Below, piece after piece: positions 1 through 64,000 of a DNA stretch of 64,000 bases (positions are counted from its first letter, which is position 1; every line of letters begins with the position of its first letter). A program made the position numbers and the translations under genes. Source of the DNA: Dermabacter indicis (GTDB lineage Bacteria > Actinomycetota > Actinomycetes > Actinomycetales > Dermabacteraceae); the NCBI GenBank assembly GCA_001403775.1, contig CYUG01000011.1, forward strand, positions 556,900-620,899, written 5' to 3'. The notes below the pieces were generated by a model. The model saw only the letters and a program-made list of their open reading frames with translations. It made no database searches and was not told where the DNA came from.

Positions 1-868
1 CCGAGGGGCGGTTCGGGGAATCGATCGGCTTCACGCGGTGTCGAGCGGGAGTGAAGTGCTCGAGCTCCTCGCTCGGCTCGCCCGTAAACTTCGCGGGGTT
101 CGCGCTTGCGTCCTTGGCGAGTTTGCCGAGATCGGAGAGGAAGGCCTCCGCGTCCATGACGAGACGGGCGGGTTCCTCACCCGCTGCACCCGCGCGGAAC
201 GCGAGCACGAGCTTCCCCTCGGGGCTGAAGGCCATCGCCGGGCCGTTGCCGTACGGGACGCTCTTTTCGATGAGCGCCTGATCGACCGCATTCGCATCGA
301 GCTTCGCTTCACCTGCCGCATGGTGCGCGGCCTTCGCGAAGTCACCCCACTTCGCCGCCTCAATGAGCGCCGTCGGGGCGAAGGACTGCTTCTTGCGGAC
401 GTCGTACCAGATCGTGCACGGCACATTCACATCCTCGCTGCCAAGGCTGCCGAGGACGGCCACGCCCACGACGTCCTGCGCGGCCGCGAGAATCGAGGCT
501 TCGATGCCGACCTTTTCGATATCTTCCCAGTGCGCCTCGCGAAGGAGACGGTTGCGCACAACCTCGGTGGCCTGGGTGAGATTGCGAGCCTGCGGGAAAC
601 GAGGGGTCGTGACGGTTTTACCCTCAGCTTCGGGATTGAGAGTCACGTCCGTCATCTCGAGGAACGAAGCGTCGACATTCGTCCACTCCGCCAACGGCTT
701 GGGGCTTTCGCTCGGCGACTGAGCGCCGCCACCCGCAGAAGAAGGCGTGCCGCCGCTCTTACCGTCCCCGGAGTTTGAGCAGGCCGCAAGACCCGCGATT
801 GCACCGGCCGAAAGCCCCGCGAGTGCGGTGCGGCGGCGAATGGGACGAGTACGAAAAACCGACGACAC
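1..868 (-). CDS. Secreted lipoprotein, 5' part only (C-terminus outside window)
   Basis: The reading frame starts at a GTG (868-866) behind an AAGGAAAG ribosome site and runs off the left edge without a stop. The first ~35 residues form a twin-arginine-like lipoprotein signal: a basic stretch PIRRRTAL, a hydrophobic AGLSAGAIAGL core and a lipobox ending LAAC followed by SNSGDG, then a Gly/Ser linker. The visible mature part (about 250 residues) is a soluble alpha/beta region resembling the RsiV/DUF3298-like domain that precedes polysaccharide deacetylase domains in some actinobacterial lipoproteins; that assignment is a guess, because the catalytic part would lie outside the window. Expected location is the outer face of the membrane. 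Confidence 0.7.
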   Translation of the reverse strand, partial: MSSVFRTRPIRRRTALAGLSAGAIAGLAACSNSGDGKSGGTPSSAGGGAQSPSESPKPLAEWTNVDASFLEMTDVTLNPEAEGKTVTTPRFPQARNLTQATEVVRNRLLREAHWEDIEKVGIEASILAAAQDVVGVAVLGSLGSEDVNVPCTIWYDVRKKQSFAPTALIEAAKWGDFAKAAHHAAGEAKLDANAVDQALIEKSVPYGNGPAMAFSPEGKLVLAFRAGAAGEEPARLVMDAEAFLSDLGKLAKDASANPAKFTGEPSEELEHFTPARHRVKPIDSPNRPS

Positions 869-1348
869 GATTCTTTCCTTCACAAACGAGAATGGACTTG
901 CGAGGTCGTTCGCGCTCCAGCGCGGTGAATAACGCCGCACGCGTGCCTCGCCGCCCACGAGTGTACTCCTGGGTCCCTCATGCGCCGTCAGAGCCGTGCG
1001 CGCACCGCCCCGGAATGTTCCCGGAGCAACTACTCGCTACTGCCCCCTACCTGACGCCCTCATCCGGTTTCAGGGTGGACCGAGGGTGAAGAAAAGAAAT
1101 CAGGCGAGCCGCCATGAGGGCTGCCATACCGTTTTCCTGCACCTGAAATACGCACGAAGGTTGGCTGACACAACGGCGAGGTGCCGAACAAGCAACCACA
1201 TCGGGGTGCACACGCACAATTCACGACAGGGGCGGGGTTGTCACCGGAACCCCAGACGGTACGAGCAAAATGTAACCCCGGCGATATAGCCGAGGCCAGT
1301 GATCGTTCCGGGGTCTTCGTAGATGACTATAACGTAGGGGGAGTCGCG
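869..1348. other. Gene-poor stretch with one copy of a short repeat
   Basis: No convincing gene lies here. The left part holds the promoter region of the leftward lipoprotein gene, and 1069-1148 is one copy of a short repeat found again at 2089-2167. The stretch just before the Abi gene carries its ribosome site (AGGGGGAG, 1336-1343). Nothing else was recognised. Confidence 0.5.
1069..1148 (+). repeat. Short repeat, copy A, left of the Abi gene
   Basis: About 80 bases that align almost without gaps to 2089-2167, with roughly ten mismatches over 72 aligned positions. The ends are imperfect inverted repeats: it begins TTTCAGGGTG and closes with CACCTGAAA. The shared middle includes GAGCCGCCATGAGG-like sequence. 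Together with copy B it brackets the Abi-type gene in direct orientation. It may be a miniature inverted-repeat element or the scar of an insertion. Confidence 0.65.
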
Positions 1349-2038
1349 ATGTCTACGGTTCCGGACGCCGTACCCAACTGCGGGGCGTGGAATGCGGATG
1401 AGATCTGTCGCTTCATTACATCGGAGCGCCTAGCATCGTATTTTACCGACACCGACGGGAGCGTCCGCCAAGCACTCCACCTATACGAGTGGAACATGAG
1501 AGCTTCAGCATCTGTCTTAGAGCTGACGTCGAAGGTGGAGGTGATCGTTCGAAATTTCCTTGACGCGTCACTCATCGCATGGGCCTCCACTCACCACCCA
1601 GGGACGTCGTGGTTCGATGCGGCGCCGCTAGACACGCATGCACAATCAGACATAGCAAAAGCGAGACGCCGGGCAACGCTGCATGGAAGACGGCCGGAGG
1701 TGCATGGAAGTGTGATCTCAGAACTCACATTGGGATTCTGGCGCTTTCTTGTCGAGTCGCGTTACCTCACCCGCCTCTGGGTACCGGCTTCTCATACTGC
1801 GTTTCCGCACGGGGCCAAAGATCTCCGCACACGACAAGAAGAAGTCGCGCTACGTATGAAGCAGCTCACCACCGTGAGAAACCGTGCCGCGCACCACGAG
1901 CCAATCCATCGCAGGGATCTGGGTCGGGACCTTCGGGCGGCTATAGATCTTGCATCGTGGGTTTCACCAGACGTCGGTGCTTGGGTGGCATCGAAGAATT
2001 CACTACAGAAACGCATCGAGGGCAAACCGCGACCTTGA
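1349..2038 (+). CDS. Abi-family (HEPN-like) abortive-infection candidate
   Basis: This 229-residue protein resembles the Abi/Abi_2-like family of phage abortive-infection factors. The strongest clue is the C-terminal motif RNRAAHHEP (residues 177-185), which fits the R-x4-H signature of HEPN ribonucleases (R177 and H182). Residues 55-75 (ELTSKVEVIVRNFLD) also match the conserved N-terminal helix of the family. The ATG at 1349 is preceded by AGGGGGAG; longer in-frame starts lack a ribosome site. It stands alone with no obvious antitoxin partner and is flanked by two copies of a short repeat, suggesting lateral acquisition. RNase activity and phage defence are inferred from the family, not demonstrated. 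Confidence 0.75.
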   Translation: MSTVPDAVPNCGAWNADEICRFITSERLASYFTDTDGSVRQALHLYEWNMRASASVLELTSKVEVIVRNFLDASLIAWASTHHPGTSWFDAAPLDTHAQSDIAKARRRATLHGRRPEVHGSVISELTLGFWRFLVESRYLTRLWVPASHTAFPHGAKDLRTRQEEVALRMKQLTTVRNRAAHHEPIHRRDLGRDLRAAIDLASWVSPDVGAWVASKNSLQKRIEGKPRP

Positions 2039-2088
2039 TCTCAAAGGCCACTCAAGACGAGAAAGTGGGAGGCCGACCTTTATCCCAG

Positions 2089-2167
2089 TTCAGGGTGGAC
2101 AGAAGGTGGACAAAAGAGACCAGGCAAGCCGCCATGAGGTCTGCCATGCCGTTTTTCCCCACCCTGA
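2089..2167 (+). repeat. Short repeat, copy B, right of the Abi gene
   Basis: Second copy of the element at 1069-1148. Here the terminal inverted repeats are cleaner: TCAGGGTGG at 2090-2098 and CCACCCTGA at 2159-2167 are perfect complements. It lies between the Abi stop codon and the tRNA-fMet terminator. Confidence 0.65.
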
Positions 2168-2180
2168 GTGGGTGGGCATG

Positions 2181-2222
2181 AAAAAGCGGCCCCTACGAGC
2201 TTGATACTCATGGGGGCCGCTA
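2181..2222 (-). terminator. Rho-independent terminator of tRNA-fMet
   Basis: On the minus strand an AGCGGCCCC / GGGGCCGCT stem is followed by TTTTT, directly downstream of the tRNA-fMet gene. Confidence 0.8.
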
Positions 2223-2225
2223 CTC

Positions 2226-2300
<75 letters not shown>

Positions 2301-2404
2301 TCGGTGATCTCTAATTTAGTAGGGTCACCCGGCGGAGTCTAGTTTTCAGCGGCTAAACGTTTCGTAGTTCACGTTCACGCCCCGTTCACGCTCCCGTTCC
2401 TTCG

Positions 2405-5400
2405 CTAATTGCCACCTCCGGCAAGCTGCGCGTTCGCGGCATCGGCCCGCTCGATCGCGTCCTTGAGGCGCTCTTGGGCCTCGCCGTACTTCGCCCAATC
2501 GCCCTCGGCGCGCGCCTTTTCAGCATCGTTCCACGCCGCATCGAGGTCTTTGAGCGCAGTATCGAGGTCGGCCTTCGGATTGCCCGAGCCGCCTTCGGGT
2601 GTCGTCGGTGCCGGTTGGTCGCTTGGCGCCTCGCTCGGCGCTTCGCTTGGGGCATCACTTGGCTTCGGAGCGACATCTCCACCGCCATCGCCGGCGGCGT
2701 TCGGGTCCGAGACCGCGTCCTCGACCGCCTTGGCTTCGCCGGTTGTGGGCACCTCGGCATCGCCCGCGCTCGCGCCCGAGTCGCCGCCGAAGACGGCATC
2801 AAGAGCTTCATCGAGCGTGTCGGCGTAGCCAACCTTGTCGCCGAAGCTCACGAGCACCTTGCGAAGCAGCGGGTATGACGTGCCGCCGCCCGAACTCGAG
2901 CTCATGACGTAAACCGGCTGCACGTACAGCAACCCGCCACCGACGGGAAGAGTCAGCAGGTTGCCGTTAATGACCTTCGAGTTGCCCTGGCGGAGCAGGT
3001 TCAGCTCGTTGGACACCTGCGGGTTCGAGTTGAAGGTGTTTTGCACCTGCCTAGGCGCGCTCACGGGATTCGAACTCGGGAGCACCAGGAGGGTGAGCTT
3101 GCCGAAGTCCTTCGCGGGATTGCCTGCTTTCGCCCCGGTTTCCGAGTTCACGGCGAGCATGCCCGTGAGGACGTCCTGACCGGACTCGGGAATGTAGCTC
3201 GAGGAAAGCGTGAATTGCGGCTCGCCTTCGCCCGGCATCTGCATCGTGAGGTAGTGCGGCGCTTGAAGCGGCGCGGAGCCACTCTCGTCTTCGCGCGCCT
3301 GCGTGGGGTCGGGGGTCGTTTGCCAGAAGTCCTGCCCCACGTAGAAGTCCTCGGCCTTATCGATGTGGTACTTGCCGAGAACGGACCGCTGCACCTTGAA
3401 GTAATCCGCGGGGTAACGCAAGTGGCTCATGAGGTCGCCCGAGATTTCACTCGAGGGTTTCACGGCGTGCGGGAAGGCCCCCTCCCACGCCTTGAGGATC
3501 GGGTCCTCCGTGTCCCACGCATACAGCGTCACGCTGCCATCAAAGGCGTCGACGGTTGCCTTGACCGAGTTGCGCATGTAGTTCACGCGACGCTCGCGCA
3601 GCCCGGCGGTGTCGGCACCGTTCACCTTCGAGTCGGTCACGACCTGATCGAAGTTGGTCGCTTGTGCGTACGGGTAGCGGTCGCTCGTGGTGTAGGCATC
3701 GATGACCCACTTGAGCTTGCCGTCCACGACCGCTGGGTACATCTCGGTGTCGAGGGACAGGAACGGCGCGACGGTTTTCACGCGCTGCTGCGGATCGCGA
3801 TCATAGAGAATCTGCGACTCTTCATTCACGTAGCTCGAAATGAGGATGTTGAACTCGCGGAACTTGATCGCGAACAGCATGCGGTTGAAGAAGTTGCCCA
3901 CGCTCGGGCCACCATTACCCGTGTAGGTGTTGGAGACCTGCCGGCCCTGGTCGTCTCCGTCCGTTCCGGACTGGTAGTCGAACTCCTGAGGATCGGATCC
4001 TTCGGGGGCACCCACAATCGAGTAGCTGGGCGAGTGGCGCCCGAAGTACACGCGCTCTTGGAACTTCCCGAGTTCGCCCGAGCCGGGGACGCCGGACTGG
4101 AAGAAGGCCGGTTCGCCATCGGTGCGGCGCTGATTACCGTAAGCCGCGGCAACGCCGAAGCCGTGCGTGTACACCACGTGCTGGTTGACCCACGACTGCG
4201 AGGCGAGCTCGAGTTTGTCGGGGCGAAGCTCACGCACGCCGATCACGGTGTCCTGCTTTTGCCCGTCGATTTCGTAGCGGTCCACGCTCAGCGTGTTTTC
4301 GAAGCCCCAGTAGCGGCGGTTCGCTTCGCGCTGGCCGAAGGTCGGCGAGACCACTGCCGGGTCAAGCAGGCGAATCTGCGCCGTGGTCGCGGCATCCTCG
4401 CGCAGCTGACCCGAGGTCGCCGTGGACTTTGCCCGGTACGACACTTCGTTGACGTCCTCGAGCCCGTACGCAGCGCGCGTGGCTGCCATGTTTTCCTCGA
4501 TAAACGGCTTTTCGAGGTTACGTTCGTTCGGCTCCACCTGGAAGGTTTGGATGAGGTACGGGTACACCATTCCGACGGCGACCGTGGACAGCACGATGAG
4601 GCCGGCCGCGGCGGCGGGCAGCTTCCAATTGCCTTTGAGGATCCACGCGAGCAAGAGCAGCGCGACGATGACCGCGGAAATCGCAAGGATGGTCTTGCCG
4701 GGAATGAGCGCGTGCACGTCGGTATACGCCGCGCCATCAAACTTTTCGTGCGAGGCCGTGAGCGTTCCATACCGCTCGAACCAGTGCTGCGCCGCGAGCA
4801 CAAACATGTAGGCCATCGCGATCACGCCCACGTGAGTGCGCGCCGCGCGGGTGAGCCTTAGGCCCTTCTTCTGGTCCCACTCGATGCCACCGTAAATAAA
4901 GTGGCCGAGCACCGTCGCGAACGCGCTCGTGAGGATCACAAAGTTCACGAGCCCGAGCGCGGTTTCAATCACGGGAAGCGTGAACACGTAGAATGCGATG
5001 TCCTTGTCAAACACCGGATCGGTTTTCCCGAACGGCGTTTGGTTGAGCATGAGCAGGATCTCTTGCCACTGGCGAGAAAGCGTGAGGCCACCGAAAACAC
5101 CGAGAACCACGGGCGCGGCGATCGTGATGATTTTCCTCAGCGGCTCAACGGCGTCGCGGAAGCCCGCGATCGCCACATCTTCGCGCGTCACGGGCACGAT
5201 CTGCGGCCGGTATTTGTAGCTCGCCCACAGGCACGCGAAGATTGGCGCCGCGACGGCCACGAGCCCGAGGAGGAACAAAAGCCCCTGCGTCACCCACTTC
5301 TTCACGAGGAAATCGTTGAAGCCAAGCTGGTCGAACCACATGTAGCTCGTCGCGACCTCGGCGAACCACGCAAAAGCCACGATGAGCGCGATGATCACGA

Positions 5401-5509
5401 TGATCGTGATCGTGAGCGGCGAGATCTTCTTCGCGCTCTTCTGGCTTGAGGAACCAGCGGGCTTGGGATTCGGCTGGGCAGCACCGGCAAAGGGGTTTGT
5501 GAAACTCAA
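2405..5509 (-). CDS. UPF0182 family membrane protein
   Basis: A 1,034-residue protein of the UPF0182 (COG1615) family, which is widespread in Actinobacteria and has no established function. The N-terminal third carries about seven hydrophobic segments, the first being LTITIIVIIALIVAFAW at about residues 35-51; a large, probably extracytoplasmic region with family blocks such as NERNLEKPFI and WVNQHVVYTHG follows. The C-terminal ~130 residues are low-complexity and acidic, with a short tandem APSEAPSEAPSD repeat and then a Glu/Ala-rich helix. The start is taken as TTG (5509) behind CCGAGG, giving MSFTNPFAG; a longer upstream form has no ribosome site. Divergent from the PPA1309 gene. Confidence 0.9.
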   Translation of the reverse strand: MSFTNPFAGAAQPNPKPAGSSSQKSAKKISPLTITIIVIIALIVAFAWFAEVATSYMWFDQLGFNDFLVKKWVTQGLLFLLGLVAVAAPIFACLWASYKYRPQIVPVTREDVAIAGFRDAVEPLRKIITIAAPVVLGVFGGLTLSRQWQEILLMLNQTPFGKTDPVFDKDIAFYVFTLPVIETALGLVNFVILTSAFATVLGHFIYGGIEWDQKKGLRLTRAARTHVGVIAMAYMFVLAAQHWFERYGTLTASHEKFDGAAYTDVHALIPGKTILAISAVIVALLLLAWILKGNWKLPAAAAGLIVLSTVAVGMVYPYLIQTFQVEPNERNLEKPFIEENMAATRAAYGLEDVNEVSYRAKSTATSGQLREDAATTAQIRLLDPAVVSPTFGQREANRRYWGFENTLSVDRYEIDGQKQDTVIGVRELRPDKLELASQSWVNQHVVYTHGFGVAAAYGNQRRTDGEPAFFQSGVPGSGELGKFQERVYFGRHSPSYSIVGAPEGSDPQEFDYQSGTDGDDQGRQVSNTYTGNGGPSVGNFFNRMLFAIKFREFNILISSYVNEESQILYDRDPQQRVKTVAPFLSLDTEMYPAVVDGKLKWVIDAYTTSDRYPYAQATNFDQVVTDSKVNGADTAGLRERRVNYMRNSVKATVDAFDGSVTLYAWDTEDPILKAWEGAFPHAVKPSSEISGDLMSHLRYPADYFKVQRSVLGKYHIDKAEDFYVGQDFWQTTPDPTQAREDESGSAPLQAPHYLTMQMPGEGEPQFTLSSSYIPESGQDVLTGMLAVNSETGAKAGNPAKDFGKLTLLVLPSSNPVSAPRQVQNTFNSNPQVSNELNLLRQGNSKVINGNLLTLPVGGGLLYVQPVYVMSSSSGGGTSYPLLRKVLVSFGDKVGYADTLDEALDAVFGGDSGASAGDAEVPTTGEAKAVEDAVSDPNAAGDGGGDVAPKPSDAPSEAPSEAPSDQPAPTTPEGGSGNPKADLDTALKDLDAAWNDAEKARAEGDWAKYGEAQERLKDAIERADAANAQLAGGGN

Positions 5510-5607
5510 CGGCGACCTCGGCTCACATCGTGGGGAACTATCGTGGGATGAGTACTCACCCCATCTTGAGGCAAGTGTCACTATTGTCCCAGTAAGGAGC
5601 AAACGCC

Positions 5608-6159
5608 GTGCATTCAGAAACGCGAGACCTCAACTTGAGCGAGACTGAAGGGGCTCTCGCCGCCGCGGTCCTCGAACTCGTGCGCCACACGCGCGAACAA
5701 GACTCCCCCGCCCCCGAACACCTCGCGCGTTTCGCTCTGTTCACGACCGAGGCCCTTCTCAAGGAACGCCCCGAACTTTCGCGCCTCCTCCCCCAAGAAA
5801 CACTCGACCTTGCAAGCGGCGACTCGCACCACCTCACAAGCATCGAGACCGGCACCCAGCACGCCGACGTCGCCGATGAACTCGAGAATGCCCTCTGGCC
5901 CGAAGGATGCGCGGGCGGCTACATTCAGGCCCGTATCCGCGGCGCGATCGACGGCTCCCCCGGCACCTCGCCCGCGCCGGTATTCGTCGCCGCAGGCGCC
6001 CTCACTACGGGCGAGACCTTCAGCGCCGTTGCCCGCGAAGGCGAAGACCTCCGCGTTGGCCGCGACCTCATCCCCGAACTCGTCGCGGCTCTACGCGCAA
6101 GCCTCGGTCTCGACTCGGCGGGCCCCCGCGACGATGCGCACAACCGGGAGGCGCGTTAA
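5608..6159 (+). CDS. PPA1309 family protein
   Basis: A 183-residue soluble protein of the actinobacterial PPA1309 family, of unknown function and commonly found beside the UPF0182 gene, as it is here (divergent, about 100 bases apart). Start is GTG at 5608 behind AAGGAG (5594-5599). The sequence is acidic, with no membrane segment or signal peptide and no recognisable catalytic motif. The constant pairing with UPF0182 suggests a shared role, but that is only inference from gene order. Confidence 0.85.
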   Translation: MHSETRDLNLSETEGALAAAVLELVRHTREQDSPAPEHLARFALFTTEALLKERPELSRLLPQETLDLASGDSHHLTSIETGTQHADVADELENALWPEGCAGGYIQARIRGAIDGSPGTSPAPVFVAAGALTTGETFSAVAREGEDLRVGRDLIPELVAALRASLGLDSAGPRDDAHNREAR

Positions 6160-6226
6160 GCGAGCAAGCGTCGGACCCCGCACCCGCGCATAAGCGCACG
6201 TGCGGAAACCGACGCTCCACCCGAGT

Positions 6227-6790
6227 TCAGGCGTAGCTGGGCTCCTTCACCTCGGCATGCGCCTCGAGGCCGTCCCCGTCGCGCGCAGCCCCGAAATCCG
6301 TATCGCCTGCCTCGCCGGCTTCGGTGCCCTCCAAAGCCGCGTCGACCTCCGACTCATCGGCCATCTCGTCTTCAATCTCCGGAGAGGTTGTGCGAACCTC
6401 CCCCGTGTTCTCATCCACCCACGAGGGCGCGCTCTTCGCGTACTGCGCGGTGCCGTACGTGAGGTCGATCGCCACGTGATCGGCGTGCATGAGCAGCTCC
6501 GTGCGCGTGTTGCCGTCGCGATCCTCCCACGTTTGCGTCACGAGACGGCCCGTGCACAGCAGCGGCTGGCCACGCTTGACTGACGCCACGACATTGTTCG
6601 CGAGCGATTCTCGGCGCACCTGCACACGCACGTACTCGGGCTTGCGCTCCTTCCATTCTTTCGCACGGACGTCGTAGTACCGATCGTTCACGGCGACGGT
6701 GACCGACGTGCGGCAGCCACCACCATCGAACTTGAAGATCGTGGCATCGGCGGTTGCGTTGCCCTGGATCGTCGTCATGATTGCGTTCAT
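6227..6790 (-). CDS. ssb: Single-stranded DNA-binding protein, secondary paralog
   Basis: A 187-residue OB-fold SSB: residues 5-110 (ITTIQGNATAD, TVAVNDRYYD, LLCTGRLVTQTWEDRDG) match the bacterial SSB core. The start at 6790 has AGGGGG upstream; a second possible ATG lies four codons in. The C-terminal part is acidic but ends EVKEPSYA and lacks the DDxPF tip by which primary SSBs recruit repair proteins. It also stands alone rather than in an rpsF-ssb-rpsR-rplI operon. Both points argue for a secondary SSB, perhaps used in recombination or competence. Confidence 0.9.
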   Translation of the reverse strand: MNAIMTTIQGNATADATIFKFDGGGCRTSVTVAVNDRYYDVRAKEWKERKPEYVRVQVRRESLANNVVASVKRGQPLLCTGRLVTQTWEDRDGNTRTELLMHADHVAIDLTYGTAQYAKSAPSWVDENTGEVRTTSPEIEDEMADESEVDAALEGTEAGEAGDTDFGAARDGDGLEAHAEVKEPSYA

Positions 6791-6973
6791 TGAAATTCCC
6801 CCTGGGATCGGTCGCCGCCCGGTGCGGCGCTCACCCACGAGCATGCCGCTCACGTGGACGCTCGGAAAGCGGCCGAGCACGGTTTGTGGAGGCGTCGTTC
6901 TTGTGGAGCACGAACCGCCCCGCATTCGGTGCTGCTCCGCGCTCCCGGTACACTGGATCCGCCCACGCGGCAT

Positions 6974-7046
<73 letters not shown>

Positions 7047-7052
7047 CGAAAA

Positions 7053-7083
7053 AGCGCCAGTGCCTTTCGCACTGGCGCTTTCG
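7053..7083 (+). terminator. Terminator after tRNA-Arg
   Basis: Perfect stem AGCGCCAGTGC / GCACTGGCGCT with a short loop, followed by a T-rich stretch, directly after tRNA-Arg. Confidence 0.75.
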
Positions 7084-7103
7084 CTTTATGGACCGTGTGT
7101 GGC

Positions 7104-8336
7104 TCAGTGGGCTCCCGGCTTGTGAGACACGATCGGGTTAGCGGCCTCGGACGACGGTCCCCTGACCTGCAGTGGTCGCATGTGTTCTGGCTCGGGATAG
7201 TTTTGGCCGAACGGGAAGCGACCAAACTGCTCTTCGCCGATCGCGTATCCCTCTGCGCGAGCGCGATCGAGCAACTCTAGAGCTTCTTCGGGAGTGGGGT
7301 ACTGCCCACTCCACGTGGAACCGGCCGGGAGGTACGAGTCGAAGATGCGGGTCTCCGGGCGCACGAACATGCGCCCTGGCTTCGAGCGATCGCGCAAGGC
7401 GTGCGCGCGCCACGTGATCATCGGGTGAGTCACGGAGAGATTCACGAGGTGGATCCACAGGCCCTTTTCGGTCGCGGCGCGGTCGGCCAGTTCGTGGACG
7501 TTGACGTGCGCATTGAGGTACTTGCCACCCGCGAGCACTGACATTGTGCCGGGGGCACCCTCGGGCACGTGCGCATACCCGTAGTTATCGGCACTGTACT
7601 CCTGGGCGCGCGAAAGCGCCTTTCCGAGAATCGGGATGCGCATCGTGAGGTTCGTGAAGAGAAGGCGGAAGTACGATGTGTGGCCCGCGGCGTGGTGCCC
7701 GACCTCGTGGGCGATCACAAAGCGCAAGGCCTCCGGGTCGCGAACTTTGCCGCCCACTTCGAACAGATCGGAATGGACACACACGTACCGGCGGAACCCG
7801 TGGCCCGCAGCGAAGGCGTTGATCACACCGCTGCCGGAGACGACATAGGCATCCGGGACGCGGCGCATGCCGAACTGTTCGGCGGCTTCTGCCACCATGC
7901 GGTAGCCCTCGGGGAACTGTGTGGGGCTCATGCGCACGCCCGACGCACGAAGCTGAGCGTACATGAGCGCACGGGCGATCCACAGGACCCACGGCACCAA
8001 CATGAAGATGACGAAGAGTTGAATGATGATGGAGACGGGACTGTACGGGTCCGAGAGGTCGCCGCCTCCTCCACCTTCGATTGCCGGCTGAATACTCGAC
8101 CATTTCCCGGTCGCGATCATGTAGATGATGATGCCGATGGCTGCGACCCACGCGGCTGCTGTGAGGCACGTGAGGACGATGCTCACAATGAACAGGGGGA
8201 TGTCCCACGGGTGGCGAAGCTTGAGGTCACCGAGGAGGCCGTGGCGGGTTGAGCCGTTAAAGAGGCCCGGCTTTCCCGCGGGTTTCTTGGACTCGCTTGG
8301 GGGCGACTGTGGTTGTGGCGATTCAGGCTCTGTCAT
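7104..8336 (-). CDS. M48 family membrane metallopeptidase
   Basis: A 410-residue zinc metalloprotease of family M48 (Ste24/HtpX-like). The Pro/Ser-rich N-terminus is followed by two hydrophobic stretches at about 46-75 and 101-125. The catalytic HEVGH motif is at 210-214 (zinc ligands H210 and H214, base E211), with the probable third ligand E246 in QEYSAD. The fold suggests a membrane-anchored protease with a cytoplasmic active site acting in membrane-protein quality control. The ATG is almost directly preceded by GAGGA, so the start could be used in a leaderless way. It is a single gene with no evident operon partner. Confidence 0.9.
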   Translation of the reverse strand: MTEPESPQPQSPPSESKKPAGKPGLFNGSTRHGLLGDLKLRHPWDIPLFIVSIVLTCLTAAAWVAAIGIIIYMIATGKWSSIQPAIEGGGGGDLSDPYSPVSIIIQLFVIFMLVPWVLWIARALMYAQLRASGVRMSPTQFPEGYRMVAEAAEQFGMRRVPDAYVVSGSGVINAFAAGHGFRRYVCVHSDLFEVGGKVRDPEALRFVIAHEVGHHAAGHTSYFRLLFTNLTMRIPILGKALSRAQEYSADNYGYAHVPEGAPGTMSVLAGGKYLNAHVNVHELADRAATEKGLWIHLVNLSVTHPMITWRAHALRDRSKPGRMFVRPETRIFDSYLPAGSTWSGQYPTPEEALELLDRARAEGYAIGEEQFGRFPFGQNYPEPEHMRPLQVRGPSSEAANPIVSHKPGAH

Positions 8337-8448
8337 TCCTCAACCATAACAACCGCCGCTTATCGGCCCTTAAAGAACGCAGGTGTGAAGCGCAATCATC
8401 GGTGCCCGCACGAGCGAAACCACGCCGGCGATCCGCGACGAAGAAGCA

Positions 8449-8489
8449 CGAGGGCGGGGCGCCGCATGCGCGACGCCCCGCCCTCGATA
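8449..8489 (-). terminator. Probable terminator of the superoxide dismutase gene
   Basis: A long GC-rich stem (CGAGGGCGGGGCG paired with CGCCCCGCCCTCG) sits just past the superoxide dismutase stop codon; the T-tract is weak. Confidence 0.6.
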
Positions 8490-8499
8490 CGACTGAGAA

Positions 8500-9129
8500 T
8501 CAGGCCACGGGGGTGATGAGACCCTTCGTCTGCGAGGTCGCGCGCGAGAAGCGCTCGGCGACATCGGCCCAGTCAACGATGTTCCAGAAGGCCTTCACGT
8601 AATCGGCCTTCACGTTCTGGTAGTCGAGGTAGAAGGCGTGCTCCCACATGTCGAGGAGGAGCAGCGGAACGGTCGCCGCGGCGAGGTTGCCCTGGTGGTC
8701 ATAGAGCTGCTCGATGATGAGCTTCTGGCCGAGCGAATCCCACGCGAGGATCGCCCAGCCGGAGCCCTGGATGCCGAGGGCCGCGGCGGTGAACTGCGCG
8801 CGAAGGCCATCGAACGATCCGAAGAATTCCTCAACGGCCTGAGCGAGCTCGCCCTCGGGCTTGTCGCCACCCTCGGGCGAGAGGTTCTCCCAGAAGATCG
8901 TGTGGTTCACGTGGCCCGCGAGGTTGAACGCGAGGTTCTTCTGAAGCTGGTTGATCGTGCCGAAATCGTCCTTGTCGCGAGCCTCGGCGAGCTTCTCGAG
9001 CGCCTGGTTTGCGCCGTTGACGTAGGTCTGGTGGTGCTTGTCGTGATGCAGCTCCATGATGCGGCCCGAGATCGAGGGCTCGAGAGCGGCGTAGTCGTAT
9101 CCGAGATCGGGAAGAGTGTATTCAGCCAT
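8500..9129 (-). CDS. sodA: Superoxide dismutase (Mn/Fe family)
   Basis: A 209-residue cytosolic Mn/Fe superoxide dismutase that converts superoxide to peroxide and oxygen. It opens with [15 protein letters not shown] and contains the ligand segments [13 protein letters not shown] (first His at ~28), NHTIFWENL (second His) and [12 protein letters not shown] (Asp and His), giving the complete H-H-D-H metal set. GGxGSGW-type sequence ([11 protein letters not shown]) is also present. The start ATG is at 9129 with AAAGGTGG upstream. Mn versus Fe preference cannot be read safely from sequence. A stem-loop follows the stop codon. Confidence 0.95.
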
Positions 9130-9236
9130 GGTGGCCACCTTTCTTCGACGCTGACGTGCGGGGCATGCGCAACGCATGCGCACAGTTCGAACCCTATCGA
9201 GTGCCTTTGGGTGTTCAGTGTGAACTCGGGTTTACG

Positions 9237-9872
9237 ATGGAGGGCGTGAGTTCTACAACGACGAAACCAGCAAACGATCGCATCATCTGGGTGGATTGCG
9301 AGATGACCGGCCTCGACAAGGCGAATGACGCCCTGATTGAGGTCGCAGTTCTCGTGACCGACGGGGATCTCGAGATCCTCGGTGACGGCGTGGACGTCGT
9401 CATTAAGCCCCCGGCAGGCGCGCTCGAGAAGATGGATGATTTCGTGCGCACCATGCACACGACCTCGGGCCTGCTCGACGAACTCGAAGGCGGCATCACG
9501 CTCGCCGAAGCCGAAGAGGCGTGCCTCGCGTACGTCAAGGAGCACTGCCCCGAGCCGGGCAAGGCTCCGCTCGCGGGTAACTCGGTGGGCACCGATCGCG
9601 CTTTCCTCGACCGAGATCTCCCGGAGTTTGCCCAGTTCATGAGCTACCGCACGATCGACGTGTCGAGCCTTAAGGAACTCGCGAAGCGCTGGTTCCCGCG
9701 TGTCTTCTTCAACACGCCCGACAAGCACGGCGGGCACCGTGCCCTCGCCGATATCCGCGAGTCGATCCAGGAGCTCAAGTACTACCGCGAGGTTCTGTTC
9801 GTGAAGGACCCCGGCCCCACAAGCGAGGAGGCAAAAGCTGCCTCGACGAAATTCGAAATCGCACCACACTAA
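9237..9872 (+). CDS. orn: Oligoribonuclease
   Basis: A DEDDh 3'-5' exonuclease that degrades 2-5 nt RNAs (nanoRNA) to mononucleotides, essential in many bacteria. The active-site blocks are visible: WVDCEMTGLD (ExoI), GNSVGTDRAFLDRDLP (ExoII) and HRALADIRESI (ExoIII, with the catalytic His). About 211 residues. Two starts are possible: ATG at 9237 with no good ribosome site (perhaps leaderless), or GTG at 9246 with GGAGG only two bases before it. The first is used here. It is divergent from the superoxide dismutase gene. Confidence 0.93.
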   Translation: MEGVSSTTTKPANDRIIWVDCEMTGLDKANDALIEVAVLVTDGDLEILGDGVDVVIKPPAGALEKMDDFVRTMHTTSGLLDELEGGITLAEAEEACLAYVKEHCPEPGKAPLAGNSVGTDRAFLDRDLPEFAQFMSYRTIDVSSLKELAKRWFPRVFFNTPDKHGGHRALADIRESIQELKYYREVLFVKDPGPTSEEAKAASTKFEIAPH

Positions 9873-9916
9873 AAGCGCACCACGCGACCCACCACCCGAA
9901 CAAAGGAGTTGCCACC

Positions 9917-11185
9917 ATGGCACCATCCCTGCTTCTCGATTCGGCGCACGCGAGCCCCGAGCATGACGCGTGGCTTGAGGAGGCAGGTCGCGCGCTCCTC
10001 GAGTGGGGCGCTGCCTCGCGCACGGAGCACGGCTTCGGCTGGCTCGATTCGAACGGCAAGCTCGATCCCTCTCACGATCTCGAGCTGTGGATCAACTGCC
10101 GCATGACGCACTGCTTCGCGCTCGCGAGCATCCGTGGCACCGATTCCACTCGCGATTTCGCGGAGCTCGCCGCGCACGGTTTGAAGGCCCTCTCGGGCCC
10201 CTTCCGCGACGCGGAACACGGCGGGTTCTTCTCGATCATTTCGCGTGAGAGCGGCACGCCCGTCGATGACTCCAAGCAGGCTTACGCCCACGCCTTCGTC
10301 GTGCTTGCCGCCTCGAGCCTCGTGGAGGCGAAGATTCCTGACGCCGAGGAGCTCCTCGAGACGGCGCTCGAGGCCCACGCGCGGTTCTTCGAGCCCGAAC
10401 ACGAGATGTTTGCCGATACCTACTCGCGCGACTTCTCCGAGTGCGAAAACTACCGCGGTATCAACGCCAATATGCACAGCGTCGAGGGGCTCCTCGCGGC
10501 CTCGGCGGCAACGGGCCGGCGCGACCTTTTCGAACGCGCCGCGACAATCGTGGAGCACGCACTCGCCTTCGCCAAAGGCAACGGCTGGTTCCTCCCCGAG
10601 CACTTCACACCCGAGTGGGAGCCCCGCCCCGACTACAACCGCGAGGAACCCGCGCACCCCTTCCGCCCCTACGGCGCGACAATCGGCCACTCGTTCGAGT
10701 GGGCTCGCCTTGCACTGCACACGGCAGCGGGGTTCGAGGGGCAGTTTTCCGACGCCACCCGGGCTCAGGAACGCGCCTCAGCTCTGCGTGATGGCGCGCT
10801 CGCCCTCGCTGAGAAGGCGTGCGAGACCTGGGGCATCGATGGTGACGGCGGCTTTCCGTACACGGTGGACTGGGACGGCACTCCGGTCGTGCACGAGCGC
10901 ATGCACTGGGTGATCGCCGAGGCTATCGGTGCGGCGGCGGTGCTCCTTGGCTCGAGCGGGGACGCCGCGTGGGGTGAGCGCTACGAAGCGTGGTGGGACT
11001 GGGCGAAGGCGACCACGATCGTCCCCGGCAATCTCGGAAGCTGGATCCATGAACTCTCGGCGGCCGGCGAGCTGAGCGAAACAACGTGGAAGGGACAGCC
11101 CGATATCTACCACGCCTACCAGGTGACGCTCATTCCGCGCCTTCCCGCGTGGCCGCCGCTCGCTCACGCCGTCGCTATGGCCTGA
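9917..11185 (+). CDS. N-acylglucosamine 2-epimerase (AGE) family sugar isomerase
   Basis: A 422-residue protein of the AGE/YihS superfamily, (alpha/alpha)6-barrel enzymes that interconvert aldoses and ketoses or epimerise sugars at C2. Typical blocks are SKQAYAHAFVVLA (110s), NMHSVEGLLAA (180s), GHSFEWARL (250s) and the C-terminal ERMHWVIAEAIG, which supply the catalytic and substrate His residues. Ribosome site AAAGGAG lies eight bases before the ATG. Mannose or sulfoquinovose-like sugars are plausible substrates, but this is not resolved by sequence. The last 11 bases overlap the convergent methyltransferase gene. Confidence 0.87.
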   Translation: MAPSLLLDSAHASPEHDAWLEEAGRALLEWGAASRTEHGFGWLDSNGKLDPSHDLELWINCRMTHCFALASIRGTDSTRDFAELAAHGLKALSGPFRDAEHGGFFSIISRESGTPVDDSKQAYAHAFVVLAASSLVEAKIPDAEELLETALEAHARFFEPEHEMFADTYSRDFSECENYRGINANMHSVEGLLAASAATGRRDLFERAATIVEHALAFAKGNGWFLPEHFTPEWEPRPDYNREEPAHPFRPYGATIGHSFEWARLALHTAAGFEGQFSDATRAQERASALRDGALALAEKACETWGIDGDGGFPYTVDWDGTPVVHERMHWVIAEAIGAAAVLLGSSGDAAWGERYEAWWDWAKATTIVPGNLGSWIHELSAAGELSETTWKGQPDIYHAYQVTLIPRLPAWPPLAHAVAMA

Positions 11186-12059
11186 AGCGCTCTACGAAAC
11201 GCGTATTCGTTCCCTCGAGCCTTCGCTGCATCACCTCGAAGGCCTGAGGGTTCGAATCAACCGCGAGGAACCGTCGGCCCTGGGCGTGCGCAACCGCCGC
11301 CGTTGTGCCCGAACCCGCGAAGAAGTCGAGAACCCAGTCGCCCTCGCGGCTGCTCGCTTGCACGATGCGGCGGAGAATCCCCTCGGGTTTCTGGGTCGCG
11401 TAGCCGGTTTTCTCGCGGCCGGTGGGCGAGACGATCGTGTGCCACCACACGTCCGTGGGGAGTTTTCCACGCTCGGCCTTTTCTTTCGTTACCAGGCCGG
11501 GGGCCATATAGGGCTCTCGATCCACGGTTGCCGAGTCGAAGTAGTAATTTTTCGGGTCTTTGACGTACACGAGGATCGTGTCATGCTTCGCGGGCCAACG
11601 CTTCTTCGTGCGCGCTCCGTAGTCGTAACTCCAGATGATCTCGTTGAGGAACGACGCGCGCCCGAAGAGAGCATCGAGCAACACCTTCGCATAGTGAGCC
11701 TCGCGGTAGTCGAGGTGAAGGTACAGCGTCCCGGTGCGCGCGAGCACGCGGCGGGCCTCGATAAGCCTCGGCTCGAGGAACTCCCAGTAGTCCTCGAATG
11801 CGTCATCGTAGCCGTAGAGCACCCCCTTGATGCTTCGGTAGCTGCGCCCCTTGAAACCCACGCGCGAGCCTTTGGCACCGTCATCTGCGCGCACCGTTTG
11901 CAAGGACTGGCGTTGCTGCCGCCTACCCGTGTTGAACGGCGGATCGATGTAGATGAGCTGAATCGATTCATCGGGCAGCGTGCGAAGCACCTCGAGGTTA
12001 TCGGCGCACACCACGCTGCTCGGTGCTTCATCACCCACGAGGCGAAGTTGTTCGCTCAT
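11175..12059 (-). CDS. Orphan DNA methyltransferase, beta class (N4-cytosine/N6-adenine)
   Basis: A 294-residue S-adenosylmethionine-dependent DNA methylase. The catalytic motif DPPFNTG comes first (residues 39-45) and the SAM-binding motif FAGSGTT near the C-terminus (247-253), the order of beta-class amino-methyltransferases. A region rich in Lys/Arg and aromatic residues between them is the likely target-recognition part. No restriction endonuclease gene lies nearby, so it appears to be a solitary methylase, which may affect gene regulation or the cell cycle. The start is ATG at 12059; the upstream in-frame extension overlaps the tRNA-His gene and is rejected. Target sequence unknown. Confidence 0.88.
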   Translation of the reverse strand: MSEQLRLVGDEAPSSVVCADNLEVLRTLPDESIQLIYIDPPFNTGRRQQRQSLQTVRADDGAKGSRVGFKGRSYRSIKGVLYGYDDAFEDYWEFLEPRLIEARRVLARTGTLYLHLDYREAHYAKVLLDALFGRASFLNEIIWSYDYGARTKKRWPAKHDTILVYVKDPKNYYFDSATVDREPYMAPGLVTKEKAERGKLPTDVWWHTIVSPTGREKTGYATQKPEGILRRIVQASSREGDWVLDFFAGSGTTAAVAHAQGRRFLAVDSNPQAFEVMQRRLEGTNTRFVERFRP

Positions 12060-12101
12060 TGCTCTCCATTTCGCGAAAACCACACGAGACGTAGATATGA
12101 A

Positions 12102-12127
12102 AAGAGCCCCTCGATTGAGGGGCTCTT
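12102..12127 (-). terminator. Terminator of tRNA-His
   Basis: On the minus strand AGAGCCCCTC-AATC-GAGGGGCTCT is followed by TTTT, immediately after the tRNA-His gene. Confidence 0.85.
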
Positions 12128-12130
12128 CAC

Positions 12131-12206
12131 TGGGGTGATCGACGGGATTTGAACCCGCGACCGCCTGGACCACAACCAGGAGCTCTACCTACTGAGCTAC
12201 GACCAC
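12131..12206 (-). tRNA. tRNA-His (GTG)
   Basis: Cloverleaf with acceptor GTGGTCG pairing CGATCAC, anticodon GTG in TTGTGGT, and T-arm GCGGGTTCAAATCCCGT. A G occupies position -1 (12207) opposite C73, the histidine tRNA identity mark, and the CCA end is encoded. Confidence 0.95.
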
Positions 12207-12297
12207 CATCTGTGCGGGGTCTCCCGCAACGAATGACTACTCTACCGGGCCGCCTCTGCTCCGCGCGAATCCAGAGGCCCCGAAAGGGATGTGAGTC

Positions 12298-12780
12298 TCA
12301 ACGCATGTGCGAGAGCGGCGCAATCGCGCGGAACGTTCGAATGGCGGCCTCGGCGGCAGCGTAGCCAGCGTCCTCACTCGCGCCCTCCACGCCCGAACGG
12401 GCGACGGCCTGCTCACGCGTGTTCACCGTGAGGACGCCATTGCCGACAGGGGTCGACTCGTCGAGCGCCACACGCGAGAGCCCGTCCGTGGCCGCGGCCG
12501 AAATGTATTCGAAGTGCGGGGTTTCCCCGCGAATGACCACGCCGAGCGCAACGACGACGTCGCACGTGCGCGCGAGGGCCTGCGCGGCGACGGGAAGCTC
12601 AAAAGAGCCCGGCACTCGCAGCACAGTGACCTCACACCCCGCATCGGCGGCCGCACGGCGTGCACCATCGAGAAGGGCATCCATAATTTCCGTGTGCCAG
12701 CTTGCCGCGGCAATGCCGATCGTGGCGGGTCCCGCTTCGCCCGTCGTGAGCGCCGATGAGGGGGTTCCGTATCCTGCCAT
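12298..12780 (-). CDS. ribH: 6,7-dimethyl-8-ribityllumazine synthase
   Basis: A 160-residue lumazine synthase, condensing the pyrimidine product of RibD with dihydroxybutanone phosphate to give the riboflavin precursor; it normally assembles as a pentamer or 60-mer. Family blocks are RVPGSFELPVAAQAL, ALGVVIRGETPHFEYI and PVGNGVLTVNTREQA, including the catalytic His in the second. It is the last gene of the riboflavin operon, two bases after ribA, and is expected to be controlled by the FMN riboswitch upstream of ribD. Confidence 0.96.
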   Translation of the reverse strand: MAGYGTPSSALTTGEAGPATIGIAAASWHTEIMDALLDGARRAAADAGCEVTVLRVPGSFELPVAAQALARTCDVVVALGVVIRGETPHFEYISAAATDGLSRVALDESTPVGNGVLTVNTREQAVARSGVEGASEDAGYAAAEAAIRTFRAIAPLSHMR

Positions 12781-12782
12781 GC

Positions 12783-13439
12783 TTACTCCTCGGGTTTTGT
12801 TGTCGAATGCGCGAGATCGAGGCGATGCGCCATCTTCTCGCGCTTAGTTTCAAGGTAGCGTCTATTTTCTTCACGCGGTGCGATCACGCTCGGCACAATC
12901 TCGGCAACCTCGATCCCGAGCTTCGAAAGGGCGCCGTCCTTCTCGGGGTTGTTCGTGAGGAGCTTTACGCGCTCCATGCCGAGACAGCGCAAGATCTCTG
13001 CGGCATCGTCGTAGCGGCGTGCGTCGATCGGAAGCCCAAGGTGCGCGTTTGCCTCAACCGTGTCGTCGCCGAGGTCCTGGAGGTGATAGGCGCGGATCTT
13101 CTCGAACAACCCAATGCCGCGGCCCTCGTGTCCGCGCATGTAAATCACGGCTCCGCCTTCGCACTGAATCGCCTCGAGCGCCGCGGAGAGTTGCTCACCG
13201 CAGTCGCAGCGGTACGAGCCGAATATGTCGCCCGTCGCGCATTCGGAGTGCACACGCACGAGGGGAGGCTGGGAGGCGTCGGCCCCCTCCCCCGGCCACG
13301 CGGAGCCGCGCGCGAGCAGGCTCATGTGTTCACCATCGCGCCCCCGCCACGCGCGCACCTCAAACGTGCCGTGCGGTGTGGGCAACTCGATCGGCTCGGT
13401 GCCGAGCACCCCGCCTTCGCGCACGTGCTCGTCGCTCAC
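12783..13439 (-). CDS. ribA: GTP cyclohydrolase II (stand-alone)
   Basis: A 218-residue enzyme that opens the imidazole ring of GTP, the first committed step to riboflavin. The zinc-binding CATGDIFGSYRCDCGEQL block and MRGHEGRGIGL are intact. In many Actinobacteria this activity is fused to RibB in one RibBA polypeptide; here it is a separate gene whose GTG start overlaps the ribB stop codon. No sign of a degraded linker is visible, so the split looks stable and functional. Confidence 0.95.
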   Translation of the reverse strand: MSDEHVREGGVLGTEPIELPTPHGTFEVRAWRGRDGEHMSLLARGSAWPGEGADASQPPLVRVHSECATGDIFGSYRCDCGEQLSAALEAIQCEGGAVIYMRGHEGRGIGLFEKIRAYHLQDLGDDTVEANAHLGLPIDARRYDDAAEILRCLGMERVKLLTNNPEKDGALSKLGIEVAEIVPSVIAPREENRRYLETKREKMAHRLDLAHSTTKPEE

Positions 13440-14071
13440 CGGGCCGCCTCTCGCGCGTCGCGCTCGTCGAGGTACCCCGTGAGCTGCTCGATCGTGATGA
13501 TTCCAAGCCCGTGCTCGCGCGCGAAATCCGCGAGGGCCTCGGCGTGCATCATGGAGCCGTCGTCATAGACGACCTCGCCGATAAGCCCCACGGGCGCGAG
13601 GCCCGCGAGGCGCGTGAGCTCGACCGCAGCTTCGGTGTGCCCGGGCCGCTCGCGCACGCCACCGCCCTTCGCGATGAGGGGAAGAACGTGGCCGGGACGG
13701 ATGAGCTCCGCCGCGTTGCCGTGCGCGAGAGCGCGGGCCGTGATCGCGCGATCCGTCGCGGAAATACCCGTCGCCTCGACAGCGCGCGCGTCGCAGCTGA
13801 TCGTGTAGGCGGTGCGCAGCGGGTCCTCGCTCTCGGGGACCATGAGCGGAAGATCGAGGGCTGCGGCGCGCTCGGCGGTCATGGGCGCGCACAGATATCC
13901 CGAGCTGTGTCGCACGAAGAATCCGACTTTCTCGGGGTTCGCAAGCTCAGCGGCCATGATGAGGTCGCCCTCGTTCTCGCGGTTTTCATCGTCAAGCACC
14001 ACGAGGATCTCGCCGCGCGCAAGCAGCTCGAGCGCCTCGCTCATGGGGGTGAGGTCGATCGCAAAACTCAC
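13436..14071 (-). CDS. ribB: 3,4-dihydroxy-2-butanone 4-phosphate synthase (stand-alone)
   Basis: A 211-residue protein making the four-carbon riboflavin precursor from ribulose 5-phosphate. DDENRENEGDL (acidic catalytic loop), GYLCAPMT and RPGHVLPLIAKGGGVRERPGHTEAAVEL are clear. It ends shortly after EHGLGIITIEQL, without a GTP cyclohydrolase II domain. The start overlaps the ribE stop by four bases (ATGA type) and its own end overlaps ribA likewise, so the whole operon is probably translationally coupled. Confidence 0.95.
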   Translation of the reverse strand: MSFAIDLTPMSEALELLARGEILVVLDDENRENEGDLIMAAELANPEKVGFFVRHSSGYLCAPMTAERAAALDLPLMVPESEDPLRTAYTISCDARAVEATGISATDRAITARALAHGNAAELIRPGHVLPLIAKGGGVRERPGHTEAAVELTRLAGLAPVGLIGEVVYDDGSMMHAEALADFAREHGLGIITIEQLTGYLDERDAREAAR

Positions 14072-14718
14072 TTGGCATCCCCCTTCCGCGCGGCACGCAC
14101 CGCGACGAGGCGCGCCGTGTATTTCGCGATGACGTCGGTCTCAACGTTGAGCCGGGTTCCGACGCTTGCTCCGCCGAGGGTTGTCGCCTCAAGCGTTTCA
14201 GGGATGAGAGCAACCTCGACAAAGGCGGGTTTTTCGCCCGGCTGATTCACGTCCGTGACCGTGAGCGATACGCCGTCGAGGGTGATGGACCCTTTTTCGG
14301 CGACCTGCTCTTCAAGGTTCTCTGGGATCTCGATGTGCATGCGCCGCCACGTCCCCTCGTCGTCGATGCGGGTCACAGCTCCCACGCCGTCGACGTGCCC
14401 CTGCACGATGTGGCCGTCGAGGCGGACGCCGACCTCGGTGCAGCGCTCGAGATTCACGCGGCTTCCGACGGCGAGGTCGCCGAGGCTCGTGCGCGCGAGG
14501 GTCTCCCCCATGGCGATCGCGGTGAAGCGAGCCGCCTCACCTTGGGTTTCGGGCGTTTCGATCGCCGTCAGGCACACGCCGTTCACGGCGAGGGATCCGC
14601 CGAGCGCAAGGCCGTCGAGCAGAGGCGCCGGCGCCTCCAGGGTGAGGCGCGCCGTGTCGTCCGCCCCTTTCTCAAGCCCCGTGACGGTGCCCTTCGCGCT
14701 GATAATTCCTGTAAACAT
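14068..14718 (-). CDS. ribE: Riboflavin synthase, alpha subunit
   Basis: A 216-residue synthase that dismutates two lumazines into riboflavin. The two tandem lumazine-binding barrels are visible: MFTGIISAKGTV and SLAVNGVCLTAIE in the first, and GHIVQGHVDGVG with SITLDGVSLTVTDV in the second. The gene lies three bases after ribD and overlaps ribB. Cytosolic; expected to act with RibH. Confidence 0.95.
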   Translation of the reverse strand: MFTGIISAKGTVTGLEKGADDTARLTLEAPAPLLDGLALGGSLAVNGVCLTAIETPETQGEAARFTAIAMGETLARTSLGDLAVGSRVNLERCTEVGVRLDGHIVQGHVDGVGAVTRIDDEGTWRRMHIEIPENLEEQVAEKGSITLDGVSLTVTDVNQPGEKPAFVEVALIPETLEATTLGGASVGTRLNVETDVIAKYTARLVAVRAARKGDAK

Positions 14719-14721
14719 TGG

Positions 14722-15852
14722 TCACTCGCCTTTCGTGGGAGTTTGCTGCCGCGCACGCGGGATCGCGTGGAAGAGAAGATCTGAACCGCTCATATGGAGT
14801 GATTCGGGAACGATGTCGAAGTCAAGCCGGTTCTCGAGGGTCCCGATGCCGAGCCCCGTGACCGCAGGTGTGCCCGCACCGAGCAAAGTCGGGGCCTCGT
14901 GGATCCAGAGGTCGTCGACGAGATCGAGCGTGAGCGCCGCGGAGATTAAACGCGGGCCACCTTCGAGAAGCAGGTGCTCAACCCCGTGTTCGGCGCGCAG
15001 GTTTTCGAACACGGCGCGGATATCTCGCGTGCGATAAAGAAGCGGGCGTGCGTGTTCAGGGCCGTGTGTGGCTTTCGCGAGCCGCGAGTGTGGCTCGAGC
15101 GGGCGCTCGCCAATCACGACTCGCCGCGGTTGGCGTTGAGCGAGCGTGCCGTGCGCATCTCGCGCGGTAAGTGCGGGGTCATCGGCGAGGGCCGTGCCCG
15201 TGCCCACGGCGATCGCGTCCACGGTGCTGCGGAGCGCGTGTCCCTCCACACGGGCGTCCTCTCCGGTAATCCAGGCGTTCGTGCCATCGGCGGCTGCGAC
15301 GTATCCATCGAGGGTGCGGGCGATCTTTGCCGTGACGAACGGACGCGACTCGCGCGTGGCTTGGAACCAGCGGCGGTTCAGTTCCGTTGCGCGGGCAGTG
15401 AGGTCCCCTCCGACGCTACCCGGCAACGCGTCACTCCACAGACGGGCGTTGATGCCGGCATCGCGAAGAAGAGCACCCCCGTTCGCGGCGATGTCGTGCG
15501 GGTCTTGAACGGCGTAGAGCACGCGCGCAACGCCCGCGTCGATGAGAGTGCGCGCGCACGAGGGCGTACGGCCCGCGTGGGCGCACGGTTCAAGAGTCAC
15601 GATGCAGGTCGCGCCGTGCACATCGAGGCCACGTTCCCGGGCGACCGCGAGGGCATCTGCTTCGGCATGCGGGGTTCGGGCGCCTCGGTGGAAGCCTGTG
15701 GCAAGGAGTTCCCCGGAGGGGCTGAGGAGCGCTGCGCCGACGCGCGGATTGGCACCGAGGGGTCCGCGCCGCGCCTGTTCGAGTGCGCGCTCACACGCCT
15801 CACGCAGGGCGCTTTCGCGCGCGGCGTCGTGAGGGGGCTGGTTCATGCCCAT
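14722..15852 (-). CDS. ribD: Bifunctional riboflavin deaminase/reductase
   Basis: A 376-residue fusion enzyme catalysing the second and third steps of riboflavin synthesis. The N-terminal deaminase carries the zinc site (HAEADAL and PCAHAGRTPSC); the C-terminal reductase begins near TAKIARTLDG and has LLLEGGPRLISAAL. Start is ATG at 15852 behind GGGAGGCGAGG; a second ATG lies two codons later. First gene of the operon, with the FMN riboswitch about 100 bases upstream. Confidence 0.94.
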   Translation of the reverse strand: MGMNQPPHDAARESALREACERALEQARRGPLGANPRVGAALLSPSGELLATGFHRGARTPHAEADALAVARERGLDVHGATCIVTLEPCAHAGRTPSCARTLIDAGVARVLYAVQDPHDIAANGGALLRDAGINARLWSDALPGSVGGDLTARATELNRRWFQATRESRPFVTAKIARTLDGYVAAADGTNAWITGEDARVEGHALRSTVDAIAVGTGTALADDPALTARDAHGTLAQRQPRRVVIGERPLEPHSRLAKATHGPEHARPLLYRTRDIRAVFENLRAEHGVEHLLLEGGPRLISAALTLDLVDDLWIHEAPTLLGAGTPAVTGLGIGTLENRLDFDIVPESLHMSGSDLLFHAIPRARQQTPTKGE

Positions 15853-15952
15853 GGTCCTCGCCTCCCGCATCGCTCATCTCGATCGATGGTCCGGGAGAAG
15901 GGAAAACTGCGAGAGCACGGCGCGTAAAAGCGGCATGCTTCGCCCGCATGAA

Positions 15953-16086
15953 CCTCCCATCCAGACTGTACTGTCGGCACCGGAATTCCACCGGTCAGGC
16001 CCAAGGCTCGCCCCACGGAGTGAAACGCGCCCGGGTTAGCGGGCTTTCACCGCCAGTTCGGAATTGCACCGAGTTCCCGGAACATG
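15953..16086 (-). promoter_or_regulatory. FMN riboswitch (RFN element)
   Basis: On the minus strand the leader of ribD contains the conserved RFN aptamer pieces in order: a CCGGGAACTCGGTGC opening arm, AATTCCGAACTGGCGGT, AAAGCCCGC, a CCGGTGGAATTCCGG hairpin, GCCGACAGT and AGTCTGGATGGGAG. Bound FMN would be expected to shut off the riboflavin operon. The expression platform was not resolved; a GC-rich hairpin between the aptamer and ribD is a candidate. Confidence 0.95.
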
Positions 16087-16123
16087 CGCCACCAGTTTAG
16101 CGCGCATGCGGGCGGGAACGACA

Positions 16124-16150
16124 AAACCCCGCTCTTTCAAGCGAGGGTTT
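16124..16150 (-). terminator. Terminator-like hairpin beyond the tRNA-Lys remnant
   Basis: Stem AAACCCCGCT / AGCGAGGGTTT with a short loop. It closely resembles the terminator downstream of the intact tRNA-Lys at 20833-20860 and is probably the original chromosomal tRNA-Lys terminator. Confidence 0.65.
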
Positions 16151-16202
16151 CCGTGTCGTGCGCCATCAGGGATTCGAACCCCGGACCCACTGATTAAGAG
16201 TC
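16149..16202 (-). repeat. Attachment-site duplicate: 3' part of tRNA-Lys
   Basis: These 54 bases match 20859-20912 with a single mismatch (16172 versus 20882). They consist of the 3' half of the tRNA-Lys gene, from the anticodon loop to the discriminator base (16159-16202), plus ten bases downstream. The 5' half of the tRNA is missing, so this copy is not a functional gene. The pair of repeats defines the ends of an inserted island of about 4.7 kb. Confidence 0.88.
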
Positions 16203-16287
16203 CCAAACCAGGCGACCTTATCGAGGTTGATTTCACCGGCGGCAGCGGATGACCGCCTGAGTGACGCTACACCTTTGACGATATATA

Positions 16288-16399
16288 TCTTGGGCAATAT
16301 GGTGATGGCACGACGTGGACACTGCACTGCAGCATGGAAGTGTCCGAGTGGTACGCAAAACTCAGTCCCACAGACAAAGGGAACTTCTGCACGATTAGG
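16288..16399 (+). pseudogene. HigB/RelE-like toxin fragment cut by the IS
   Basis: One frame here encodes FDDIYLGQYGDG followed by TTWTLHCSMEVSEWYAKLSP and TDKGNFCTI. The second part resembles the start of HigB/RelE-family mRNA-interferase toxins (pattern WxxxLxxxxK near the N-terminus). No start codon is visible in this frame and the reading stops at the left end of the IS3-family element (about 16397), so the gene is truncated. No antitoxin was found beyond the insertion. Assignment rests on a short stretch and is tentative. Confidence 0.4.
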
Positions 16400-16439
16400 T
16401 GACAATGGTGGTGTCAGGCTGCGAGGCTCACGGCCTGGT

Positions 16440-17278
16440 TCATGATGGTCTCGTATTCGATGGGGGCAGTCGGCCCAGTCGCGTTTGTCGGCGGCGCGGG
16501 TGGTACGTTCTCTCGATCCAGGTGCCGATTGCGATGCGGAGTTCTTCGCGGGTCCGCCACCGCTTGCGGTCCGGAACGTTTTTCTGCAGGAGTGCGAAGA
16601 AGGAGTCCATCGCTGCGTTGTCGCCGGCCGCACCAACTTTGCCCATCCACCCGATGAGGTGGTGGCGGTTCAGGGCGTGCACGAAGCTTCGCGCTCGGAA
16701 CTGGAATCCTCGGTCCGCGTGCACGATGCACCCAGCAGCATCGGAACGGCGCGATACCGCGTTGTTCAGGGCGTTCACCGCGAGACGGGCCTTCATCCGG
16801 CCGCTGATCGAGTAGCCCACGATCCTCCCGAAGAACTCGTCTTTGATCGCGCACAGGTAGAGCTTGCCCTCGTCGGTCCAGTGCTCGGTGATGTCGGTCA
16901 GCCAGAGCTCGTTGACGTCACCTGCGGTGAAGTCCCGCTGGACGAGATCGTCGTGCACGCTCGGGCCTGGGCGTTTCCTGTTCTTACCGCGCTTCTTCCC
17001 GAACACGGGCCACCACTGGTTATCTCGGCAGATCCGCCACGCGGTTTTCTCGCACATCACTTCGCCCGCGGCGCGGGCCTCCCCTCCCCTACTAGGAATC
17101 TGGATCCGAACTCGGGATCGTCCCGGTGGGCGTCGAACAGAGCGTTTGCCCGGTAGGCCTCGGTCAGCTCGGAGGCGGTGACCTGCCGGTTTCGCCAGCG
17201 GTAGTAGGGCTGGCGGGAGAGGTTCAGGACCCGCAAGGACACCGCGACGGGGATCCCGTCAGCGGCGAGCTCGCTCAC
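16440..17278 (-). pseudogene. IS3-family transposase OrfB, frameshifted
   Basis: The N-terminal part (17278-17057) reads MSELAADGIPVAVSLRVLNL, then a helix-turn-helix region ending HRDDPEFGSRFL; the C-terminal part (from ATG at 17060 to 16440) contains the DDE core, with LWLTDITEHWTDEGKLYL, IVHADRGFQF and GAAGDNAAMDSFF. They are in different frames. The break coincides with a perfect tandem GGGGA-GGGGA on the minus strand; removing one 5-bp unit would restore a continuous orfB reading FLVGEARAAGEVMCEK. The transposase is therefore probably inactive unless frameshifting repairs it. Confidence 0.85.
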
Positions 17279-17616
17279 GAGCGGTTAGAACCATTTCCCG
17301 GCAAATTCGTCTGGGACAGGTAGGCGGCCGCTCGACGGAGGACCTCGTTCTCCTGCTCCAGCACCCGGTTGCGGCGACGGAGATCGCGCAGTTCCGTCGA
17401 GTCCTCACGGGTCCTCCCGGGGCGGTTGCCGTCATCGATATCGGCCTGGCGGATCCATTTATGGAGCGCCATCTCGTGGATTCCGAAGTCCTTCGCGATC
17501 TGCGCGAGCGTGACGCCGTCCTCACGGGACCGGGCCACCCGTACGACGTCATCGCGGAACTCTCGAGGGTAGGGAGCGGGCATAGGGCACATCGTTCCAG
17601 GCCGCCCTGCGGGCAA
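17275..17616 (-). CDS. IS3-family transposase OrfA
   Basis: A protein of up to 113 residues with the HTH_Tnp_1 domain: YPREFRDDVVRVARS, then TLAQIAKDFGIHEMALHKWI as the DNA-binding helix-turn-helix, and a leucine-zipper-like ELRDLRRRNRVLEQENEVLR at the end. The true start is likely one of the internal Met codons (MCPMPAPYPREF). The stop overlaps the GTG start of orfB, the usual arrangement that allows an OrfAB fusion by frameshifting. It appears intact. Confidence 0.85.
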   Translation of the reverse strand: MPAGRPGTMCPMPAPYPREFRDDVVRVARSREDGVTLAQIAKDFGIHEMALHKWIRQADIDDGNRPGRTREDSTELRDLRRRNRVLEQENEVLRRAAAYLSQTNLPGNGSNRS

Positions 17617-17635
17617 GCCAGATCAGATGTCACCT

Positions 17636-17826
17636 TTCCGCGCAGCAGTCCCTCCTGATTGCTTTTCAAATCGCGCTTAAACTCCTGCGCCGAGGAAGAG
17701 CCTGGTGCATACGTTGTTGGGAGGTGCTCGTGCGTCGGCTACATCTGCCTGTTGATGGGTGCGCTGCCGAATGTGATCGCATCGGCAGCGCACCCGCCGC
17801 GGGGGCGTTTTCAGCCGCCCGAGGCC
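17636..17826. other. Non-coding gap with a 14-bp perfect hairpin
   Basis: No gene recognised. At 17757-17795 a perfect inverted repeat GGGTGCGCTGCCGA / TCGGCAGCGCACCC encloses an 11-base loop. It lies downstream of the leftward small membrane-protein gene and may terminate that transcript, though there is no T-tract. Confidence 0.5.
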
Positions 17827-18087
17827 CTAGGAGTCGACCCGGTTGGGCTCTGCCGCAGTGCGCGTGCTGCGGTTCGGTCCGCGTTCTGCCTCTCGTGGCG
17901 GCGACGGCTGTGAGTGTGCACTGCGTGCCTTGAACACGAAGCCCCCGGTCGCGACAAGGACTGCGAGTGCCCCAATGCTGGACCAAATAGCATGCGTCTG
18001 TTGAGTGAAGGCATCACTTACTGCGATGGAACTCGATACGCCTAAGCATATGCCGAATAGCGCACCGATTAACCGGTCTTTCATCAT
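17827..18087 (-). CDS. Small membrane protein next to the Cys-rich gene
   Basis: An 86-residue protein beginning MMKDRLIGALFGICLGVSSS, with two predicted membrane helices (about 5-22 and 35-53, IWSSIGALAVLVATGGFVF) and a hydrophilic Pro/Arg-rich tail. AGGAACC precedes the first of two ATGs. It lies 28 bases downstream of the cysteine-rich protein gene on the same strand and is very likely cotranscribed. A producer-immunity role would fit a bacteriocin-like neighbour, but nothing in the protein itself shows this. No homolog was recognised. Confidence 0.6.
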   Translation of the reverse strand: MMKDRLIGALFGICLGVSSSIAVSDAFTQQTHAIWSSIGALAVLVATGGFVFKARSAHSQPSPPREAERGPNRSTRTAAEPNRVDS

Positions 18088-18115
18088 GGCGGTTCCTATC
18101 TCTCGGGCCGTCGTG

Positions 18116-19324
18116 TTAGGGAAGGCGCATGCACGGAACCCAGACATTGGGGGCGCCAAACTTTGAACAGCATGCTCGCAACGCGGGACCGCATGAAGCG
18201 AAGGCGCACGCTAGGCAGAGGGCGATACCGGCGCCGGTGGGAGATGAGGCGCATGGTGCCGCGCATGTAGCGCATCCTGCTGCTCGCTCCAGACACTGCA
18301 TGACGTTCTTTGACTGGCAGGATCCACTCACCTGATAGTTCGTCTTCGCGCAACCGCCACAAGGATCTTTCTTTGATGCTCTCGCTGTGTGAGCATCGTA
18401 CGTGGCAGCTAATTGGGCAGCTGGGATTGGCTTTTCCGCGCGACCATTGACACTTGCGGCTGAAAGGGAGAGAGCGTCGTTTTCCTGGTCATACCTATAT
18501 ATTTCGACGCCGACTCCGGTGGAGCCGTCTTCGGCGGTCTCTTTTGTATAAACGAGGAACCGAGAGTCGGGAAGCTGGAGGGCTGCGACGGACCGGTGGG
18601 AGCCGTCGCTGAAGCTTGTCCGGGCGAACTCCGATTGCATTGCTTCGGGCGCATCGGGACGCTGCCCGGCCTCGGTGGCCTCCTTACCACGTAATCCCTT
18701 CTGAGCGATGGCTGTGCTCCGCGGGAGACTCGTTGCCAGGTCGAGGTCAAGTGCGGCGAGGGCAGCTCTTGTGTTGCTATCTTCCGAAAGCTCTTGCATC
18801 AGCTCGTCGATGCTGGGCTGGTCGAGACCACTAGTCTTGGACTTTAGCGGCTTCGGCTCGAGGGCATGCGCCACCCCTGAGCCAACCCGTGTATGGATGG
18901 TTGCAATGGTAGCGACGGCCGCGAGCCCGGCTGCGCTTTGAAGCGCGGCGCGCCTACTGAAGAACCGTCGCTCCGCATGAGGAGTAGTAAATGCTAGATG
19001 TTCATTATTGCGGTGAACTCCGATAATTCGGGCCAACAGAAGGGACGTAGTCGGGCCAAAGCGGCGGGCCATGAGAGCAACAAGCCGCGGGCCTGAGTAT
19101 ACCTTTGGGGTAGTACGATTGAACGTGATCGCCACGGGGATGTGTGGCGGGTTTGGGCCGAAGTGGTTGATGCGGATCTGTTCGACCTCTGGGTCGGAAA
19201 GAGGTCGTGCGAGGAGTTTGCCGTTGGTTTCCTGCTCCAGTGAGTGAGAGATGGCGCTACATTCCCCGCACCCTGAATCAAAGGCGATGTAGGTTTTCGA
19301 ATAGTCCAGTGAGTCCTGCGTCAT
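18116..19324 (-). CDS. Exported protein with CxxC head and 13-Cys tail (bacteriocin-like candidate)
   Basis: A 402-residue protein of unusual build. Residues 8-100 look thioredoxin-like: YIAFDSGCGECSAI puts a CxxC at 19-22, as in DCC-type thiol-disulfide oxidoreductases. Residues 119-150 (RRFFSRRAALQSAAGLAAVA) are a twin-arginine-like signal, but internal. Residues 160-315 form a hydrophilic middle. The last ~80 residues hold 13 cysteines (322, 325, 336, 344, 351, 354, 358, 370, 373, 378, 385, 386, 398) in a Gly/Ala-rich setting ending PNVWVPCMRLP. Such a tail recalls Cys-rich peptides such as fulvocin C or halocin C8, whose precursors have long N-terminal parts; this comparison is from pattern only. 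It sits in the tRNA-Lys island with a small membrane-protein gene behind it. A metal-binding or electron-transfer role is an alternative. Confidence 0.65.
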   Translation of the reverse strand: MTQDSLDYSKTYIAFDSGCGECSAISHSLEQETNGKLLARPLSDPEVEQIRINHFGPNPPHIPVAITFNRTTPKVYSGPRLVALMARRFGPTTSLLLARIIGVHRNNEHLAFTTPHAERRFFSRRAALQSAAGLAAVATIATIHTRVGSGVAHALEPKPLKSKTSGLDQPSIDELMQELSEDSNTRAALAALDLDLATSLPRSTAIAQKGLRGKEATEAGQRPDAPEAMQSEFARTSFSDGSHRSVAALQLPDSRFLVYTKETAEDGSTGVGVEIYRYDQENDALSLSAASVNGRAEKPIPAAQLAATYDAHTARASKKDPCGGCAKTNYQVSGSCQSKNVMQCLERAAGCATCAAPCASSPTGAGIALCLACAFASCGPALRACCSKFGAPNVWVPCMRLP

Positions 19325-19584
19325 TGCTGTACTCCTGTGGCTTTTTCGGAAGGCACCGGTTGGTCACCCCTGAGTCAAACTAGCAGCCGACTCTAGTGTG
19401 GTCAAGATCTCAAGTGAGCTTCCTCTGAACTCCGGGCCAGTTCTAAGGACCAAGCATAGGGAGTTGGTCAAACGTGTTGCTCTCGGAGATCGGTTTGGAT
19501 TTCGTGAACAAACGAGGTGTGTAGTCGGGCGGCGATAGCCCTTTGTGGAGGCGCATACCGCCGAGGCTATTTCCCGACTAACCT

Positions 19585-19761
19585 GGCCGCGATGACGTCG
19601 TCCGTGTCGCCCTGAACCGTGAGCACGGCACCCACCTGAAGGACATCGCCGAGGACTTCGGCACCAGCTTCTCCTGCCTGACGAACTGGGTCCGCCAGGC
19701 CGAGGCCGAGGCCGGCAACAAGTCCGGCACCACGAAAGCCGAAGCCGAAGAACTCCGCGCC
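19585..19761 (+). pseudogene. Transposase OrfA fragment (IS3-like)
   Basis: One plus-strand frame reads GRDDVVRVALNREHG, HLKDIAEDFGTSFSCLTNWV and KAEAEELRAA, the helix-turn-helix core of an IS3-type OrfA that is related to but distinct from the one at 17275-17616. Both ends are missing: there is no start codon upstream, and the zipper after EELR is lost. It lies against the end of the leftward gene at 19810-20242 and probably disrupted it. Confidence 0.7.
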
Positions 19762-19809
19762 GCATCCCCACGCCCCCAGATGCCCATGAGCACCACTGAA
19801 ACATGGCAA

Positions 19810-20242
19810 CCGAGCCACCCGCGACACCACGAGCCCACGCATCCTGCATCAGCACATGGTCAAAACCGTCGCCGTCATCAGCACGCGACAGCTCCGAAAA
19901 CCGTGTCACCGCCTCAACTCCAGGCCCCACCTGACGAGACCCAACCCCCATCACGTCCTCAACCGCAGCCCGATCAAGATTCGTCGCGACACTCGTAATC
20001 ACGTAACCGAGAGGGTTATCCATCGCCAGCAACCGCGCCGCGAAAACCCCTAAATCACCGCCACCGCAGCCAGCCACAACCAAGACCGCTTCGCTCACGC
20101 AGTCCCCACTGCATTCGAGCGTCGAAGACTTAGCTGAAAGCACTTCACCGATGAGCTCCACGAACTCAGGACCTGCTTCGCCGTGCCAGCCGTCTTCGGC
20201 TAGCCCGCCCAAGATTCCCCGAAACCTCGCTTGGTCAGTCAT
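19810..20242 (-). pseudogene. Truncated hypothetical gene of the island
   Basis: From ATG at 20242 about 140 residues look like genuine protein (MTDQARFRGILGGLAEDGW, then EAVLVVAGCGGGDLGVFAA and NPLGYVITSVATNL). After roughly 19810 the same frame becomes Arg/Ser/Cys-rich and runs antisense to the transposase fragment, so the original C-terminus appears replaced. The frame stays open to 19364, giving a chimeric 292-codon ORF. No function recognised. It follows the 20254-20487 gene by 11 bases and was probably cotranscribed with it. Confidence 0.55.
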
Positions 20243-20253
20243 CGCGCTACCGC

Positions 20254-20487
20254 CTACTGCGCCGAGCCCTCGTCGGACTCACGCGCTTGCTCGGCAGCTT
20301 CACCCCATCGGCGAAGCATTTGGCCGCGAACGTTAATTTTTTCGTCAGTCGCGGCTCGTAAGGACAATGCGACTTCGTCCCAGGTCGCAGGCCGAACGGA
20401 ACGCCTTTGGTCCATTGCCCAGTCATAAAGTCCGGGGTAGCCCTTTTGTGTGAGCAGGATGTCTGCAATTCGAGCACTAGTAGTCAT
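20254..20487 (-). CDS. Small hypothetical protein of mobile-element type
   Basis: A 77-residue charged protein, MTTSARIADILLTQKGYPGL then WAMDQRRSVRPATWDEVALS. Such short proteins are common next to the repressor genes of actinobacterial integrated elements; this one may be DNA-binding but has no clear domain. It is divergent from the helix-turn-helix gene at 20574 across an AT-rich 86-base region. The truncated gene at 20242 lies just downstream. Confidence 0.55.
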   Translation of the reverse strand: MTTSARIADILLTQKGYPGLYDWAMDQRRSVRPATWDEVALSLRAATDEKINVRGQMLRRWGEAAEQARESDEGSAQ

Positions 20488-20500
20488 AAGGACAGCGGAC

Positions 20501-20514
20501 TACTATTTTTAGTA
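20501..20514. promoter_or_regulatory. Candidate operator between divergent island genes
   Basis: A perfect inverted repeat, TACTA-TTTT-TAGTA, in the AT-rich space between the divergent small gene and the helix-turn-helix gene. It is short, so the call rests mainly on its position beside a putative repressor. Confidence 0.35.
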
Positions 20515-20573
20515 ATCTCGCACCATCTTAAATACAAATTGGTAACGATGCAGTTAGCGCCCACCCTGAGGGT

Positions 20574-20903
20574 ATGTTGACACTGAATCAGGTAGGAATC
20601 ATAAAGCAAACGGTAGACGAACGAATTTCTGCGGCCACTCGCGCACTGGTAGCACTCCACGGCATGAAGAACGCCGACCTAGCAGATGTGCTTGGCATCG
20701 GGCAGAACTCTGTGTTTATGAAGTTGCGCGGCGACTCACCTTGGAAGGCGGCTGAGGTGGCACTGGTGGCGGAATACTTCGGTGTGCCGATCTCTATCAT
20801 TTTCGATGGGATGGCTGCCGTTAACAATGAAGAAGCCCCCGCTCTTCCGAGCGGGGGCTTCCGTGTCGTGCGCCATCAGGGACTCGAACCCCGGACCCAC
20901 TGA
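20574..20903 (+). CDS. Cro/CI-type helix-turn-helix regulator, altered C-terminus
   Basis: Up to 109 residues. The first ~80 contain a lambda-repressor-like helix-turn-helix (LVALHGMKNADLADVLGIGQ, NSVFMKLRGDS, WKAAEVALVAEYFGVPIS). The remainder is simply a translation of the tRNA-Lys terminator hairpin and the antisense of the tRNA itself, with the stop codon inside the tRNA gene. The natural C-terminus was therefore probably lost, or replaced, at the attachment site. It probably regulated the island's genes. Confidence 0.65.
   Translation: MLTLNQVGIIKQTVDERISAATRALVALHGMKNADLADVLGIGQNSVFMKLRGDSPWKAAEVALVAEYFGVPISIIFDGMAAVNNEEAPALPSGGFRVVRHQGLEPRTH
20833..20860 (-). terminator. Terminator of tRNA-Lys
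   Basis: Perfect stem AAGCCCCCGCTC / GAGCGGGGGCTT with a TTCC loop, downstream of tRNA-Lys on the minus strand. It belongs to the island copy of the site. Confidence 0.75.
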
Positions 20904-20912
20904 TTAAGAGTC
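20859..20912 (-). repeat. Attachment-site duplicate overlapping intact tRNA-Lys
   Basis: Partner of 16149-16202, 53 of 54 bases identical. The island supplies the present 3' half of the tRNA and so keeps the gene functional, the classic outcome of tyrosine-integrase insertion into a tRNA. Confidence 0.88.
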
Positions 20913-20942
20913 AGTTGCTCTAACCAACTGAGCTAATGGCGC
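20869..20942 (-). tRNA. tRNA-Lys (CTT)
   Basis: A 74-nt cloverleaf with acceptor GCGCCAT / ATGGCGC, anticodon CTT in ACTCTTAAT, T-arm CCGGGGTTCGAGTCCCTG and discriminator A. CCA is not encoded. The 3' half from the anticodon onward is duplicated at 16159-16202. Confidence 0.95.
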
Positions 20943-21077
20943 CTAACGAAGAAATACTTTACGCCGCACTGTGCCGCTTGCGCCAATCGAGCCTGGCTTT
21001 TTATGCCGAAGCACACATTCAGTGCCGCCACTTAGACTGTGACGGTGAGTCGTAGCCGAACCATAAGGAGCTGAGCG

Positions 21078-21974
21078 GTGAGGATCGCAGTCACGGGTGC
21101 CACGGGAGTCCTTGGGCAGCAGGCTGTCGAGGCCCTCGTCGCGGCCGGGCACGAAGTCACGGGTGTCACGCGTCGCGAGCGCGGCCTTCCCATTGTCGAG
21201 GGGCGCGGCGCTCACGGCGTCATCGCCGATGTCTTCTCCGCAAGCGACCTCGAGCGCGCCTTTCGCGGCCACGACGTCGTGATCAACACCCTCGCGAAGA
21301 TCCCCACGGGAATGGGCGCACTTCGCCCCTTCGCCTGGCGCGAGGACGACCGTCTCCACCTCGAGGCTTCCGCAGCAATCGCGAAAGCAGCCGCACGCGC
21401 GGGCGTTCGCAAACTCATCCAAGAATCCTCGATGTTCATGTACCCCGATAACGGGAGCAAATGGATCAGCGAGGATCACCCTCTCGCCGTGAAAAACCAG
21501 GCCTTCAAACCCCGCGTGCGCGAATTGCGCGCGGCGGTCGACTTCGCGGAAAATGGACGCAGCGCCGTCATCCTCCGCCTCGGGCAGCTGTACGGCCGCG
21601 ACCCGGGCACCACCTACGCTCTTCGCAAGACTCGCGAGGGCGAAGCGGTTCTCCTCGGCAAGCCGAGCGACTACATCACTCTCGTGCACCACATCGACGC
21701 GGGCCGAGCCTTCCTCGCGGCCCTCGATGCCCGATCCGGCTTCTACAACGTGGGCGGCGAGCCCATTACCCGTGCACGATGGGCGAAGGACCTCGGTCGT
21801 GAAGCGCGCGCGGGCATGGATGCGAAGTTCTTTCCCGCAGCAACCCAGGCCGTACTCCCCGCAAAAATGGACGTACAACGCCGCTCGCTGCGGGTCTCGT
21901 CAATTCGCTTCATGCGGGAGACGGGCTGGCGCCCCACGATCGGGCCGTCGAGTCTCGGTTGGTCGCGCATGTAG
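21078..21974 (+). CDS. NAD(P)-dependent epimerase/reductase (extended SDR)
   Basis: A 298-residue Rossmann protein. The N-terminal dinucleotide loop is VTGATGVLGQ (residues 5-14); a short-chain-dehydrogenase Y-x3-K motif is not obvious, and the usual region instead reads QESSMFMYPDNGS. The layout fits the NAD-dependent epimerase/NmrA group acting on sugars or quinone-like substrates, or serving as a redox sensor. The start is GTG at 21078 with AAGGAG upstream. It immediately follows the tRNA-Lys island on the chromosome side and has no obvious partner. Substrate unknown. Confidence 0.8.
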   Translation: MRIAVTGATGVLGQQAVEALVAAGHEVTGVTRRERGLPIVEGRGAHGVIADVFSASDLERAFRGHDVVINTLAKIPTGMGALRPFAWREDDRLHLEASAAIAKAAARAGVRKLIQESSMFMYPDNGSKWISEDHPLAVKNQAFKPRVRELRAAVDFAENGRSAVILRLGQLYGRDPGTTYALRKTREGEAVLLGKPSDYITLVHHIDAGRAFLAALDARSGFYNVGGEPITRARWAKDLGREARAGMDAKFFPAATQAVLPAKMDVQRRSLRVSSIRFMRETGWRPTIGPSSLGWSRM

Positions 21975-22067
21975 CGCGTTGCCGCTCGACGACACATGAC
22001 ACCTGTCACGTCAATGTCGTGACAGGTTCCGATAGCGAGAAATTCGTGCCTGAAAAAGACTTGAGGC

Positions 22068-22967
22068 ATGAACGAAGTAGCAGTGGAGATCACGGGGCTC
22101 CGTAAACAATTCCCCTCGGTGCTTGCCGTCAACGACATCGATCTCACGGTCGAACGCGGCGAGATTCTTGCGTTTCTCGGGCCGAACGGCGCGGGAAAAA
22201 CCACGACGCTCGACATGGTGCTCGGCCTCTCGCACCCCACGTCGGGGAGCATCCGGGTGTGCGGCACCACGCCGCGCGAAGCGATCAAGGCCGGGAAAGT
22301 CTCGGCGCTTTTGCAGACGGGCGGGCTCATTGCCGACATCACGGTGGGAGAAACCGTCGATTACATCGCCTCGACCTTTCCGAAGCCCACGATGGGCCGG
22401 CGTGCTCTAGAGCTCGCAGGCATCACGGATCTCGCGGATCGCAAAGTCAAAGCGTGTTCAGGCGGCGAGCAGCAACGCCTCAAGTTCGCACTCGCGCTCC
22501 TGCCTGACCCCGAGGTACTCATCCTCGATGAGCCAACGGCTGGCATGGACGTCACCGCTCGCCGCGCCTTTTGGGATCGAATGCAAGCCGAAGCAACCGT
22601 CGGACGCACGGTCATTTTTGCCACTCACTACCTCGAGGAGGCCGAGCAGTTTGCCCGGCGCGTCGTTTTCATCTCCGAGGGTTCGATCGTGGCCGATGGT
22701 CCCACGGACCAGATTCGCGATCTCACCGGCGCGCGCGAAGTGCGTGTGCGCGCGGACCATCCGGAAGCTGTCATGGCCGCCCTTCGCGAGCGCTTCCCGA
22801 GCCAGAGCGTTGAGATCAACGGATCGAGTGTGGCGACCGTCAGCACCGAAAGCGACAACGTCGCTCGGTTCCTGCTCGCCATGGACGGCGTAAGTGCACT
22901 CGAAATCTCACATCCCTCCCTCGAAGACTCCTTTGTTCGCCTCACGAAAGATCGGAAGGTCAGCTAA
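22068..22967 (+). CDS. ABC-2 type exporter ATP-binding protein
   Basis: A 299-residue ATPase of the drug/antibiotic exporter class. Walker A GPNGAGKTTT (about 38-47), signature CSGGEQQRL (about 128-136), Walker B VLILDEPTAGMD, and the switch His in ATHYLEE are all present, followed by a C-terminal regulatory tail. It is the first gene of a four-gene operon (ATPase, permease, histidine kinase, response regulator), the usual layout of exporter/two-component modules that respond to antimicrobial agents. The permease and response-regulator genes are frameshifted, so the ATPase may no longer have a working partner. Confidence 0.9.
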   Translation: MNEVAVEITGLRKQFPSVLAVNDIDLTVERGEILAFLGPNGAGKTTTLDMVLGLSHPTSGSIRVCGTTPREAIKAGKVSALLQTGGLIADITVGETVDYIASTFPKPTMGRRALELAGITDLADRKVKACSGGEQQRLKFALALLPDPEVLILDEPTAGMDVTARRAFWDRMQAEATVGRTVIFATHYLEEAEQFARRVVFISEGSIVADGPTDQIRDLTGAREVRVRADHPEAVMAALRERFPSQSVEINGSSVATVSTESDNVARFLLAMDGVSALEISHPSLEDSFVRLTKDRKVS

Positions 22968-23712
22968 TGTTTGCGATCGAACTCAAGCGCCAATTCAGGG
23001 ATCTCGTCAATCTCTTCTTCATCGTGGGGCTGCCGGTCATCATTTACATCGCGATCGGGACTACAAACGACTTTGCCGATATCAACTTCGGCGACGGCAA
23101 CATTGCCATGTCGATCATGATTGCCCTCGCCGCGTATGGAGCCGCAAGCGCAACAACCGGCATTGCCACGCAGGCCGGCGTTGAAAAAATCCGCGGTTGG
23201 GGCAGGCAGCTCGGACTCACGCCGCTGAGCGACGCACGCTACATCGCGGTCAAGGTGGGAGTTGGAAGCATCATCGCTCTCCTCCCGCTCGTGATCGTGT
23301 ATGCGATCGGCGCACTCACCAAAGCGGAGGCCCCGCTCGAGGATTGGATCCTCTCGTTCCTCATCCTTTTGTGGGCTCAATGATGTTCGGATTTTACGGA
23401 TTGATTTTCGCGTTCGCCATGCGAAGCGAGGGCGCTGCCAACGCTTCGACCGGCCTTCTCGTGCTGTTCGGCTTCCTCGGGAATCTCTTCATCCCCCTCA
23501 GCGGCACGCTTCTCCAGATCGGCCGGTTCACGCCGCTTTACGGGTATGCGATGCTCGCCAAATACCCCGTGGTCCATGGGAAGATGTATTCCACCGGCGC
23601 GGACTTTTACGAGGACCCGCTGTGGTACGGGCTTGTGAACATGGCGGTGTGGCTCGTGATCTTCGTAGTCCTCGCCCTCGTGCTCGCCCGGAAGACTCGC
23701 GAAAGGCAGTAA
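22967..23712 (+). pseudogene. ABC-2 exporter permease, frameshifted
   Basis: The first frame (22967-23383) codes for 138 residues with membrane helices (FIVGLPVIIYIAIG, SIIALLPLVIVYAIGAL) and stops after LLWAQ. The remainder continues in another frame from SMMFGFYGLIFAFAM to VFVVLALVLARKTRERQ and ends at 23712. The switch lies near GTGGGCTC at 23371-23378; one additional G in the GGG run would give a continuous 248-residue, six-helix permease. The downstream ATG-ATG could re-initiate translation and yield a split protein, but a broken gene is simpler. Confidence 0.8.
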
Positions 23713-24803
23713 TGCTCGACAAAACGGAACAGGGAGCCACCGACGCACGCAGGCGCGCAATCGCGTATGCAATGTCGCTCGTGTGGCTCCTTTTCCTCAC
23801 CTTCCCGCTGATCACGGCATTTCAGGGAGGGTTTCCGACGCTTGCCAGCGCCGCCTCGATCCTCCTGACGCTCGCGTTTGCCGCGCTCTATGCGATATCG
23901 ATGATTCGGCACTTTCGCGATCCGGATCGGATCACCGAGACGATCACCTCTAGAACAGTCGGCTTCATGACGCTCCTTGTGGCGCTGTGTGTCGTGCAGA
24001 TGTTCCTCATTGGCACCGATGCTCTCTCCCTCGTGGTGTTTCTTGTACCCGTGGCGGTCTTCCTCTTACCTCCGAAACCCGGTTATATCGCCGGTGCGTG
24101 CGTCGTCTTCGCGACCCTCGCCTATCCCTTCCTTGCGCGGGAATTCTGGTCGCTCTCCTTCGGAATCATCGCCTCGGGTGTGTTCCTCGGCTGCGCGGGC
24201 TCGGTGTTCTTCACGAAGTCCGCTCTCGATGACTCGAGAGTGGCCTCGCAAGAGGCGGTGCTCGATGAGCGCGAGAGAGTCGCACGCGACATCCATGACG
24301 TTCTCGGGCACACCCTCACCGCGATTGCCCTCAAGTCCGAGCTCGCCGAGCGGCTCGTGGACAAGGATTCGGCCGCGGCGAAGCGCGAAATCGCCCTCAT
24401 CACCCAACTCTCACGCGAGGGCATTGCCGATGTGCGCTCCACGGTGCTCGGCCTTCGCGTGCGCCAGCTTGGAGTCGAGCTCGAGCAAGCCCGCTCCGTC
24501 GTGCGCGAAGCTGGGATCGATTTGACGGTCATTGGCGAGGCAGACGACGTTGACCCCCGTTACCGGATCCTTTTCGCGTGGGCGCTGCGCGAAGCCATGA
24601 CGAACATCGTGCGCCACGCACACGCCTCCCACGCACGGATCACCCTGCACAATCACCGCATCGAGGTTAGCGACGACGGCGTAGGGTTCTCGGGCACGAG
24701 CGGGAACGGCCTGCGCGGCCTTCGCGAACGCGTCGAAGATGCAGGCGGATCACTCATCCTCACCGGCGGCAACGACGGAACGAGAGTGCAGGTGCAGATG
24801 TGA
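23712..24803 (+). CDS. Two-component sensor histidine kinase (NarL/DesK class)
   Basis: A 363-residue kinase. Five or six hydrophobic segments fill residues 15-165 with no large extracytoplasmic loop, as in intramembrane-sensing kinases tied to ABC exporters. The HisKA_3 phosphorylation site is ERVARDIHDVLGHT (H195) and the ATP-binding domain includes LREAMTNIVRHAHA and SDDGVGF. The start overlaps the permease stop by one base, and its own stop overlaps the response-regulator start. It should detect a drug or envelope signal and phosphorylate the adjacent regulator, whose output domain is now out of frame. Confidence 0.9.
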   Translation: MLDKTEQGATDARRRAIAYAMSLVWLLFLTFPLITAFQGGFPTLASAASILLTLAFAALYAISMIRHFRDPDRITETITSRTVGFMTLLVALCVVQMFLIGTDALSLVVFLVPVAVFLLPPKPGYIAGACVVFATLAYPFLAREFWSLSFGIIASGVFLGCAGSVFFTKSALDDSRVASQEAVLDERERVARDIHDVLGHTLTAIALKSELAERLVDKDSAAAKREIALITQLSREGIADVRSTVLGLRVRQLGVELEQARSVVREAGIDLTVIGEADDVDPRYRILFAWALREAMTNIVRHAHASHARITLHNHRIEVSDDGVGFSGTSGNGLRGLRERVEDAGGSLILTGGNDGTRVQVQM

Positions 24804-25406
24804 TCAGGGTTCTTATCGCGGACGACCAGGCAATGGTGCGCGGAGCACTCGCCGCCCTCCTGAGTCTCGAAGACGACATCGACGTCGTTGCCGAGGCCTC
24901 GAACGGCGAAGAGGCACTCGCGATCCTGCGCACCACTGACGTGGACGTGGCCCTCCTCGACATCGAGATGCCCAAACGCGACGGCATCGACGCGACCGCC
25001 GCAATCGCGCGTGAGGGTCTTGGAGCGCGCTGTCTCATTGTGACCACGTTCGGCCGTCCCGGATACCTACGCCGTGCCCTCGACGCCGGCGCAAGCGGCT
25101 TCATGGTGAAAGAAACCCCCGCCGATCAACTCGCCGAAGCCGTGCGGAAAATCCACGCGGGCAAGCGCGTCGTCGATCCCGCCCTTGCCACGGAATCGCT
25201 CTTTGAGGGCGCGAATCCCCTCACCGAACGCGAACGGGAAATCCTGCGCATCGCCCGCGACGGCGAAAAAAATCTCAAGCATCGCGAAGGCGGTGCACTT
25301 GAGCGAGGGAACCGTGCGCAACTACCTTTCTTCGGCGATCCATAAAACGGGTGCCGCCACGAGGGCCGCCGCCGCGAAACGCGCCGAAGAACGCGGCTGG
25401 CTCTAG
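24800..25406 (+). pseudogene. LuxR-type response regulator, frameshifted before the DNA-binding helix
   Basis: The receiver domain is intact (DDQAMVRG; phospho-acceptor Asp in VALLDIEMPK; KETPADQLAEAV). After NPLTEREREILRIARDGEK the frame is lost: the main frame ends at 25345 with an unrelated tail, while another frame continues as SSIAKAVHLSEGTVRNYLSS to a stop at 25406, the correct helix-turn-helix. The break is at a run of seven A (25266-25272); six A would restore a normal ~200-residue NarL-family regulator. Slippage at the A7 run could still make some full-length protein. Confidence 0.85.
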
Positions 25407-25440
25407 GGACCTGCAGCCGTCGGACTCCCCCAGCCCACGC

Positions 25441-27159
25441 TCACCCGCGCGAGCGGGCGTTGACCTCGAGACGATCGAGCATGTCCTCCGCCGAGCGCAA
25501 CGCATGGTGAGAATACGCGCCCACCGAACGCTCCTCCTCGAGCGCGAGCCGGAGCGCATCGAGGTACCGCGTGAAGAGAGCCCAGTAAATATCGCGCGTA
25601 TCGCGCTCGAGGCGCAGCGCCTCCGTATTCGTGCGATTGTTCAGCACCGCCATGCGGCGCTCGAGCTTCGTGATGACGTGAGGGGGAACGGGCTCGCTGT
25701 CGATCGTTTGCTCGGCAAGGGGCCCGAGTTCTCGGTTCACGGTCTCGAGCATGCTCCGCACGAGCATCTTCTCCTCGTTCCTGCGCTCATCAACGCCGGG
25801 GGCCGCGAGGCCAGTGGAACGGATCACGAACGGGAGCGTGCCACCGAAGAGCAAGAGGGAGGCTACGGCAACCAGGAAGGCCACGAGGATCACGGTGCCG
25901 CGATGCTCAACGAGCTGACCGCCGGCAACGTAAGGAAGCGTTTGAATCGCGGCGAGAGTCACGACGCCCCTCATGCCGGCCCACGCGAGCACAACCCCGC
26001 CCTTCGGGGAGATCTGTTCAGTGAGCGCGTAATCGATATCGGCGCGCGTGCGGTTGAGCCAACGAGAACTCTCCAACTCCCAGTTCTCTCCGAAGCGTGC
26101 ACGAGCACGCTCCTCGCCCTTTTCAGGGAGCCCATCCTTGAGGTAACGGCCGAGGGTTCGCGCGCGGGCCTCACGATGGTTCGACATCCACACCACGACC
26201 GCCACACCAATGGCACGCAGAACAATAAGCACAACGAGGACCACGAGGGCCATGAGCCACACGCGACCCATGCCGCCACTCGAGCGGGAATCGCTCACGA
26301 GCAGCGTGATTTGCATGCCCATGAGGAGGAACACCGCGTGCTCGAGCACGTAGCTCACGGTCGCCCACGTCGACCTCACCATGGTCCGTTCCTCGGCGTT
26401 GAGCGAACGCGGCGCAAGGTGCGTCATGACAACCGAACTGACGACGACCGCAATCACGCCCGAGGCATGCACTTGCTCCGCGGGGATGTACGACGCCCAC
26501 GGGCTTGCGATCGTCGCGACCGTCACGAGGATGGGATCGTCAAGGCGGCCACGCGCCCAGTTGATGATCCTGCCAACCACGTACCCGATCGCGAGACCAC
26601 CGACAACGGCCCACAGGAAGCCGAGACTCGCCTCAACCAAAGAGAAGCCGGCGGCGAGCGCCGCGACGGCCATGCGCATCGTCACGAGTGCGGCGGCGTC
26701 GTTAAAGAGGCTCTCGCCCTCGAGCAGGGTCATGATGCGATCGGGCAAGCCGAGCCTTCGGCCGATGCTCGTCGCGGCAACCGCATCAATAGGAGACACC
26801 GCGGCGCCGAGGGCGATCGCGAGCGGAAGCGAGATCTCGCTGAAGAGCGCGTTCACGATGAGGCCCACAACGACCGCGGGAACAATCACCATAACGATGC
26901 TGAGCCACGCGATGGGCTTCAAATTGCGCCGAAGCTCGATCGCGGGAACATTGCGCCCCGAGGCGAAGAGGATCGGCGGAAGTATGCCGAGAAGAACGAC
27001 CTCGTTGGAAAGCTCGACATCCGGAACCCACGGGATGAAGCTCGCGGCGATACCGAGCACGAGCAAAAGCAGCGGCGCCGCGATCCCCGTTCGACGAGAA
27101 AAGAGCGCCGAAGCGACGAGGACGGTGAGACCTACCAGGGCCAGAACGATGAGTTCCAT
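25441..27159 (-). CDS. Na+/H+ antiporter, CPA1 family
   Basis: A 572-residue cation/proton antiporter with about twelve membrane helices. Family features include LGILPPILFASG, SPIDAVAATSIGRRLGLP, the ion-binding LLEGESLFNDAAALV (with the key ND pair) and a conserved AWAGMRGVVTLAA in helix ~10. The C-terminal ~110 residues form a cytoplasmic, charged, helical tail that probably regulates transport by pH. The role is sodium export and pH homeostasis at the plasma membrane. Its start is 37 bases after the SDR gene's stop on the same strand, so it may belong to that transcript. Confidence 0.92.
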   Translation of the reverse strand: MELIVLALVGLTVLVASALFSRRTGIAAPLLLLVLGIAASFIPWVPDVELSNEVVLLGILPPILFASGRNVPAIELRRNLKPIAWLSIVMVIVPAVVVGLIVNALFSEISLPLAIALGAAVSPIDAVAATSIGRRLGLPDRIMTLLEGESLFNDAAALVTMRMAVAALAAGFSLVEASLGFLWAVVGGLAIGYVVGRIINWARGRLDDPILVTVATIASPWASYIPAEQVHASGVIAVVVSSVVMTHLAPRSLNAEERTMVRSTWATVSYVLEHAVFLLMGMQITLLVSDSRSSGGMGRVWLMALVVLVVLIVLRAIGVAVVVWMSNHREARARTLGRYLKDGLPEKGEERARARFGENWELESSRWLNRTRADIDYALTEQISPKGGVVLAWAGMRGVVTLAAIQTLPYVAGGQLVEHRGTVILVAFLVAVASLLLFGGTLPFVIRSTGLAAPGVDERRNEEKMLVRSMLETVNRELGPLAEQTIDSEPVPPHVITKLERRMAVLNNRTNTEALRLERDTRDIYWALFTRYLDALRLALEEERSVGAYSHHALRSAEDMLDRLEVNARSRG

Positions 27160-27196
27160 AACGTCCTTTTACTCCCGGGCCCCGCCCCTCCCATCC

Positions 27197-27949
27197 TCAG
27201 TTCGACTGCACCTGCGCGAGGAAGTCTTTCGCGCCGCCCACGAGCTCGACGTGCCCCGTGGGAAGATCCGCAATGGCGAGTTTCGCGATTTCCTCGGCGA
27301 ACTCGCGAACAGAGTAGAGCTTGCCGGCGGCCTCGCGGCGCGCCTCGAGTGCGCCAGGCTCCACGCGGTTGAGGAGGGTCGCCGTCACGGTGCCCTCAAT
27401 CATGTCGCCGGAGACGACAACGAAACTCACGCCCTTTTCGCTCATCTCGGGGATGCGCGAAGTGAGCTCGTCTTCACCCGCGCGCTTCGACTTTGCGACG
27501 GCATCGTACGCGTCCATGGTCTCAACATCATTGATGAAATGCGCCTGGTGGCTCGTCACGAAGATGACGCGCCCTCCCGGGGTCATGCGCTTGAGCGCGG
27601 CGGTGAGGGCGTTCGTCTGCGCATCGCGGTTGAGGCGAAGCGCGTAATTCTCGCCGAGGTCCTTCTCCATACCGCCCGAAGCGTTAAGCACGAGCAGGTC
27701 GAGCGAGCCAAACTCGTCAACCGCGGCCTGCATGAGGCGCTCGAGATCCTCCTCGTTCGTAAGGTCTGCTCCCACGGCGATGGCGTGACCGCCAGCCTCC
27801 TCGATTTCCTTCACCACCTTTTGAGCGCGCGGCGCCTTCTGGCGATAGTTCACCACGACGTTGTAGCCGCCCGCGGCGAGGATTTTGGCGGTGTCGGCGC
27901 CCACGCCGCGCGACGAGCCCGTGATGACGGCGGTCTTGGTGGTGGTCAT
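27197..27949 (-). CDS. Short-chain dehydrogenase/reductase (SDR)
   Basis: A 250-residue oxidoreductase. The cofactor loop TGSSRGVG (10-17), NASGG (about 88-92) and YDAVAKSK (catalytic Tyr and Lys) mark a classical SDR; the serine sits in FVTSHQAHF. The Arg in the first loop suggests NADP(H) preference. The substrate is not predictable. It follows the GroES-like gene by 33 bases on the same strand and may be part of a DUF3618-groES-SDR operon. Confidence 0.88.
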   Translation of the reverse strand: MTTTKTAVITGSSRGVGADTAKILAAGGYNVVVNYRQKAPRAQKVVKEIEEAGGHAIAVGADLTNEEDLERLMQAAVDEFGSLDLLVLNASGGMEKDLGENYALRLNRDAQTNALTAALKRMTPGGRVIFVTSHQAHFINDVETMDAYDAVAKSKRAGEDELTSRIPEMSEKGVSFVVVSGDMIEGTVTATLLNRVEPGALEARREAAGKLYSVREFAEEIAKLAIADLPTGHVELVGGAKDFLAQVQSN

Positions 27950-27982
27950 GAATGCTTCCTTCCGTTTGGAGGCGAGATGGGG

Positions 27983-28306
27983 TCAAAGATAAAGGCCGGC
28001 GACGTCGCCTTCGTGCGCGTCTTCGTACACGGCGTGCACGTCGCGTTCGCGAAGAAGCACGTACACCTTCGCGTCGAGTTCAACCTCGGCACGGTCGGCG
28101 GGATCGAAAAGCACGCGATCGCCCACGCGCACCTGCCGCACGTTACTTCCGGCGGCCACGACGTTCGCCCACGAGAGGCGGGTCGAGACGTTCACGGTCG
28201 CCGGAATGAGAATGCCGGACTTGCTGCGGCGCTCCCCCTCGGGGTCTGGCTCCACGAGCAGACGGTCGTGGAGCATCCGCAAGGGAAGCGCGGAAGTGGC
28301 GCTCAC
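27983..28306 (-). CDS. GroES-like co-chaperonin paralog
   Basis: A 107-residue member of the GroES family: LRMLHDRLLVEPDPEGERRS at the N-terminus, SGILIPATVN as the mobile-loop edge, VRVGDRVLFDPADRAEVELD in the core and VLLRERDVHAVYED at the end. It is not linked to a groEL gene and has a slightly extended N-terminus, so it is probably a second, accessory GroES. Its start overlaps the stop of the DUF3618 gene by four bases, which implies coupled translation. Client or partner unknown. Confidence 0.85.
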   Translation of the reverse strand: MSATSALPLRMLHDRLLVEPDPEGERRSKSGILIPATVNVSTRLSWANVVAAGSNVRQVRVGDRVLFDPADRAEVELDAKVYVLLRERDVHAVYEDAHEGDVAGLYL

Positions 28307-28617
28307 TTCTGGCGGTAGTCGCGGTCGTAATAGTCGCCGTCCTTCGGCGTGCGGGTCACAAGCACGATGGCTCCGGCCGCGATCGCGAGAAGGCCGAGAG
28401 CGCCACCGACGAGGCCCGCAACCGGAGCGGGCTTCACGGCGCCGCTATCGGCGACGAAAAAAGACTTTGCGGTATCCGTTGCTTCGTTCTTCCAGCGCTG
28501 GAGGGCGTTGACGGGGTTGACGCGGTCGAGTAGTTCGTCGATGTCAGCGGCGAGGTTGTCCTGGCGGCGCAGGGCCTCCCCCTTCATGTCCTCGAGGCTT
28601 TCCTTCTTCTTTCCCAC
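28303..28617 (-). CDS. DUF3618 membrane-anchored protein
   Basis: A 104-residue protein with an amphipathic, coiled-coil-prone N-terminal half (EALRRQDNLAADIDELLDRV, the DUF3618 signature), a single membrane helix at about 67-87 (GLVGGALGLLAIAAGAIVLV) and a short charged tail ending YYDRDYRQK. Function of the family is unknown; it resembles small stress-linked envelope proteins. First gene of the cluster with the GroES paralog and SDR genes. Confidence 0.85.
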   Translation of the reverse strand: MGKKKESLEDMKGEALRRQDNLAADIDELLDRVNPVNALQRWKNEATDTAKSFFVADSGAVKPAPVAGLVGGALGLLAIAAGAIVLVTRTPKDGDYYDRDYRQK

Positions 28618-28722
28618 GAGTTCCTCCCGGGATGTGTCGTCGCATGGTCGTACCGTTTGAGTCTACCGGTCTCCGGCTGGACTTTCACCGCGACGTTTCG
28701 GGCAGGTAGGCTTAAGAAGTAT

Positions 28723-28804
<82 letters not shown>

Positions 28805-28848
28805 CTCGCTCTTATCTCGACAGCGCGCTGAGCGTTGAGGAGGAATCG

Positions 28849-29577
28849 ATGACCCTGATCGGCCTCGTGCGGCACGGCCAAACCGACTGGAACCTCAACC
28901 ATATTTTCCAAGGGGCGAGCGATGTTCCCCTCAACGCGACCGGCATCGAGCAGGCCCACCACGCCCTCGATTCCACGCTAGCGTTTCCGTGGGATTTTGT
29001 GATGAGCTCCCCGCTCATCCGCGCGCGCCAAACCGCTGACGTCATCGCCTCCGATCACGAACTTCCCTTCGCCGGGGTTCACGAAGGCTTCCGCGAGGTG
29101 GATTTCGGCTGGGCCGAGGGCAAACCGGTCGCGGAAGCGTCCGAGGCCTACCCGAAGCGTGACTTCCCGGATCGCGAAAGCATCGACGCGGTTTTGGGGC
29201 GCGCGTGCGTCGCACTTCGCGACGTCGCGGCCGAGCACCCCGATGGGCGCGTCCTCGTCGTCGCCCACGGCACTCTGATCCGCTATCTCGTGAGCGCCGT
29301 CGCCCAGCGTGATTTCACCTCGCTTCCCAACACCTCGCTTACGCTGCTCGAGGTTTCCCCGACCCTGTGGCGCGTGCCCATGATCGCCGGGTTCTCGCTG
29401 CGCGACCCCTTCGAGTGGCATCACGGCGAGGGTGCGCTCCCCACGATCGACCCCGCATGGGACGCCCCGCACGGCATCGATCCGTCGACCCTTCCCCTCG
29501 CGGAGCACTCCGCGCTCGAGGCCTACCGACCCACCACCGACAACGCACCGGCGAACGATCCCGAGGAGTCACGATGA
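28849..29577 (+). CDS. Histidine phosphatase family protein
   Basis: A 242-residue branch-1 histidine phosphatase (phosphoglycerate-mutase-like). The catalytic RHGQTDWN (residues 8-15) is near the N-terminus, the phosphate-binding Arg is in SSPLIRARQTA, the catalytic Glu in FREVDFGWAEG, and the second His in VAHGTLIRYL. Substrates of such proteins range from phosphosugars to nucleotides, so the reaction cannot be named. The start has GGAGGA upstream; the stop overlaps the DUF4916 gene, giving a two-gene operon after tRNA-Leu. Confidence 0.9.
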   Translation: MTLIGLVRHGQTDWNLNHIFQGASDVPLNATGIEQAHHALDSTLAFPWDFVMSSPLIRARQTADVIASDHELPFAGVHEGFREVDFGWAEGKPVAEASEAYPKRDFPDRESIDAVLGRACVALRDVAAEHPDGRVLVVAHGTLIRYLVSAVAQRDFTSLPNTSLTLLEVSPTLWRVPMIAGFSLRDPFEWHHGEGALPTIDPAWDAPHGIDPSTLPLAEHSALEAYRPTTDNAPANDPEESR

Positions 29578-30110
29578 CGCGAACCGCAGTGGGAACCGAG
29601 TCCAATTGGTTTGACGACGACGAGATCCGCGATCTTCGCCGCAAACTTCCGGTCCTCTACGTCGACATCGTTCCCGTGCGGCTCGACTCCTACGGAGCCA
29701 TCAAAGAGATCGGCCTGCTTCTGAGGGCCGACGGTTCCGGGCGCATCATCCGCTCCCTTGTTTCGGGTCGCGTACTCGTGCACGAGAGCCTGCGCGAGGC
29801 AATCATCCGCCACGTCGAAAAGGACCTCGGCGCGGTCGCCCTCCCGAAGGTCCCCACCTCGATGGTGCCGTTTACCGTTGCGGAATACTTCCCCACGCCG
29901 GGCCAATCACCATTCGTGGATCCGCGTCAGCATGCTGTCTCGCTCGCGTACATCGTTCCGGTGGAGGGCGATTGTGCACCCCAGGAGGACGCGCTCGATC
30001 TCGGGTGGTTCGAGGCTGCCACAATCCTCGATTCGGCTGTCATGGACGAACTCGAGGAATCGCACGCGATCCTCGTGCGTCGCGCCCTCGCCGCGGGCGG
30101 CGTCAGCTAG
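29574..30110 (+). CDS. DUF4916 NUDIX-like protein
   Basis: A 178-residue actinobacterial DUF4916 protein with a NUDIX-like fold. WFDDDEIRDLRRKLPVLYVD is the family's N-terminal mark; the usual GX5EX7REUXEEXGU box is replaced by a degenerate ESLREAIIRHVEKDLG, so hydrolase activity is uncertain. The start overlaps the phosphatase stop (ATGA). Pairing of a phosphatase and a NUDIX-like protein suggests nucleotide or phospho-metabolite housecleaning, as inference only. Confidence 0.85.
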   Translation: MTRTAVGTESNWFDDDEIRDLRRKLPVLYVDIVPVRLDSYGAIKEIGLLLRADGSGRIIRSLVSGRVLVHESLREAIIRHVEKDLGAVALPKVPTSMVPFTVAEYFPTPGQSPFVDPRQHAVSLAYIVPVEGDCAPQEDALDLGWFEAATILDSAVMDELEESHAILVRRALAAGGVS

Positions 30111-30129
30111 CCGCACACAGCTCGCGCGA

Positions 30130-30759
30130 CTAGATCAAGCTCGAAAGGTGCGCAGCGAGGGCGCGAAACGCCTTGCCGCGGTGGCTAATCGCGTTCTTTT
30201 CCTCGGGCGTGAGTTCCGCCGATGTCTGCATAAAGCCCTCGGGCACAAACAGCGGGTCGTAGCCGAAACCACCCTCGCCCCGTGGCTCCGTGAGGAGCGC
30301 TCCGCGCATGTCGCCAAGTTCAACAACTTCGTGGGCTGCACAACCGTCGGCCGCCGGCACGACCGCCGCGGCCGCGCACACGAACCGGGCGCCGCGGTTG
30401 GCGGGCGCGATATCGGCAAGCTGGGCGAGAAGGAGCGCGTTATTCGCCGCGTCGTCGCCGTGGCGGCCCGACCAGCGCGCGCTAAAAATGCCGGGGCTTC
30501 CGCCGAGAATGTCGACGGCGAGGCCCGAGTCGTCAGCAATCGCGATGAGGCCGCTCTCTTCCGCGGCGGCGCGGGCTTTGATCAGGGCGTTCTCCTCAAA
30601 GCACACGCCGTCCTCGACAGGGTCGGTGAGGCCGAGGTCCGCGCTCGAGACGACCTGCGCGGGGTCGAAGCCATCGATGGCGTTCGCGAGTACCTCGCGT
30701 AGCTCCTTGAGCTTCTTCTGGTTGTGGCTCGCGAGCACAACCTTCGCGCTCACGCTCAC
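30130..30759 (-). CDS. rdgB: XTP/dITP diphosphatase (RdgB/HAM1)
   Basis: A 209-residue pyrophosphatase that removes dITP, XTP and related deaminated nucleotides from the pool. [18 protein letters not shown] (substrate loop), [25 protein letters not shown] and [13 protein letters not shown] are the family blocks, including the catalytic Asp. GTG start overlapping the rph stop; last gene of the clpS-to-rdgB cluster. Confidence 0.95.
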
Positions 30760-31499
30760 TTGCTTTCCTCAAACGCCGCAAGCTGCATCTGGATGAGCTC
30801 TTCGCAGCCTTTCGAGGCGAGGCCGAGCAACCGGTGGAGTTCGTCATAGCTGAATGGCGCACCCTCGGCGGTTCCCTGCACCTCAACGAAGTCACCAGAG
30901 CCGGTCATCACGACATTCATGTCGGTCTCGGCCTTCACGTCCTCTCGGTACTCGAGGTCGAGCATTGGCGTGCCGTCGATGATGCCCACGCTCACGGCGG
31001 AAACGGAGTCGCGAAGCACGTCGGCGAGCACGGGGATCGACGCGTGGCGCTTGCCCCACGTGATCGCATCAACGAGGGCGACGTATGCGCCGGTGATCGC
31101 GGCGGTGCGCGTGCCGCCGTCAGCTTGGAGCACGTCGCAATCGAGCTGAATCGTGTTCTCACCGAGAGCTTTCATATCGACGACGCTGCGCAGCGAACGG
31201 CCGATGAGGCGCGAGATTTCGTGAGTGCGCCCGCCAATCTTGCCTTTCACGCTTTCGCGATCCGAGCGTGTGCCGGTCGCGCGCGGCAGCATCGCGTACT
31301 CGGCGGTCACCCAACCGGTGCCACTGCCCTTCTTCCAGCGCGGCACGCCCTCGGTGAAGCTCGCCGCGCACAAAACGCGCGTGCGGCCGAACTCAATGAG
31401 GCAACTGCCTTCGGCGTGGTCGAGCCAGCCGCGCGTGATCGTCACGTCGCGGAGCTGGTCGACGGTGCGGCCGTCGACTCGGGTGATCTGCTCGGTCAT
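30756..31499 (-). CDS. rph: Ribonuclease PH
   Basis: A 247-residue phosphorolytic 3'-5' exonuclease for tRNA 3'-end maturation, forming hexameric rings. Clear blocks are [40 protein letters not shown] and [20 protein letters not shown], which carry phosphate-binding and catalytic residues. It is followed with overlap by rdgB, a gene pair conserved in Actinobacteria. Confidence 0.96.
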
Positions 31500-31529
31500 G
31501 GCTTTCTCCTCGGTGGTCGCTAGGTTCGG

Positions 31530-32312
31530 TTAAAGCGTGTAGGTGTGAAGCGCCTCGGCGAGCTCGAGGGGCCCATCGTATTCGGCGCGCGCCTCCTCGA
31601 GCGGGACCTCGCGGTCGGTCCACGGCGGAATGTGCGTGAGAAGGAGCTTTTTCGCACCGGCCTCGCGCGCGAGGATCCCCGCGCGTTTCCCTGTGAGGTG
31701 GATGCCTTGGAAGTGGTCGTCGCGCCCCTCCACGTAACCGGCCTCGCATAGGAGAAGATCGGCGCCGTGCGCGACGGTCGAGGCGCCCTCGCATGTATCC
31801 GTGTCACCCGTGTAGGCGAGCACCGTGTCGCCCACGTCTATGCGGAAGCCAAACGCCGGTACGGGGTGTTCAACGGCAACCGCGGTAATGATCGCGCGGC
31901 CTGCCTCGATGCTGTCGCCCTCGGCAAGCGGGATGAACTCGTAGGGCGCGCGGCTCGCCCCCGGCGGGATCGGGTCGGGGTTGCCTGTTGCGGCGCTCAA
32001 GCGTTCATCGATGCCCTCGGGCGCGAAGACGCGCACGGTCGGGCAATTCACGAGGGGGTGATAGGCGAGGTACACCTCGAGCCCCGCGAGGTCGAGGAAG
32101 TGATCCGCGTGCAGGTGCGAGACGAGGATGATGTCGATGTGGGAGGGGTCGATGACCTTGTGGAGATTCGAGAGGGCACCGTTACCGCAGTCGATGAGGA
32201 TGCGAAAGGGTTTACCGTGCTTGCCCGGGACGGTCACGAGGTAGCACGAGGCGGGTTCGCCCGGCCCCTCGTAGCTGCCGGAGCAGCCCACCACGGTCAG
32301 TTCGATGCTCAT
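31530..32312 (-). CDS. MBL-fold metal-dependent hydrolase
   Basis: A 260-residue metallo-beta-lactamase-fold hydrolase of the RNase Z / cAMP-phosphodiesterase-like branch. [11 protein letters not shown] supplies the HxHxDH zinc site and [10 protein letters not shown] precedes it; further ligand regions are [10 protein letters not shown] and LTHIPPW. Adjacency to rph and rdgB suggests RNA or nucleotide turnover, though the specific substrate is unknown. Start overlaps the murI stop. Confidence 0.87.
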
Positions 32313-33130
32313 GCATCCTCCTCGATCACGGGGGTGGAAGTCGTGTGGGTAATCGCGGGGCCCAGGAATCGCTGCGAGAGCCGCTCGAAATTGCTCGCGC
32401 GCCCCACGCGCGGCGCAGTCTCGGCGAACACGTGTCGCGGCGGCGTTGCCGCGGTGCGCATGAGGTCCTTCTCCTGGAGGGTGCGGTACACGTCCATCGC
32501 CGTCTCTTCCGAAGACGACACGAGAGTGACATCGGGACCCATGACATAGCTAATGACGCCCGCGAGCATCGGGTAGTGGGTGCAGCCGAGCACGAGGGTG
32601 TCGACACCCGCCCTCTTGAGCGGCGCGAGGTATTCCTCGGCAGCGGCGAGGACCTCGTCGCCGGAATCGGTGCCGTTTTCGAGGAACTCCACGAAGCGGG
32701 GGCACGCGGCAGCTTCGACGTGCACGTCGACCGCCGCGGAGAAGGCGTCCTGGTAGGCGCCCGACTTTACGGTTCCGCGCGTCCCGATCACGCCCACGCG
32801 TTTGTTGTGCGTGACCGACACTGCGCGGCGCACGGCAGGCTTGATGACTTCGAGAACGGGAACGCTGTAGCGTTCGCGCGCATCGGCGAGAACCGCGGAG
32901 GTGGCCGTATTGCAGGCGATGACGAGCATCTTCACGTCGTGGGCCATGAGTTCGTCCATGACCCCGAGGGCGTACTCCCGCACCGTCGCGAGCGGCTTGT
33001 CGCCATAGGGCGTATGGGCGGTATCGCCGATGTAGAAAAGCTCTTCATTCGGCAACTGATCGATGATCGCGCGCGCGACGGTGAGCCCGCCGATCCCGCT
33101 ATCAAAAATCCCGATGGGTGAATCGTTCAC
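32309..33130 (-). CDS. murI: Glutamate racemase
   Basis: A 273-residue racemase producing D-glutamate for peptidoglycan. [28 protein letters not shown] (first catalytic Cys) and LGCTHYP (second catalytic Cys) are all present. Cytosolic. It lies in the cluster clpS, DUF2017, murI, MBL hydrolase, rph, rdgB, with four-base overlap to the next gene. Confidence 0.96.
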
Positions 33131-33201
33131 GCGTTCAATCTATCGAGCTGCCTTCGCTTGCGAGTGCATCGGCACACCCGTGAAAGCGATCTCACAGGCC
33201 T

Positions 33202-33855
33202 CTACGAGCGGGAGTTCAGGGCCCCGATGAGGGTTGCTTGGAGCCACGACGCGAACTCGTAGAGAGTCGCGAGGAACTCCATGCCAGCGACTCCCGGCTC
33301 AGCCTCGACCTCCTCAAGATCGTTCGAACACAGAAGCTGGAGCGCCTCAAAATCGCCGTCGTTTTCAATCCCCATGCGGTCGGCGAGCACGAGCCGGATG
33401 AGATTGAGCGCTTTGAGCCACGCGAGCGCATCGGCACGTTCAATCACGATTTCGTCGTGTGGCCCTTCACCGCCGATATCGCCCGCGGCCTCAAGGCTCG
33501 CGCGCAGCGCGCTCAGGTTCGCGATGTGCGCTTCGGCGAGGTTCGCTTGCGTGAGTCGGCGGTACTCCCCCGCGTCCTCGTCATTGTCGCTTGCGGGTGG
33601 GAAGAGCCGCTTCGTGGCACTGTCACGCGGCTCTTCCGTACGGGCACGCATGGTTTCCGCTTCAAGCCTCGCGAGCGGATCTTCCGACATCGCCTCGCGG
33701 GGATCCCGATCATCAAGGCCCTGATCGCCAATCCCGAGGTCGACGCGGATGAGGTCGGTGATTTCCCCCGCGACCTGAGCGAGCACGGAGCGCTCTTCCG
33801 CCTCGAGCCTGCACATGAGGCGACCGTCGGCACGCGCAATGAACGAGTGCGCCAC
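33202..33855 (-). CDS. DUF2017 family protein
   Basis: A 217-residue acidic, helical protein of the actinobacterial DUF2017 family (unknown function). GTG start at 33855 has an excellent GAGGAGG site and overlaps the clpS stop. The ERSVLAQVAGEITDLI segment near the N-terminus and ALNLIRLVLADRMGIENDGD near the C-terminus are typical. Its constant linkage to clpS hints at a role in Clp proteolysis, but this rests on gene order. Confidence 0.87.
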   Translation of the reverse strand: MAHSFIARADGRLMCRLEAEERSVLAQVAGEITDLIRVDLGIGDQGLDDRDPREAMSEDPLARLEAETMRARTEEPRDSATKRLFPPASDNDEDAGEYRRLTQANLAEAHIANLSALRASLEAAGDIGGEGPHDEIVIERADALAWLKALNLIRLVLADRMGIENDGDFEALQLLCSNDLEEVEAEPGVAGMEFLATLYEFASWLQATLIGALNSRS

Positions 33856-34136
33856 TATGCCTCCTCGAGCATGGCGAGGAGACCGAATTCGTGCATCGCC
33901 CCCACGTGGGCCTCCGCTTGCTCGCGGCCATCGCACGACACAATCGCGCGGCCTTCGGTATGGACCTGCATCATGAGCGCGTGGGCCTTCGAGCGCGCGT
34001 AACCAAAATGGGTGCGGAACACGAACGTCACGTACGTTTGCTCGTTGACGGCGTCGTTGAGCACCACGGTGTTCCACTTCCGGTCGGTTTCGGTTCCGAC
34101 GCTTGCCAGGGGTTCTCTCTGGCCCTTTTCGCGCAC
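33855..34136 (-). CDS. clpS: ATP-dependent Clp protease adaptor ClpS
   Basis: A 93-residue adaptor that delivers N-degron proteins to the Clp protease. WNTVVLNDAVNEQTYVTFVF and the helix HALMMQVHTEGRAIV form its core. GTG start at 34136 is chosen because GGAGG lies seven bases upstream; ATG codons further upstream give a less typical N-terminus. First gene of a cluster running to rdgB, and divergent from pncB. Confidence 0.93.
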   Translation of the reverse strand: MREKGQREPLASVGTETDRKWNTVVLNDAVNEQTYVTFVFRTHFGYARSKAHALMMQVHTEGRAIVSCDGREQAEAHVGAMHEFGLLAMLEEA

Positions 34137-34222
34137 GGTGTTGCCTCCCTCGCTCGAACTCGCGGCCCCCATGACGGGATGAGACTTCAAGACTACCCGG
34201 CTGCCTCGTTTAGGCTTACCAC

Positions 34223-35560
34223 GTGGCGACGACTTCTCTTAAGACCGATTTGTATGAGCTGACCATGATCCAGGCCGCGCGCGAGGCTGGCGTTGCGGAT
34301 CGCCGATGCGTGTTCGAGGTGTTCACGCGCTCGCTTCCCGAAGGACGGCGTTACGGCGTATTCGCTGGAGTGGGGCGCATCCTCGACGCACTCGCGGATT
34401 TTAACTTCGACGACGCCGACATCGAATTTCTGCGCTCCACCGGGCAGTTCACGGAAGATCTGCTCACCTACCTCGAGGGGTATCGCTTCGAGGGAAGCAT
34501 TGAGGCCTATGCCGAAGGTGAGGTCTTTTTCCCGAACTCCCCCGTCGTTCGCATTGAGGGCACCTTTGAACAGTGCGTTCTTCTCGAGACGCTCGTGCTT
34601 TCGATCCTCAACCACGATTCGGCAATCGCTTCCGTGGGCTCGCGCATGATCCAGGCTGCCGACGGCCGGCCGTGCATCGAAATGGGCTCGCGCCGCGTCC
34701 ACGAAGACGCTGCGGTTGCCGCCTCGCGTGCCGCCGCAATCGTGGGCTTCGCCTCGACCTCGAACCTCGAGGCGGGGCGCACCTACGGGATTCCCACCGT
34801 CGGAACGTCGGCGCACGCCTTCACGCTCGTATTCGACACCGAAGCCGAGGCCTTCCGCGCGCAAGTGCACTCCCTCGGCGCGGGCACGAGCCTCCTCGTG
34901 GACACATTCGACATTCGCGAGGCCATCGACGCTGCTGTCGAAATCGCGGGAGTGGACCTCGGAGCCGTGCGCATCGACTCCGGGCACCTCGGCGAAACGG
35001 CGCGCGAAGTGCGAGAGCAGCTCGATGAGCTCGGGGCGACGACGACAAAAATTACGGCGACGAGCGATCTCGACGAATATCGAGTGTTCGACCTACGCGA
35101 GTTCCCGGTGGACGGCTACGGAATCGGCACACGCCTCGTGACGGGCGGCGATCACCCCGCGCAGGGCTTCGTGTTCAAGCTCGTGGAGCGCGAGAACTCT
35201 TCGGGCACGATGGAGGCCGTCGCGAAGAAATCCGCGCAAAAGGCCACGATCGCCGGCAGCAAGCGCGCCTACCGCGTGCGCGATGCCGAGGGCGCGGCGA
35301 GCGCCGAACTCGTCCTCGCCGACGACGCAGGCGAGCAGCCGTCGGACTCCCTCAACGCACGGCCCCTACTCACGCGCCTCGTCGAGAACGGAAAAGTTCT
35401 CGATGCGCGCGGCCAGTGGGAGCGCATCGAAGCCGCAAGGAGGGTGCATGAGCGTGCGCTCGAGGAACTCGCGCTCGCCGACCCGCAGATCCGCACGGGT
35501 CAAGACGGCGACGTCGTGCTTCCCGTCGTCCATTCGCTCGAGGAGCTCCACGAGCTCTAG
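34223..35560 (+). CDS. pncB: Nicotinate phosphoribosyltransferase
   Basis: A 445-residue enzyme of NAD salvage, joining nicotinic acid to phosphoribosyl pyrophosphate at the cost of ATP. LKTDLYELTMIQAA at the N-terminus, FEVFTRSLP, MGSRRVHEDAA, GTSAHAF and RIDSGHL match the family, and the phosphate-binding LVTGGD block is visible. GTG start at 34223. The C-terminal ~90 residues are longer than in enteric homologs, as usual in Actinobacteria. Single gene, divergent from clpS. Confidence 0.94.
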   Translation: MATTSLKTDLYELTMIQAAREAGVADRRCVFEVFTRSLPEGRRYGVFAGVGRILDALADFNFDDADIEFLRSTGQFTEDLLTYLEGYRFEGSIEAYAEGEVFFPNSPVVRIEGTFEQCVLLETLVLSILNHDSAIASVGSRMIQAADGRPCIEMGSRRVHEDAAVAASRAAAIVGFASTSNLEAGRTYGIPTVGTSAHAFTLVFDTEAEAFRAQVHSLGAGTSLLVDTFDIREAIDAAVEIAGVDLGAVRIDSGHLGETAREVREQLDELGATTTKITATSDLDEYRVFDLREFPVDGYGIGTRLVTGGDHPAQGFVFKLVERENSSGTMEAVAKKSAQKATIAGSKRAYRVRDAEGAASAELVLADDAGEQPSDSLNARPLLTRLVENGKVLDARGQWERIEAARRVHERALEELALADPQIRTGQDGDVVLPVVHSLEELHEL

Positions 35561-35639
35561 CGCCCGCGCCTCGATCCCCACCAAGCAGCGGAATGCGGCA
35601 CGCGGGACGAGGCACCCGAAAAGCCGGGCAAGCGTCGGA

Positions 35640-37505
35640 CTACTTCTTGCCCACGAACCAACCGCGCAGAATATCGATCCTTTTTTGAATCTGCTCCGCG
35701 CTCGCCTGCGGAACTGCCGGACCACCCGAGCGGCGGCGCAGCTCGTTGTGCACCTGGCCGTGCGGGGTACCCGTGCGCCTCGCCCACCCCGACACGAGCG
35801 AACTGAGTTCCTTACGCAGGGCCGTGACATCGCGGTGCGTTGGTCCCGCGGGCGCGCTCGCGTGTCGTGAGCTGCGCTGCTGCTGATTCTTCTGGCGCTC
35901 ACGCAAGAGCGAGGTCACCTGCTCAGGCTCCAGCAGCCCGGGAATCCCGAGAAACTCCCGCTCCTCCTCGCTACCCGCCATCGCGAGGGAGCCGTACTCG
36001 CCGCCATCGAACAGCACGCGATCGAAATGAGCATCCGATTCGAGGGCCTCGTAGCTGCCCTCGAGCTCGCTGCTCGCTCTCTCCTCGCGATTCGCCTCGC
36101 GCAACGCTTCTTCGTCCAGCCCCGTCTCCGGGTCGAGCTGCTTCTTCTCGCGCGTATCGAGCACGTGGTCGCGCTCGGCTTCCATCTCATTCGCGAGGCC
36201 GAGGAGGACGGGCACGGACGGGAGGAACACACTCGCGGTCTCACCACGCGTACGCGAACGCACGAAACGCCCCACGGCCTGCGCAAAGAACATCGGGGTC
36301 GAGGTCGAGGTCGCGTACACGCCCACGGAAAGACGCGGAACGTCGACGCCCTCGGACACCATGCGCACCGCGACCATCCATCGATCGGTTGAGTCGTTGA
36401 ACTCCTCGATTTTTCGACCCGCGGTCGAATCATCCGAGAGCACGAGCGTCGGTTTCTCGCCCGTGACCCGCTCGAGGATCTTCGCGTAAGCGCGCGCATT
36501 CGACTGGTCCGTGGCGATCACAAGACCGCCCGCATCCTTCACACCTCGACGCACTTCCGTGAGGCGCTGATCCGCGGCCTGGAGAACCGTGGGAATCCAC
36601 TCGCCCTTCGGGTCAAGGGCCGTGCGCCACGCCTGCTGCATGATGTCTTTCGATTCAAGGCCACCGAGCTGCGCGGAAACCTCATCGCCGCTCTTCGTGC
36701 GCCAATGCATGCGACCCGAATACGTCATGAACAGCACGGGGCGCACGACGTGGTCCTGGAGCGCTTCCCGATAGCCGTACGTGTAATCGGCCTTGGAGCG
36801 GAGGAAGCCCTCGCCATCCGGTTCGTAGCGCACGAACGGAATGTGCGCATCATCCGAACGGAACGGGGTACCCGTGAGCGCGAGGCGACGCTTCGCGGGA
36901 TCGAAGGCCTCGCGCACGCCATCGCCCCACGTGAGGGCGTCGCCGGCGTGGTGGATTTCGTCGAGAATGACGAGGGTCGGTGCTGCCTCCGTGCGCGCGC
37001 GATGCAGGCGCGGATTCGCTCCCACCTGGGCGTACGTGAGGGCAACGCCCTGGTAGTGATCGCCGTGGCGCCCCTGGGCGTTCGAGAAGTTCGGGTCGAT
37101 CTGGATCCCCACGCGCAGCGCGGAATCGGCCCACTGGGTCTTGAGATGTTCCGTGGGCGCGACGACCGTCACGCGGCGCACGATGCCCTCTCGGAGAAGG
37201 CCCGCGGCGACCTGGAGCGCAAAGGTCGTTTTACCCGCCCCGGGGGTCGCGACCGTCATGAAATCGCGCGGCTGCGAATCCTGATACAGCTTGAGTGCCT
37301 CGGCCTGCCACGCGCGAAGTTTCGGCGCCGTGCCCCACGCCGCTCGCTCGGGGAACGCCGGCGGCATCTGCTGCGCCGCAAACGACGAGGGCGTGCGGGG
37401 CGTCGCCTGGGTATGAACTGCCGGCGCCTGCTGGTCGCTGGTGCGTGTCGACTCCAGGTAGTTCGAGAACAGGTCGGGCGAAGCGGAAGAATCGTGGGCA
37501 TTCAT
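35640..37505 (-). CDS. DEAD/DEAH-box helicase (superfamily 2)
   Basis: A 621-residue SF2 helicase. Walker A TPGAGKTT follows a Pro/Ala-rich leader of about 60 residues; motif II is ILDEIHHAG (DEIH rather than DEAD/DEAH), motif III ALTGTPFRSD, and the second RecA domain has MVSEGVDVPRLSV and QAVGRFVRSR (arginine finger). The C-terminal ~150 residues include a charged Ser/Gln-rich stretch and a final helical region. It resembles UvrB/RAD25-like translocases common in Actinobacteria; DNA repair or defence are both possible, and substrate is not evident. Confidence 0.88.
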   Translation of the reverse strand: MNAHDSSASPDLFSNYLESTRTSDQQAPAVHTQATPRTPSSFAAQQMPPAFPERAAWGTAPKLRAWQAEALKLYQDSQPRDFMTVATPGAGKTTFALQVAAGLLREGIVRRVTVVAPTEHLKTQWADSALRVGIQIDPNFSNAQGRHGDHYQGVALTYAQVGANPRLHRARTEAAPTLVILDEIHHAGDALTWGDGVREAFDPAKRRLALTGTPFRSDDAHIPFVRYEPDGEGFLRSKADYTYGYREALQDHVVRPVLFMTYSGRMHWRTKSGDEVSAQLGGLESKDIMQQAWRTALDPKGEWIPTVLQAADQRLTEVRRGVKDAGGLVIATDQSNARAYAKILERVTGEKPTLVLSDDSTAGRKIEEFNDSTDRWMVAVRMVSEGVDVPRLSVGVYATSTSTPMFFAQAVGRFVRSRTRGETASVFLPSVPVLLGLANEMEAERDHVLDTREKKQLDPETGLDEEALREANREERASSELEGSYEALESDAHFDRVLFDGGEYGSLAMAGSEEEREFLGIPGLLEPEQVTSLLRERQKNQQQRSSRHASAPAGPTHRDVTALRKELSSLVSGWARRTGTPHGQVHNELRRRSGGPAVPQASAEQIQKRIDILRGWFVGKK

Positions 37506-37545
37506 AGGCGCCCTCCACGATAGACCCGAGAGCGCCTAGCGCGCC

Positions 37546-37953
37546 TTAGCGACCCGAGCCGAAAAGCCCTCGGAAGCCTCCAAACCCGCCTTGAACTCGA
37601 CCTTTACCGTCGCCGTCGCTCGAGTTGCTTCCGTCACCAATGCCTTCGTAGATCTCCTTGCACTGCGGGCACACGGGGTACTTTTTCGGGTCACGACCCG
37701 GAACCCAAACCTTGCCGCACAGCGCGATCACGGGCGAGTTATTGAGCGCGGCTTTCGCGATTTTTTCCTTCTGCACATAGTGCGCGAAGCGATCGTGGTC
37801 ACCGGGATCGGCGTCCTCCGTTTGCTCCTCCCGCTCGAGCACCGCGGTCGAGCTGGGCGCGGCACCGGGGGCCGCGGGGGCCTGGGGTGCGCCGTGGTCC
37901 GGCGAGTTCGGGTCGGAAATGGAAGCGGCGAAGCGCATGCGTGAAATGCTCAT
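37546..37953 (-). CDS. DUF3039 small zinc-ribbon-like protein
   Basis: A 135-residue actinobacterial DUF3039 protein. The conserved core is FAHYVQKEKIAKAAL, then ALCGKVWVPGRDPKKYPVCP and CKEI; three cysteines (ALCGK, YPVCPQCK) could form part of a metal site. A low-complexity Ala/Pro-rich N-terminus and Gly/Phe-rich C-terminus flank it. Function unknown; usually found next to the helicase seen here. Confidence 0.87.
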   Translation of the reverse strand: MSISRMRFAASISDPNSPDHGAPQAPAAPGAAPSSTAVLEREEQTEDADPGDHDRFAHYVQKEKIAKAALNNSPVIALCGKVWVPGRDPKKYPVCPQCKEIYEGIGDGSNSSDGDGKGRVQGGFGGFRGLFGSGR

Positions 37954-37962
37954 GCCTCGATC

Positions 37963-39162
37963 CTAACCGCGCTCGCCCGTACCTGCGACGGCGCGAGCGA
38001 CGGCCGGCGTGACACGCTCGTCGAACACGCTCGGCACAATGTGGCGCGCCGAGAGTTCCTCAGCGCTCACGACGGCGGCGATCGCGCGGGCTGCCGCGAG
38101 GAGAGCCTCGTCGGTGACCCCGCGCGCGTGAGCGTCGATGAGGCCACGGAACACGCCAGGGAAGGCAAGCACGTTGTTGATTTGGTTCGCGAAATCGCTG
38201 CGGCCGGTCGCGACGACGGCGGCGTGTTTCCACGCGATATCCGGATCGACCTCGGGAACCGGATTCGAAAGCGCGAATACGATCGCGCGCTCGTTCATGC
38301 TTTCCAGCATCGCCTCATCGAGAATGTTCGGCACGCTCACGCCGATAAACACGTCGGCGCCGTTCACGGCCTCGCGAAGCCCGCCTTCAACCCCGCAAGG
38401 GTTCGTGTGCTCGGCGATCCACTCGAGACGGTCCCCCTTTTCCCGCCCGGCGTTCACGATGCCCTTCGAGTTCGTGACGACCACGTCGCGCGCACCGGCG
38501 GCAAGGAGGAGGCGAAGGATCGCCGTGCCCGCTGCTCCCGCGCCCGACATCGCAATGCGAACCTCCTCGATGTTCTTGCCCACCACCGTGAGGGCATTGG
38601 TGAGCGCCGCGAGTACGCACACGGCGGTGCCGTGCTGGTCATCGTGGAACACGGGGATGTCGAGTTCGGCGCGCAAGCGATCCTCGATCTCGAAGCACCG
38701 CGGCGCTGAGATGTCCTCGAGATTGATCCCCGCGAACGCGGGGGCGATCGCCTTGACGTGGGCAACGATGTCCTCCACGTCGTGGGCATCCAGACAGATC
38801 GGGAAGGCGTCAACGCCCGCGAAACGCGAGAAGAGCGCGGCCTTGCCTTCCATGACGGGAAGTGCGGCGAGGGGTCCGCGATCGCCGAGCCCCAAGATCG
38901 CGGAGCCGTCGGTCACGACCGCGACGGTGTTCTTCTTAATCGTGTAGTCGCGTGCCTTCTCCGGGTGTTCGGCGATCTCTTCCACGACGCGGGCAACGCC
39001 CGGCGTGTAGACGATCGCGAGGTCGTCTGCATTGTCGATCGCGGCGGTGGGCTCGACCGTGAGCTTTCCGCCTTCATGAGCCTCGAAAATGCGCCGCTCG
39101 ACGGCCTCGGTGCCGGTCGCAAGACGCGTGGGTTCGGTGTTTTCGGGTGTGTGCGTAGCCAT
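37963..39162 (-). CDS. NAD(P)-dependent malic enzyme
   Basis: A 399-residue short-form malic enzyme converting malate to pyruvate, CO2 and NAD(P)H. VYTPGVARVVEEI, the metal/active-site VFHDDQHGTAVCVLAAL and dinucleotide motif SGAGAAGTAIL are plain, as is VTDGSAILGLGD. It lacks the phosphotransacetylase-like domain of long forms. The ATG at 39162 follows GAGAGG; a start three codons upstream is also possible. NAD versus NADP use is unresolved. Confidence 0.93.
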   Translation of the reverse strand: MATHTPENTEPTRLATGTEAVERRIFEAHEGGKLTVEPTAAIDNADDLAIVYTPGVARVVEEIAEHPEKARDYTIKKNTVAVVTDGSAILGLGDRGPLAALPVMEGKAALFSRFAGVDAFPICLDAHDVEDIVAHVKAIAPAFAGINLEDISAPRCFEIEDRLRAELDIPVFHDDQHGTAVCVLAALTNALTVVGKNIEEVRIAMSGAGAAGTAILRLLLAAGARDVVVTNSKGIVNAGREKGDRLEWIAEHTNPCGVEGGLREAVNGADVFIGVSVPNILDEAMLESMNERAIVFALSNPVPEVDPDIAWKHAAVVATGRSDFANQINNVLAFPGVFRGLIDAHARGVTDEALLAAARAIAAVVSAEELSARHIVPSVFDERVTPAVARAVAGTGERG

Positions 39163-39202
39163 GCCTCTCATCTTCCCACGCACCGAGACCGCGCGCCGGG
39201 AC

Positions 39203-42200
39203 TTAGCCGAGATCCGCGATCGCGCGACGCACTCTCTTTTCCGAAACCGTGTACCGCGTGCCGAGCTGCTGAGCGAAGAACGATACGCGAAGCTCCTCGA
39301 GCATCCACGGAATCTCGCGCGCCTCCTCGCTCTCGAGGGCCTCGGCCGAGAGTTTCTGCTTCGCCTTCTCGAACATCCCCGCGAGGTCTTCAAGCTGCCA
39401 CGCGAGCTGCGCGTCACGAGCCGGGTTGTCCTGCATTTTCTCGACCCGGTGAAGATCCGCCTTGAGGTAGCGGGGAACCTCGGGAACGATGTGCGCCTCA
39501 GTGCGCGAAATAAAGCGACCCGAGGTGAGGGAATCCGCGTGCTCGCGAATCTGCGTGAGCTGCTGGAGCACGGAGAGGCTCGAAACCTTTGAGACTGCGC
39601 GCTGGAGTTTCGCGTGCACCGCGAGGGCGTCAATCGCGGCGAGCACGAGCGTGCGCGACAGTTCCGCGTGCTCCGCGCGGACCGCCTCCACGAGCGCATC
39701 AAACTCGGACTTCGTGAACACGAGCCCCTTGCTGTCGGTACGCGCGATGAGCTCCGCGGTTGCCGCGAGGGAGGCATCCGCGAGGAGCGCCTTGGCACTT
39801 CCGTAGCTCGATTGAGAAATGGCAAGTTTCGTGGGATTCGGAAGCGAGGAAAGCACCTGTGCGGAATCGGAGCCGAGCGCTTCGGTCACGAGGTGAGTCA
39901 CGGCACGGACGTGCTCGCGGCGCTGATCAAGTGCCGTGGGCATCGCGGTGAGATCGACGCTCACCGCGCCTGCTGCCTCGCGCAGCTTGAGCGCGGGGTA
40001 CACGACGACGTTGAGCCCGCCCTGCCGGTTGCGCTTCGTGCGCGGGATTTCAAAGTCCGGGAAGCCCTCAAGATCGCGATCCCCGAACGACTCGGCCTGG
40101 CGCGCGGCGCTCGATTCGACGCGCGTGCGATGTTTCTTCTTGAGTGCGTCGAGGTCGTCACCCGAGCCGATTTCTCGGCCTCGGTCATCGCGCACGGAGA
40201 AATGCATGCGCAGGTGCGCGGGAAGCCTCGATGCGTCGAACTCGTCTCCGTAAAGCGGCAAATCGTCAGGGACGCCGGGGAGCGCCACGAGTTCGTCTGC
40301 GACCGCCTCGACGAACCGCTCCCCCGTGTTCGGGTCGTCGTCGCGCAGAATCTGGGCGACGGCGCGTGCCTTGTCGGGCGCGGGAATCAGGTGCCTGCGG
40401 AGCGGCTTCGGGAGCGTGCGAATGAGCTCCACAATCTTTTCCTCGCGCATACCGGGCACAAGCCAATCAAAACCCGTGGCCTCGAGCCTGCCGAGCACGG
40501 CGAGGGGAACGAGTGCCGTCACGCCATCCTTCAACGTGCGCTTCGAGGAATGCCGAGAACCGTCGGAACTCTCCCGAACCGAAGGCTCGAAGGCGTACCG
40601 GAGTGCGAGTGTGATGTCTTTTTGCACCCACGTGTCGGGGAAACCGGCCGCGTGATCTTCGGCGTCATCCTCGAGCAAAATTTCGCGCGTGAGGTGCAAA
40701 AGCTCTGGTGTTTCATGGCGCTGTTTCTTCCACCACGAATCGAAGTGCCGGCCACTCGTGACCTTCTGCGGGATGCGCGCGTCGTAAAACTCGAACAGTG
40801 CGGCATCCCCAGCGATGAGATCCCTTCGCCTCGCCTTATTTTCGAGTTCCTCAAGCTCCTCGATGAGGCGATTATTGTCGCGGAAGAAATGGTGGCGCGT
40901 GTTCCACTGCCCCTCGATGAGGGCATGCTGAATGAAGATCTCGCGTGAGAGTTCCGGGTCGATGCGCCCGTAGGCGACTGCGCGGCGCGCGATGACCGGA
41001 ACGCCGTACAGGGTCGCCTTTTCGTAGGCCATGGCGCTTGCCTTCTTCGAGCTCCAGTGCGGCTCGGAGTAGGAGCGCCTCAGCACATGCGCGCCCACGT
41101 CCTCGACCCACGCGGGATCGATCTTTGCGGCGGTGCGCGCAAACAGGCGTGACGTTTCCACGAGTTCAGCGGCCATAACGTAGTCGTGGCGCCTCTTCGC
41201 AATCGCGCTGCCCGGCCAGATCACGAAGTGGGAATTACGCGCGCCCTGGTACTCGCGCGTGCGCTCGTCATAGAGCCCCACGTGGCTCAGAAGGCCCGCG
41301 AGGAGGCTCTGGTGGATGCTCGCTTCGCTCGCGGGGTTGTCCGACGGTCGAAGGCCCACATCGCGGCACATGTCTTTGAGCTGCGCGTGCAGGTCCCACC
41401 ATTCGCGAATGCGCACATAGTGCAGGTACTGGCTCTTGACCTCGCGTTTAAAAGCCGAATTCGAAAGATCCTTGCGGCGTTCACTCAAGTGGCGCCAGAG
41501 GTTGAGGTAGGTGAGAAAGTCGCTCGTTTCGTGTGTGAATCGCGCGTGCTGCTGATCGGCCTGGGCTTTTTTCTCGAGCGGGCGCTCGCGCGGATCCTGG
41601 ATCGAGAGGGCTGCAACGATGACGAGAACCTCGCGAAGCGCTCCTCGCTCGTGTGCCTCGAGGAGCATGCGCGCCATGCGAGGGTCGAGCGGAAAGCGCG
41701 AGATTTGCTCGCCGACGTGGGTGAGGGTCCGGCCACCGGGCGCGTTCTTTTCCGGGCGAATCGCGCCGAGTTCCTCGAGAAGACGCACGCCATCGCGCAC
41801 CGCGCGCTTATCGGGGGCCTCGACGAACTCGAAGCTTTCGATGTCGCCGAGACCGAGCGCGGTCATCTGGAGCACGACGCTTGCGAGGGCCGTGCGGAGA
41901 ATCTCGGGTTCGGTGAACTCGGGGCGCGATAAGAAATCCTGCTCAGAGTAGAGGCGGATCGCGATGCCGGGGCTCGTGCGGCCGGAGCGGCCCGAGCGCT
42001 GCTTGGCGCTCGCTTGGCTGATCGGTTCGATTGGAAGGCGCTGCACCTTCGTGCGCTGGGAATAGCGGGAGATACGGGCAAGGCCCGAATCGACGACGTA
42101 TTTAATGCCCGGGACGGTGAGCGATGTTTCCGCGACGTTGGTCGCGAGCACGATCCTGCGGTGGCCGCCCTTCGGCGGGCTGAAGATCTTCTGCTGGTCC

Positions 42201-43123
42201 TGCTCGGAGAGGCGGCCGAAAAGCGGAAGAACGTCGGTGCGGCTCGAGGCTCCCCCGCGTTTCTTGAGGTGCGACTCGAGCTCCTCTCCCACTTCACGGA
42301 TCTCGCGCTCCCCTGGGAGGAACACGAGGATGTCGCCCGGCCCTTCCGCGATGAGCTCGTCGCACGCGTCGGTGATTGCTTCCGTGAGATCTCGCTCTTC
42401 GCTACGGAGATCGCTGAGGTCGTCGTCCTCTTCGACCTCGGCCTCGAGCACGAGCGGCCGGTAGCGGATCTCCACCGGGTAGGTGCGGCCAGACACCTCG
42501 ATGATGGGCGCGGGATGCAGCTCGCCCACGCGGTCCTTCTTCCCGAAGAATTCCGCGAATCGCTCGGGGTCGATCGTCGCCGACGTGATGATGATCTTGA
42601 GGTCGGGGCGGCGTCGCGCGATTCGCTTCAGATAGCCGAGCAGCATGTCGATCGTGAGGCTGCGTTCGTGGGCCTCGTCGATGATGATCGCGTCGTATTT
42701 CTTCAGCTGGCGATCGCCGTGGATTTCCGAAAGCAGGATACCGTCGGTCATGACCTTGAGGCGCGTAGATTCCGCGGTGTTTTTTGTGAAGCGCACCTGG
42801 TATCCGACGGTTCCCTCGCCGAGTTTTTCTCCCAGTTCGTGCGCGATGCGGCTCGCGACACTTCGGGCAGCGATCCTTCGGGGTTGGGTGTGGCCAATCA
42901 TGCGACCGCGCGCACCGTACCCGAGCTCGAGCAGCATCTTCGGAAGCTGAGTGGTTTTGCCCGAACCCGTTTCGCCCGCGACGATCACGATCTGGTTATC
43001 GCGGATCGCACGTTGAATCTCCTCGCGCTGCTGCGAGACCGGCAGATCAGCAGGATAGGTGATCGCGAGGCGCGGCGCCTTGGTGTCGGGGCGTGCGCCG
43101 GTGTTCTCGTTCCTTAAGGCCAT
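39203..43123 (-). CDS. hrpA: ATP-dependent RNA helicase HrpA
   Basis: A 1,306-residue DEAH-box helicase. Motif I is AGETGSGKTTQLPK, motif II IIDEAHERS, motif III ITSATID, and motif VI QRSGRSGRTSPG; an OB-fold and the long HrpA-specific C-terminal domain (DUF3418) follow. Family members resolve stalled ribosomes or act on structured RNA. The chosen ATG (43123) has GGAGGGG before it; an upstream extension is unsupported. Single gene, divergent from tdh. Confidence 0.94.
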   Translation of the reverse strand: MALRNENTGARPDTKAPRLAITYPADLPVSQQREEIQRAIRDNQIVIVAGETGSGKTTQLPKMLLELGYGARGRMIGHTQPRRIAARSVASRIAHELGEKLGEGTVGYQVRFTKNTAESTRLKVMTDGILLSEIHGDRQLKKYDAIIIDEAHERSLTIDMLLGYLKRIARRRPDLKIIITSATIDPERFAEFFGKKDRVGELHPAPIIEVSGRTYPVEIRYRPLVLEAEVEEDDDLSDLRSEERDLTEAITDACDELIAEGPGDILVFLPGEREIREVGEELESHLKKRGGASSRTDVLPLFGRLSEQDQQKIFSPPKGGHRRIVLATNVAETSLTVPGIKYVVDSGLARISRYSQRTKVQRLPIEPISQASAKQRSGRSGRTSPGIAIRLYSEQDFLSRPEFTEPEILRTALASVVLQMTALGLGDIESFEFVEAPDKRAVRDGVRLLEELGAIRPEKNAPGGRTLTHVGEQISRFPLDPRMARMLLEAHERGALREVLVIVAALSIQDPRERPLEKKAQADQQHARFTHETSDFLTYLNLWRHLSERRKDLSNSAFKREVKSQYLHYVRIREWWDLHAQLKDMCRDVGLRPSDNPASEASIHQSLLAGLLSHVGLYDERTREYQGARNSHFVIWPGSAIAKRRHDYVMAAELVETSRLFARTAAKIDPAWVEDVGAHVLRRSYSEPHWSSKKASAMAYEKATLYGVPVIARRAVAYGRIDPELSREIFIQHALIEGQWNTRHHFFRDNNRLIEELEELENKARRRDLIAGDAALFEFYDARIPQKVTSGRHFDSWWKKQRHETPELLHLTREILLEDDAEDHAAGFPDTWVQKDITLALRYAFEPSVRESSDGSRHSSKRTLKDGVTALVPLAVLGRLEATGFDWLVPGMREEKIVELIRTLPKPLRRHLIPAPDKARAVAQILRDDDPNTGERFVEAVADELVALPGVPDDLPLYGDEFDASRLPAHLRMHFSVRDDRGREIGSGDDLDALKKKHRTRVESSAARQAESFGDRDLEGFPDFEIPRTKRNRQGGLNVVVYPALKLREAAGAVSVDLTAMPTALDQRREHVRAVTHLVTEALGSDSAQVLSSLPNPTKLAISQSSYGSAKALLADASLAATAELIARTDSKGLVFTKSEFDALVEAVRAEHAELSRTLVLAAIDALAVHAKLQRAVSKVSSLSVLQQLTQIREHADSLTSGRFISRTEAHIVPEVPRYLKADLHRVEKMQDNPARDAQLAWQLEDLAGMFEKAKQKLSAEALESEEAREIPWMLEELRVSFFAQQLGTRYTVSEKRVRRAIADLG

Positions 43124-43274
43124 AACCCCTCCATGGTAGTCGCCACTCTCACGCGGCCGTCCGTGTGAGTGGACACAAGCATCCGGCACACACCATCGCT
43201 CTCCTCGCATCCGTGCAGCGTTCAGTACCTCCCCCTACGATTGAGTCGCATACTTACCGAACAGAGAGGTTCCT

Positions 43275-44339
43275 ATGAAAGCCCTTCGCAAGGCTGCCCC
43301 GCACAAGGGGCTCGAGATCGTCGACATCCCCGAACCGCAGATCGGCCCAAACGACGTCAAGGTTCGCGTCATGCGCGCGGGTATCTGCGGCACCGACCTT
43401 CACATTCTCGAATGGGATGCTTCGGCGAAGGACATGTGCGACAACGTCCCCTTCACCCCCGGCCACGAATTCTATGGCGAGGTGACCGAAATCGGCGACG
43501 ACGTCGTGGACGTCAAGGTTGGGGACCGTATCTCGGGCGAAGGCCACGTTGTGTGCGGCATCTGCCGCAATTGCCGCGCGGGTCGCCGCCACATGTGCAT
43601 CCGCACCCGCTCGATCGGGGTGCAGCGCGATGGCGCCTTCGCCGAATACGTGGTGATTCCCCAGCAGAACGTATGGGTGCACCACCGCGATGGCGGCGGC
43701 GAAGAAGTCATCACCCCGGAGCTCGGTGCGATCTTCGATCCGCTTGGCAACGCCGTGCACACGACCCTGAAGTTCCCCATCGTGGGCGAGGACGTTCTCA
43801 TCACGGGTGCAGGCCCAATCGGCCTCATGTGCGCCGCAGTCGCGCGTCACGCGGGCGCTCGGTTCATCGCCATCACCGACGTCAAGGATCACCGCCTCGA
43901 CATGGCGAAGCAGATGGGCACCGACGCCCAGATCGATGTTTCGAAAACTCGCGTCCGCGACATCCAGGCCTCGCTCGGCATGCGCGAGGGCTTCGATGTG
44001 GGCCTCGAGATTTCGGGGCAGGCGAGCGCTCTGCAGGACATGATCGACAATATGAATCACGGTGGAAAAATTTCGATGCTCGGGCTGCCGTCAAAGCAGT
44101 TCGAGATCAACTGGACGACGGTCGTGACGCGCATGCTCACCCTTCAGGGCATCTACGGTCGCGAGATGTTCGAGACGTGGAACGCCATGAACGCCATGGT
44201 GCGCACGTCAAAGATTCTTCGCGAGCGCGTGCTGTCGACCGTGACCGACGTTCTGCCCGCCGAGAAGTGGGCGGATGCCTATGCGCTCGCGCGTTCGGGC
44301 GAAGCGGGCAAGATCGTTCTCGACTGGGAAAACATCTAA
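43275..44339 (+). CDS. tdh: L-threonine 3-dehydrogenase
   Basis: A 354-residue zinc-dependent medium-chain dehydrogenase oxidising threonine to 2-amino-3-ketobutyrate with NAD+. The catalytic zinc ligands are in GICGTDLH and GHEFYGEV; the NAD loop is GAGPIGLMCAA; GRRHMC belongs to the structural metal region. It is the first gene of a two-gene operon with kbl, nine bases apart. AGAGAGG precedes the ATG. Confidence 0.96.
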   Translation: MKALRKAAPHKGLEIVDIPEPQIGPNDVKVRVMRAGICGTDLHILEWDASAKDMCDNVPFTPGHEFYGEVTEIGDDVVDVKVGDRISGEGHVVCGICRNCRAGRRHMCIRTRSIGVQRDGAFAEYVVIPQQNVWVHHRDGGGEEVITPELGAIFDPLGNAVHTTLKFPIVGEDVLITGAGPIGLMCAAVARHAGARFIAITDVKDHRLDMAKQMGTDAQIDVSKTRVRDIQASLGMREGFDVGLEISGQASALQDMIDNMNHGGKISMLGLPSKQFEINWTTVVTRMLTLQGIYGREMFETWNAMNAMVRTSKILRERVLSTVTDVLPAEKWADAYALARSGEAGKIVLDWENI

Positions 44340-44348
44340 GGAGTAGCC

Positions 44349-45548
44349 ATGTACACGAGCATGAAAGAGGAGCTTTCCGCGGAGCTCAACGCCATCCGCG
44401 AAGCCGGGACGTTCAAGAATGAGCGCCCGATTCTCACGCCGCAGTCGAACGAGGTGCAGGCCGCCTCGGCGCGTGGCGAAGAGGGCCGCGAGGTCCTGAA
44501 CTTCTGCGCGAACAACTACCTCGGGCTCGCCGATCACCCCGATCTCATTGCCGCGGCAAAGCGCGCCCTCGATGAGCGCGGCTTCGGCATGGCGAGCGTG
44601 CGCTTCATTTGCGGCACGCAGGACCGCCACCTCGTGCTCGAGGAGAAGCTGAGCGAGTTCCTCGGCACCGACGACACGATCCTGTTCTCTTCGTGCTTCG
44701 ACGCGAACGGCGGTGTGTTTGAGTCGCTCTTCACGAAGGACGACGCGATCATTTCCGACGAGCTCAACCACGCGAGCCTCATTGACGGCATCCGCCTCTC
44801 GAAGGCAGCGCGCTACCGCTATAAGAATGCCGACATGGATGACCTTCGCACCCAGCTCGAGGCCGCGAAGGGCGCGCGCCGCACCGTCATCGTGACCGAC
44901 GGCGTGTTCTCGATGGACGGCTACCTCGCGCCCCTCGACGAGATTTGCGATCTTGCGGATGAGTTCGGTGCGCTCGTGCTCGTGGACGATTCCCACGCCG
45001 TGGGCTTCATGGGCGCAACAGGTGCGGGCACGCCCGAGCACTTCGGGGTTTCAGATCGCGTGGATATTTACACGGGCACGTTCGGTAAGGCCCTTGGCGG
45101 CGCAAGCGGCGGCTATGTCGCGGCGCATCAGGAGATCATCGACGTGCTGCGCCAGCGCGCGAGGCCGTATCTCTTCTCGAACTCGCTCGCCCCCGCGATC
45201 GTCGAGGCGACCCTCGCCGCGCTCGATCTCGTGAAGAATTCCGATGAGCTTCGCGCGAAGCTGTTCGAGAACGCGGAGCACTTCCGCAGCGCGATGAGCG
45301 AGGCCGGCTTCGAGCTTCTCGACGGCGAGCACGCGATCGTGCCGGTCATGTTCGGCGACGCCGCTCTTGCAGGCCGCATTGCCGACCGCATGCTCGAGCA
45401 CGGCGTGTATGTCACGGCGTTCAGCTATCCGGTTGTGCCGAAGGAAAAGGCGCGCATTCGCGTGCAGCTCTCGGCCGCGCACACGAGCGAGGACATCGAC
45501 CGCGCCGTTGCCGCCTTCGTTGCGGCCCGCGACGCCGAAACGGCCTAG
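44349..45548 (+). CDS. kbl: Glycine C-acetyltransferase (2-amino-3-ketobutyrate CoA ligase)
   Basis: A 399-residue PLP enzyme that cleaves 2-amino-3-ketobutyrate with CoA into glycine and acetyl-CoA, completing threonine breakdown begun by Tdh. The PLP lysine lies in [35 protein letters not shown] and [11 protein letters not shown] are family blocks. AAGGAG precedes the ATG. The operon ends in a strong hairpin. Confidence 0.96.
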
Positions 45549-45616
45549 TCCTCCCCCTCCTCTGGATTGCATAGGGGTTGTGGGGGTTTGAGCCTCGCGC
45601 GCCACCTCACATAGCG

Positions 45617-45644
45617 AAAGGCCCGGCATCAATGCCGGGCCTTT
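45617..45644 (+). terminator. Terminator of tdh-kbl, possibly bidirectional
   Basis: Stem AAAGGCCCGGCAT / ATGCCGGGCCTTT with a short loop and a following TTTCTC. It may also serve the convergent histidine-rich gene. Confidence 0.85.
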
Positions 45645-45701
45645 CTCATGTCAGTGACAGCGATTCAGGTAGTGTCCTTCCTCCGCTGTATGAACGTCAT
45701 C

Positions 45702-45992
45702 TCAGTGCTCGTCGTAGTGACCGTCGTGCTCCGCGTGGCGGTGACCATCGTGAACGTAGTCCACGTGGTCTTCGTGCTCGACGGCCTCGTGGCCGCAATC
45801 CTCGCCGTGCTTGTGCTCAGCAACGCTGTGCTCAGCCTGCGGCTGGTGCTCATCGTAGTGATCGCCGTGCTCGGCGTGCAGGTGGCCGTCGTGCTTGTAG
45901 TCCACGTGGTCACCGTGCTGGATGGCCTCGTGGCCGCAGTCCGCTCCGTGCGTGTGCTCAGCGGGGGTGTGTTCAGCTTTGTGGTCAGTCAT
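45702..45992 (-). CDS. Histidine-rich metal-binding candidate with tandem repeats
   Basis: A 96-residue protein beginning MTDHKAEHTPAEH. It consists of two ~41-residue repeats, each carrying HGxDCGHEA, DHVDYxHDGH and a terminal EHxxHYDEH. About a quarter of residues are His, plus one Cys and many Asp/Glu per repeat, so binding of zinc, nickel or copper is very likely. Similar His/Asp repeat proteins occur in Actinobacteria without assigned function. Its start overlaps the end of an ArsR/SmtB regulator gene, so both are probably one transcript controlled by that metal sensor. Metal storage, delivery or detoxification are all possible. Confidence 0.75.
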   Translation of the reverse strand: MTDHKAEHTPAEHTHGADCGHEAIQHGDHVDYKHDGHLHAEHGDHYDEHQPQAEHSVAEHKHGEDCGHEAVEHEDHVDYVHDGHRHAEHDGHYDEH

Positions 45993-46284
45993 GGCGTTCT
46001 CCTTCTTGTGTGTGCGCCAGGGTGTCGTGGATGACGTGAGCGACGTGGTCGTCGACGATTGAGTATCGCGTGGCCTTGCCTTCACGTTCCCCCTTCACCA
46101 CATGCACCTCACGGAGTTTCGCGAGGTGCTGGGAAACGAGTGGCTGCGAAAATCTCGTGTGTTCCACGAGTTCCTTTACCGTGCACGCGTGATCGGAAAG
46201 GTGCAACACGATTTCGAGGCGCGCGGGGTTACCGAGCACTTTGAATACGCGGGCTGCGTGGTTGATCTGCGAGCTGTCTCCCAT
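45985..46284 (-). CDS. ArsR/SmtB-family metal-responsive repressor
   Basis: A 99-residue winged-helix repressor. HAARVFKVLGNPARLEIVLH and LVEHTRFSQPLVSQHLAKLR are the DNA-binding core. The end carries DDHVAHVIHDTLAHTQEGERHD, rich in His/Asp as expected for the alpha-5 metal site of zinc- or nickel-sensing members. The start is the ATG at 46284; six extra codons upstream are possible. Overlaps the His-rich gene, suggesting that metal de-represses both. Confidence 0.88.
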   Translation of the reverse strand: MGDSSQINHAARVFKVLGNPARLEIVLHLSDHACTVKELVEHTRFSQPLVSQHLAKLREVHVVKGEREGKATRYSIVDDHVAHVIHDTLAHTQEGERHD

Positions 46285-46311
46285 AGCTCGATCCAAGCAC
46301 ACTCATTCAGA

Positions 46312-46321
46312 TATTGCAATA
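46312..46321. promoter_or_regulatory. Candidate ArsR/SmtB operator
   Basis: A perfect 10-bp palindrome, TATTGCAATA, lies about 28 bases before the ArsR start, in an AT-rich patch. Position fits a self-regulating operator, but the palindrome is short. Confidence 0.35.
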
Positions 46322-46349
46322 CCCTTATTTTTAGGAGTCGTTCTCACTC

Positions 46350-46787
46350 TCAGCCACACATTCCCCCAGCCACGAGCGCGCGCACCCCCACGGCAACCCC
46401 CGCCCAGGCGGCAGCCCAGAGCACGGAGGCGAAAGTGCCAATGATGAAGAGTTCACCCACACGAGCCGCCTCACGCCCCTCCTTTTCGGCGCGAAGCTCC
46501 GGGTAGCGCCCAAGCCCCTTCACGGCAAGAACGACCGCGATGCCTGCCGGGAAGCCCGCGACGATCGACACGTAAACAGCGAGCCTTTCGAGAATGCCAA
46601 TCCAGCGCCCACCCGGCAGCTCTTTTTGCGCGCTCGCGAGCGAACCTCGCACACCTTCCTCGCGCACTCCACCGCCATCAATACGACGCAAAAGCGCGCG
46701 AATCACCCAATTCCCGGCGACAGCCCCGCAGGCGCACAGCACTAGCGCGATCGCAACCCAGACCACGGTCACCACTTCCGAAAACAC
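46350..46787 (-). CDS. Small membrane protein beside satD
   Basis: A 145-residue protein with four predicted membrane helices (about 5-25, 70-90, 112-135 plus a partly hydrophobic one). The segments GNWVIRALLRRIDGGGVREE and GLGRYPELRAEKEGREAARV are polar loops. It is divergent from the satD gene; a SatD-type gene next to such a membrane protein is a recurring actinobacterial arrangement. Function unknown. Confidence 0.7.
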   Translation of the reverse strand: MFSEVVTVVWVAIALVLCACGAVAGNWVIRALLRRIDGGGVREEGVRGSLASAQKELPGGRWIGILERLAVYVSIVAGFPAGIAVVLAVKGLGRYPELRAEKEGREAARVGELFIIGTFASVLWAAAWAGVAVGVRALVAGGMCG

Positions 46788-46839
46788 TCCCGATTTAGCT
46801 CTCCGCTACATTCTTCACTAATTAAGCTATAGTCTACAT

Positions 46840-47529
46840 ATGGCATCAATGAAGACCTACACTTACGCCGTCGCCGCCATCGGCGACATCGTCGGCTCCC
46901 GCAGCCACCATCGCACGGCGCTCCACCGCGCCCTTATAGCGGCTCTTGTCGCACTCAGCGAACACGGGATCGAGCCCCTTCACCCTACCGTTGGCGACGA
47001 GATTCAAGGTATCTTCGCCACGCACGGCGAAGCACTTCGCGCTACCCATCTCCTCCGCCTCCGCCTGCGCGAAAGCGACTACGACATCCGCTACGGCATC
47101 GGCGCGGGCGAAATCCACATCGTCGATCGCGAAAGCGGCATCCAAGACGGCCCCGCCTGGTGGGCAGCACGCGACGCTCTCAACCACACCGAAGAACTCG
47201 CCACCACTCCAGGCTGGGCGGGCGTCCGCACGGGTCTCGGCCTTGGCGCAACACACAAGGAGGGGGCCGACGCTAGCCAGGCAACCGTCGGAACCTCACC
47301 CTCACACGAACCTGACGCCCCCCAAGTTCAAGCGCTCTACCACCTCATCGACGTCCACATCAGCACCCTCAACCCGAGCACATGCGGGACCCTCCGGGGA
47401 CTCCTCGAGGGCGAATCGAACGCCGAGACCGCCGAGCGGCTCAGCATCTCCCCAAGCGCCAACACGCAACGCGTCAACCGGCACGCTCTGCGTCCCCTTG
47501 CTGAGGCAATGCGCGCAACCTGGTCGTAA
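46840..47529 (+). CDS. SatD family protein
   Basis: A 229-residue protein of the SatD family. YAVAAIGDIVGSRSHH near the N-terminus and LHPTVGDEIQGIFATHGEAL match the family core, which resembles nucleotidyl-cyclase folds; GPAWWAARDAL and a C-terminal helix-turn-helix (SNAETAERLSISPSANTQRV) follow. Members are linked to acid or stress tolerance in Streptococcus, but mechanism is unknown. It is preceded by an AT-rich promoter region (46800-46839). Confidence 0.82.
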   Translation: MASMKTYTYAVAAIGDIVGSRSHHRTALHRALIAALVALSEHGIEPLHPTVGDEIQGIFATHGEALRATHLLRLRLRESDYDIRYGIGAGEIHIVDRESGIQDGPAWWAARDALNHTEELATTPGWAGVRTGLGLGATHKEGADASQATVGTSPSHEPDAPQVQALYHLIDVHISTLNPSTCGTLRGLLEGESNAETAERLSISPSANTQRVNRHALRPLAEAMRATWS

Positions 47530-47538
47530 AGCTCGCTC

Positions 47539-48005
47539 CTAGAGAACCCGCACCATGATGAGGCACGGCGACTCCTCACCCCAAAGACCAGTCTCCTCGA
47601 GCGGAATAAAATCGAGCGCTTCGTAGAACTTCCTCGTGGCCGCATACCCTTCATCAGGATGCGAAGCTCCGAGAGTCTTGACTTGGAAAAGCCTCACGCC
47701 GTGCTCGCGGCAATGCTCAGCTACCGCCTCGACAAGCGCCGCACCAATCCCGGACGACCTAAACTCCCGCTCCACCGCGATAAAAAAGAGGTCGGCGGCG
47801 CGATCAAAGTGATAGTCCACGAGAGCCACACCTCGAACGGTTCCACCCTCGTCGCGAACGGTCCACGTTTCTTTCGAGCGCGCAGCTTCCACATACTTGG
47901 CGTTAGCCTCGGCAATGCCGAACCACTCCGGAGGGTGTCAATTAAGCGCGCGACATCTTCAGGAACCTGCGCGTCGAGGCGCGCCTTCCATGTGCCGTCC
48001 CTCAT
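47539..48005 (-). pseudogene. GNAT acetyltransferase, frameshifted
   Basis: From ATG at 48005 the frame reads MRDGTWKARLDAQVPEDVAR and then degrades; from about 47930 the proper continuation, EWFGIAEANAKYVEAARSKE, lies in another frame and runs through FFIAVEREFRSSGIGAALVE (acetyl-CoA loop) to MVRVL at 47539. One extra C in the run near 47929-47931 would restore an intact 155-residue N-acetyltransferase. The remaining downstream frame could start at a GTG (47892) and still contains the whole acetyl-CoA-binding part, so partial activity is conceivable. Confidence 0.78.
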
Positions 48006-48193
48006 CTGTTCTTCTGCCTTTCAAAGGGGGAGCTTTCAAAAAGCAGATTACACGTGATATGAGCCACCACAACGCTCGCGGATCAGGGCCAGCCTTAGAT
48101 GCTATTCGCCCAGCACGCGCGCGAAGTGTCCTTTGATCAGAAGCCAAGTACATGCCTCACGCCGCGCTCGCAGCAGGCATCGGCAACAAAAAA

Positions 48194-48220
48194 GCGCCCG
48201 CTTCACGAGGAAGCGGGCGC
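48194..48220 (-). terminator. Terminator of ssrA
   Basis: Stem GCGCCCGCTT / AAGCGGGCGC followed on the minus strand by TTTTTT, a few bases beyond the tmRNA 3' end. Confidence 0.88.
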
Positions 48221-48225
48221 CACAG

Positions 48226-48596
48226 TGGTGGAGCCGGCGGGAATCGAACCCGCGTCCGATAGTGCGAAGCCAGGGCTTCTCCGGGCGCAGTCCGCGAAAC
48301 CGTTTTCTCAGCCCCAGCGCTCACACGGACACGTCGCTGACAGGCTCAGTCACTCTAAAGTGTTCACCCAACCCCGGTGACCAGAGTTGGAAGCAGTGGC
48401 CCTCTAGATGATGGACAGGTCAGGTCGAAGGCAACCCCTGACGGTCCAGACTGCTATCGCTGATCAGGCAGCGAGAGCGAAGTCAGTGCGCTTAGGTTCG
48501 GCACTTATTGTTTTCCAGGGAGCGTTATCGAGATAACCCTGGATCCTCGGCCCGCTTCCCCTCGCTGGACAACTACCGTCGAAACCGATCGACCCC
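48226..48596 (-). ncRNA. ssrA: Transfer-messenger RNA (tmRNA)
   Basis: A 371-nt tmRNA that rescues stalled ribosomes. The tRNA-like ends pair GGGGTCG (5') with CGGCTCC and an encoded ACCA; the GGTTTCGACGG loop follows the 5' end and the T-arm is GCGGGTTCGATTCCCGC. The tag frame is 48502-48464 and encodes AEPKRTDFALAA before TGA, ending in the ALAA degradation signal read by Clp proteases. smpB lies just upstream on the same strand. Confidence 0.95.
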
Positions 48597-48829
48597 GTAT
48601 CGGGTGGCAACGCCCGTAAACGGACCGTGCCAGATAATCTTCACCCGCAACTGCGGGTGGGATGCGTGCCTGATTCGCACACCCTATTCGATTATCAAAA
48701 ATCTGTTGCACCTTCCGGCGCAGCAGTTCAGTATACAGCTTTCAACGCCTACCGCCAAGGGCTCTATTCCCGAGGGCAAGCGTCGGCCCCTTCCCCACCG
48801 CGGAACCTGGCGTGCGGGCGGCTCCGACG

Positions 48830-49336
48830 CTAGCTGAGCATCTCCCGCCGCCGCATCGCGCGTTGAGCCTCGCGAGCATCCTGCTTCTCGCGCAGGGTCT
48901 GGCGCTTGTCCCATTCCTTCTTACCGCGAGCAAGCGCGATCTCGACCTTGGCGTGCGAGCCGAGGAAATAGATCGAGAGCGGAATGATCGTGTAGCCCTT
49001 TTCGCGGGTTTTATTCATGAGTTTCAGGATCTCGCGCTTATGCAGCAAAAGCTTGCGCTTGCGGCGCGCGGCGTGGTTTGTCCACGTTCCCCGCACGTAC
49101 GGCGCGATGTGCACGGCGTCCATCCACACTTCGCCATTTTCGATATAGCAATACCCATCCACGAGCGACGCTCCGCGCTCACGCAGCGACTTCACCTCGG
49201 TGCCCTGGAGAACTACGCCAGCCTCCCACGTCGCATCGATGTGGTAATCATGGCGGGCCTTTTTGTTCGAGGCGATGAGTTGCTTCGTGCGCTCGGGAGC
49301 CGCCGGCGCTTTCTTCTTTTCGGCCTTCTTGGCCAC
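48830..49336 (-). CDS. smpB: SsrA-binding protein SmpB
   Basis: A 168-residue protein that binds tmRNA and brings it to stalled ribosomes. NKKARHDYHIDATWEAGVVL, QGTEVKSLRERGASL and AHIAPY-type sequence (VHIAPYVRGTW) mark the OB-fold; the C-terminal tail KKEWDKRQTLREKQDAR is the mRNA-path helix. It sits between the M23 gene and ssrA, all leftward. Confidence 0.96.
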   Translation of the reverse strand: MAKKAEKKKAPAAPERTKQLIASNKKARHDYHIDATWEAGVVLQGTEVKSLRERGASLVDGYCYIENGEVWMDAVHIAPYVRGTWTNHAARRKRKLLLHKREILKLMNKTREKGYTIIPLSIYFLGSHAKVEIALARGKKEWDKRQTLREKQDAREAQRAMRRREMLS

Positions 49337-49371
49337 GTCAATCCCTCCGGAAGTGTCAATGCAGCAACCGT

Positions 49372-50784
49372 TTAGTATCCCACAAACTTTCGAGGATCAA
49401 CTGCGGTGCCATCGAGATGCGTCTCGAAATGCAAGTGGCAGCCGGTCGACGCGCCGGTAGAGCCCACATACCCCACCGTTTGACCAGCGTCGATGCGCTG
49501 GCCCGCGGAAACCGCGAAGCCTTGCAGATGGTGGTAGGAGGTCGTGAGAATCTGGCCGTTGTGAAGGCCGTGGCTCACGATGACCTTATTGCCCGCACCG
49601 CTGTTGTGGGTAGTCGCAAGCACTTTGCCCGACGTCATCGCCTTCACGGGCATGCCGCAGGCCGCCGCGTAGTCCATCCCCTTGTGCAGCTTTCGCGTGT
49701 GATAGACGGGGTGGAAGCGATAGCCGAACTTGGAGCTACGAGGCGCCGAAACCGGGTCAGCGAATTTCCCGGTGGACGCCCCACCGGATGATCCTCCCGA
49801 CGACTCCGGCGATGCGATCTTGCGCGGCTTTCGACGCTCACGCTTCGCCCGCCGCTCCTCGGCTTCCCGCGCCTCGCGAGCCTTGCGCTCCGCCTCGCGC
49901 TGGCGGGCGAGCTCCTCCTGACGTTCCTTCTCGATAAGACGCTGGATATCTGCCTCAAGCGCGCTTGATTGCGATTCGAGCTCCGACTCGCTCACACGGT
50001 ACTTGTCTTTGAGAGTCTCAAGGTTTGACGCCTGCGATTTCTGCGAAGCGTAGAGATTGTCGAGGTCCTTTTTCGCCTGAGACGCTTCGGTCTCGGCCTG
50101 GCGACGCTCGGCAACCGCCTCGGCTGACTTCTTCTTGAGGTCTTCGATCTCGGCGCGAATGGCTTCAAGACGATCCGCCGAGTTCACGTTCATGGCCTGC
50201 TGGCCGCGCAGATCCGTGAGATTCGCGCCCTGGGCCTGGAGCGTGAGCCGATAGTTCATCGTGCGGTCAACGGCATCTTGCGGGTTTTCCGCGTTCAAGA
50301 AAATCGACGCGGGGTTCGGGGTGCCCGAGCTCTTGTATGCCTCGATCGACGCGCGAGACACATCCTCGTTTGAACGCGCGATCTTCTGCTCGCCGCTCTC
50401 CACCGCCGCGCGAATGTCGCGCTCTACGGCCTCGGCGTCCTTGAGACGCTTCGCCTGGCGCGCATCCTCCGCTTTCGCCGCGTCCAGGGCGGAGCGTGCG
50501 GCGTCCAGACGCTGCTGAGCCTCGGGGATCCGCGCCTCAGTTTCAGCGAGCGCAAGATAGGCATCGGCGAGTTCCGAATCAACCTCGTTCAGGTCCTCGC
50601 GAAGCGACGCGAGCTTCTCATCGACGCTCTGCTTTTCTTTCTTTTTATCGTCGATCCCGTCGGCAAGAACGCGCTCGCTTGAGAGAGCGCCCGACGTTGT
50701 GAGACCGAGGACGGCAGCGAACGACGCGCCTTTGACGAGTGCACGCCGAGAAAGAAACGGCATCTTTCCCTCATTTTTCGACAT
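49372..50784 (-). CDS. M23 peptidoglycan hydrolase/activator of the FtsEX system
   Basis: A 470-residue exported protein. The N-terminus has a twin-arginine-like signal (FLSRRALVKGASFAAVLGL). Residues ~50-310 form a long coiled coil, and the C-terminal 130 residues are an M23 endopeptidase domain with metal ligands in HKGMDYAA and HLHFE. This EnvC/RipC-like layout directly downstream of ftsX fits a cell-division hydrolase or activator controlled by FtsEX. Zinc ligands appear present, so it may be catalytic. ATG at 50784; a GTG one codon upstream is possible. Confidence 0.9.
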   Translation of the reverse strand: MSKNEGKMPFLSRRALVKGASFAAVLGLTTSGALSSERVLADGIDDKKKEKQSVDEKLASLREDLNEVDSELADAYLALAETEARIPEAQQRLDAARSALDAAKAEDARQAKRLKDAEAVERDIRAAVESGEQKIARSNEDVSRASIEAYKSSGTPNPASIFLNAENPQDAVDRTMNYRLTLQAQGANLTDLRGQQAMNVNSADRLEAIRAEIEDLKKKSAEAVAERRQAETEASQAKKDLDNLYASQKSQASNLETLKDKYRVSESELESQSSALEADIQRLIEKERQEELARQREAERKAREAREAEERRAKRERRKPRKIASPESSGGSSGGASTGKFADPVSAPRSSKFGYRFHPVYHTRKLHKGMDYAAACGMPVKAMTSGKVLATTHNSGAGNKVIVSHGLHNGQILTTSYHHLQGFAVSAGQRIDAGQTVGYVGSTGASTGCHLHFETHLDGTAVDPRKFVGY

Positions 50785-50797
50785 CACGAAAACCTGC

Positions 50798-51715
50798 CTA
50801 CACCTTCAAATAACGATTGAGCGAAACGACGGACGAACCTATCGCGAGAATAGCACCAAGGGTGAGGAGAATCGGCCCCACCCACAGCAGATCCGACATC
50901 GACATACGAATAAGATCAGCGCCAAGGGTCGGCTCAAGCCAGCCCTCCACAAGGTATTTGATCGCGAGAGAAAGCACGCCCGTCGCAAGAGCGCCACCGA
51001 TGAGTGCGGCGACAGCACCCTCAAGGAGGAAGGGCAAGCGAATGAAAATATTGCTCGCGCCCACGAGCCTCATAATCGCGATTTCTTTCCTTCTATTCGC
51101 GACCGACATTCGTATCGTCGTAGCCACGAGCAGCACGGCGGCCACGAGCATCACGACCGCGAGAGAAATCGCAAACACAGTGGACTGATTGAGAATCTTG
51201 ATGAACGGCGCGTACACCGCGAGAAGATCGGATACGTCATCAATGCCGTCACGCCCCTGGAAGAAATCCACGACAGCACTCGACCGACCGGCATCCACGA
51301 GAGTGATGTGGAAACTGACCGGCATGTCCTCCACCGTGAAGTCCTGAGCGAAACTCTCTCCACCGAACTGAGCGCGATAAACCTCGAGGGCTTCCTCCTG
51401 AGAGCGCTCCTCCACCGAGGCAATATAGGGCCCCAAAATATCGCCCTTGAGCGCCTCGCGAACGTCGTCAATTTGCGCTTCGGTCGCGGCACCACCGGCG
51501 CATGACGTCGCCGTCGAATGCGGCGAGCACATATACACGCTGATTTGGGAGTTCTTCACGAGGATGTCTTGAAGCGCAAGAATCTGCTTTTGCATGAGAA
51601 GCGCCGCGCCCACAAACGTGAGCGAAACCGCGGTCACGATCACCACGGAAATCACCATCGCGATATTTCGGCGAAGCCCCCCGAAACTCTCCTTCAGGAT
51701 GTAACGCAGCCTCAT
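50798..51715 (-). CDS. ftsX: Cell division protein FtsX
   Basis: A 305-residue membrane protein with four helices: one N-terminal (about 22-45), a large extracytoplasmic loop (residues ~50-170, two Cys in YMCSPHSTATSCAGG that could form a disulfide) and three more (VFAISLAVVMLVAAVLL and on). The conserved VANRRKEIAIMRLVGASNIF precedes the third helix. It couples ATP hydrolysis by FtsE to the M23 protein encoded next. Overlaps ftsE by four bases. Confidence 0.95.
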   Translation of the reverse strand: MRLRYILKESFGGLRRNIAMVISVVIVTAVSLTFVGAALLMQKQILALQDILVKNSQISVYMCSPHSTATSCAGGAATEAQIDDVREALKGDILGPYIASVEERSQEEALEVYRAQFGGESFAQDFTVEDMPVSFHITLVDAGRSSAVVDFFQGRDGIDDVSDLLAVYAPFIKILNQSTVFAISLAVVMLVAAVLLVATTIRMSVANRRKEIAIMRLVGASNIFIRLPFLLEGAVAALIGGALATGVLSLAIKYLVEGWLEPTLGADLIRMSMSDLLWVGPILLTLGAILAIGSSVVSLNRYLKV

Positions 51716-52605
51716 GCGATCTCACCCTCCTCACGCTCATCCGCTTCGTCAAAGGCGCGATCAAGGTCGCCCATGCGCTCGCTTCCGCTCGCACTCTCAT
51801 CAAAATCTTCGTACGCCACATCTGAAGCGCGCCTGCCTTCTGCGAGTGCGGGATCCGACGGTTGCCGCTCCCCCGTCGCTTCCCCATCGGGCACCGCTCC
51901 CGAGATCACGCTTTCTTCCGACGCTCCGCGATAATGACCACGCCGCTCGTCGCGGACGACGTGACCATCGACGAGTTCGACGACGCGCTTACTGAGACGG
52001 TTCACCGCTTTTTCATCGTGGGTCGCCATGAGCACGGTCGTGCCGCGCTCGTTAATGTCGGCAAGAAGATCCATGATGCCCTTCGCCGTCTCCGGATCGA
52101 GGTTGCCCGTTGGCTCATCCGCAAGAAGGATCGTGGGGCGGTTCACGTAGGCGCGCGCGATTGCAACACGCTGCTGCTCACCGCCGGAGAGCTCGTGAGG
52201 AAGGCGCTTTCCCTTTCCTTCGAGGCCGACCATGTCGAGGACCTCCGGCACGAGCTTCTTCACGACGCTGCGCGGGGTGCCAATGACCTGAAGGGCGAAC
52301 TCCACATTCTCGAAAGCTGTTTTCGTGGGGAGCAAGCGGAAATCCTGAAACACCATGCCAATCTCGCGGCGAAGGCGCGGAACCTTCCAGCTCGACAGAC
52401 GCGAAAGATCCTTGCCGGCAACGAAAATCGAGCCCGACGTGGGGTTTGTTTCTTTCAGGATGAGGCGCAGCATCGTCGACTTGCCCGATCCGGAAGCCCC
52501 CACGAGAAACGCAAACTCGCCACGCTCAAATTCGAGTGACAGATCAGCGAGCGCGGGCGCGCTCTTGCGCTGATATGTCTTCGTCACATGCTCGAAACGA
52601 ATCAC
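51712..52605 (-). CDS. ftsE: Cell division ATPase FtsE, with acidic C-terminal extension
   Basis: The first ~220 residues are a standard FtsE: Walker A VGASGSGKST (35-44), signature LSGGEQQRVA (139-148), Walker B ILLADEPTGNLD and H-loop MATHDEKA. A further ~75 residues, rich in Glu/Asp/Ser (for example AYEDFDESASGSERMGDLDR), extend well beyond the usual end, so total is 297. The GTG start at 52605 matches the typical VIRFEHVTK opening; a longer N-terminus is rejected. The tail may bind a partner or be regulatory. Confidence 0.93.
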   Translation of the reverse strand: MIRFEHVTKTYQRKSAPALADLSLEFERGEFAFLVGASGSGKSTMLRLILKETNPTSGSIFVAGKDLSRLSSWKVPRLRREIGMVFQDFRLLPTKTAFENVEFALQVIGTPRSVVKKLVPEVLDMVGLEGKGKRLPHELSGGEQQRVAIARAYVNRPTILLADEPTGNLDPETAKGIMDLLADINERGTTVLMATHDEKAVNRLSKRVVELVDGHVVRDERRGHYRGASEESVISGAVPDGEATGERQPSDPALAEGRRASDVAYEDFDESASGSERMGDLDRAFDEADEREEGEIA

Positions 52606-52852
52606 AGGCTCATCCCATCTGGGCGGGTCGACAGCTCCCCTCGAAACGTCCGCGGGCATGACGAGGGTCAGTACGCGACAACACTAACCAGGCGGAGCGT
52701 CAATTCGGCGGATTCAGACCGGTCACTCGGGTCACGTTTTGCTCAAGAATTCGTCAAGGGAGCGAGGCCCGATGCGCGCAGGCGAGGAGCGCTGTGGGCA
52801 AAGCAGGCGTCGGAAACTTTACCCCGCGCTAAACTCACACTCCCGAGCCGGG

Positions 52853-53965
52853 TTAATCCTCCGTGCGCGCCTGCTCGACACGCCAGCGGATGCCCGCTTC
52901 GATGAACCCGTCGATGTTGCCGTCGAACACAGAGGTCGGGTTGCCCTCGGAGTATTCGGAGCGCAGGTCCTTGACCATCTGATACGGATTCAACACGTAC
53001 GAGCGCATCTGGTCACCCCAGCTCGCCTTGATGTCGCCCGCGAGTTCCTTGCGCTTTGCGTCCTCCTCCTGCTTCTTGAGGAGCAAAAGGCGCGACTGGA
53101 GAACGCGAAGTGCGGCGGCGCGGTTCTGAATCTGGGACTTTTCATCCTGCATCGACACGACGATGCCCGTGGGAATGTGGGTCATGCGCACGGCAGAGTC
53201 GGTCGTGTTCACGCTCTGACCGCCGGGGCCCGAGGAGCGGAACACGTCGATTTTGAGTTCGTTCTCGGGGATCTCGATGCTGTCGGTCGTTTCGATCAGC
53301 GGGATCACCTCGACCGCCGCGAAGGAGGTCTGGCGGCGCCCCTGGTTATCAAACGGGGAGATGCGCACGAGGCGGTGCGTGCCACCCTCGACACTGAGCG
53401 TGCCGTACGCGTAGGGCGCGCTCACCTCAAACGTGACGGACTTGAGGCCAGCCTCTTCCGCGTAAGAGGTGTCCATGACCTTGGTGGGATAGCCCTTGTG
53501 CTCGGCCCAGCGCAGGTACATGCGCAAAAGCATCTCGGCAAAATCCGCAGCATCGACGCCGCCGGCGCCTGCGCGGATCGTCACGACGGCATTGCGCTGG
53601 TCATATTCGCCGCTCAGCATCGTGCGAACCTCGAGTTCATCGAGGGCCTTACGGATCGAGGCAAGCTCACTTTCGGCATCCTCGGCGAGCTGTGCGTCGC
53701 CTTCCTCCTCGCCGAGCTCAACCATGACCTCGAGATCATCAATGCGGCTTGCAAGCTCACTCACGCGGCGCTTCTCGGCCTGCGCGTGCGACAGATCAGA
53801 CGTCACCTTTTGCGCCGCCTCCGGGTCGTCCCACAGGTCGGGCGCAGCCGCCTGCTCCTCAAGGTCGGCAATCTTGGCCGTGAGGGCATCAAGATCGGTC
53901 ACTTTCTCGATCGATTCGAGAGTCGAGCGAAGGTCGGGAATTTCGGCAGCAAAATCAGAACTCAC
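52853..53965 (-). CDS. prfB: Peptide chain release factor 2
   Basis: A 370-residue RF2 that recognises UGA/UAA stops and triggers release. The GGQ motif is in [20 protein letters not shown]; the codon-recognition tripeptide region is [20 protein letters not shown]. There is no in-frame stop or frameshift site near the start, so the autoregulatory +1 frameshift known from other phyla is absent, as usual in Actinobacteria. GTG start (53965) with no strong ribosome site. Lies between the Tad locus and ftsE. Confidence 0.95.
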
Positions 53966-54062
53966 AAAAGCCCACTTTACGCTACGGAACCCGAGCCGGG
54001 CAGAGGCGGGCCTGCTGGCTCGCACCAGTGCGGCATGCTCCACACCTCGAGCAGGCCACGGG

Positions 54063-54521
54063 TCAGTGCGCGTGAGCCGACGATTGCACGCGCACAACGA
54101 GCGGAGAATCGAGGGCGCGGGAGATCCAGCCCACGAGGGGTGGGTGCACGCGTGCCTCGAGCGCGAGGGTCACTCGGCCGCCTGGCGCAAGGGAGAGCGA
54201 GGCGATCGTCATATCGCTCACTCGCGAGAACTCGTGGGGATACGCCGCGAGATAGGCCTCGGCACGCTCGCGCGCCTCAGCCTCGGTGGGCGTGCGAGGG
54301 TCGCCCACAGCATCGTAGAGTTTGTCCTCGCTCGTGGCCCCCGCGGCATAGAGCGCCGCACCATCGGCCACGAACTGGGCGCGGTTGCGGTCAATCTCCA
54401 TGCCAGTCACCGCCACGCCGAAGGCGATCACCATGAGCACCACGACGCTCACGCCGATCGTCAAAATGCTCGCGTTCCCGCGCTCACCGTGCGCGAGCAC
54501 CGCACGGTGCTTGAGAGTCAC
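54063..54521 (-). CDS. TadG-like / pilus-assembly-associated protein
   Basis: A 152-residue protein with one N-terminal membrane helix after [22 protein letters not shown] (the TadG/Flp-assembly leader type) and an extracytoplasmic domain. [20 protein letters not shown] is a helical segment typical of actinobacterial Rv3654c-like proteins. Last gene of the Tad locus; the GTG start overlaps the upstream gene's stop. Probably a minor pilin-like or assembly component. Confidence 0.75.
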
Positions 54522-54985
54522 GCCGCATTCCCTTCCGACATGAGCGAATGGCGCCCCGTGACGCCGACGATCGACGAGTCGATCCCAACCACGCCGAGAC
54601 CGGGAATCGGCACGGCAAGGCTCACCTCGACAGACACGGCCTCCCCCGCCACCGGACACGAGAGCGCGGGGCACGTCACCGAAATGTCTCCCGCATCGAC
54701 TTCAACCCCGTAGTCACGCTCAACTTCGGCGATGATCTTTCCGATCCGTGCTTCACGGCCCTCCGCGAGGTCCTGTACCGAATACACGCGCGCGATTTGA
54801 CGCGCGAGAGTATCCGCCGCGAAGGATGCCGACTGCATCGAAGCACACGTGAGCAGGAGATACACGAGCGGAATCAGAAGGATCACCGAAAGACCCGTGA
54901 ACTCCACAATCGAGTTCCCCGACGCATCGCTCAGGCGGCACGCGACTCGCTTCGCGGCGGCCCTGGCCCTAGAGCGCATCTTCAT
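54518..54985 (-). CDS. TadE-like pseudopilin (second copy)
   Basis: A 155-residue single-helix membrane protein. SGNSIVEFTGLSVILLIPLVYL is the TadE leader/helix with its conserved Glu; the rest is extracytoplasmic and has a Cys pair in VTCPALSCPV. The ATG at 54985 (or 54979) lies inside the end of the previous gene. It is presumed to assist pilus assembly. Confidence 0.75.
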   Translation of the reverse strand: MKMRSRARAAAKRVACRLSDASGNSIVEFTGLSVILLIPLVYLLLTCASMQSASFAADTLARQIARVYSVQDLAEGREARIGKIIAEVERDYGVEVDAGDISVTCPALSCPVAGEAVSVEVSLAVPIPGLGVVGIDSSIVGVTGRHSLMSEGNAA

Positions 54986-55367
54986 CGACCGCGTGCCCCA
55001 CGACTCGCAGCGCATTGCTCGGCCCGAAGAAGCCCACGAGCGGCATGTTGGCGTGGATCTCAATCTCAATGATGCCCGCCTGTTCACGGGCCTCGACGTG
55101 GACCTCGCCGAGCTGCTGGAAGCGGGCAGAGGTAAGCTCCGCGGCTCGCGCACTGCCATCATTCGCCTCGTTTCCCAGCAACGCACCGTAATACGCCGAC
55201 TGCACGGCGATGTCCGTGAGCCCGTTGCGCACGTGGAGGAAGAGCGCGAGCTGAAGAAGACTCAAGCCGAGCGCCACAATGAGCGCCGACACGAGCGGGA
55301 ACTCCACGACCGCATTTCCCCGATCGTCGCGCACACGCGCCCACAGGCGCCGGACAGGTGCACTCAC
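54969..55367 (-). CDS. TadE-like pseudopilin (first copy)
   Basis: A 132-residue TadE-type protein: RGNAVVEFPLVSALIVALGL then helix residues and an extracytoplasmic region with FLHVRNGLTDIAVQSAYYGA. The G-x4-E signature is visible in the leader. GTG start at 55367, two bases after the pilin stop. It shares the transcript with the pilin and the other TadE/TadG genes. Confidence 0.8.
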   Translation of the reverse strand: MSAPVRRLWARVRDDRGNAVVEFPLVSALIVALGLSLLQLALFLHVRNGLTDIAVQSAYYGALLGNEANDGSARAAELTSARFQQLGEVHVEAREQAGIIEIEIHANMPLVGFFGPSNALRVVGHAVDEDAL

Positions 55368-55368
55368 G

Positions 55369-55617
55369 CTACTCGGTGAACTGGCTCATGGCCTGGTTGA
55401 ACAGGCCGACGAGAGCGTCCGACGCCACGGCCCACAGTGCCACGACGATGCCCGCGGTCATGAGCGTAATGAGGACCCAGCCGGGAACATCCCCGCGTTC
55501 GGAAGTAAGGCGCTCACGGGCGGCGAGAAGAGCGCGAAATCCGGCGCGCGTGGCGCGCTCGCGCAGCTTCGTGTTGGTGGTCGCGTTGTTGGCGAGAGTC
55601 GAGCGATTAATGGACAT
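55369..55617 (-). CDS. Small Flp-type pilin-like subunit
   Basis: An 82-residue protein with a 40-residue basic N-terminal leader, ERGDVPGW, then one hydrophobic helix VLITLMTAGIVVALWAVASD and a short tail. Size and position (right after tadC) suit the major Flp pilin, though the usual E5-type leader is replaced by GDVPGW, so processing by a TadV peptidase is uncertain. A strong AAGGAG site precedes the ATG. Confidence 0.75.
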   Translation of the reverse strand: MSINRSTLANNATTNTKLRERATRAGFRALLAARERLTSERGDVPGWVLITLMTAGIVVALWAVASDALVGLFNQAMSQFTE

Positions 55618-55674
55618 GGGGATTCTCCTTACAGTTAGAGGTGAGCAAACGAGATGGAGGTGGGACCATGTGTC

Positions 55675-56631
55675 TCAAAGCCCCACTTGAAGTGCGGTGA
55701 TACCGGGGAAGACCGCGAACACAATGACAAGTGGCATGAGAAGGAAAACGACGGGCAGAAGCATGTACACCTCGCGCCGCCCAGCGCTTTCCATGAGAGT
55801 CCGTTTCGAAAGCTCGCGGGCATCTTGCGCTTGAGCGCGCATGACATCCGCGAGTGGGGTACCTCTTTCGAGGGCGACGGCGATCGTCTCCGCAAACCGC
55901 GCGAGAGAATCAAGGGGCGAGCGGGTGCCAAGGTTCATGAGGGCATCCTCAAGCGTGGATCCCGCACGGATTTCGGAAACCGCGGTCGCAAGCTCCCGCG
56001 AAAGCTCCCCGCGGGAAGTGCGCGCCACTCTTTCCATCGCAGCAATCGGCCCCTCCCCTGCCGAAATGGCGAGGGCGAGAAGATCGGCAACGGTGGGAAA
56101 CTCGCGGGCCATGGCACGTTTCCGTGAGGTGATCGCGCTCGTGAGGAGATAATCCCGCAGCAGCGGCGCAGTGACGGTCGCGAGCACGACAAGCGCGAGC
56201 AACGCAATGAGCGGCGCCTGACCTAAGGCGAACAGCCCCATGCCCAGCGCCGCGCTCGCGACGAAGGCGACGATCGCCCACGTCAGCTGTTGCACGCGAA
56301 AATCGCGATAGCTGATCCGGCTGCCCGCGAGCGCGAGGCGCTTCTCGATCTCCCGCTGACTTCCCAGGGCACGCGCCGCAGTCGCACGAATGCTCGCGAG
56401 AAACGGGCCGAGATTCGTATCGATCACAGGATGCATCTGTACCCCGCCATCGAGGAAGCTCAGCGCGCCGCGCATCATTCCTTGTTTGACGTACGGGGCG
56501 ATGCGCGCCTCGACCGAACGGGGGCGCCTCCATGGGTTCTCGAGGATCAGGAGGGCGAGCCCGAGCCCGAAGAGTGCCCCGAGCGCACAGCCGAGGAGAA
56601 TGATCGTCAAGGTGTTGTCACGGATGCTCAT
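55675..56631 (-). CDS. tadC: Tad pilus inner-membrane protein TadC
   Basis: A 318-residue type II secretion F-domain protein. An N-terminal helix precedes a cytoplasmic region, then a helix pair (AIVAFVASAALGMGLFALG, LIALLALVVLATVTAPLL); the T2SSF block EFPTVADLLALAISAGEGPI and a final C-terminal helix follow. It probably forms the pilus platform with TadB. Overlaps tadB by four bases. Confidence 0.9.
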   Translation of the reverse strand: MSIRDNTLTIILLGCALGALFGLGLALLILENPWRRPRSVEARIAPYVKQGMMRGALSFLDGGVQMHPVIDTNLGPFLASIRATAARALGSQREIEKRLALAGSRISYRDFRVQQLTWAIVAFVASAALGMGLFALGQAPLIALLALVVLATVTAPLLRDYLLTSAITSRKRAMAREFPTVADLLALAISAGEGPIAAMERVARTSRGELSRELATAVSEIRAGSTLEDALMNLGTRSPLDSLARFAETIAVALERGTPLADVMRAQAQDARELSKRTLMESAGRREVYMLLPVVFLLMPLVIVFAVFPGITALQVGL

Positions 56632-57506
56632 TCGCGCAACACCCTTTCGTCTTGAGGCAAGCGTGCGAGAGTGAGCATGAGCCGGTAGGCGAAGAACGAT
56701 ACGGCGGCACCGATCAGGATGAGCATGCCGCCCGCGGCGGAGTCGTAGGCTTCGGCAGCTTCCGGCCGAAGAATCATGAGGCCAAGAACGACCCAAGGTG
56801 CGATGAGCGCGAGCTTAGCCCCATTGACGGTCCAGCTTTGGCGCGCTTCAAGCTCGGAGCGCACTCGTGCATCCTCGCGCAGAAACGATGAGAGCGTGCG
56901 AAGGAGGGTGCCGAGATCGGTTCCGCCCACGTCGCGCGTAATGCGGAGCGCTTCGATGATGCGGTCGGCAACGGGGTCGCTCAGGCGTGCTTTCAGCCGG
57001 TCGAGGCTGTAGGAGAAGTCTCCGGTCGCGTGGTATTCCCGGGCGAACTCGTTGAAGGACGAGCGCAATTGTTCGGGCCCGCGGTCGGAGAGTTGCGCGA
57101 GTGATTCCGGGAGTGGGAGACCCGCGCGGACTGCCGATCCCATGAGATCGATCACTTCGGGCCACACCTCGCGGAGATTGTCGTGGCGACGTCGTGCAAG
57201 CGCGCGAAGCACCCACACCGGAAAAAAGAAGGCGCCGATTCCAGCTGCGGCGCTCGGGACCATGGCCGTGCTGATGCCGAGGGTCACGATGAAGACCAGG
57301 CCGGAGAGCAACACCGACGCGACGAGCAGGTGAAGCGGGCGCCCGCTCGTGAGCCCGATACGCGCGAAATCGTCACGGATCCTCTGCTCGAACCGGGTAC
57401 GCGGGCCGGACCTCTCAAAGTTTCTCGCTTCGCGCGGCCAGAAGGCCGACCAGATTGTCACGACTCCCAGGCCGAAAAGGGCTCCCGCCGCGAACCCCGC
57501 GATCAT
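56628..57506 (-). CDS. tadB: Tad pilus inner-membrane protein TadB
   Basis: A 292-residue F-domain protein, similar in plan to TadC: N-terminal helix, LLVASVLLSGLVFIVTLGIS, the T2SSF core WPEVIDLMGSAVRAGLPLPE with DRLKARLSDPVADRIIEALR, and two C-terminal helices. It acts with TadC in the pilus motor. Overlaps tadA and tadC. Confidence 0.9.
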   Translation of the reverse strand: MIAGFAAGALFGLGVVTIWSAFWPREARNFERSGPRTRFEQRIRDDFARIGLTSGRPLHLLVASVLLSGLVFIVTLGISTAMVPSAAAGIGAFFFPVWVLRALARRRHDNLREVWPEVIDLMGSAVRAGLPLPESLAQLSDRGPEQLRSSFNEFAREYHATGDFSYSLDRLKARLSDPVADRIIEALRITRDVGGTDLGTLLRTLSSFLREDARVRSELEARQSWTVNGAKLALIAPWVVLGLMILRPEAAEAYDSAAGGMLILIGAAVSFFAYRLMLTLARLPQDERVLRE

Positions 57507-58726
57507 CGCTCAGCCCCGAGGAGTGCAGAGAGTGAAAAACCTGCGCGTTCGAAGCGCTCGGGGTGCGGCGGGTAAGCATCGCCCCTGCACAGTCGGCCGC
57601 GTCGCCATTCGAAGAGGTGCCCGAGTTCGACGACCGAATCTTCCACCCGGCCGGGAACTGCGACGATCTCGCGGACGCGGCGCGTGCCGTCGTGGAGATG
57701 GTCGAGATGGACGACCAGGTCGATCGCGTTGGCGACGGTGGGGGTCACGAACGAGCTACTGACGTTTTCTCCCGCAAGCAACGGGAGGGTGCACAGCTTC
57801 GCAATCGTGTCGCGTGCGGAGTTCGAGTGAATCGTGGCCATGCCGGGAAGGCCGCTATTGAGTGCGATGAGCATGTCGAGAGACTCGGCTTCGCGGACCT
57901 CGCCAACGATGATCCGACTCGGTCGCATGCGTAGCGCCTCTTTCACAAGGCGACGCATCGTAATCTCGCCGACGCCCTCGAGGTTCGGCTGCCGACACTG
58001 CATTCCTACGACGTCGCGGGCTCGAATATCGAGTTCGAAGACTTCCTCGATCGTCACGATTCGCTCGCGCGGATACACGGCTGACCCCAGGCAGTTCACC
58101 ATTGTCGTTTTGCCCGCGCCCACGCTCCCGGACACGATGATGTTGAGGCCGGCCTTCACGCTCGCGTCGAGCAGATCTGCCGCCTGCTGGGTCAGGGAGC
58201 CGAGTGCGACGAGATCCGCGAGCGAGTGCGCCTTCGAGATGAACTTTCGAATGTTGACCGACCAGTGCGCACGCGTGACATTGGGGATGACAGCGTGGAG
58301 GCGTGCCCCGCTCGGCAGAAGCGCGTCAACGAAGGGCGTACTGAGGTCGAGTCGCCTGCCAGTTTGGGCGAGCATCCGCTCGACGAGACCGCGAACCTCG
58401 CCTGCCGAGAGCACGAGAGGCGTGAGTTCGCTGACGCCGTGCCGATGCACGAAGATTTCACTCGGTGAGTTGATCCAGATCTCCTCGATTTCAGGATCGT
58501 CAAGGAACGTTTGAAGTGCACCGAAGCCACCGATGCGCGTGGCGACTTCGCCCACCGCGGCGTCGCGGTCGCGAAGCGGCGGAACTTCGCCTCTCGTGGC
58601 TTTCGCCTCGTACTGCGCAACAACGTGTGAGATGAGGTCATCAAGAGATGACGAGGATTCATCGAGCCCTTGCTCACGGATCGCTTGCCGGGCCTCGGCT
58701 TCGATGATCCCCAGTGCATCTCGCAT
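57503..58726 (-). CDS. tadA: Tad pilus assembly ATPase (TadA/CpaF)
   Basis: A 407-residue hexameric secretion ATPase of the CpaF class. Walker A SGSVGAGKTTMVN, Asp box TIEEVFELDI, Walker B IIVGEVREAESLDMLIAL and MATIHSNSARDTIAKL (His box) are all intact; the N-terminal ~110 residues are the Tad-specific helical domain. The start at 58726 has GGGGGGAAG upstream. First gene of the locus; a CpaE/TadZ localisation gene and prepilin peptidase are absent from the window. Confidence 0.93.
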   Translation of the reverse strand: MRDALGIIEAEARQAIREQGLDESSSSLDDLISHVVAQYEAKATRGEVPPLRDRDAAVGEVATRIGGFGALQTFLDDPEIEEIWINSPSEIFVHRHGVSELTPLVLSAGEVRGLVERMLAQTGRRLDLSTPFVDALLPSGARLHAVIPNVTRAHWSVNIRKFISKAHSLADLVALGSLTQQAADLLDASVKAGLNIIVSGSVGAGKTTMVNCLGSAVYPRERIVTIEEVFELDIRARDVVGMQCRQPNLEGVGEITMRRLVKEALRMRPSRIIVGEVREAESLDMLIALNSGLPGMATIHSNSARDTIAKLCTLPLLAGENVSSSFVTPTVANAIDLVVHLDHLHDGTRRVREIVAVPGRVEDSVVELGHLFEWRRGRLCRGDAYPPHPERFERAGFSLSALLGAER

Positions 58727-58969
58727 AGGCGCTTCCCCCCTTGTGCAATAGTGGCGCCCACCTTGGCCGCCGCCCCCAGCTCCCATCCCCTTGGGAGCGT
58801 TCTGCCATCTTTTTACCAGAGTGAGGCCGCGCACGAAACACCGTTCGCAAATTGTGGATAACTAACGCTGTGTTTTCCAGAATGCGGACCCGTTTCGCGG
58901 TGTAGCATCCGTGCAGTTCAGCCGTATAGACTCACGTCGTCCCGTCTCCCTGCCCCAGAGGATGCCCGC

Positions 58970-60184
58970 ATGGCAACGCGCCTTTCTGACCGTGACACCG
59001 TGACCGAAGCAAAGATGTCGAAGACCGAGTGGGTCTACGCCGCGAAGCGCACACTCACCGAGTTCACGCGCGCGGGCGGAACGGACCTCGCCGCCCAGCT
59101 CACCTACTTCATCGTGCTGGCCGTCGCGCCTACCTTCCTCGCGCTTTTCTCGCTCGCCGCACTGGTTCTGAGCGGCTTCCAGGACGAGATCGTGAAGGTC
59201 ATAACCGATGCGGTCAAGAATTCGAGCATCGCCAACGGCTCCGCGGACCTGACCGGCGCTATTGAGTCGACGCTAAAGTCGCTCCTCGGCTCGACCTCCT
59301 CGGGCACGATCGCTCTCATCATCGGTATCTTGACGGCCCTGTGGTCGGCCTCGGCGTTCGTCAAGGCCTTCTCGCGCGCGTCAAACAAGATCTACCGCGT
59401 GGAGGAAACGCGCGGTCCAGTGAAGCTCAACCTCTCGATGCTGGCCGTCACGGCCGCGCTTATCGTGGGCATCCTGCTGTTGTTCGTCTCCATGCTTCTC
59501 AGCCAAAGCATGATGGATTCGGTCCTCGGGCCGATCTTCTCGGCGATCAACATGCCCGGCCTCCTCGATTTCCTCACCAACACCTTCATCCCGATTTGGG
59601 TCTGGCTGAAGTGGCCGTTCATGCTCGCGCTTCTCTTTGCCGTCGTGTCGCTCCTATACTGGGCAACCCCGAACCTCAAGCACAAGTACCGCTTTATTTC
59701 TCCCGGCGGGATCTTCGCGATCATCGGCATTGCCCTCGCTCTTCTGGCCCTGAGCATCTACATGTCAACCCTCGCGAGCTACTCGAGCTACGGCGCCATC
59801 GGTGGTGTTATGGCGGTCCTTTTCGTTTTGTGGGTCGTCAGCATCGTGTTGATTCTTGGCGCTGCCTTCGACGCGGAGGTGTTGCGTGGCCGCCAACTTG
59901 CCGCGGGCATGCCTGCCGAAGATGGCTTCGAACTTCCGAGCCGCGGTGCCGAGCCGCCGACGAAGGCTGACCTCAAGTACGCAAAGATCGTGGACGAGGG
60001 GCGCGAAATTCGCGTGGGCAACCTGTACAAGAATCAGGGCAACTACACGGCAACGTTCGCCGGTGAAGATGCGCTTCGCAAGGGCGATGAGAGCGTGTTC
60101 TCGGTCAATGATGAGGACCAGAAATCGGACGAAGAGCCCTCGGCGGTCAGCACCGAGAAGAGCGCGGAAGACGCCCGAGAATAA
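58970..60184 (+). CDS. YihY/BrkB-family membrane protein
   Basis: A 404-residue protein with six predicted helices between residues ~35 and 310. The family signature DLAAQLTYFIVLAVAPTFLA and LLYWATPNLKHKYRFISPGG are present. The C-terminal ~95 residues are soluble, charged and acidic, and unusual in length. Members were once called virulence factor BrkB or RNase BN, the latter mistakenly; transport or envelope functions are suspected. It begins a short rightward run with the SRAP gene. Confidence 0.88.
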   Translation: MATRLSDRDTVTEAKMSKTEWVYAAKRTLTEFTRAGGTDLAAQLTYFIVLAVAPTFLALFSLAALVLSGFQDEIVKVITDAVKNSSIANGSADLTGAIESTLKSLLGSTSSGTIALIIGILTALWSASAFVKAFSRASNKIYRVEETRGPVKLNLSMLAVTAALIVGILLLFVSMLLSQSMMDSVLGPIFSAINMPGLLDFLTNTFIPIWVWLKWPFMLALLFAVVSLLYWATPNLKHKYRFISPGGIFAIIGIALALLALSIYMSTLASYSSYGAIGGVMAVLFVLWVVSIVLILGAAFDAEVLRGRQLAAGMPAEDGFELPSRGAEPPTKADLKYAKIVDEGREIRVGNLYKNQGNYTATFAGEDALRKGDESVFSVNDEDQKSDEEPSAVSTEKSAEDARE

Positions 60185-60198
60185 GAGTGGTGTGAACC

Positions 60199-60924
60199 GT
60201 GTGTGGCCGCTTCGCTCTCTTCCAAGAAATCGAGCCTCTACTCGACGATGTCGGGGCGGTCGACCTTGCAGATCCGCACCTCCACGCGCGCTACAACATT
60301 CCGCCCACGGCACCAATTTACGTCGTCACCGAGGGCCTCGAGCGTGACTCGGGCGAGCTCACGAGAGCGGTGCGCACCGCGCGCTGGGGGCTTCTCCCCC
60401 GGTTCGCCAAGGACCTCTCGCTTTCTGCGAATACCTTCAATGCTCGCCGCGAGTCACTCGCCGAAAAGCCGAGTTTTCGCGGTTCGCTCGCACGCTACCG
60501 CGCACTCGTGCCGATGAACGGCTACTTCGAGTGGCAAGCCGGTCCGCGGGGGAAGGTCCCGCATTTCATTCACGATCGCCACGCACCGATCGTCTATGCG
60601 GCCGGCCTCGTGTCATGGTGGAAAGATCCTTCCCAGTCGCCTTCAGAGTGGCTCTTGAGCGCCACGATCATCACGAAAGCCGCCGAAGGGCACCTCAACC
60701 ACATCCACTCACGCATGCCTGCCTTCCTCGACCCGGAGGGTCGCGAAACGTGGCTCAGCCTCGACTCGTTCTCGTCAGGTGCCGAAGCCCACGCGTGGAT
60801 GAGCGGCACGGAGGGTCAGCTTGCGTCGGAAGCACTCGAGGCTTACCCGGTGGGGCGTGAGGTCGGGAGCGTCACGAACGAGGGCCCCCACTTTCTCGAG
60901 CGGCAGGGTCCGACGCTGACCTAG
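60199..60924 (+). CDS. SOS response-associated (SRAP/YedK) protease
   Basis: A 241-residue SRAP-domain protein that crosslinks to abasic sites in single-stranded DNA through its N-terminal cysteine. MCGRFALF at the start puts the catalytic Cys at position 2; NTFNARRESL, MNGYFEW and HSRMPAFLD are the other active-site blocks (Asn, Glu and His). GTG start at 60199 is required to give Cys2. It follows the YihY gene by 14 bases. Confidence 0.95.
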   Translation: MCGRFALFQEIEPLLDDVGAVDLADPHLHARYNIPPTAPIYVVTEGLERDSGELTRAVRTARWGLLPRFAKDLSLSANTFNARRESLAEKPSFRGSLARYRALVPMNGYFEWQAGPRGKVPHFIHDRHAPIVYAAGLVSWWKDPSQSPSEWLLSATIITKAAEGHLNHIHSRMPAFLDPEGRETWLSLDSFSSGAEAHAWMSGTEGQLASEALEAYPVGREVGSVTNEGPHFLERQGPTLT

Positions 60925-60936
60925 CCCGAATAGTCC

Positions 60937-61371
60937 TCAGTTTTCGTCGTCGACGAAGAGCTCGCGATCGGGTCGATTCTCCGGCCGTAAAAGAAGCACG
61001 AACAGTGCAACAGCGAGGGCGAGTGCACCAAAACCTGCCCAGAGTAGCCCGCCCCGAATAAGGCTGCCTCCCACGAGAGCCTGGAAAAGCTGCCACGTTA
61101 TGCCGAAGCTCACGCCATAGCGCCCTCGCTTCATGAGCGAACGCGCTGCCAGCGCCACCATGAGGGCGAAAATGCCGAGGAAAATGGTGAGACCCACGGC
61201 AACGGTTTTCAACCCCGCGGCCTGCGCCGGAAGCGTGACGAGAGCGTAGAGTGCTGCGGCGACGAGGAGAAGCGCCTCGAGCACGAGAAGAAGAGCGCTC
61301 ACGCGGCGCAAGGGGTGCGCGGGAGGCCGGGACTTTGGCTCGGTTTCGGACGCGCCGTTGTCGAAAGTCAT
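60937..61371 (-). CDS. Small four-helix membrane protein
   Basis: A 144-residue protein with four hydrophobic helices (ALLLVLEALLLVAAALYALV, VGLTIFLGIFALMVALA, GGLLWAGFGALALAVALFVL and one weaker), a polar N-terminus and an acidic C-terminal tail. Similar short proteins occur widely in Actinobacteria; no domain or function was recognised. Convergent with the SRAP gene. Confidence 0.7.
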   Translation of the reverse strand: MTFDNGASETEPKSRPPAHPLRRVSALLLVLEALLLVAAALYALVTLPAQAAGLKTVAVGLTIFLGIFALMVALAARSLMKRGRYGVSFGITWQLFQALVGGSLIRGGLLWAGFGALALAVALFVLLLRPENRPDRELFVDDEN

Positions 61372-61619
61372 GCCCCCACCCTAGTGCTCGGTACGCCGTG
61401 CGATCACCGGAGGCAAGAGGCAAACGGTGTGGAAAAGATTACGAGAGTTCTTTTCCGTAGATCCTTGTCCGCATACGGCGTTGCCAGGAACAATGGTGTA
61501 CTACATCGCTTCGGCACAATGGTGACCGTCGCGATCTGCACTGATGTCGAGGCCCTGTGGGCCACACGCACTCGTGGCCCCACTACGGTCACGATGCACC
61601 GGAGAGAGAGAGTGACCCG

Positions 61620-61868
61620 ATGGATTGGCGCCACCGCGCTGCATGCCTCACCGAAGATCCCGAACTTTTCTTCCCCATCGGGAACACGGGACCGGCGATC
61701 ACCCAGATCCAGGAAGCCAAGGCCGTGTGCCAACGCTGCGAGGTCATGAACATCTGCTTGAAGTTTGCGCTCGAATCTGGCCAGGATTCCGGCGTGTGGG
61801 GCGGGCTCTCCGAGGATGAGCGCCGCTCGCTTAAGCGCCGCACCGCGCGTGCACGTCGCGTTGCCTAA
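61620..61868 (+). CDS. whiB1: WhiB1-type iron-sulfur transcription factor
   Basis: An 82-residue Wbl protein binding a [4Fe-4S] cluster. The four ligand cysteines are 9, 37, 40 and 46 (AAC, AVCQRCEVMNIC) and the Wbl loop GVWGG is at 58-62, followed by a basic DNA-binding tail. MDWRHRAACLTEDPELFFP is the typical WhiB1 opening. In Mycobacterium this regulator is essential, NO-sensitive and interacts with the main sigma factor. A long 5' region (about 250 bases) precedes it. Confidence 0.93.
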   Translation: MDWRHRAACLTEDPELFFPIGNTGPAITQIQEAKAVCQRCEVMNICLKFALESGQDSGVWGGLSEDERRSLKRRTARARRVA

Positions 61869-61992
61869 GGGCGCCACCCCAACGAGCACCTCACGGTTCT
61901 CTTTCCTCAGCATCCAAGCGAAGCCGCATCGTCCCTGAGGGAATCCCTCCCCCTCTTCAGCGTTCGCCATGAGCGGGCCGAGATCGCCTCTT

Positions 61993-63498
61993 CTAGCGCG
62001 AAATCGGGTCGAGATACACGTCAATCGTGGCGCGCGTGCCACCGTCGGACCTGTTCTCCCACGTGAGCACCCCTCCAAGCTCGCCCTGCACGAGGGTTTG
62101 GGCGATGTTCGTGCCAAGCCCTTCGGGTTTCCGAGGCATGCCGCTGCCATCGTCATCAACATAGATGACGAGGTGCGTGCCGCTGCGCTCGCTTGTGATC
62201 GTGAGGTTGCCTCCCGTTTCCGCAAGACCGTGCTCGACAGCGTTCGTCGCAAGCTCGGTGAGCACAAGCGCAAGCGGCGTGGCTTCCTCGGCCCGAACCA
62301 GGCCCGCCTTACCAACTTTGTGCGTCGCGACCGTGACCTGCCCGAATCCACTCGCGTGATCGGCGGCGCGTACCGTCGCCGCGGCAGCATCAACCGCGAG
62401 GCGGAGGCACCGATCGATCACGTCGTCAAGTAAAACAGTCTCTTCGCTGCCCTGCAGGAGAGACTCGTGCACGAGCGCAATCGTCGAGACGCGACGCATC
62501 GCTTCAAGCAACGCCTCCTTCGCCTCGTCGGTTTTCATGCGCCGCGATTGGAGCCGAAGAAGCGCCGCGACGGTTTGAAGATTGTTCTTGACGCGGTGGT
62601 GCACCTCGCGGATCGTTGCGTCCTTGGTCATGAGTTCTTTCTCGCGGCGCCGCACCTCGGTGACGTCGCGCACGAGGATGATCGCTTCCGTGCGCCGCCC
62701 CTTACGGGTGATCGGAATGGCGCGGAGTGAGAGGATCCCTCCCCTGGCCTGCATGTCCACGCGCCACGCCGCACGCCCCGTGAGCACGAGGGGAAGCGAC
62801 TCGTCGACGGGAATTCGCGACTGCAGGTCGGCGGTCGCAAGCTCCGCGAGAAGAGAGCCCACCATGTCGCCCTGCATGCCGCAGCGGTGGAAGGCCGAAA
62901 GCGCATTCGGCGACGCCGCCTTGACGACGCCTTCGCTATCGACCGATACCCACCCATCGCCCACGCGCGGCGCGCCGCGTCGGGGTGGAACCGGCGCTCC
63001 CTTAATGGGGAATGCGCCTTCCCCCATCATGAGAAGCAGCTCGCGACCGAGCCGATACTGCTCCATGTCCGTAGCCGTGAGGCGCGCATCTGCCGGCGAG
63101 GTAAACGATTCGATCGAAAGGACGGCGAGCACCGCACCCTTGCGACGTACGGGAGCAAAACGCACGAACGCGGGGCGTGATTCGCGCTCGACCGTCACAA
63201 ACGTGTCGATGTCATCAGATCCCGCTACGGCGTTGTCGAACGCGTCGATGAGCTCGGGCCAGTCCTCCCGCGTGTACACACTCGAGATTGGATCCTCGAA
63301 ATACACGGTGCTGCCATTCGCCGGGCGCGAATGCGCGGTCGCGCACATGCCCTCGTCGCGTGGCACCCACAGCACGAGATCCGAGCCGAGCAGATCCGAA
63401 ATCACCTGCCAATCCCCAAGGAGAAGCTGGAGCCACTCCACTTCGGGCTTCGGCGTTTCATCGTCGTAGGTGAGAACGTTGTTCACAGTGGGAGCCAT
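61993..63498 (-). CDS. pdtaS: PdtaS-type sensor histidine kinase
   Basis: A 501-residue cytosolic kinase with GAF-like (residues ~25-160) and PAS-like (~180-285) domains, then HisKA_2 and HATPase. The phospho-His is H300 in IREVHHRVKNNLQTV; TELATNAVEHGLAE and DDDGSGM are ATP-site motifs. In Mycobacterium PdtaS signals to the RNA-binding antiterminator PdtaR; no such partner is in the window. Long 5' sequence shared with a divergent DUF2505 gene. Confidence 0.92.
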   Translation of the reverse strand: MAPTVNNVLTYDDETPKPEVEWLQLLLGDWQVISDLLGSDLVLWVPRDEGMCATAHSRPANGSTVYFEDPISSVYTREDWPELIDAFDNAVAGSDDIDTFVTVERESRPAFVRFAPVRRKGAVLAVLSIESFTSPADARLTATDMEQYRLGRELLLMMGEGAFPIKGAPVPPRRGAPRVGDGWVSVDSEGVVKAASPNALSAFHRCGMQGDMVGSLLAELATADLQSRIPVDESLPLVLTGRAAWRVDMQARGGILSLRAIPITRKGRRTEAIILVRDVTEVRRREKELMTKDATIREVHHRVKNNLQTVAALLRLQSRRMKTDEAKEALLEAMRRVSTIALVHESLLQGSEETVLLDDVIDRCLRLAVDAAAATVRAADHASGFGQVTVATHKVGKAGLVRAEEATPLALVLTELATNAVEHGLAETGGNLTITSERSGTHLVIYVDDDGSGMPRKPEGLGTNIAQTLVQGELGGVLTWENRSDGGTRATIDVYLDPISR

Positions 63499-63601
63499 GC
63501 CTCAAGCGTACTGCCTCACGGCGCTCACGGTTCTCCTCGCGCAGGGTCGGGTCACCCATCCTCGATAGTCTTGAGCTCACACAACAGTTGAGGAGACGGC
63601 A

Positions 63602-64000
63602 GTGAAAACGCTTCATGAAACCATCGACTACCGCGCGAGTGTCGAGGATGTCGCGCGCATGTATGCAAATCGCGAGTACGCCCTCGAACGTGCATCAAAA
63701 CTCGGTGTACGCGACACGAGCGTGGAGGTCGAGGGGGATTCCGACGGCGCCTTCACGACAACGATCCAAGCGAACGTTCCTCGTGAGCAGGTGAACCACG
63801 AGAAGTTCCGCCGTTTTCTCCCGGAGCGCCTTCAGGCCACGATCGTGCACGAATGGAATGCGCCCTCGGGTGGTGCGCGCACCGGTCATCTGCGTGCAAC
63901 TGTCGCCTCGCTTCCGGTCGATCTTTCCGCGGATTTTTCGCTTGAAGGCAGCGGCGAGATCTCGCGCATGAGGGTTGATGCCCAGCTCAGCGTGAAAATC
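63602..64000 (+). CDS. DUF2505 family protein, 5' part only
   Basis: From GTG at 63602 (ribosome site GAGGAG, 63590-63595) 133 codons run off the right edge. KTLHETIDYRASVEDVARMY and NVPREQVNHEKFRRFLPERL resemble actinobacterial DUF2505 proteins, which have a START/SRPBCC-like lipid-binding fold. Function unknown. Confidence 0.8.
   Translation, partial: MKTLHETIDYRASVEDVARMYANREYALERASKLGVRDTSVEVEGDSDGAFTTTIQANVPREQVNHEKFRRFLPERLQATIVHEWNAPSGGARTGHLRATVASLPVDLSADFSLEGSGEISRMRVDAQLSVKI

What the first reader, a model, noticed from the sequence alone, without database searches (positions are those of the whole stretch)
1069..2167. Abi/HEPN gene bracketed by two short repeats with terminal inverted ends
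Copies at 1069-1148 and 2089-2167 align almost gaplessly in direct orientation and each ends in inverted repeats (perfect 9-bp in copy B). This suggests a small mobile or recombinational cassette carrying a phage-defence gene, or two MITE insertions around it.
Basis: partly seen in the sequence, partly recalled or inferred. Interest (0 to 1): 0.55.

Follow-up and report, generated by a model that had tools for sequence, protein, structure and literature searches.

The report
Toxin gene with divergent guard RNA
The two repeats are real but local, and what they enclose is a probable phage-defence toxin whose gene shares its start with the promoter of a small, oppositely transcribed RNA that probably holds the toxin in check, an arrangement we did not find described.

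Summary
The repeats are real: 87 nt, 80% identical, direct, 1020 bp apart. They are the only two copies in the genome. Two congeners carry them at the same place; the other 44 family genomes searched have no significant match. Most relatives of the gene in other genera lack such repeats. The tract holding both repeats and the gene is much less diverged between species than its neighbours, so it was probably exchanged as a block; transposition is not shown.

The working part lies between the repeats. The gene (1349-2038) encodes a HEPN protein of AbiF-like fold (best solved match PbAbiF-ncRNA, Z 11.5) and PD-T4-5 kind. On the opposite strand lies a predicted RNA of about 52 nt (1318-1267): covarying hairpin, fixed -10 box (66 of 75 loci), terminator-like tail. 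It precedes 67 of 80 homologues (20 of the 80 trained the model), reaches no Rfam cut-off, and its -35 box overlaps the toxin's start codon.

Best reading: a type III-like toxin and RNA-antitoxin module with a divergently transcribed RNA. Function is inferred; nothing was tested at the bench.

The parts
1057..1143 (+). Repeat copy A (inverted ends imperfect, TTCAGGGTGGAC...CACCTGAA, the latter reaching 1147)
   Evidence: kept in G001 and G003
2077..2163 (+). Repeat copy B (perfect 9-bp inverted ends at 2090-2098 and 2159-2167)
1267..1318 (-). Predicted ~52-nt self-terminating hairpin RNA, divergent from the toxin; probable RNA antitoxin (5'-GAAGACCCCGG...CCGGGGUUACAUUUU)
   Evidence: model R2 69.5 bits, next best in the window 12.1; the window is one of the 21 sequences of R2; covariation; fold z -3.69; nothing at an Rfam cut-off
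1326..1331 (-). -10 box TATAGT of the RNA promoter
   Evidence: only promoter-like site in 1030-2230; conserved position in 66 of 75 loci
1350..1355 (-). -35 box TAGACA of the RNA promoter, inside toxin codons 1-3
   Evidence: a start codon overlaps or abuts the -35 in 28 of 38 loci (the window is one of the 38 but was not scored by the script)
1273..1298 (-). Terminator-like stem-loop of the RNA, followed by CATTTTGCTC
1349..2038 (+). AbiF-like / PD-T4-5-like HEPN protein, 229 aa, motif RNRAAH (residues 177-182); probable RNase toxin
2227..2300 (-). tRNA (anticodon CAU), right-hand neighbour; a terminator-like inverted repeat lies at 2185-2221
   Evidence: anticodon read from the alignment

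Best explanation
The repeats bracket a two-part toxin and RNA-antitoxin module. The 229-aa HEPN protein is an RNase of AbiF-like fold, which in its relatives works as a dimer. Thirty nucleotides upstream, on the opposite strand, a sigma-70-type promoter drives a short RNA that folds into one hairpin (two stacked helices with a bulge, an internal loop and an apical stem) and ends in its own U-rich tail. The RNA most likely binds the toxin and silences it, as RCd22 and AbiFr do for AbiF. The -35 box lies on the toxin's start codon and the spacer covers a ribosome-binding-like AGGGGGAG (1336-1343), so strong RNA transcription should also hold toxin expression down. If a phage stops host transcription, the short RNA would be lost first, the toxin freed, RNA cut and growth stopped. 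The flanking repeats are an older duplication around the module that travelled with it and play no part in this. Shown by computation: fold similarity, RNA conservation and covariation, promoter position, co-occurrence. Inferred: toxicity, dimer, binding, neutralisation, phage trigger.
For: Protein: AlphaFold model pLDDT 94.7; top Foldseek hit 8vz6 PbAbiF dimer with ncRNA (E 7.9e-3, probability 1.00), Z 11.5 over 203 residues against 6.4 for the next. All 48 aligned sequences (window plus 47 homologues) match PADLOC PD-T4-5, 22 also AbiD; R177, R179, A181, E184 invariant and N178, H182, H183 at >=90%. RNA: 67 of 80 homologue loci carry it upstream of the toxin on the opposite strand; leaving out the 20 loci that trained the model, 47 of 60. 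97.2% of cells paired, 10 of 15 pairs with two-sided changes, 98 such cells against 20 in shuffles (on an alignment fitted to the structure); RNAalifold predicts nearly the same helices on it. Strand: TANNNT at -17 to -19 before CCCCGG in 66 of 75 non-redundant loci against 5.4 (max 13) in shuffles, with TTGACA (<=1 mismatch) in 24 against 0.06; the only promoter-like and terminator-like sites in window 1030-2230 are these two. Start-codon overlap in 28 of 38 (no shuffle control run). Analogy: RCd22 neutralises AbiF by direct binding (PMC12373285: abstract, sections 7 and 11, first part of section 13, and passages); PD-T4-5 gives abortive defence, is called TA-like and a distant AbiF/D relative (PMC9519451, passages).
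Against: No experiment. 12 of 80 homologue loci lack a match at E<=0.01 (L124 has too little upstream DNA to test, L113 matches at 0.0025 in the smaller search), and one more (L121) matches only on the toxin's own strand. Of 22 strong RNA loci from a genome-first search, 9 show no toxin gene nearby, 2 of these cut by contig ends. Folding energy does not pick the strand (minus less plus = +0.6 kcal/mol on average). One promoter-like and one terminator-like site in that stretch are not many more than shuffles give (0.4 and 0.7), so the weight rests on their conservation. The structure tool warns that Z under about 13 may mean only a common arrangement in helical proteins, and no Foldseek match reached E 0.001. 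The published AbiF RNAs lie on the same strand as their gene, and RF03085 and model R2 do not find each other's members. The toxin's own promoter was not found. The toxin frame is interrupted in congener G001.
Confidence: 0.72

Rival explanations
1. A small mobile cassette or a pair of MITEs: the two repeats are recombination sites or transposon ends that move the Abi gene.
For: Direct repeats with inverted ends; the block including both repeats is far less diverged between species than its flanks. Some relatives also sit between direct repeats of unrelated sequence: three Frankia-group loci (L086, L087, L104), a Propionibacteriaceae locus (L090) and an Acidimicrobiia locus (L093).
Against: Two copies only in the genome and none elsewhere in the family beyond two congeners; no target duplication seen; copies A and B are 76-80% alike within each genome but 87-91% alike copy by copy between the window's genome and its congeners, so the duplication is older than the exchange; flanking repeats are not enriched among homologues (6 of 79 against 5 of 127 controls).
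Confidence: 0.15
2. The hairpin is only a transcription terminator or attenuator of the toxin mRNA on the plus strand, not a separate RNA.
For: GC-rich stem; plus-strand folding energy is about as good; RCd22 acts partly by premature termination.
Against: Internal loop and bulge conservation that a terminator does not need; a fixed divergent promoter, and no fixed TANNNT upstream of the hairpin on the plus strand (at most 2 of 73 at any offset); U-rich tail on the minus strand.
Confidence: 0.1
3. The RNA is an antisense or cis regulator that acts on the toxin mRNA or promoter and does not bind the protein.
For: It is divergent with a promoter overlapping the toxin start, so transcription interference is likely.
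Against: It does not overlap the coding region; its apical stem varies in sequence with pairing kept, as expected for a bound fold; the nearest solved relative binds its ncRNA.
Confidence: 0.15

Closest known systems
AbiF with its ncRNA (RCd22-AbiFCd; PbAbiF-AbiFr, PDB 8vz6), a type III-like toxin-antitoxin
   Same: AbiF-like fold with an R-N-x3-H HEPN motif; small structured hairpin RNA directly upstream, with promoter and terminator of its own.
   Different: RNA on the opposite strand, -35 box inside the toxin's start; a shorter protein (229 aa; five canonical loci with RN.CAH checked here have ORFs of 331-381 aa read from the preceding stop); RNA not found by RF03085.
PD-T4-5 (E. coli plasmid anti-phage system)
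   Same: All 48 aligned sequences match the PADLOC PD-T4-5 model; Abi-type defence described as TA-like.
   Different: Described as a gene; an RNA partner is not mentioned in the passages read. An E. coli plasmid relative (L171) also has a divergent TTGACA/TATACT site, though with a 15-nt spacer.
Rfam RF03085 abiF RNA
   Same: Hairpin of two or three helices beside an AbiF gene; a subset of the new RNAs shares a CCUCU...AUG core (8 of 75).
   Different: Same strand as its gene, bulge on the other side, no mutual model match.

Membership tests
AbiF / Abi_2 HEPN toxin | AbiF fold | tested here: met
   8vz6 top by Foldseek (E 7.9e-3) and VIA-align, Z 11.5 over 203 of 229 residues, next 6.4; caveat: the tool advises care under Z 13 for helical proteins
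AbiF / Abi_2 HEPN toxin | HEPN motif R-phi-x3-H | tested here: met
   RNRAAH in window; R177 invariant, N178 and H182 >=90% over 48 sequences
AbiF / Abi_2 HEPN toxin | Pfam Abi_2 above its gathering score | tested here: not met
   17.8 bits against 25.6 for the window protein; 34 of 48 aligned sequences hit at E<=0.01
PD-T4-5 defence system | PADLOC PD-T4-5 protein model | tested here: met
   E 9.2e-11 for the window; 48 of 48 aligned sequences at E<=0.001
Type III toxin-antitoxin | RNA gene beside the toxin gene | tested here: met
   67 of 80 homologue loci, 47 of 60 without the training loci; covariation
Type III toxin-antitoxin | RNA binds and neutralises the toxin | not testable with these tools
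   inferred from RCd22 and PbAbiF only
Rfam RF03085 abiF RNA | match to the covariance model | tested here: not met
   no match up to E 10 in window 1150-1400, in 14 homologue loci, in L128 or L122 stretches
Rfam RF03085 abiF RNA | RNA on the same strand, upstream of abiF | tested here: not met
   divergent -10 box in 66 of 75 loci
MITE or composite transposon | several dispersed copies in the genome | tested here: not met
   two matches, both here
MITE or composite transposon | target-site duplication | tested here: inconclusive
   none seen by eye; repeat ends are not sharply defined
Integron gene cassette (attC) | RYYYAAC / GTTRRRY attC core sites (motif recalled) | tested here: not met
   not seen at the ends of copies A or B, read by eye; no program run

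The most novel reading that the evidence does not exclude
PD-T4-5-type defence genes are not single-gene systems. They form a widespread class of toxin and RNA-antitoxin modules in which a self-terminating ~52-nt hairpin RNA is transcribed divergently from a promoter whose -35 box is built into the toxin's first codons, so that one DNA stretch encodes toxin translation start and antitoxin transcription start. This would be a separate branch of the AbiF/Cas13 ancestral RNA-HEPN lineage.
Probability: 0.55. Interest if true: 0.75.

Novelty: new variant of a known kind. Interest (0 to 1): 0.6.

Why it matters
AbiF with its RNA is the proposed ancestor of Cas13 (as told in PMC12373285 and PMC12737573). 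A large related group with its own RNA, in another orientation and with the antitoxin promoter overlapping the toxin start, gives a second starting point for asking how a guardian RNA became a guide RNA. It also suggests that PD-T4-5 has an overlooked RNA partner, which is directly testable in laboratory E. coli.

Tried and rejected
MITE/transposon: searched the genome, family, plasmids and IMG/VR for copies, and scanned the terminal 12-mer; rejected as above. tRNA-attachment site: the boundary near 1038 only resembles the tRNA 3' end in the wrong orientation (read); rejected. The repeats as RNA hairpins: copy B folds at z -2.56, copy A at -1.26, and the predicted folds differ; not supported. 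The repeats as a general mark of the family: not enriched. Empty site: congener G002 lacks the module but shares only the tRNA and rightward sequence in the stretch compared, so no clean junction could be read.

The RNA was first taken as plus-strand (model R1) because the canonical abiF RNA is on the gene's strand. The wobble pattern, apical loops (both judged by eye) and then the promoter test changed that. R1-based numbers remain valid for pairing, but the correct-strand model is R2. A PDB profile search gave only weak hits to DARPins and a DARPin-Armadillo fusion, taken as chance. Rfam matches other than the tRNA in window 1-5000 were far below their gathering scores and taken as chance, among them YrlB over the RNA itself (17.7 of 97 bits) and mir-1231 and sodF at or beside repeat B.

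Rows dropped: 87 model hits gave 86 after one was dropped by the duplicate/length filter and 75 after removing near-identical downstream sequences; they include orphan and second copies. One search's plus-strand check used 73 of the 75. In one search, 47 homologues plus the window protein were aligned: from the 80 loci others were left out to limit size or because the matched frame held a stop (L050, L053, L068, L085, L088). In one search only the 38 loci with a TANNNT and a -35 of at most 2 mismatches were counted; the window is one of them and was scored as a miss by the script (its overlap is read). In one search, 26 places had E<=1e-5 and 22 of them came with loci; only those 22 were examined, the window's own genome among them. 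A dimer or RNA-protein complex was not modelled.

Not in print: paper searches for AbiF/toxin-antitoxin/Cas13, Abi_2/noncoding RNA, abiF motif, PD-T4-5, AbiF/HEPN/Actinobacteria, Abi_2/antitoxin/ncRNA and Abi family protein/small RNA listed no paper whose title or abstract start tells of a divergent RNA for these genes; two searches showed only the top 20 and 10 of very long lists. The 224-motif RNA paper is not held, and the Cell paper on PbAbiF was seen only through papers that cite it, so this is a limited statement.

Full report
OBSERVATION. A control of 207 block pairs across the window finds no other pair like it. Copy B has perfect 9-bp inverted ends, copy A imperfect ones. In the whole genome there are two matches and no more. 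Of 47 family genomes, three hold them: the window's genome and congeners G001 and G003, two copies each at the same place; every remaining hit has E 0.166 or more. The fourth congener, G002, has no repeat and no match to the gene.

THE REPEATS. Between the window's genome and its two congeners the block holding repeat A, the leader and the gene is 90-100% identical, repeat B 87-90%, while the sequence just left of the block (870-1056) is 70% and the lipoprotein gene 77-78% identical. At fourfold sites abi differs by 0.10-0.11, the UPF0182 gene by 0.35-0.42 and the lipoprotein gene by 0.49-0.54. The low-divergence tract starts about 30 nt left of repeat A. The simplest reading is that the block was exchanged between these species, probably by ordinary recombination, since it lies at the same site in all three. 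Copies A and B differ more from each other within a genome (76-80% alike) than each does between species, so the duplication is older than the exchange. Other homologues show that modules of this family can sit between unrelated direct repeats (L086, L087, L104, L090, L093), but a control shows no clear excess (6 of 79 against 5 of 127). The repeats are best read as a lineage-specific scar, not a defining part.

THE PROTEIN. The 229-aa product has the HEPN motif RNRAAH. Pfam Abi_2 and HEPN_Swt1 are both below cut-off; NCBIfam gives nothing up to E 1; PADLOC gives PD-T4-5 at 9.2e-11 and AbiD at 7.6e-4. Of 48 aligned sequences (window included), 48 match PD-T4-5 and 34 match Abi_2 at E<=0.01. 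The predicted structure is confident (pLDDT 94.7). Its best solved match is the PbAbiF dimer bound to ncRNA (Foldseek E 7.9e-3), Z 11.5 with 3.4 A over 203 residues; the next row is Z 6.4. The tool warns that Z below about 13 can be a common arrangement in helical proteins; here the match stands well above the rest, spans nearly the whole chain and agrees with the sequence-level PD-T4-5 and AbiD hits.

THE RNA. Comparing the window with a 47%-identical homologue showed a stretch upstream of the gene better conserved than the protein. A pattern found it before many of 80 homologues (62 raw matches, some of them chance); two covariance models then measured it. Model R2, built in the orientation settled below from the window and 20 of the 80 loci, finds it in 68 of 80 loci at E<=0.01, 67 of them on the strand opposite the toxin and upstream of it (within about 200 nt except L102, about 290 nt); without the 20 training loci this is 47 of 60. 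In the 64-kb window it has one clear hit, 1318-1267 minus, 69.5 bits, against 12.1 for the next. Pairing is supported by two-sided changes in 10 of 15 pairs (98 cells against 20 in shuffles; slid controls 0-8 cells), on an alignment fitted to the structure, and again in the MAFFT alignment used for R2 (27 cells against 8). The anatomy on the minus strand is GAAGA, P1 (ACCCCGG/CCGGGGU), a 2-nt bulge, P2 of 3-4 pairs, a 3-by-1 internal loop, P3 of variable length, then a conserved U-rich tail, roughly UU(A/U)CGNCUUU. Rfam has no match at a gathering score and none to RF03085.

WHICH STRAND. Read outward from the toxin, a TANNNT box sits 17-19 nt before the CCCCGG in 66 of 75 non-redundant loci (shuffled mean 5.4, maximum 13), with a TTGACA-like -35 at the right spacing in 24 (shuffled mean 0.06); before the hairpin on the plus strand no offset has more than 2 of 73. 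In the window the only promoter-like and terminator-like patterns between 1030 and 2230 are this promoter (-35 1355-1350, -10 1331-1326) and this hairpin, though shuffles give 0.4 and 0.7 by chance. The minus-strand fold has z -3.69. Against this, mean folding energy slightly favours plus. In 28 of 38 loci with both boxes recognisable, a start codon opening a frame of 150 codons or more overlaps or abuts the -35 box, 26 of them at the same offset; the window shows the same by inspection (ATG at 1349-1351, -35 at 1350-1355).

HOW WIDE. In a genome-first search of 297 genomes of the order with R1, 41 had a match at E<=0.01, and the weaker ones are probably chance. Of the 22 strong loci examined, 13 have a toxin gene or its remnant directly beside the RNA in the divergent arrangement, 2 end at a contig edge and 7 look like orphan RNAs. 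Outside Actinomycetota, R2 also matches upstream of homologues in Methylorubrum (L174, E 2.2e-5) and Paracoccus (L113, E 0.0025); L127, an alphaproteobacterial MAG, was found by R1. Of seven plasmid homologues from Proteobacteria, L171, L172, L176 and L177 have a minus-strand promoter-like site matched by 0.7% of shuffles or fewer; L173, L174 and L175 do not, and no plus-strand site was matched by fewer than 10%.

MECHANISM. The solved relative binds one ncRNA per monomer, which blocks its RNase (as told in PMC12737573, passages). In C. difficile the RCd22 RNA neutralises AbiF in cis and trans by direct binding and needs its stems. By analogy the divergent RNA should bind and silence this toxin, and transcription from a promoter lying on the toxin's start should also repress it. 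Loss of the short RNA during phage takeover would free the toxin. Binding, toxicity and trigger are inference.

COMPARISON. It works like a type III-like AbiF module. It belongs with the AbiF-like fold and with the PD-T4-5 group by model match, but it is not RF03085: the model does not match, the strand is opposite and the bulge lies on the other side, although 8 of 75 RNAs share a CCUCU...AUG core with RF03085. Hence: a new variant of a known kind. The organism is probably Dermabacter (recalled from genome size and family make-up; no call names it).

Noticed in passing
L005 / G001:C1:1551226-1551912: In congener G001 the toxin frame carries one in-frame TAA while the sequence of the divergent RNA is unchanged there; L050, L053, L068, L085 and L088 also hold a stop in the matched frame.
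   Followed up: no
L084, L091, L076, L096, L086, L104: Loci with two matches to the RNA: inverted copy downstream of the toxin in L084, direct copy downstream in L091, a second copy elsewhere in the others.
   Followed up: partly
L147, L149, L154, L158, L159, L160, L162: RNA copies with no toxin gene found in the fetched locus (about 1.5 kb to each side): possible orphan antitoxins or decayed modules.
   Followed up: partly
L086, L087, L104: Frankia-group modules flanked by 91-241 bp direct repeats that look partly made of the 5' end of a small membrane-protein gene (reading, not tested); may record insertion beside that gene.
   Followed up: partly
L176, L177, L126: Two plasmid homologues and one MAG homologue share what looks by eye like another candidate divergent RNA (GGGACUNG...CCCCC), behind strong promoter-like sites in L176 and L177.
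   Followed up: no
L129-L140: Canonical RF03085 abiF RNAs occur in the same order (over the cut-off in 13 of 198 genomes); in 5 of the 12 loci read a same-strand ORF with RN.CAH follows, and TANNNT boxes stand in front by eye in most.
   Followed up: partly
window 1-41: These bases recur at G000:C11:556258-556298, and reading frames near there contain X and repeated ends: probably a scaffold gap or assembly overlap just left of the window.
   Followed up: no
window 1-5600 against L035, L036: G001 and G003 are nearly identical in abi (1 of 136 fourfold sites differ) but differ at 240 of 540 in the adjacent UPF0182 gene: a recombination mosaic.
   Followed up: no
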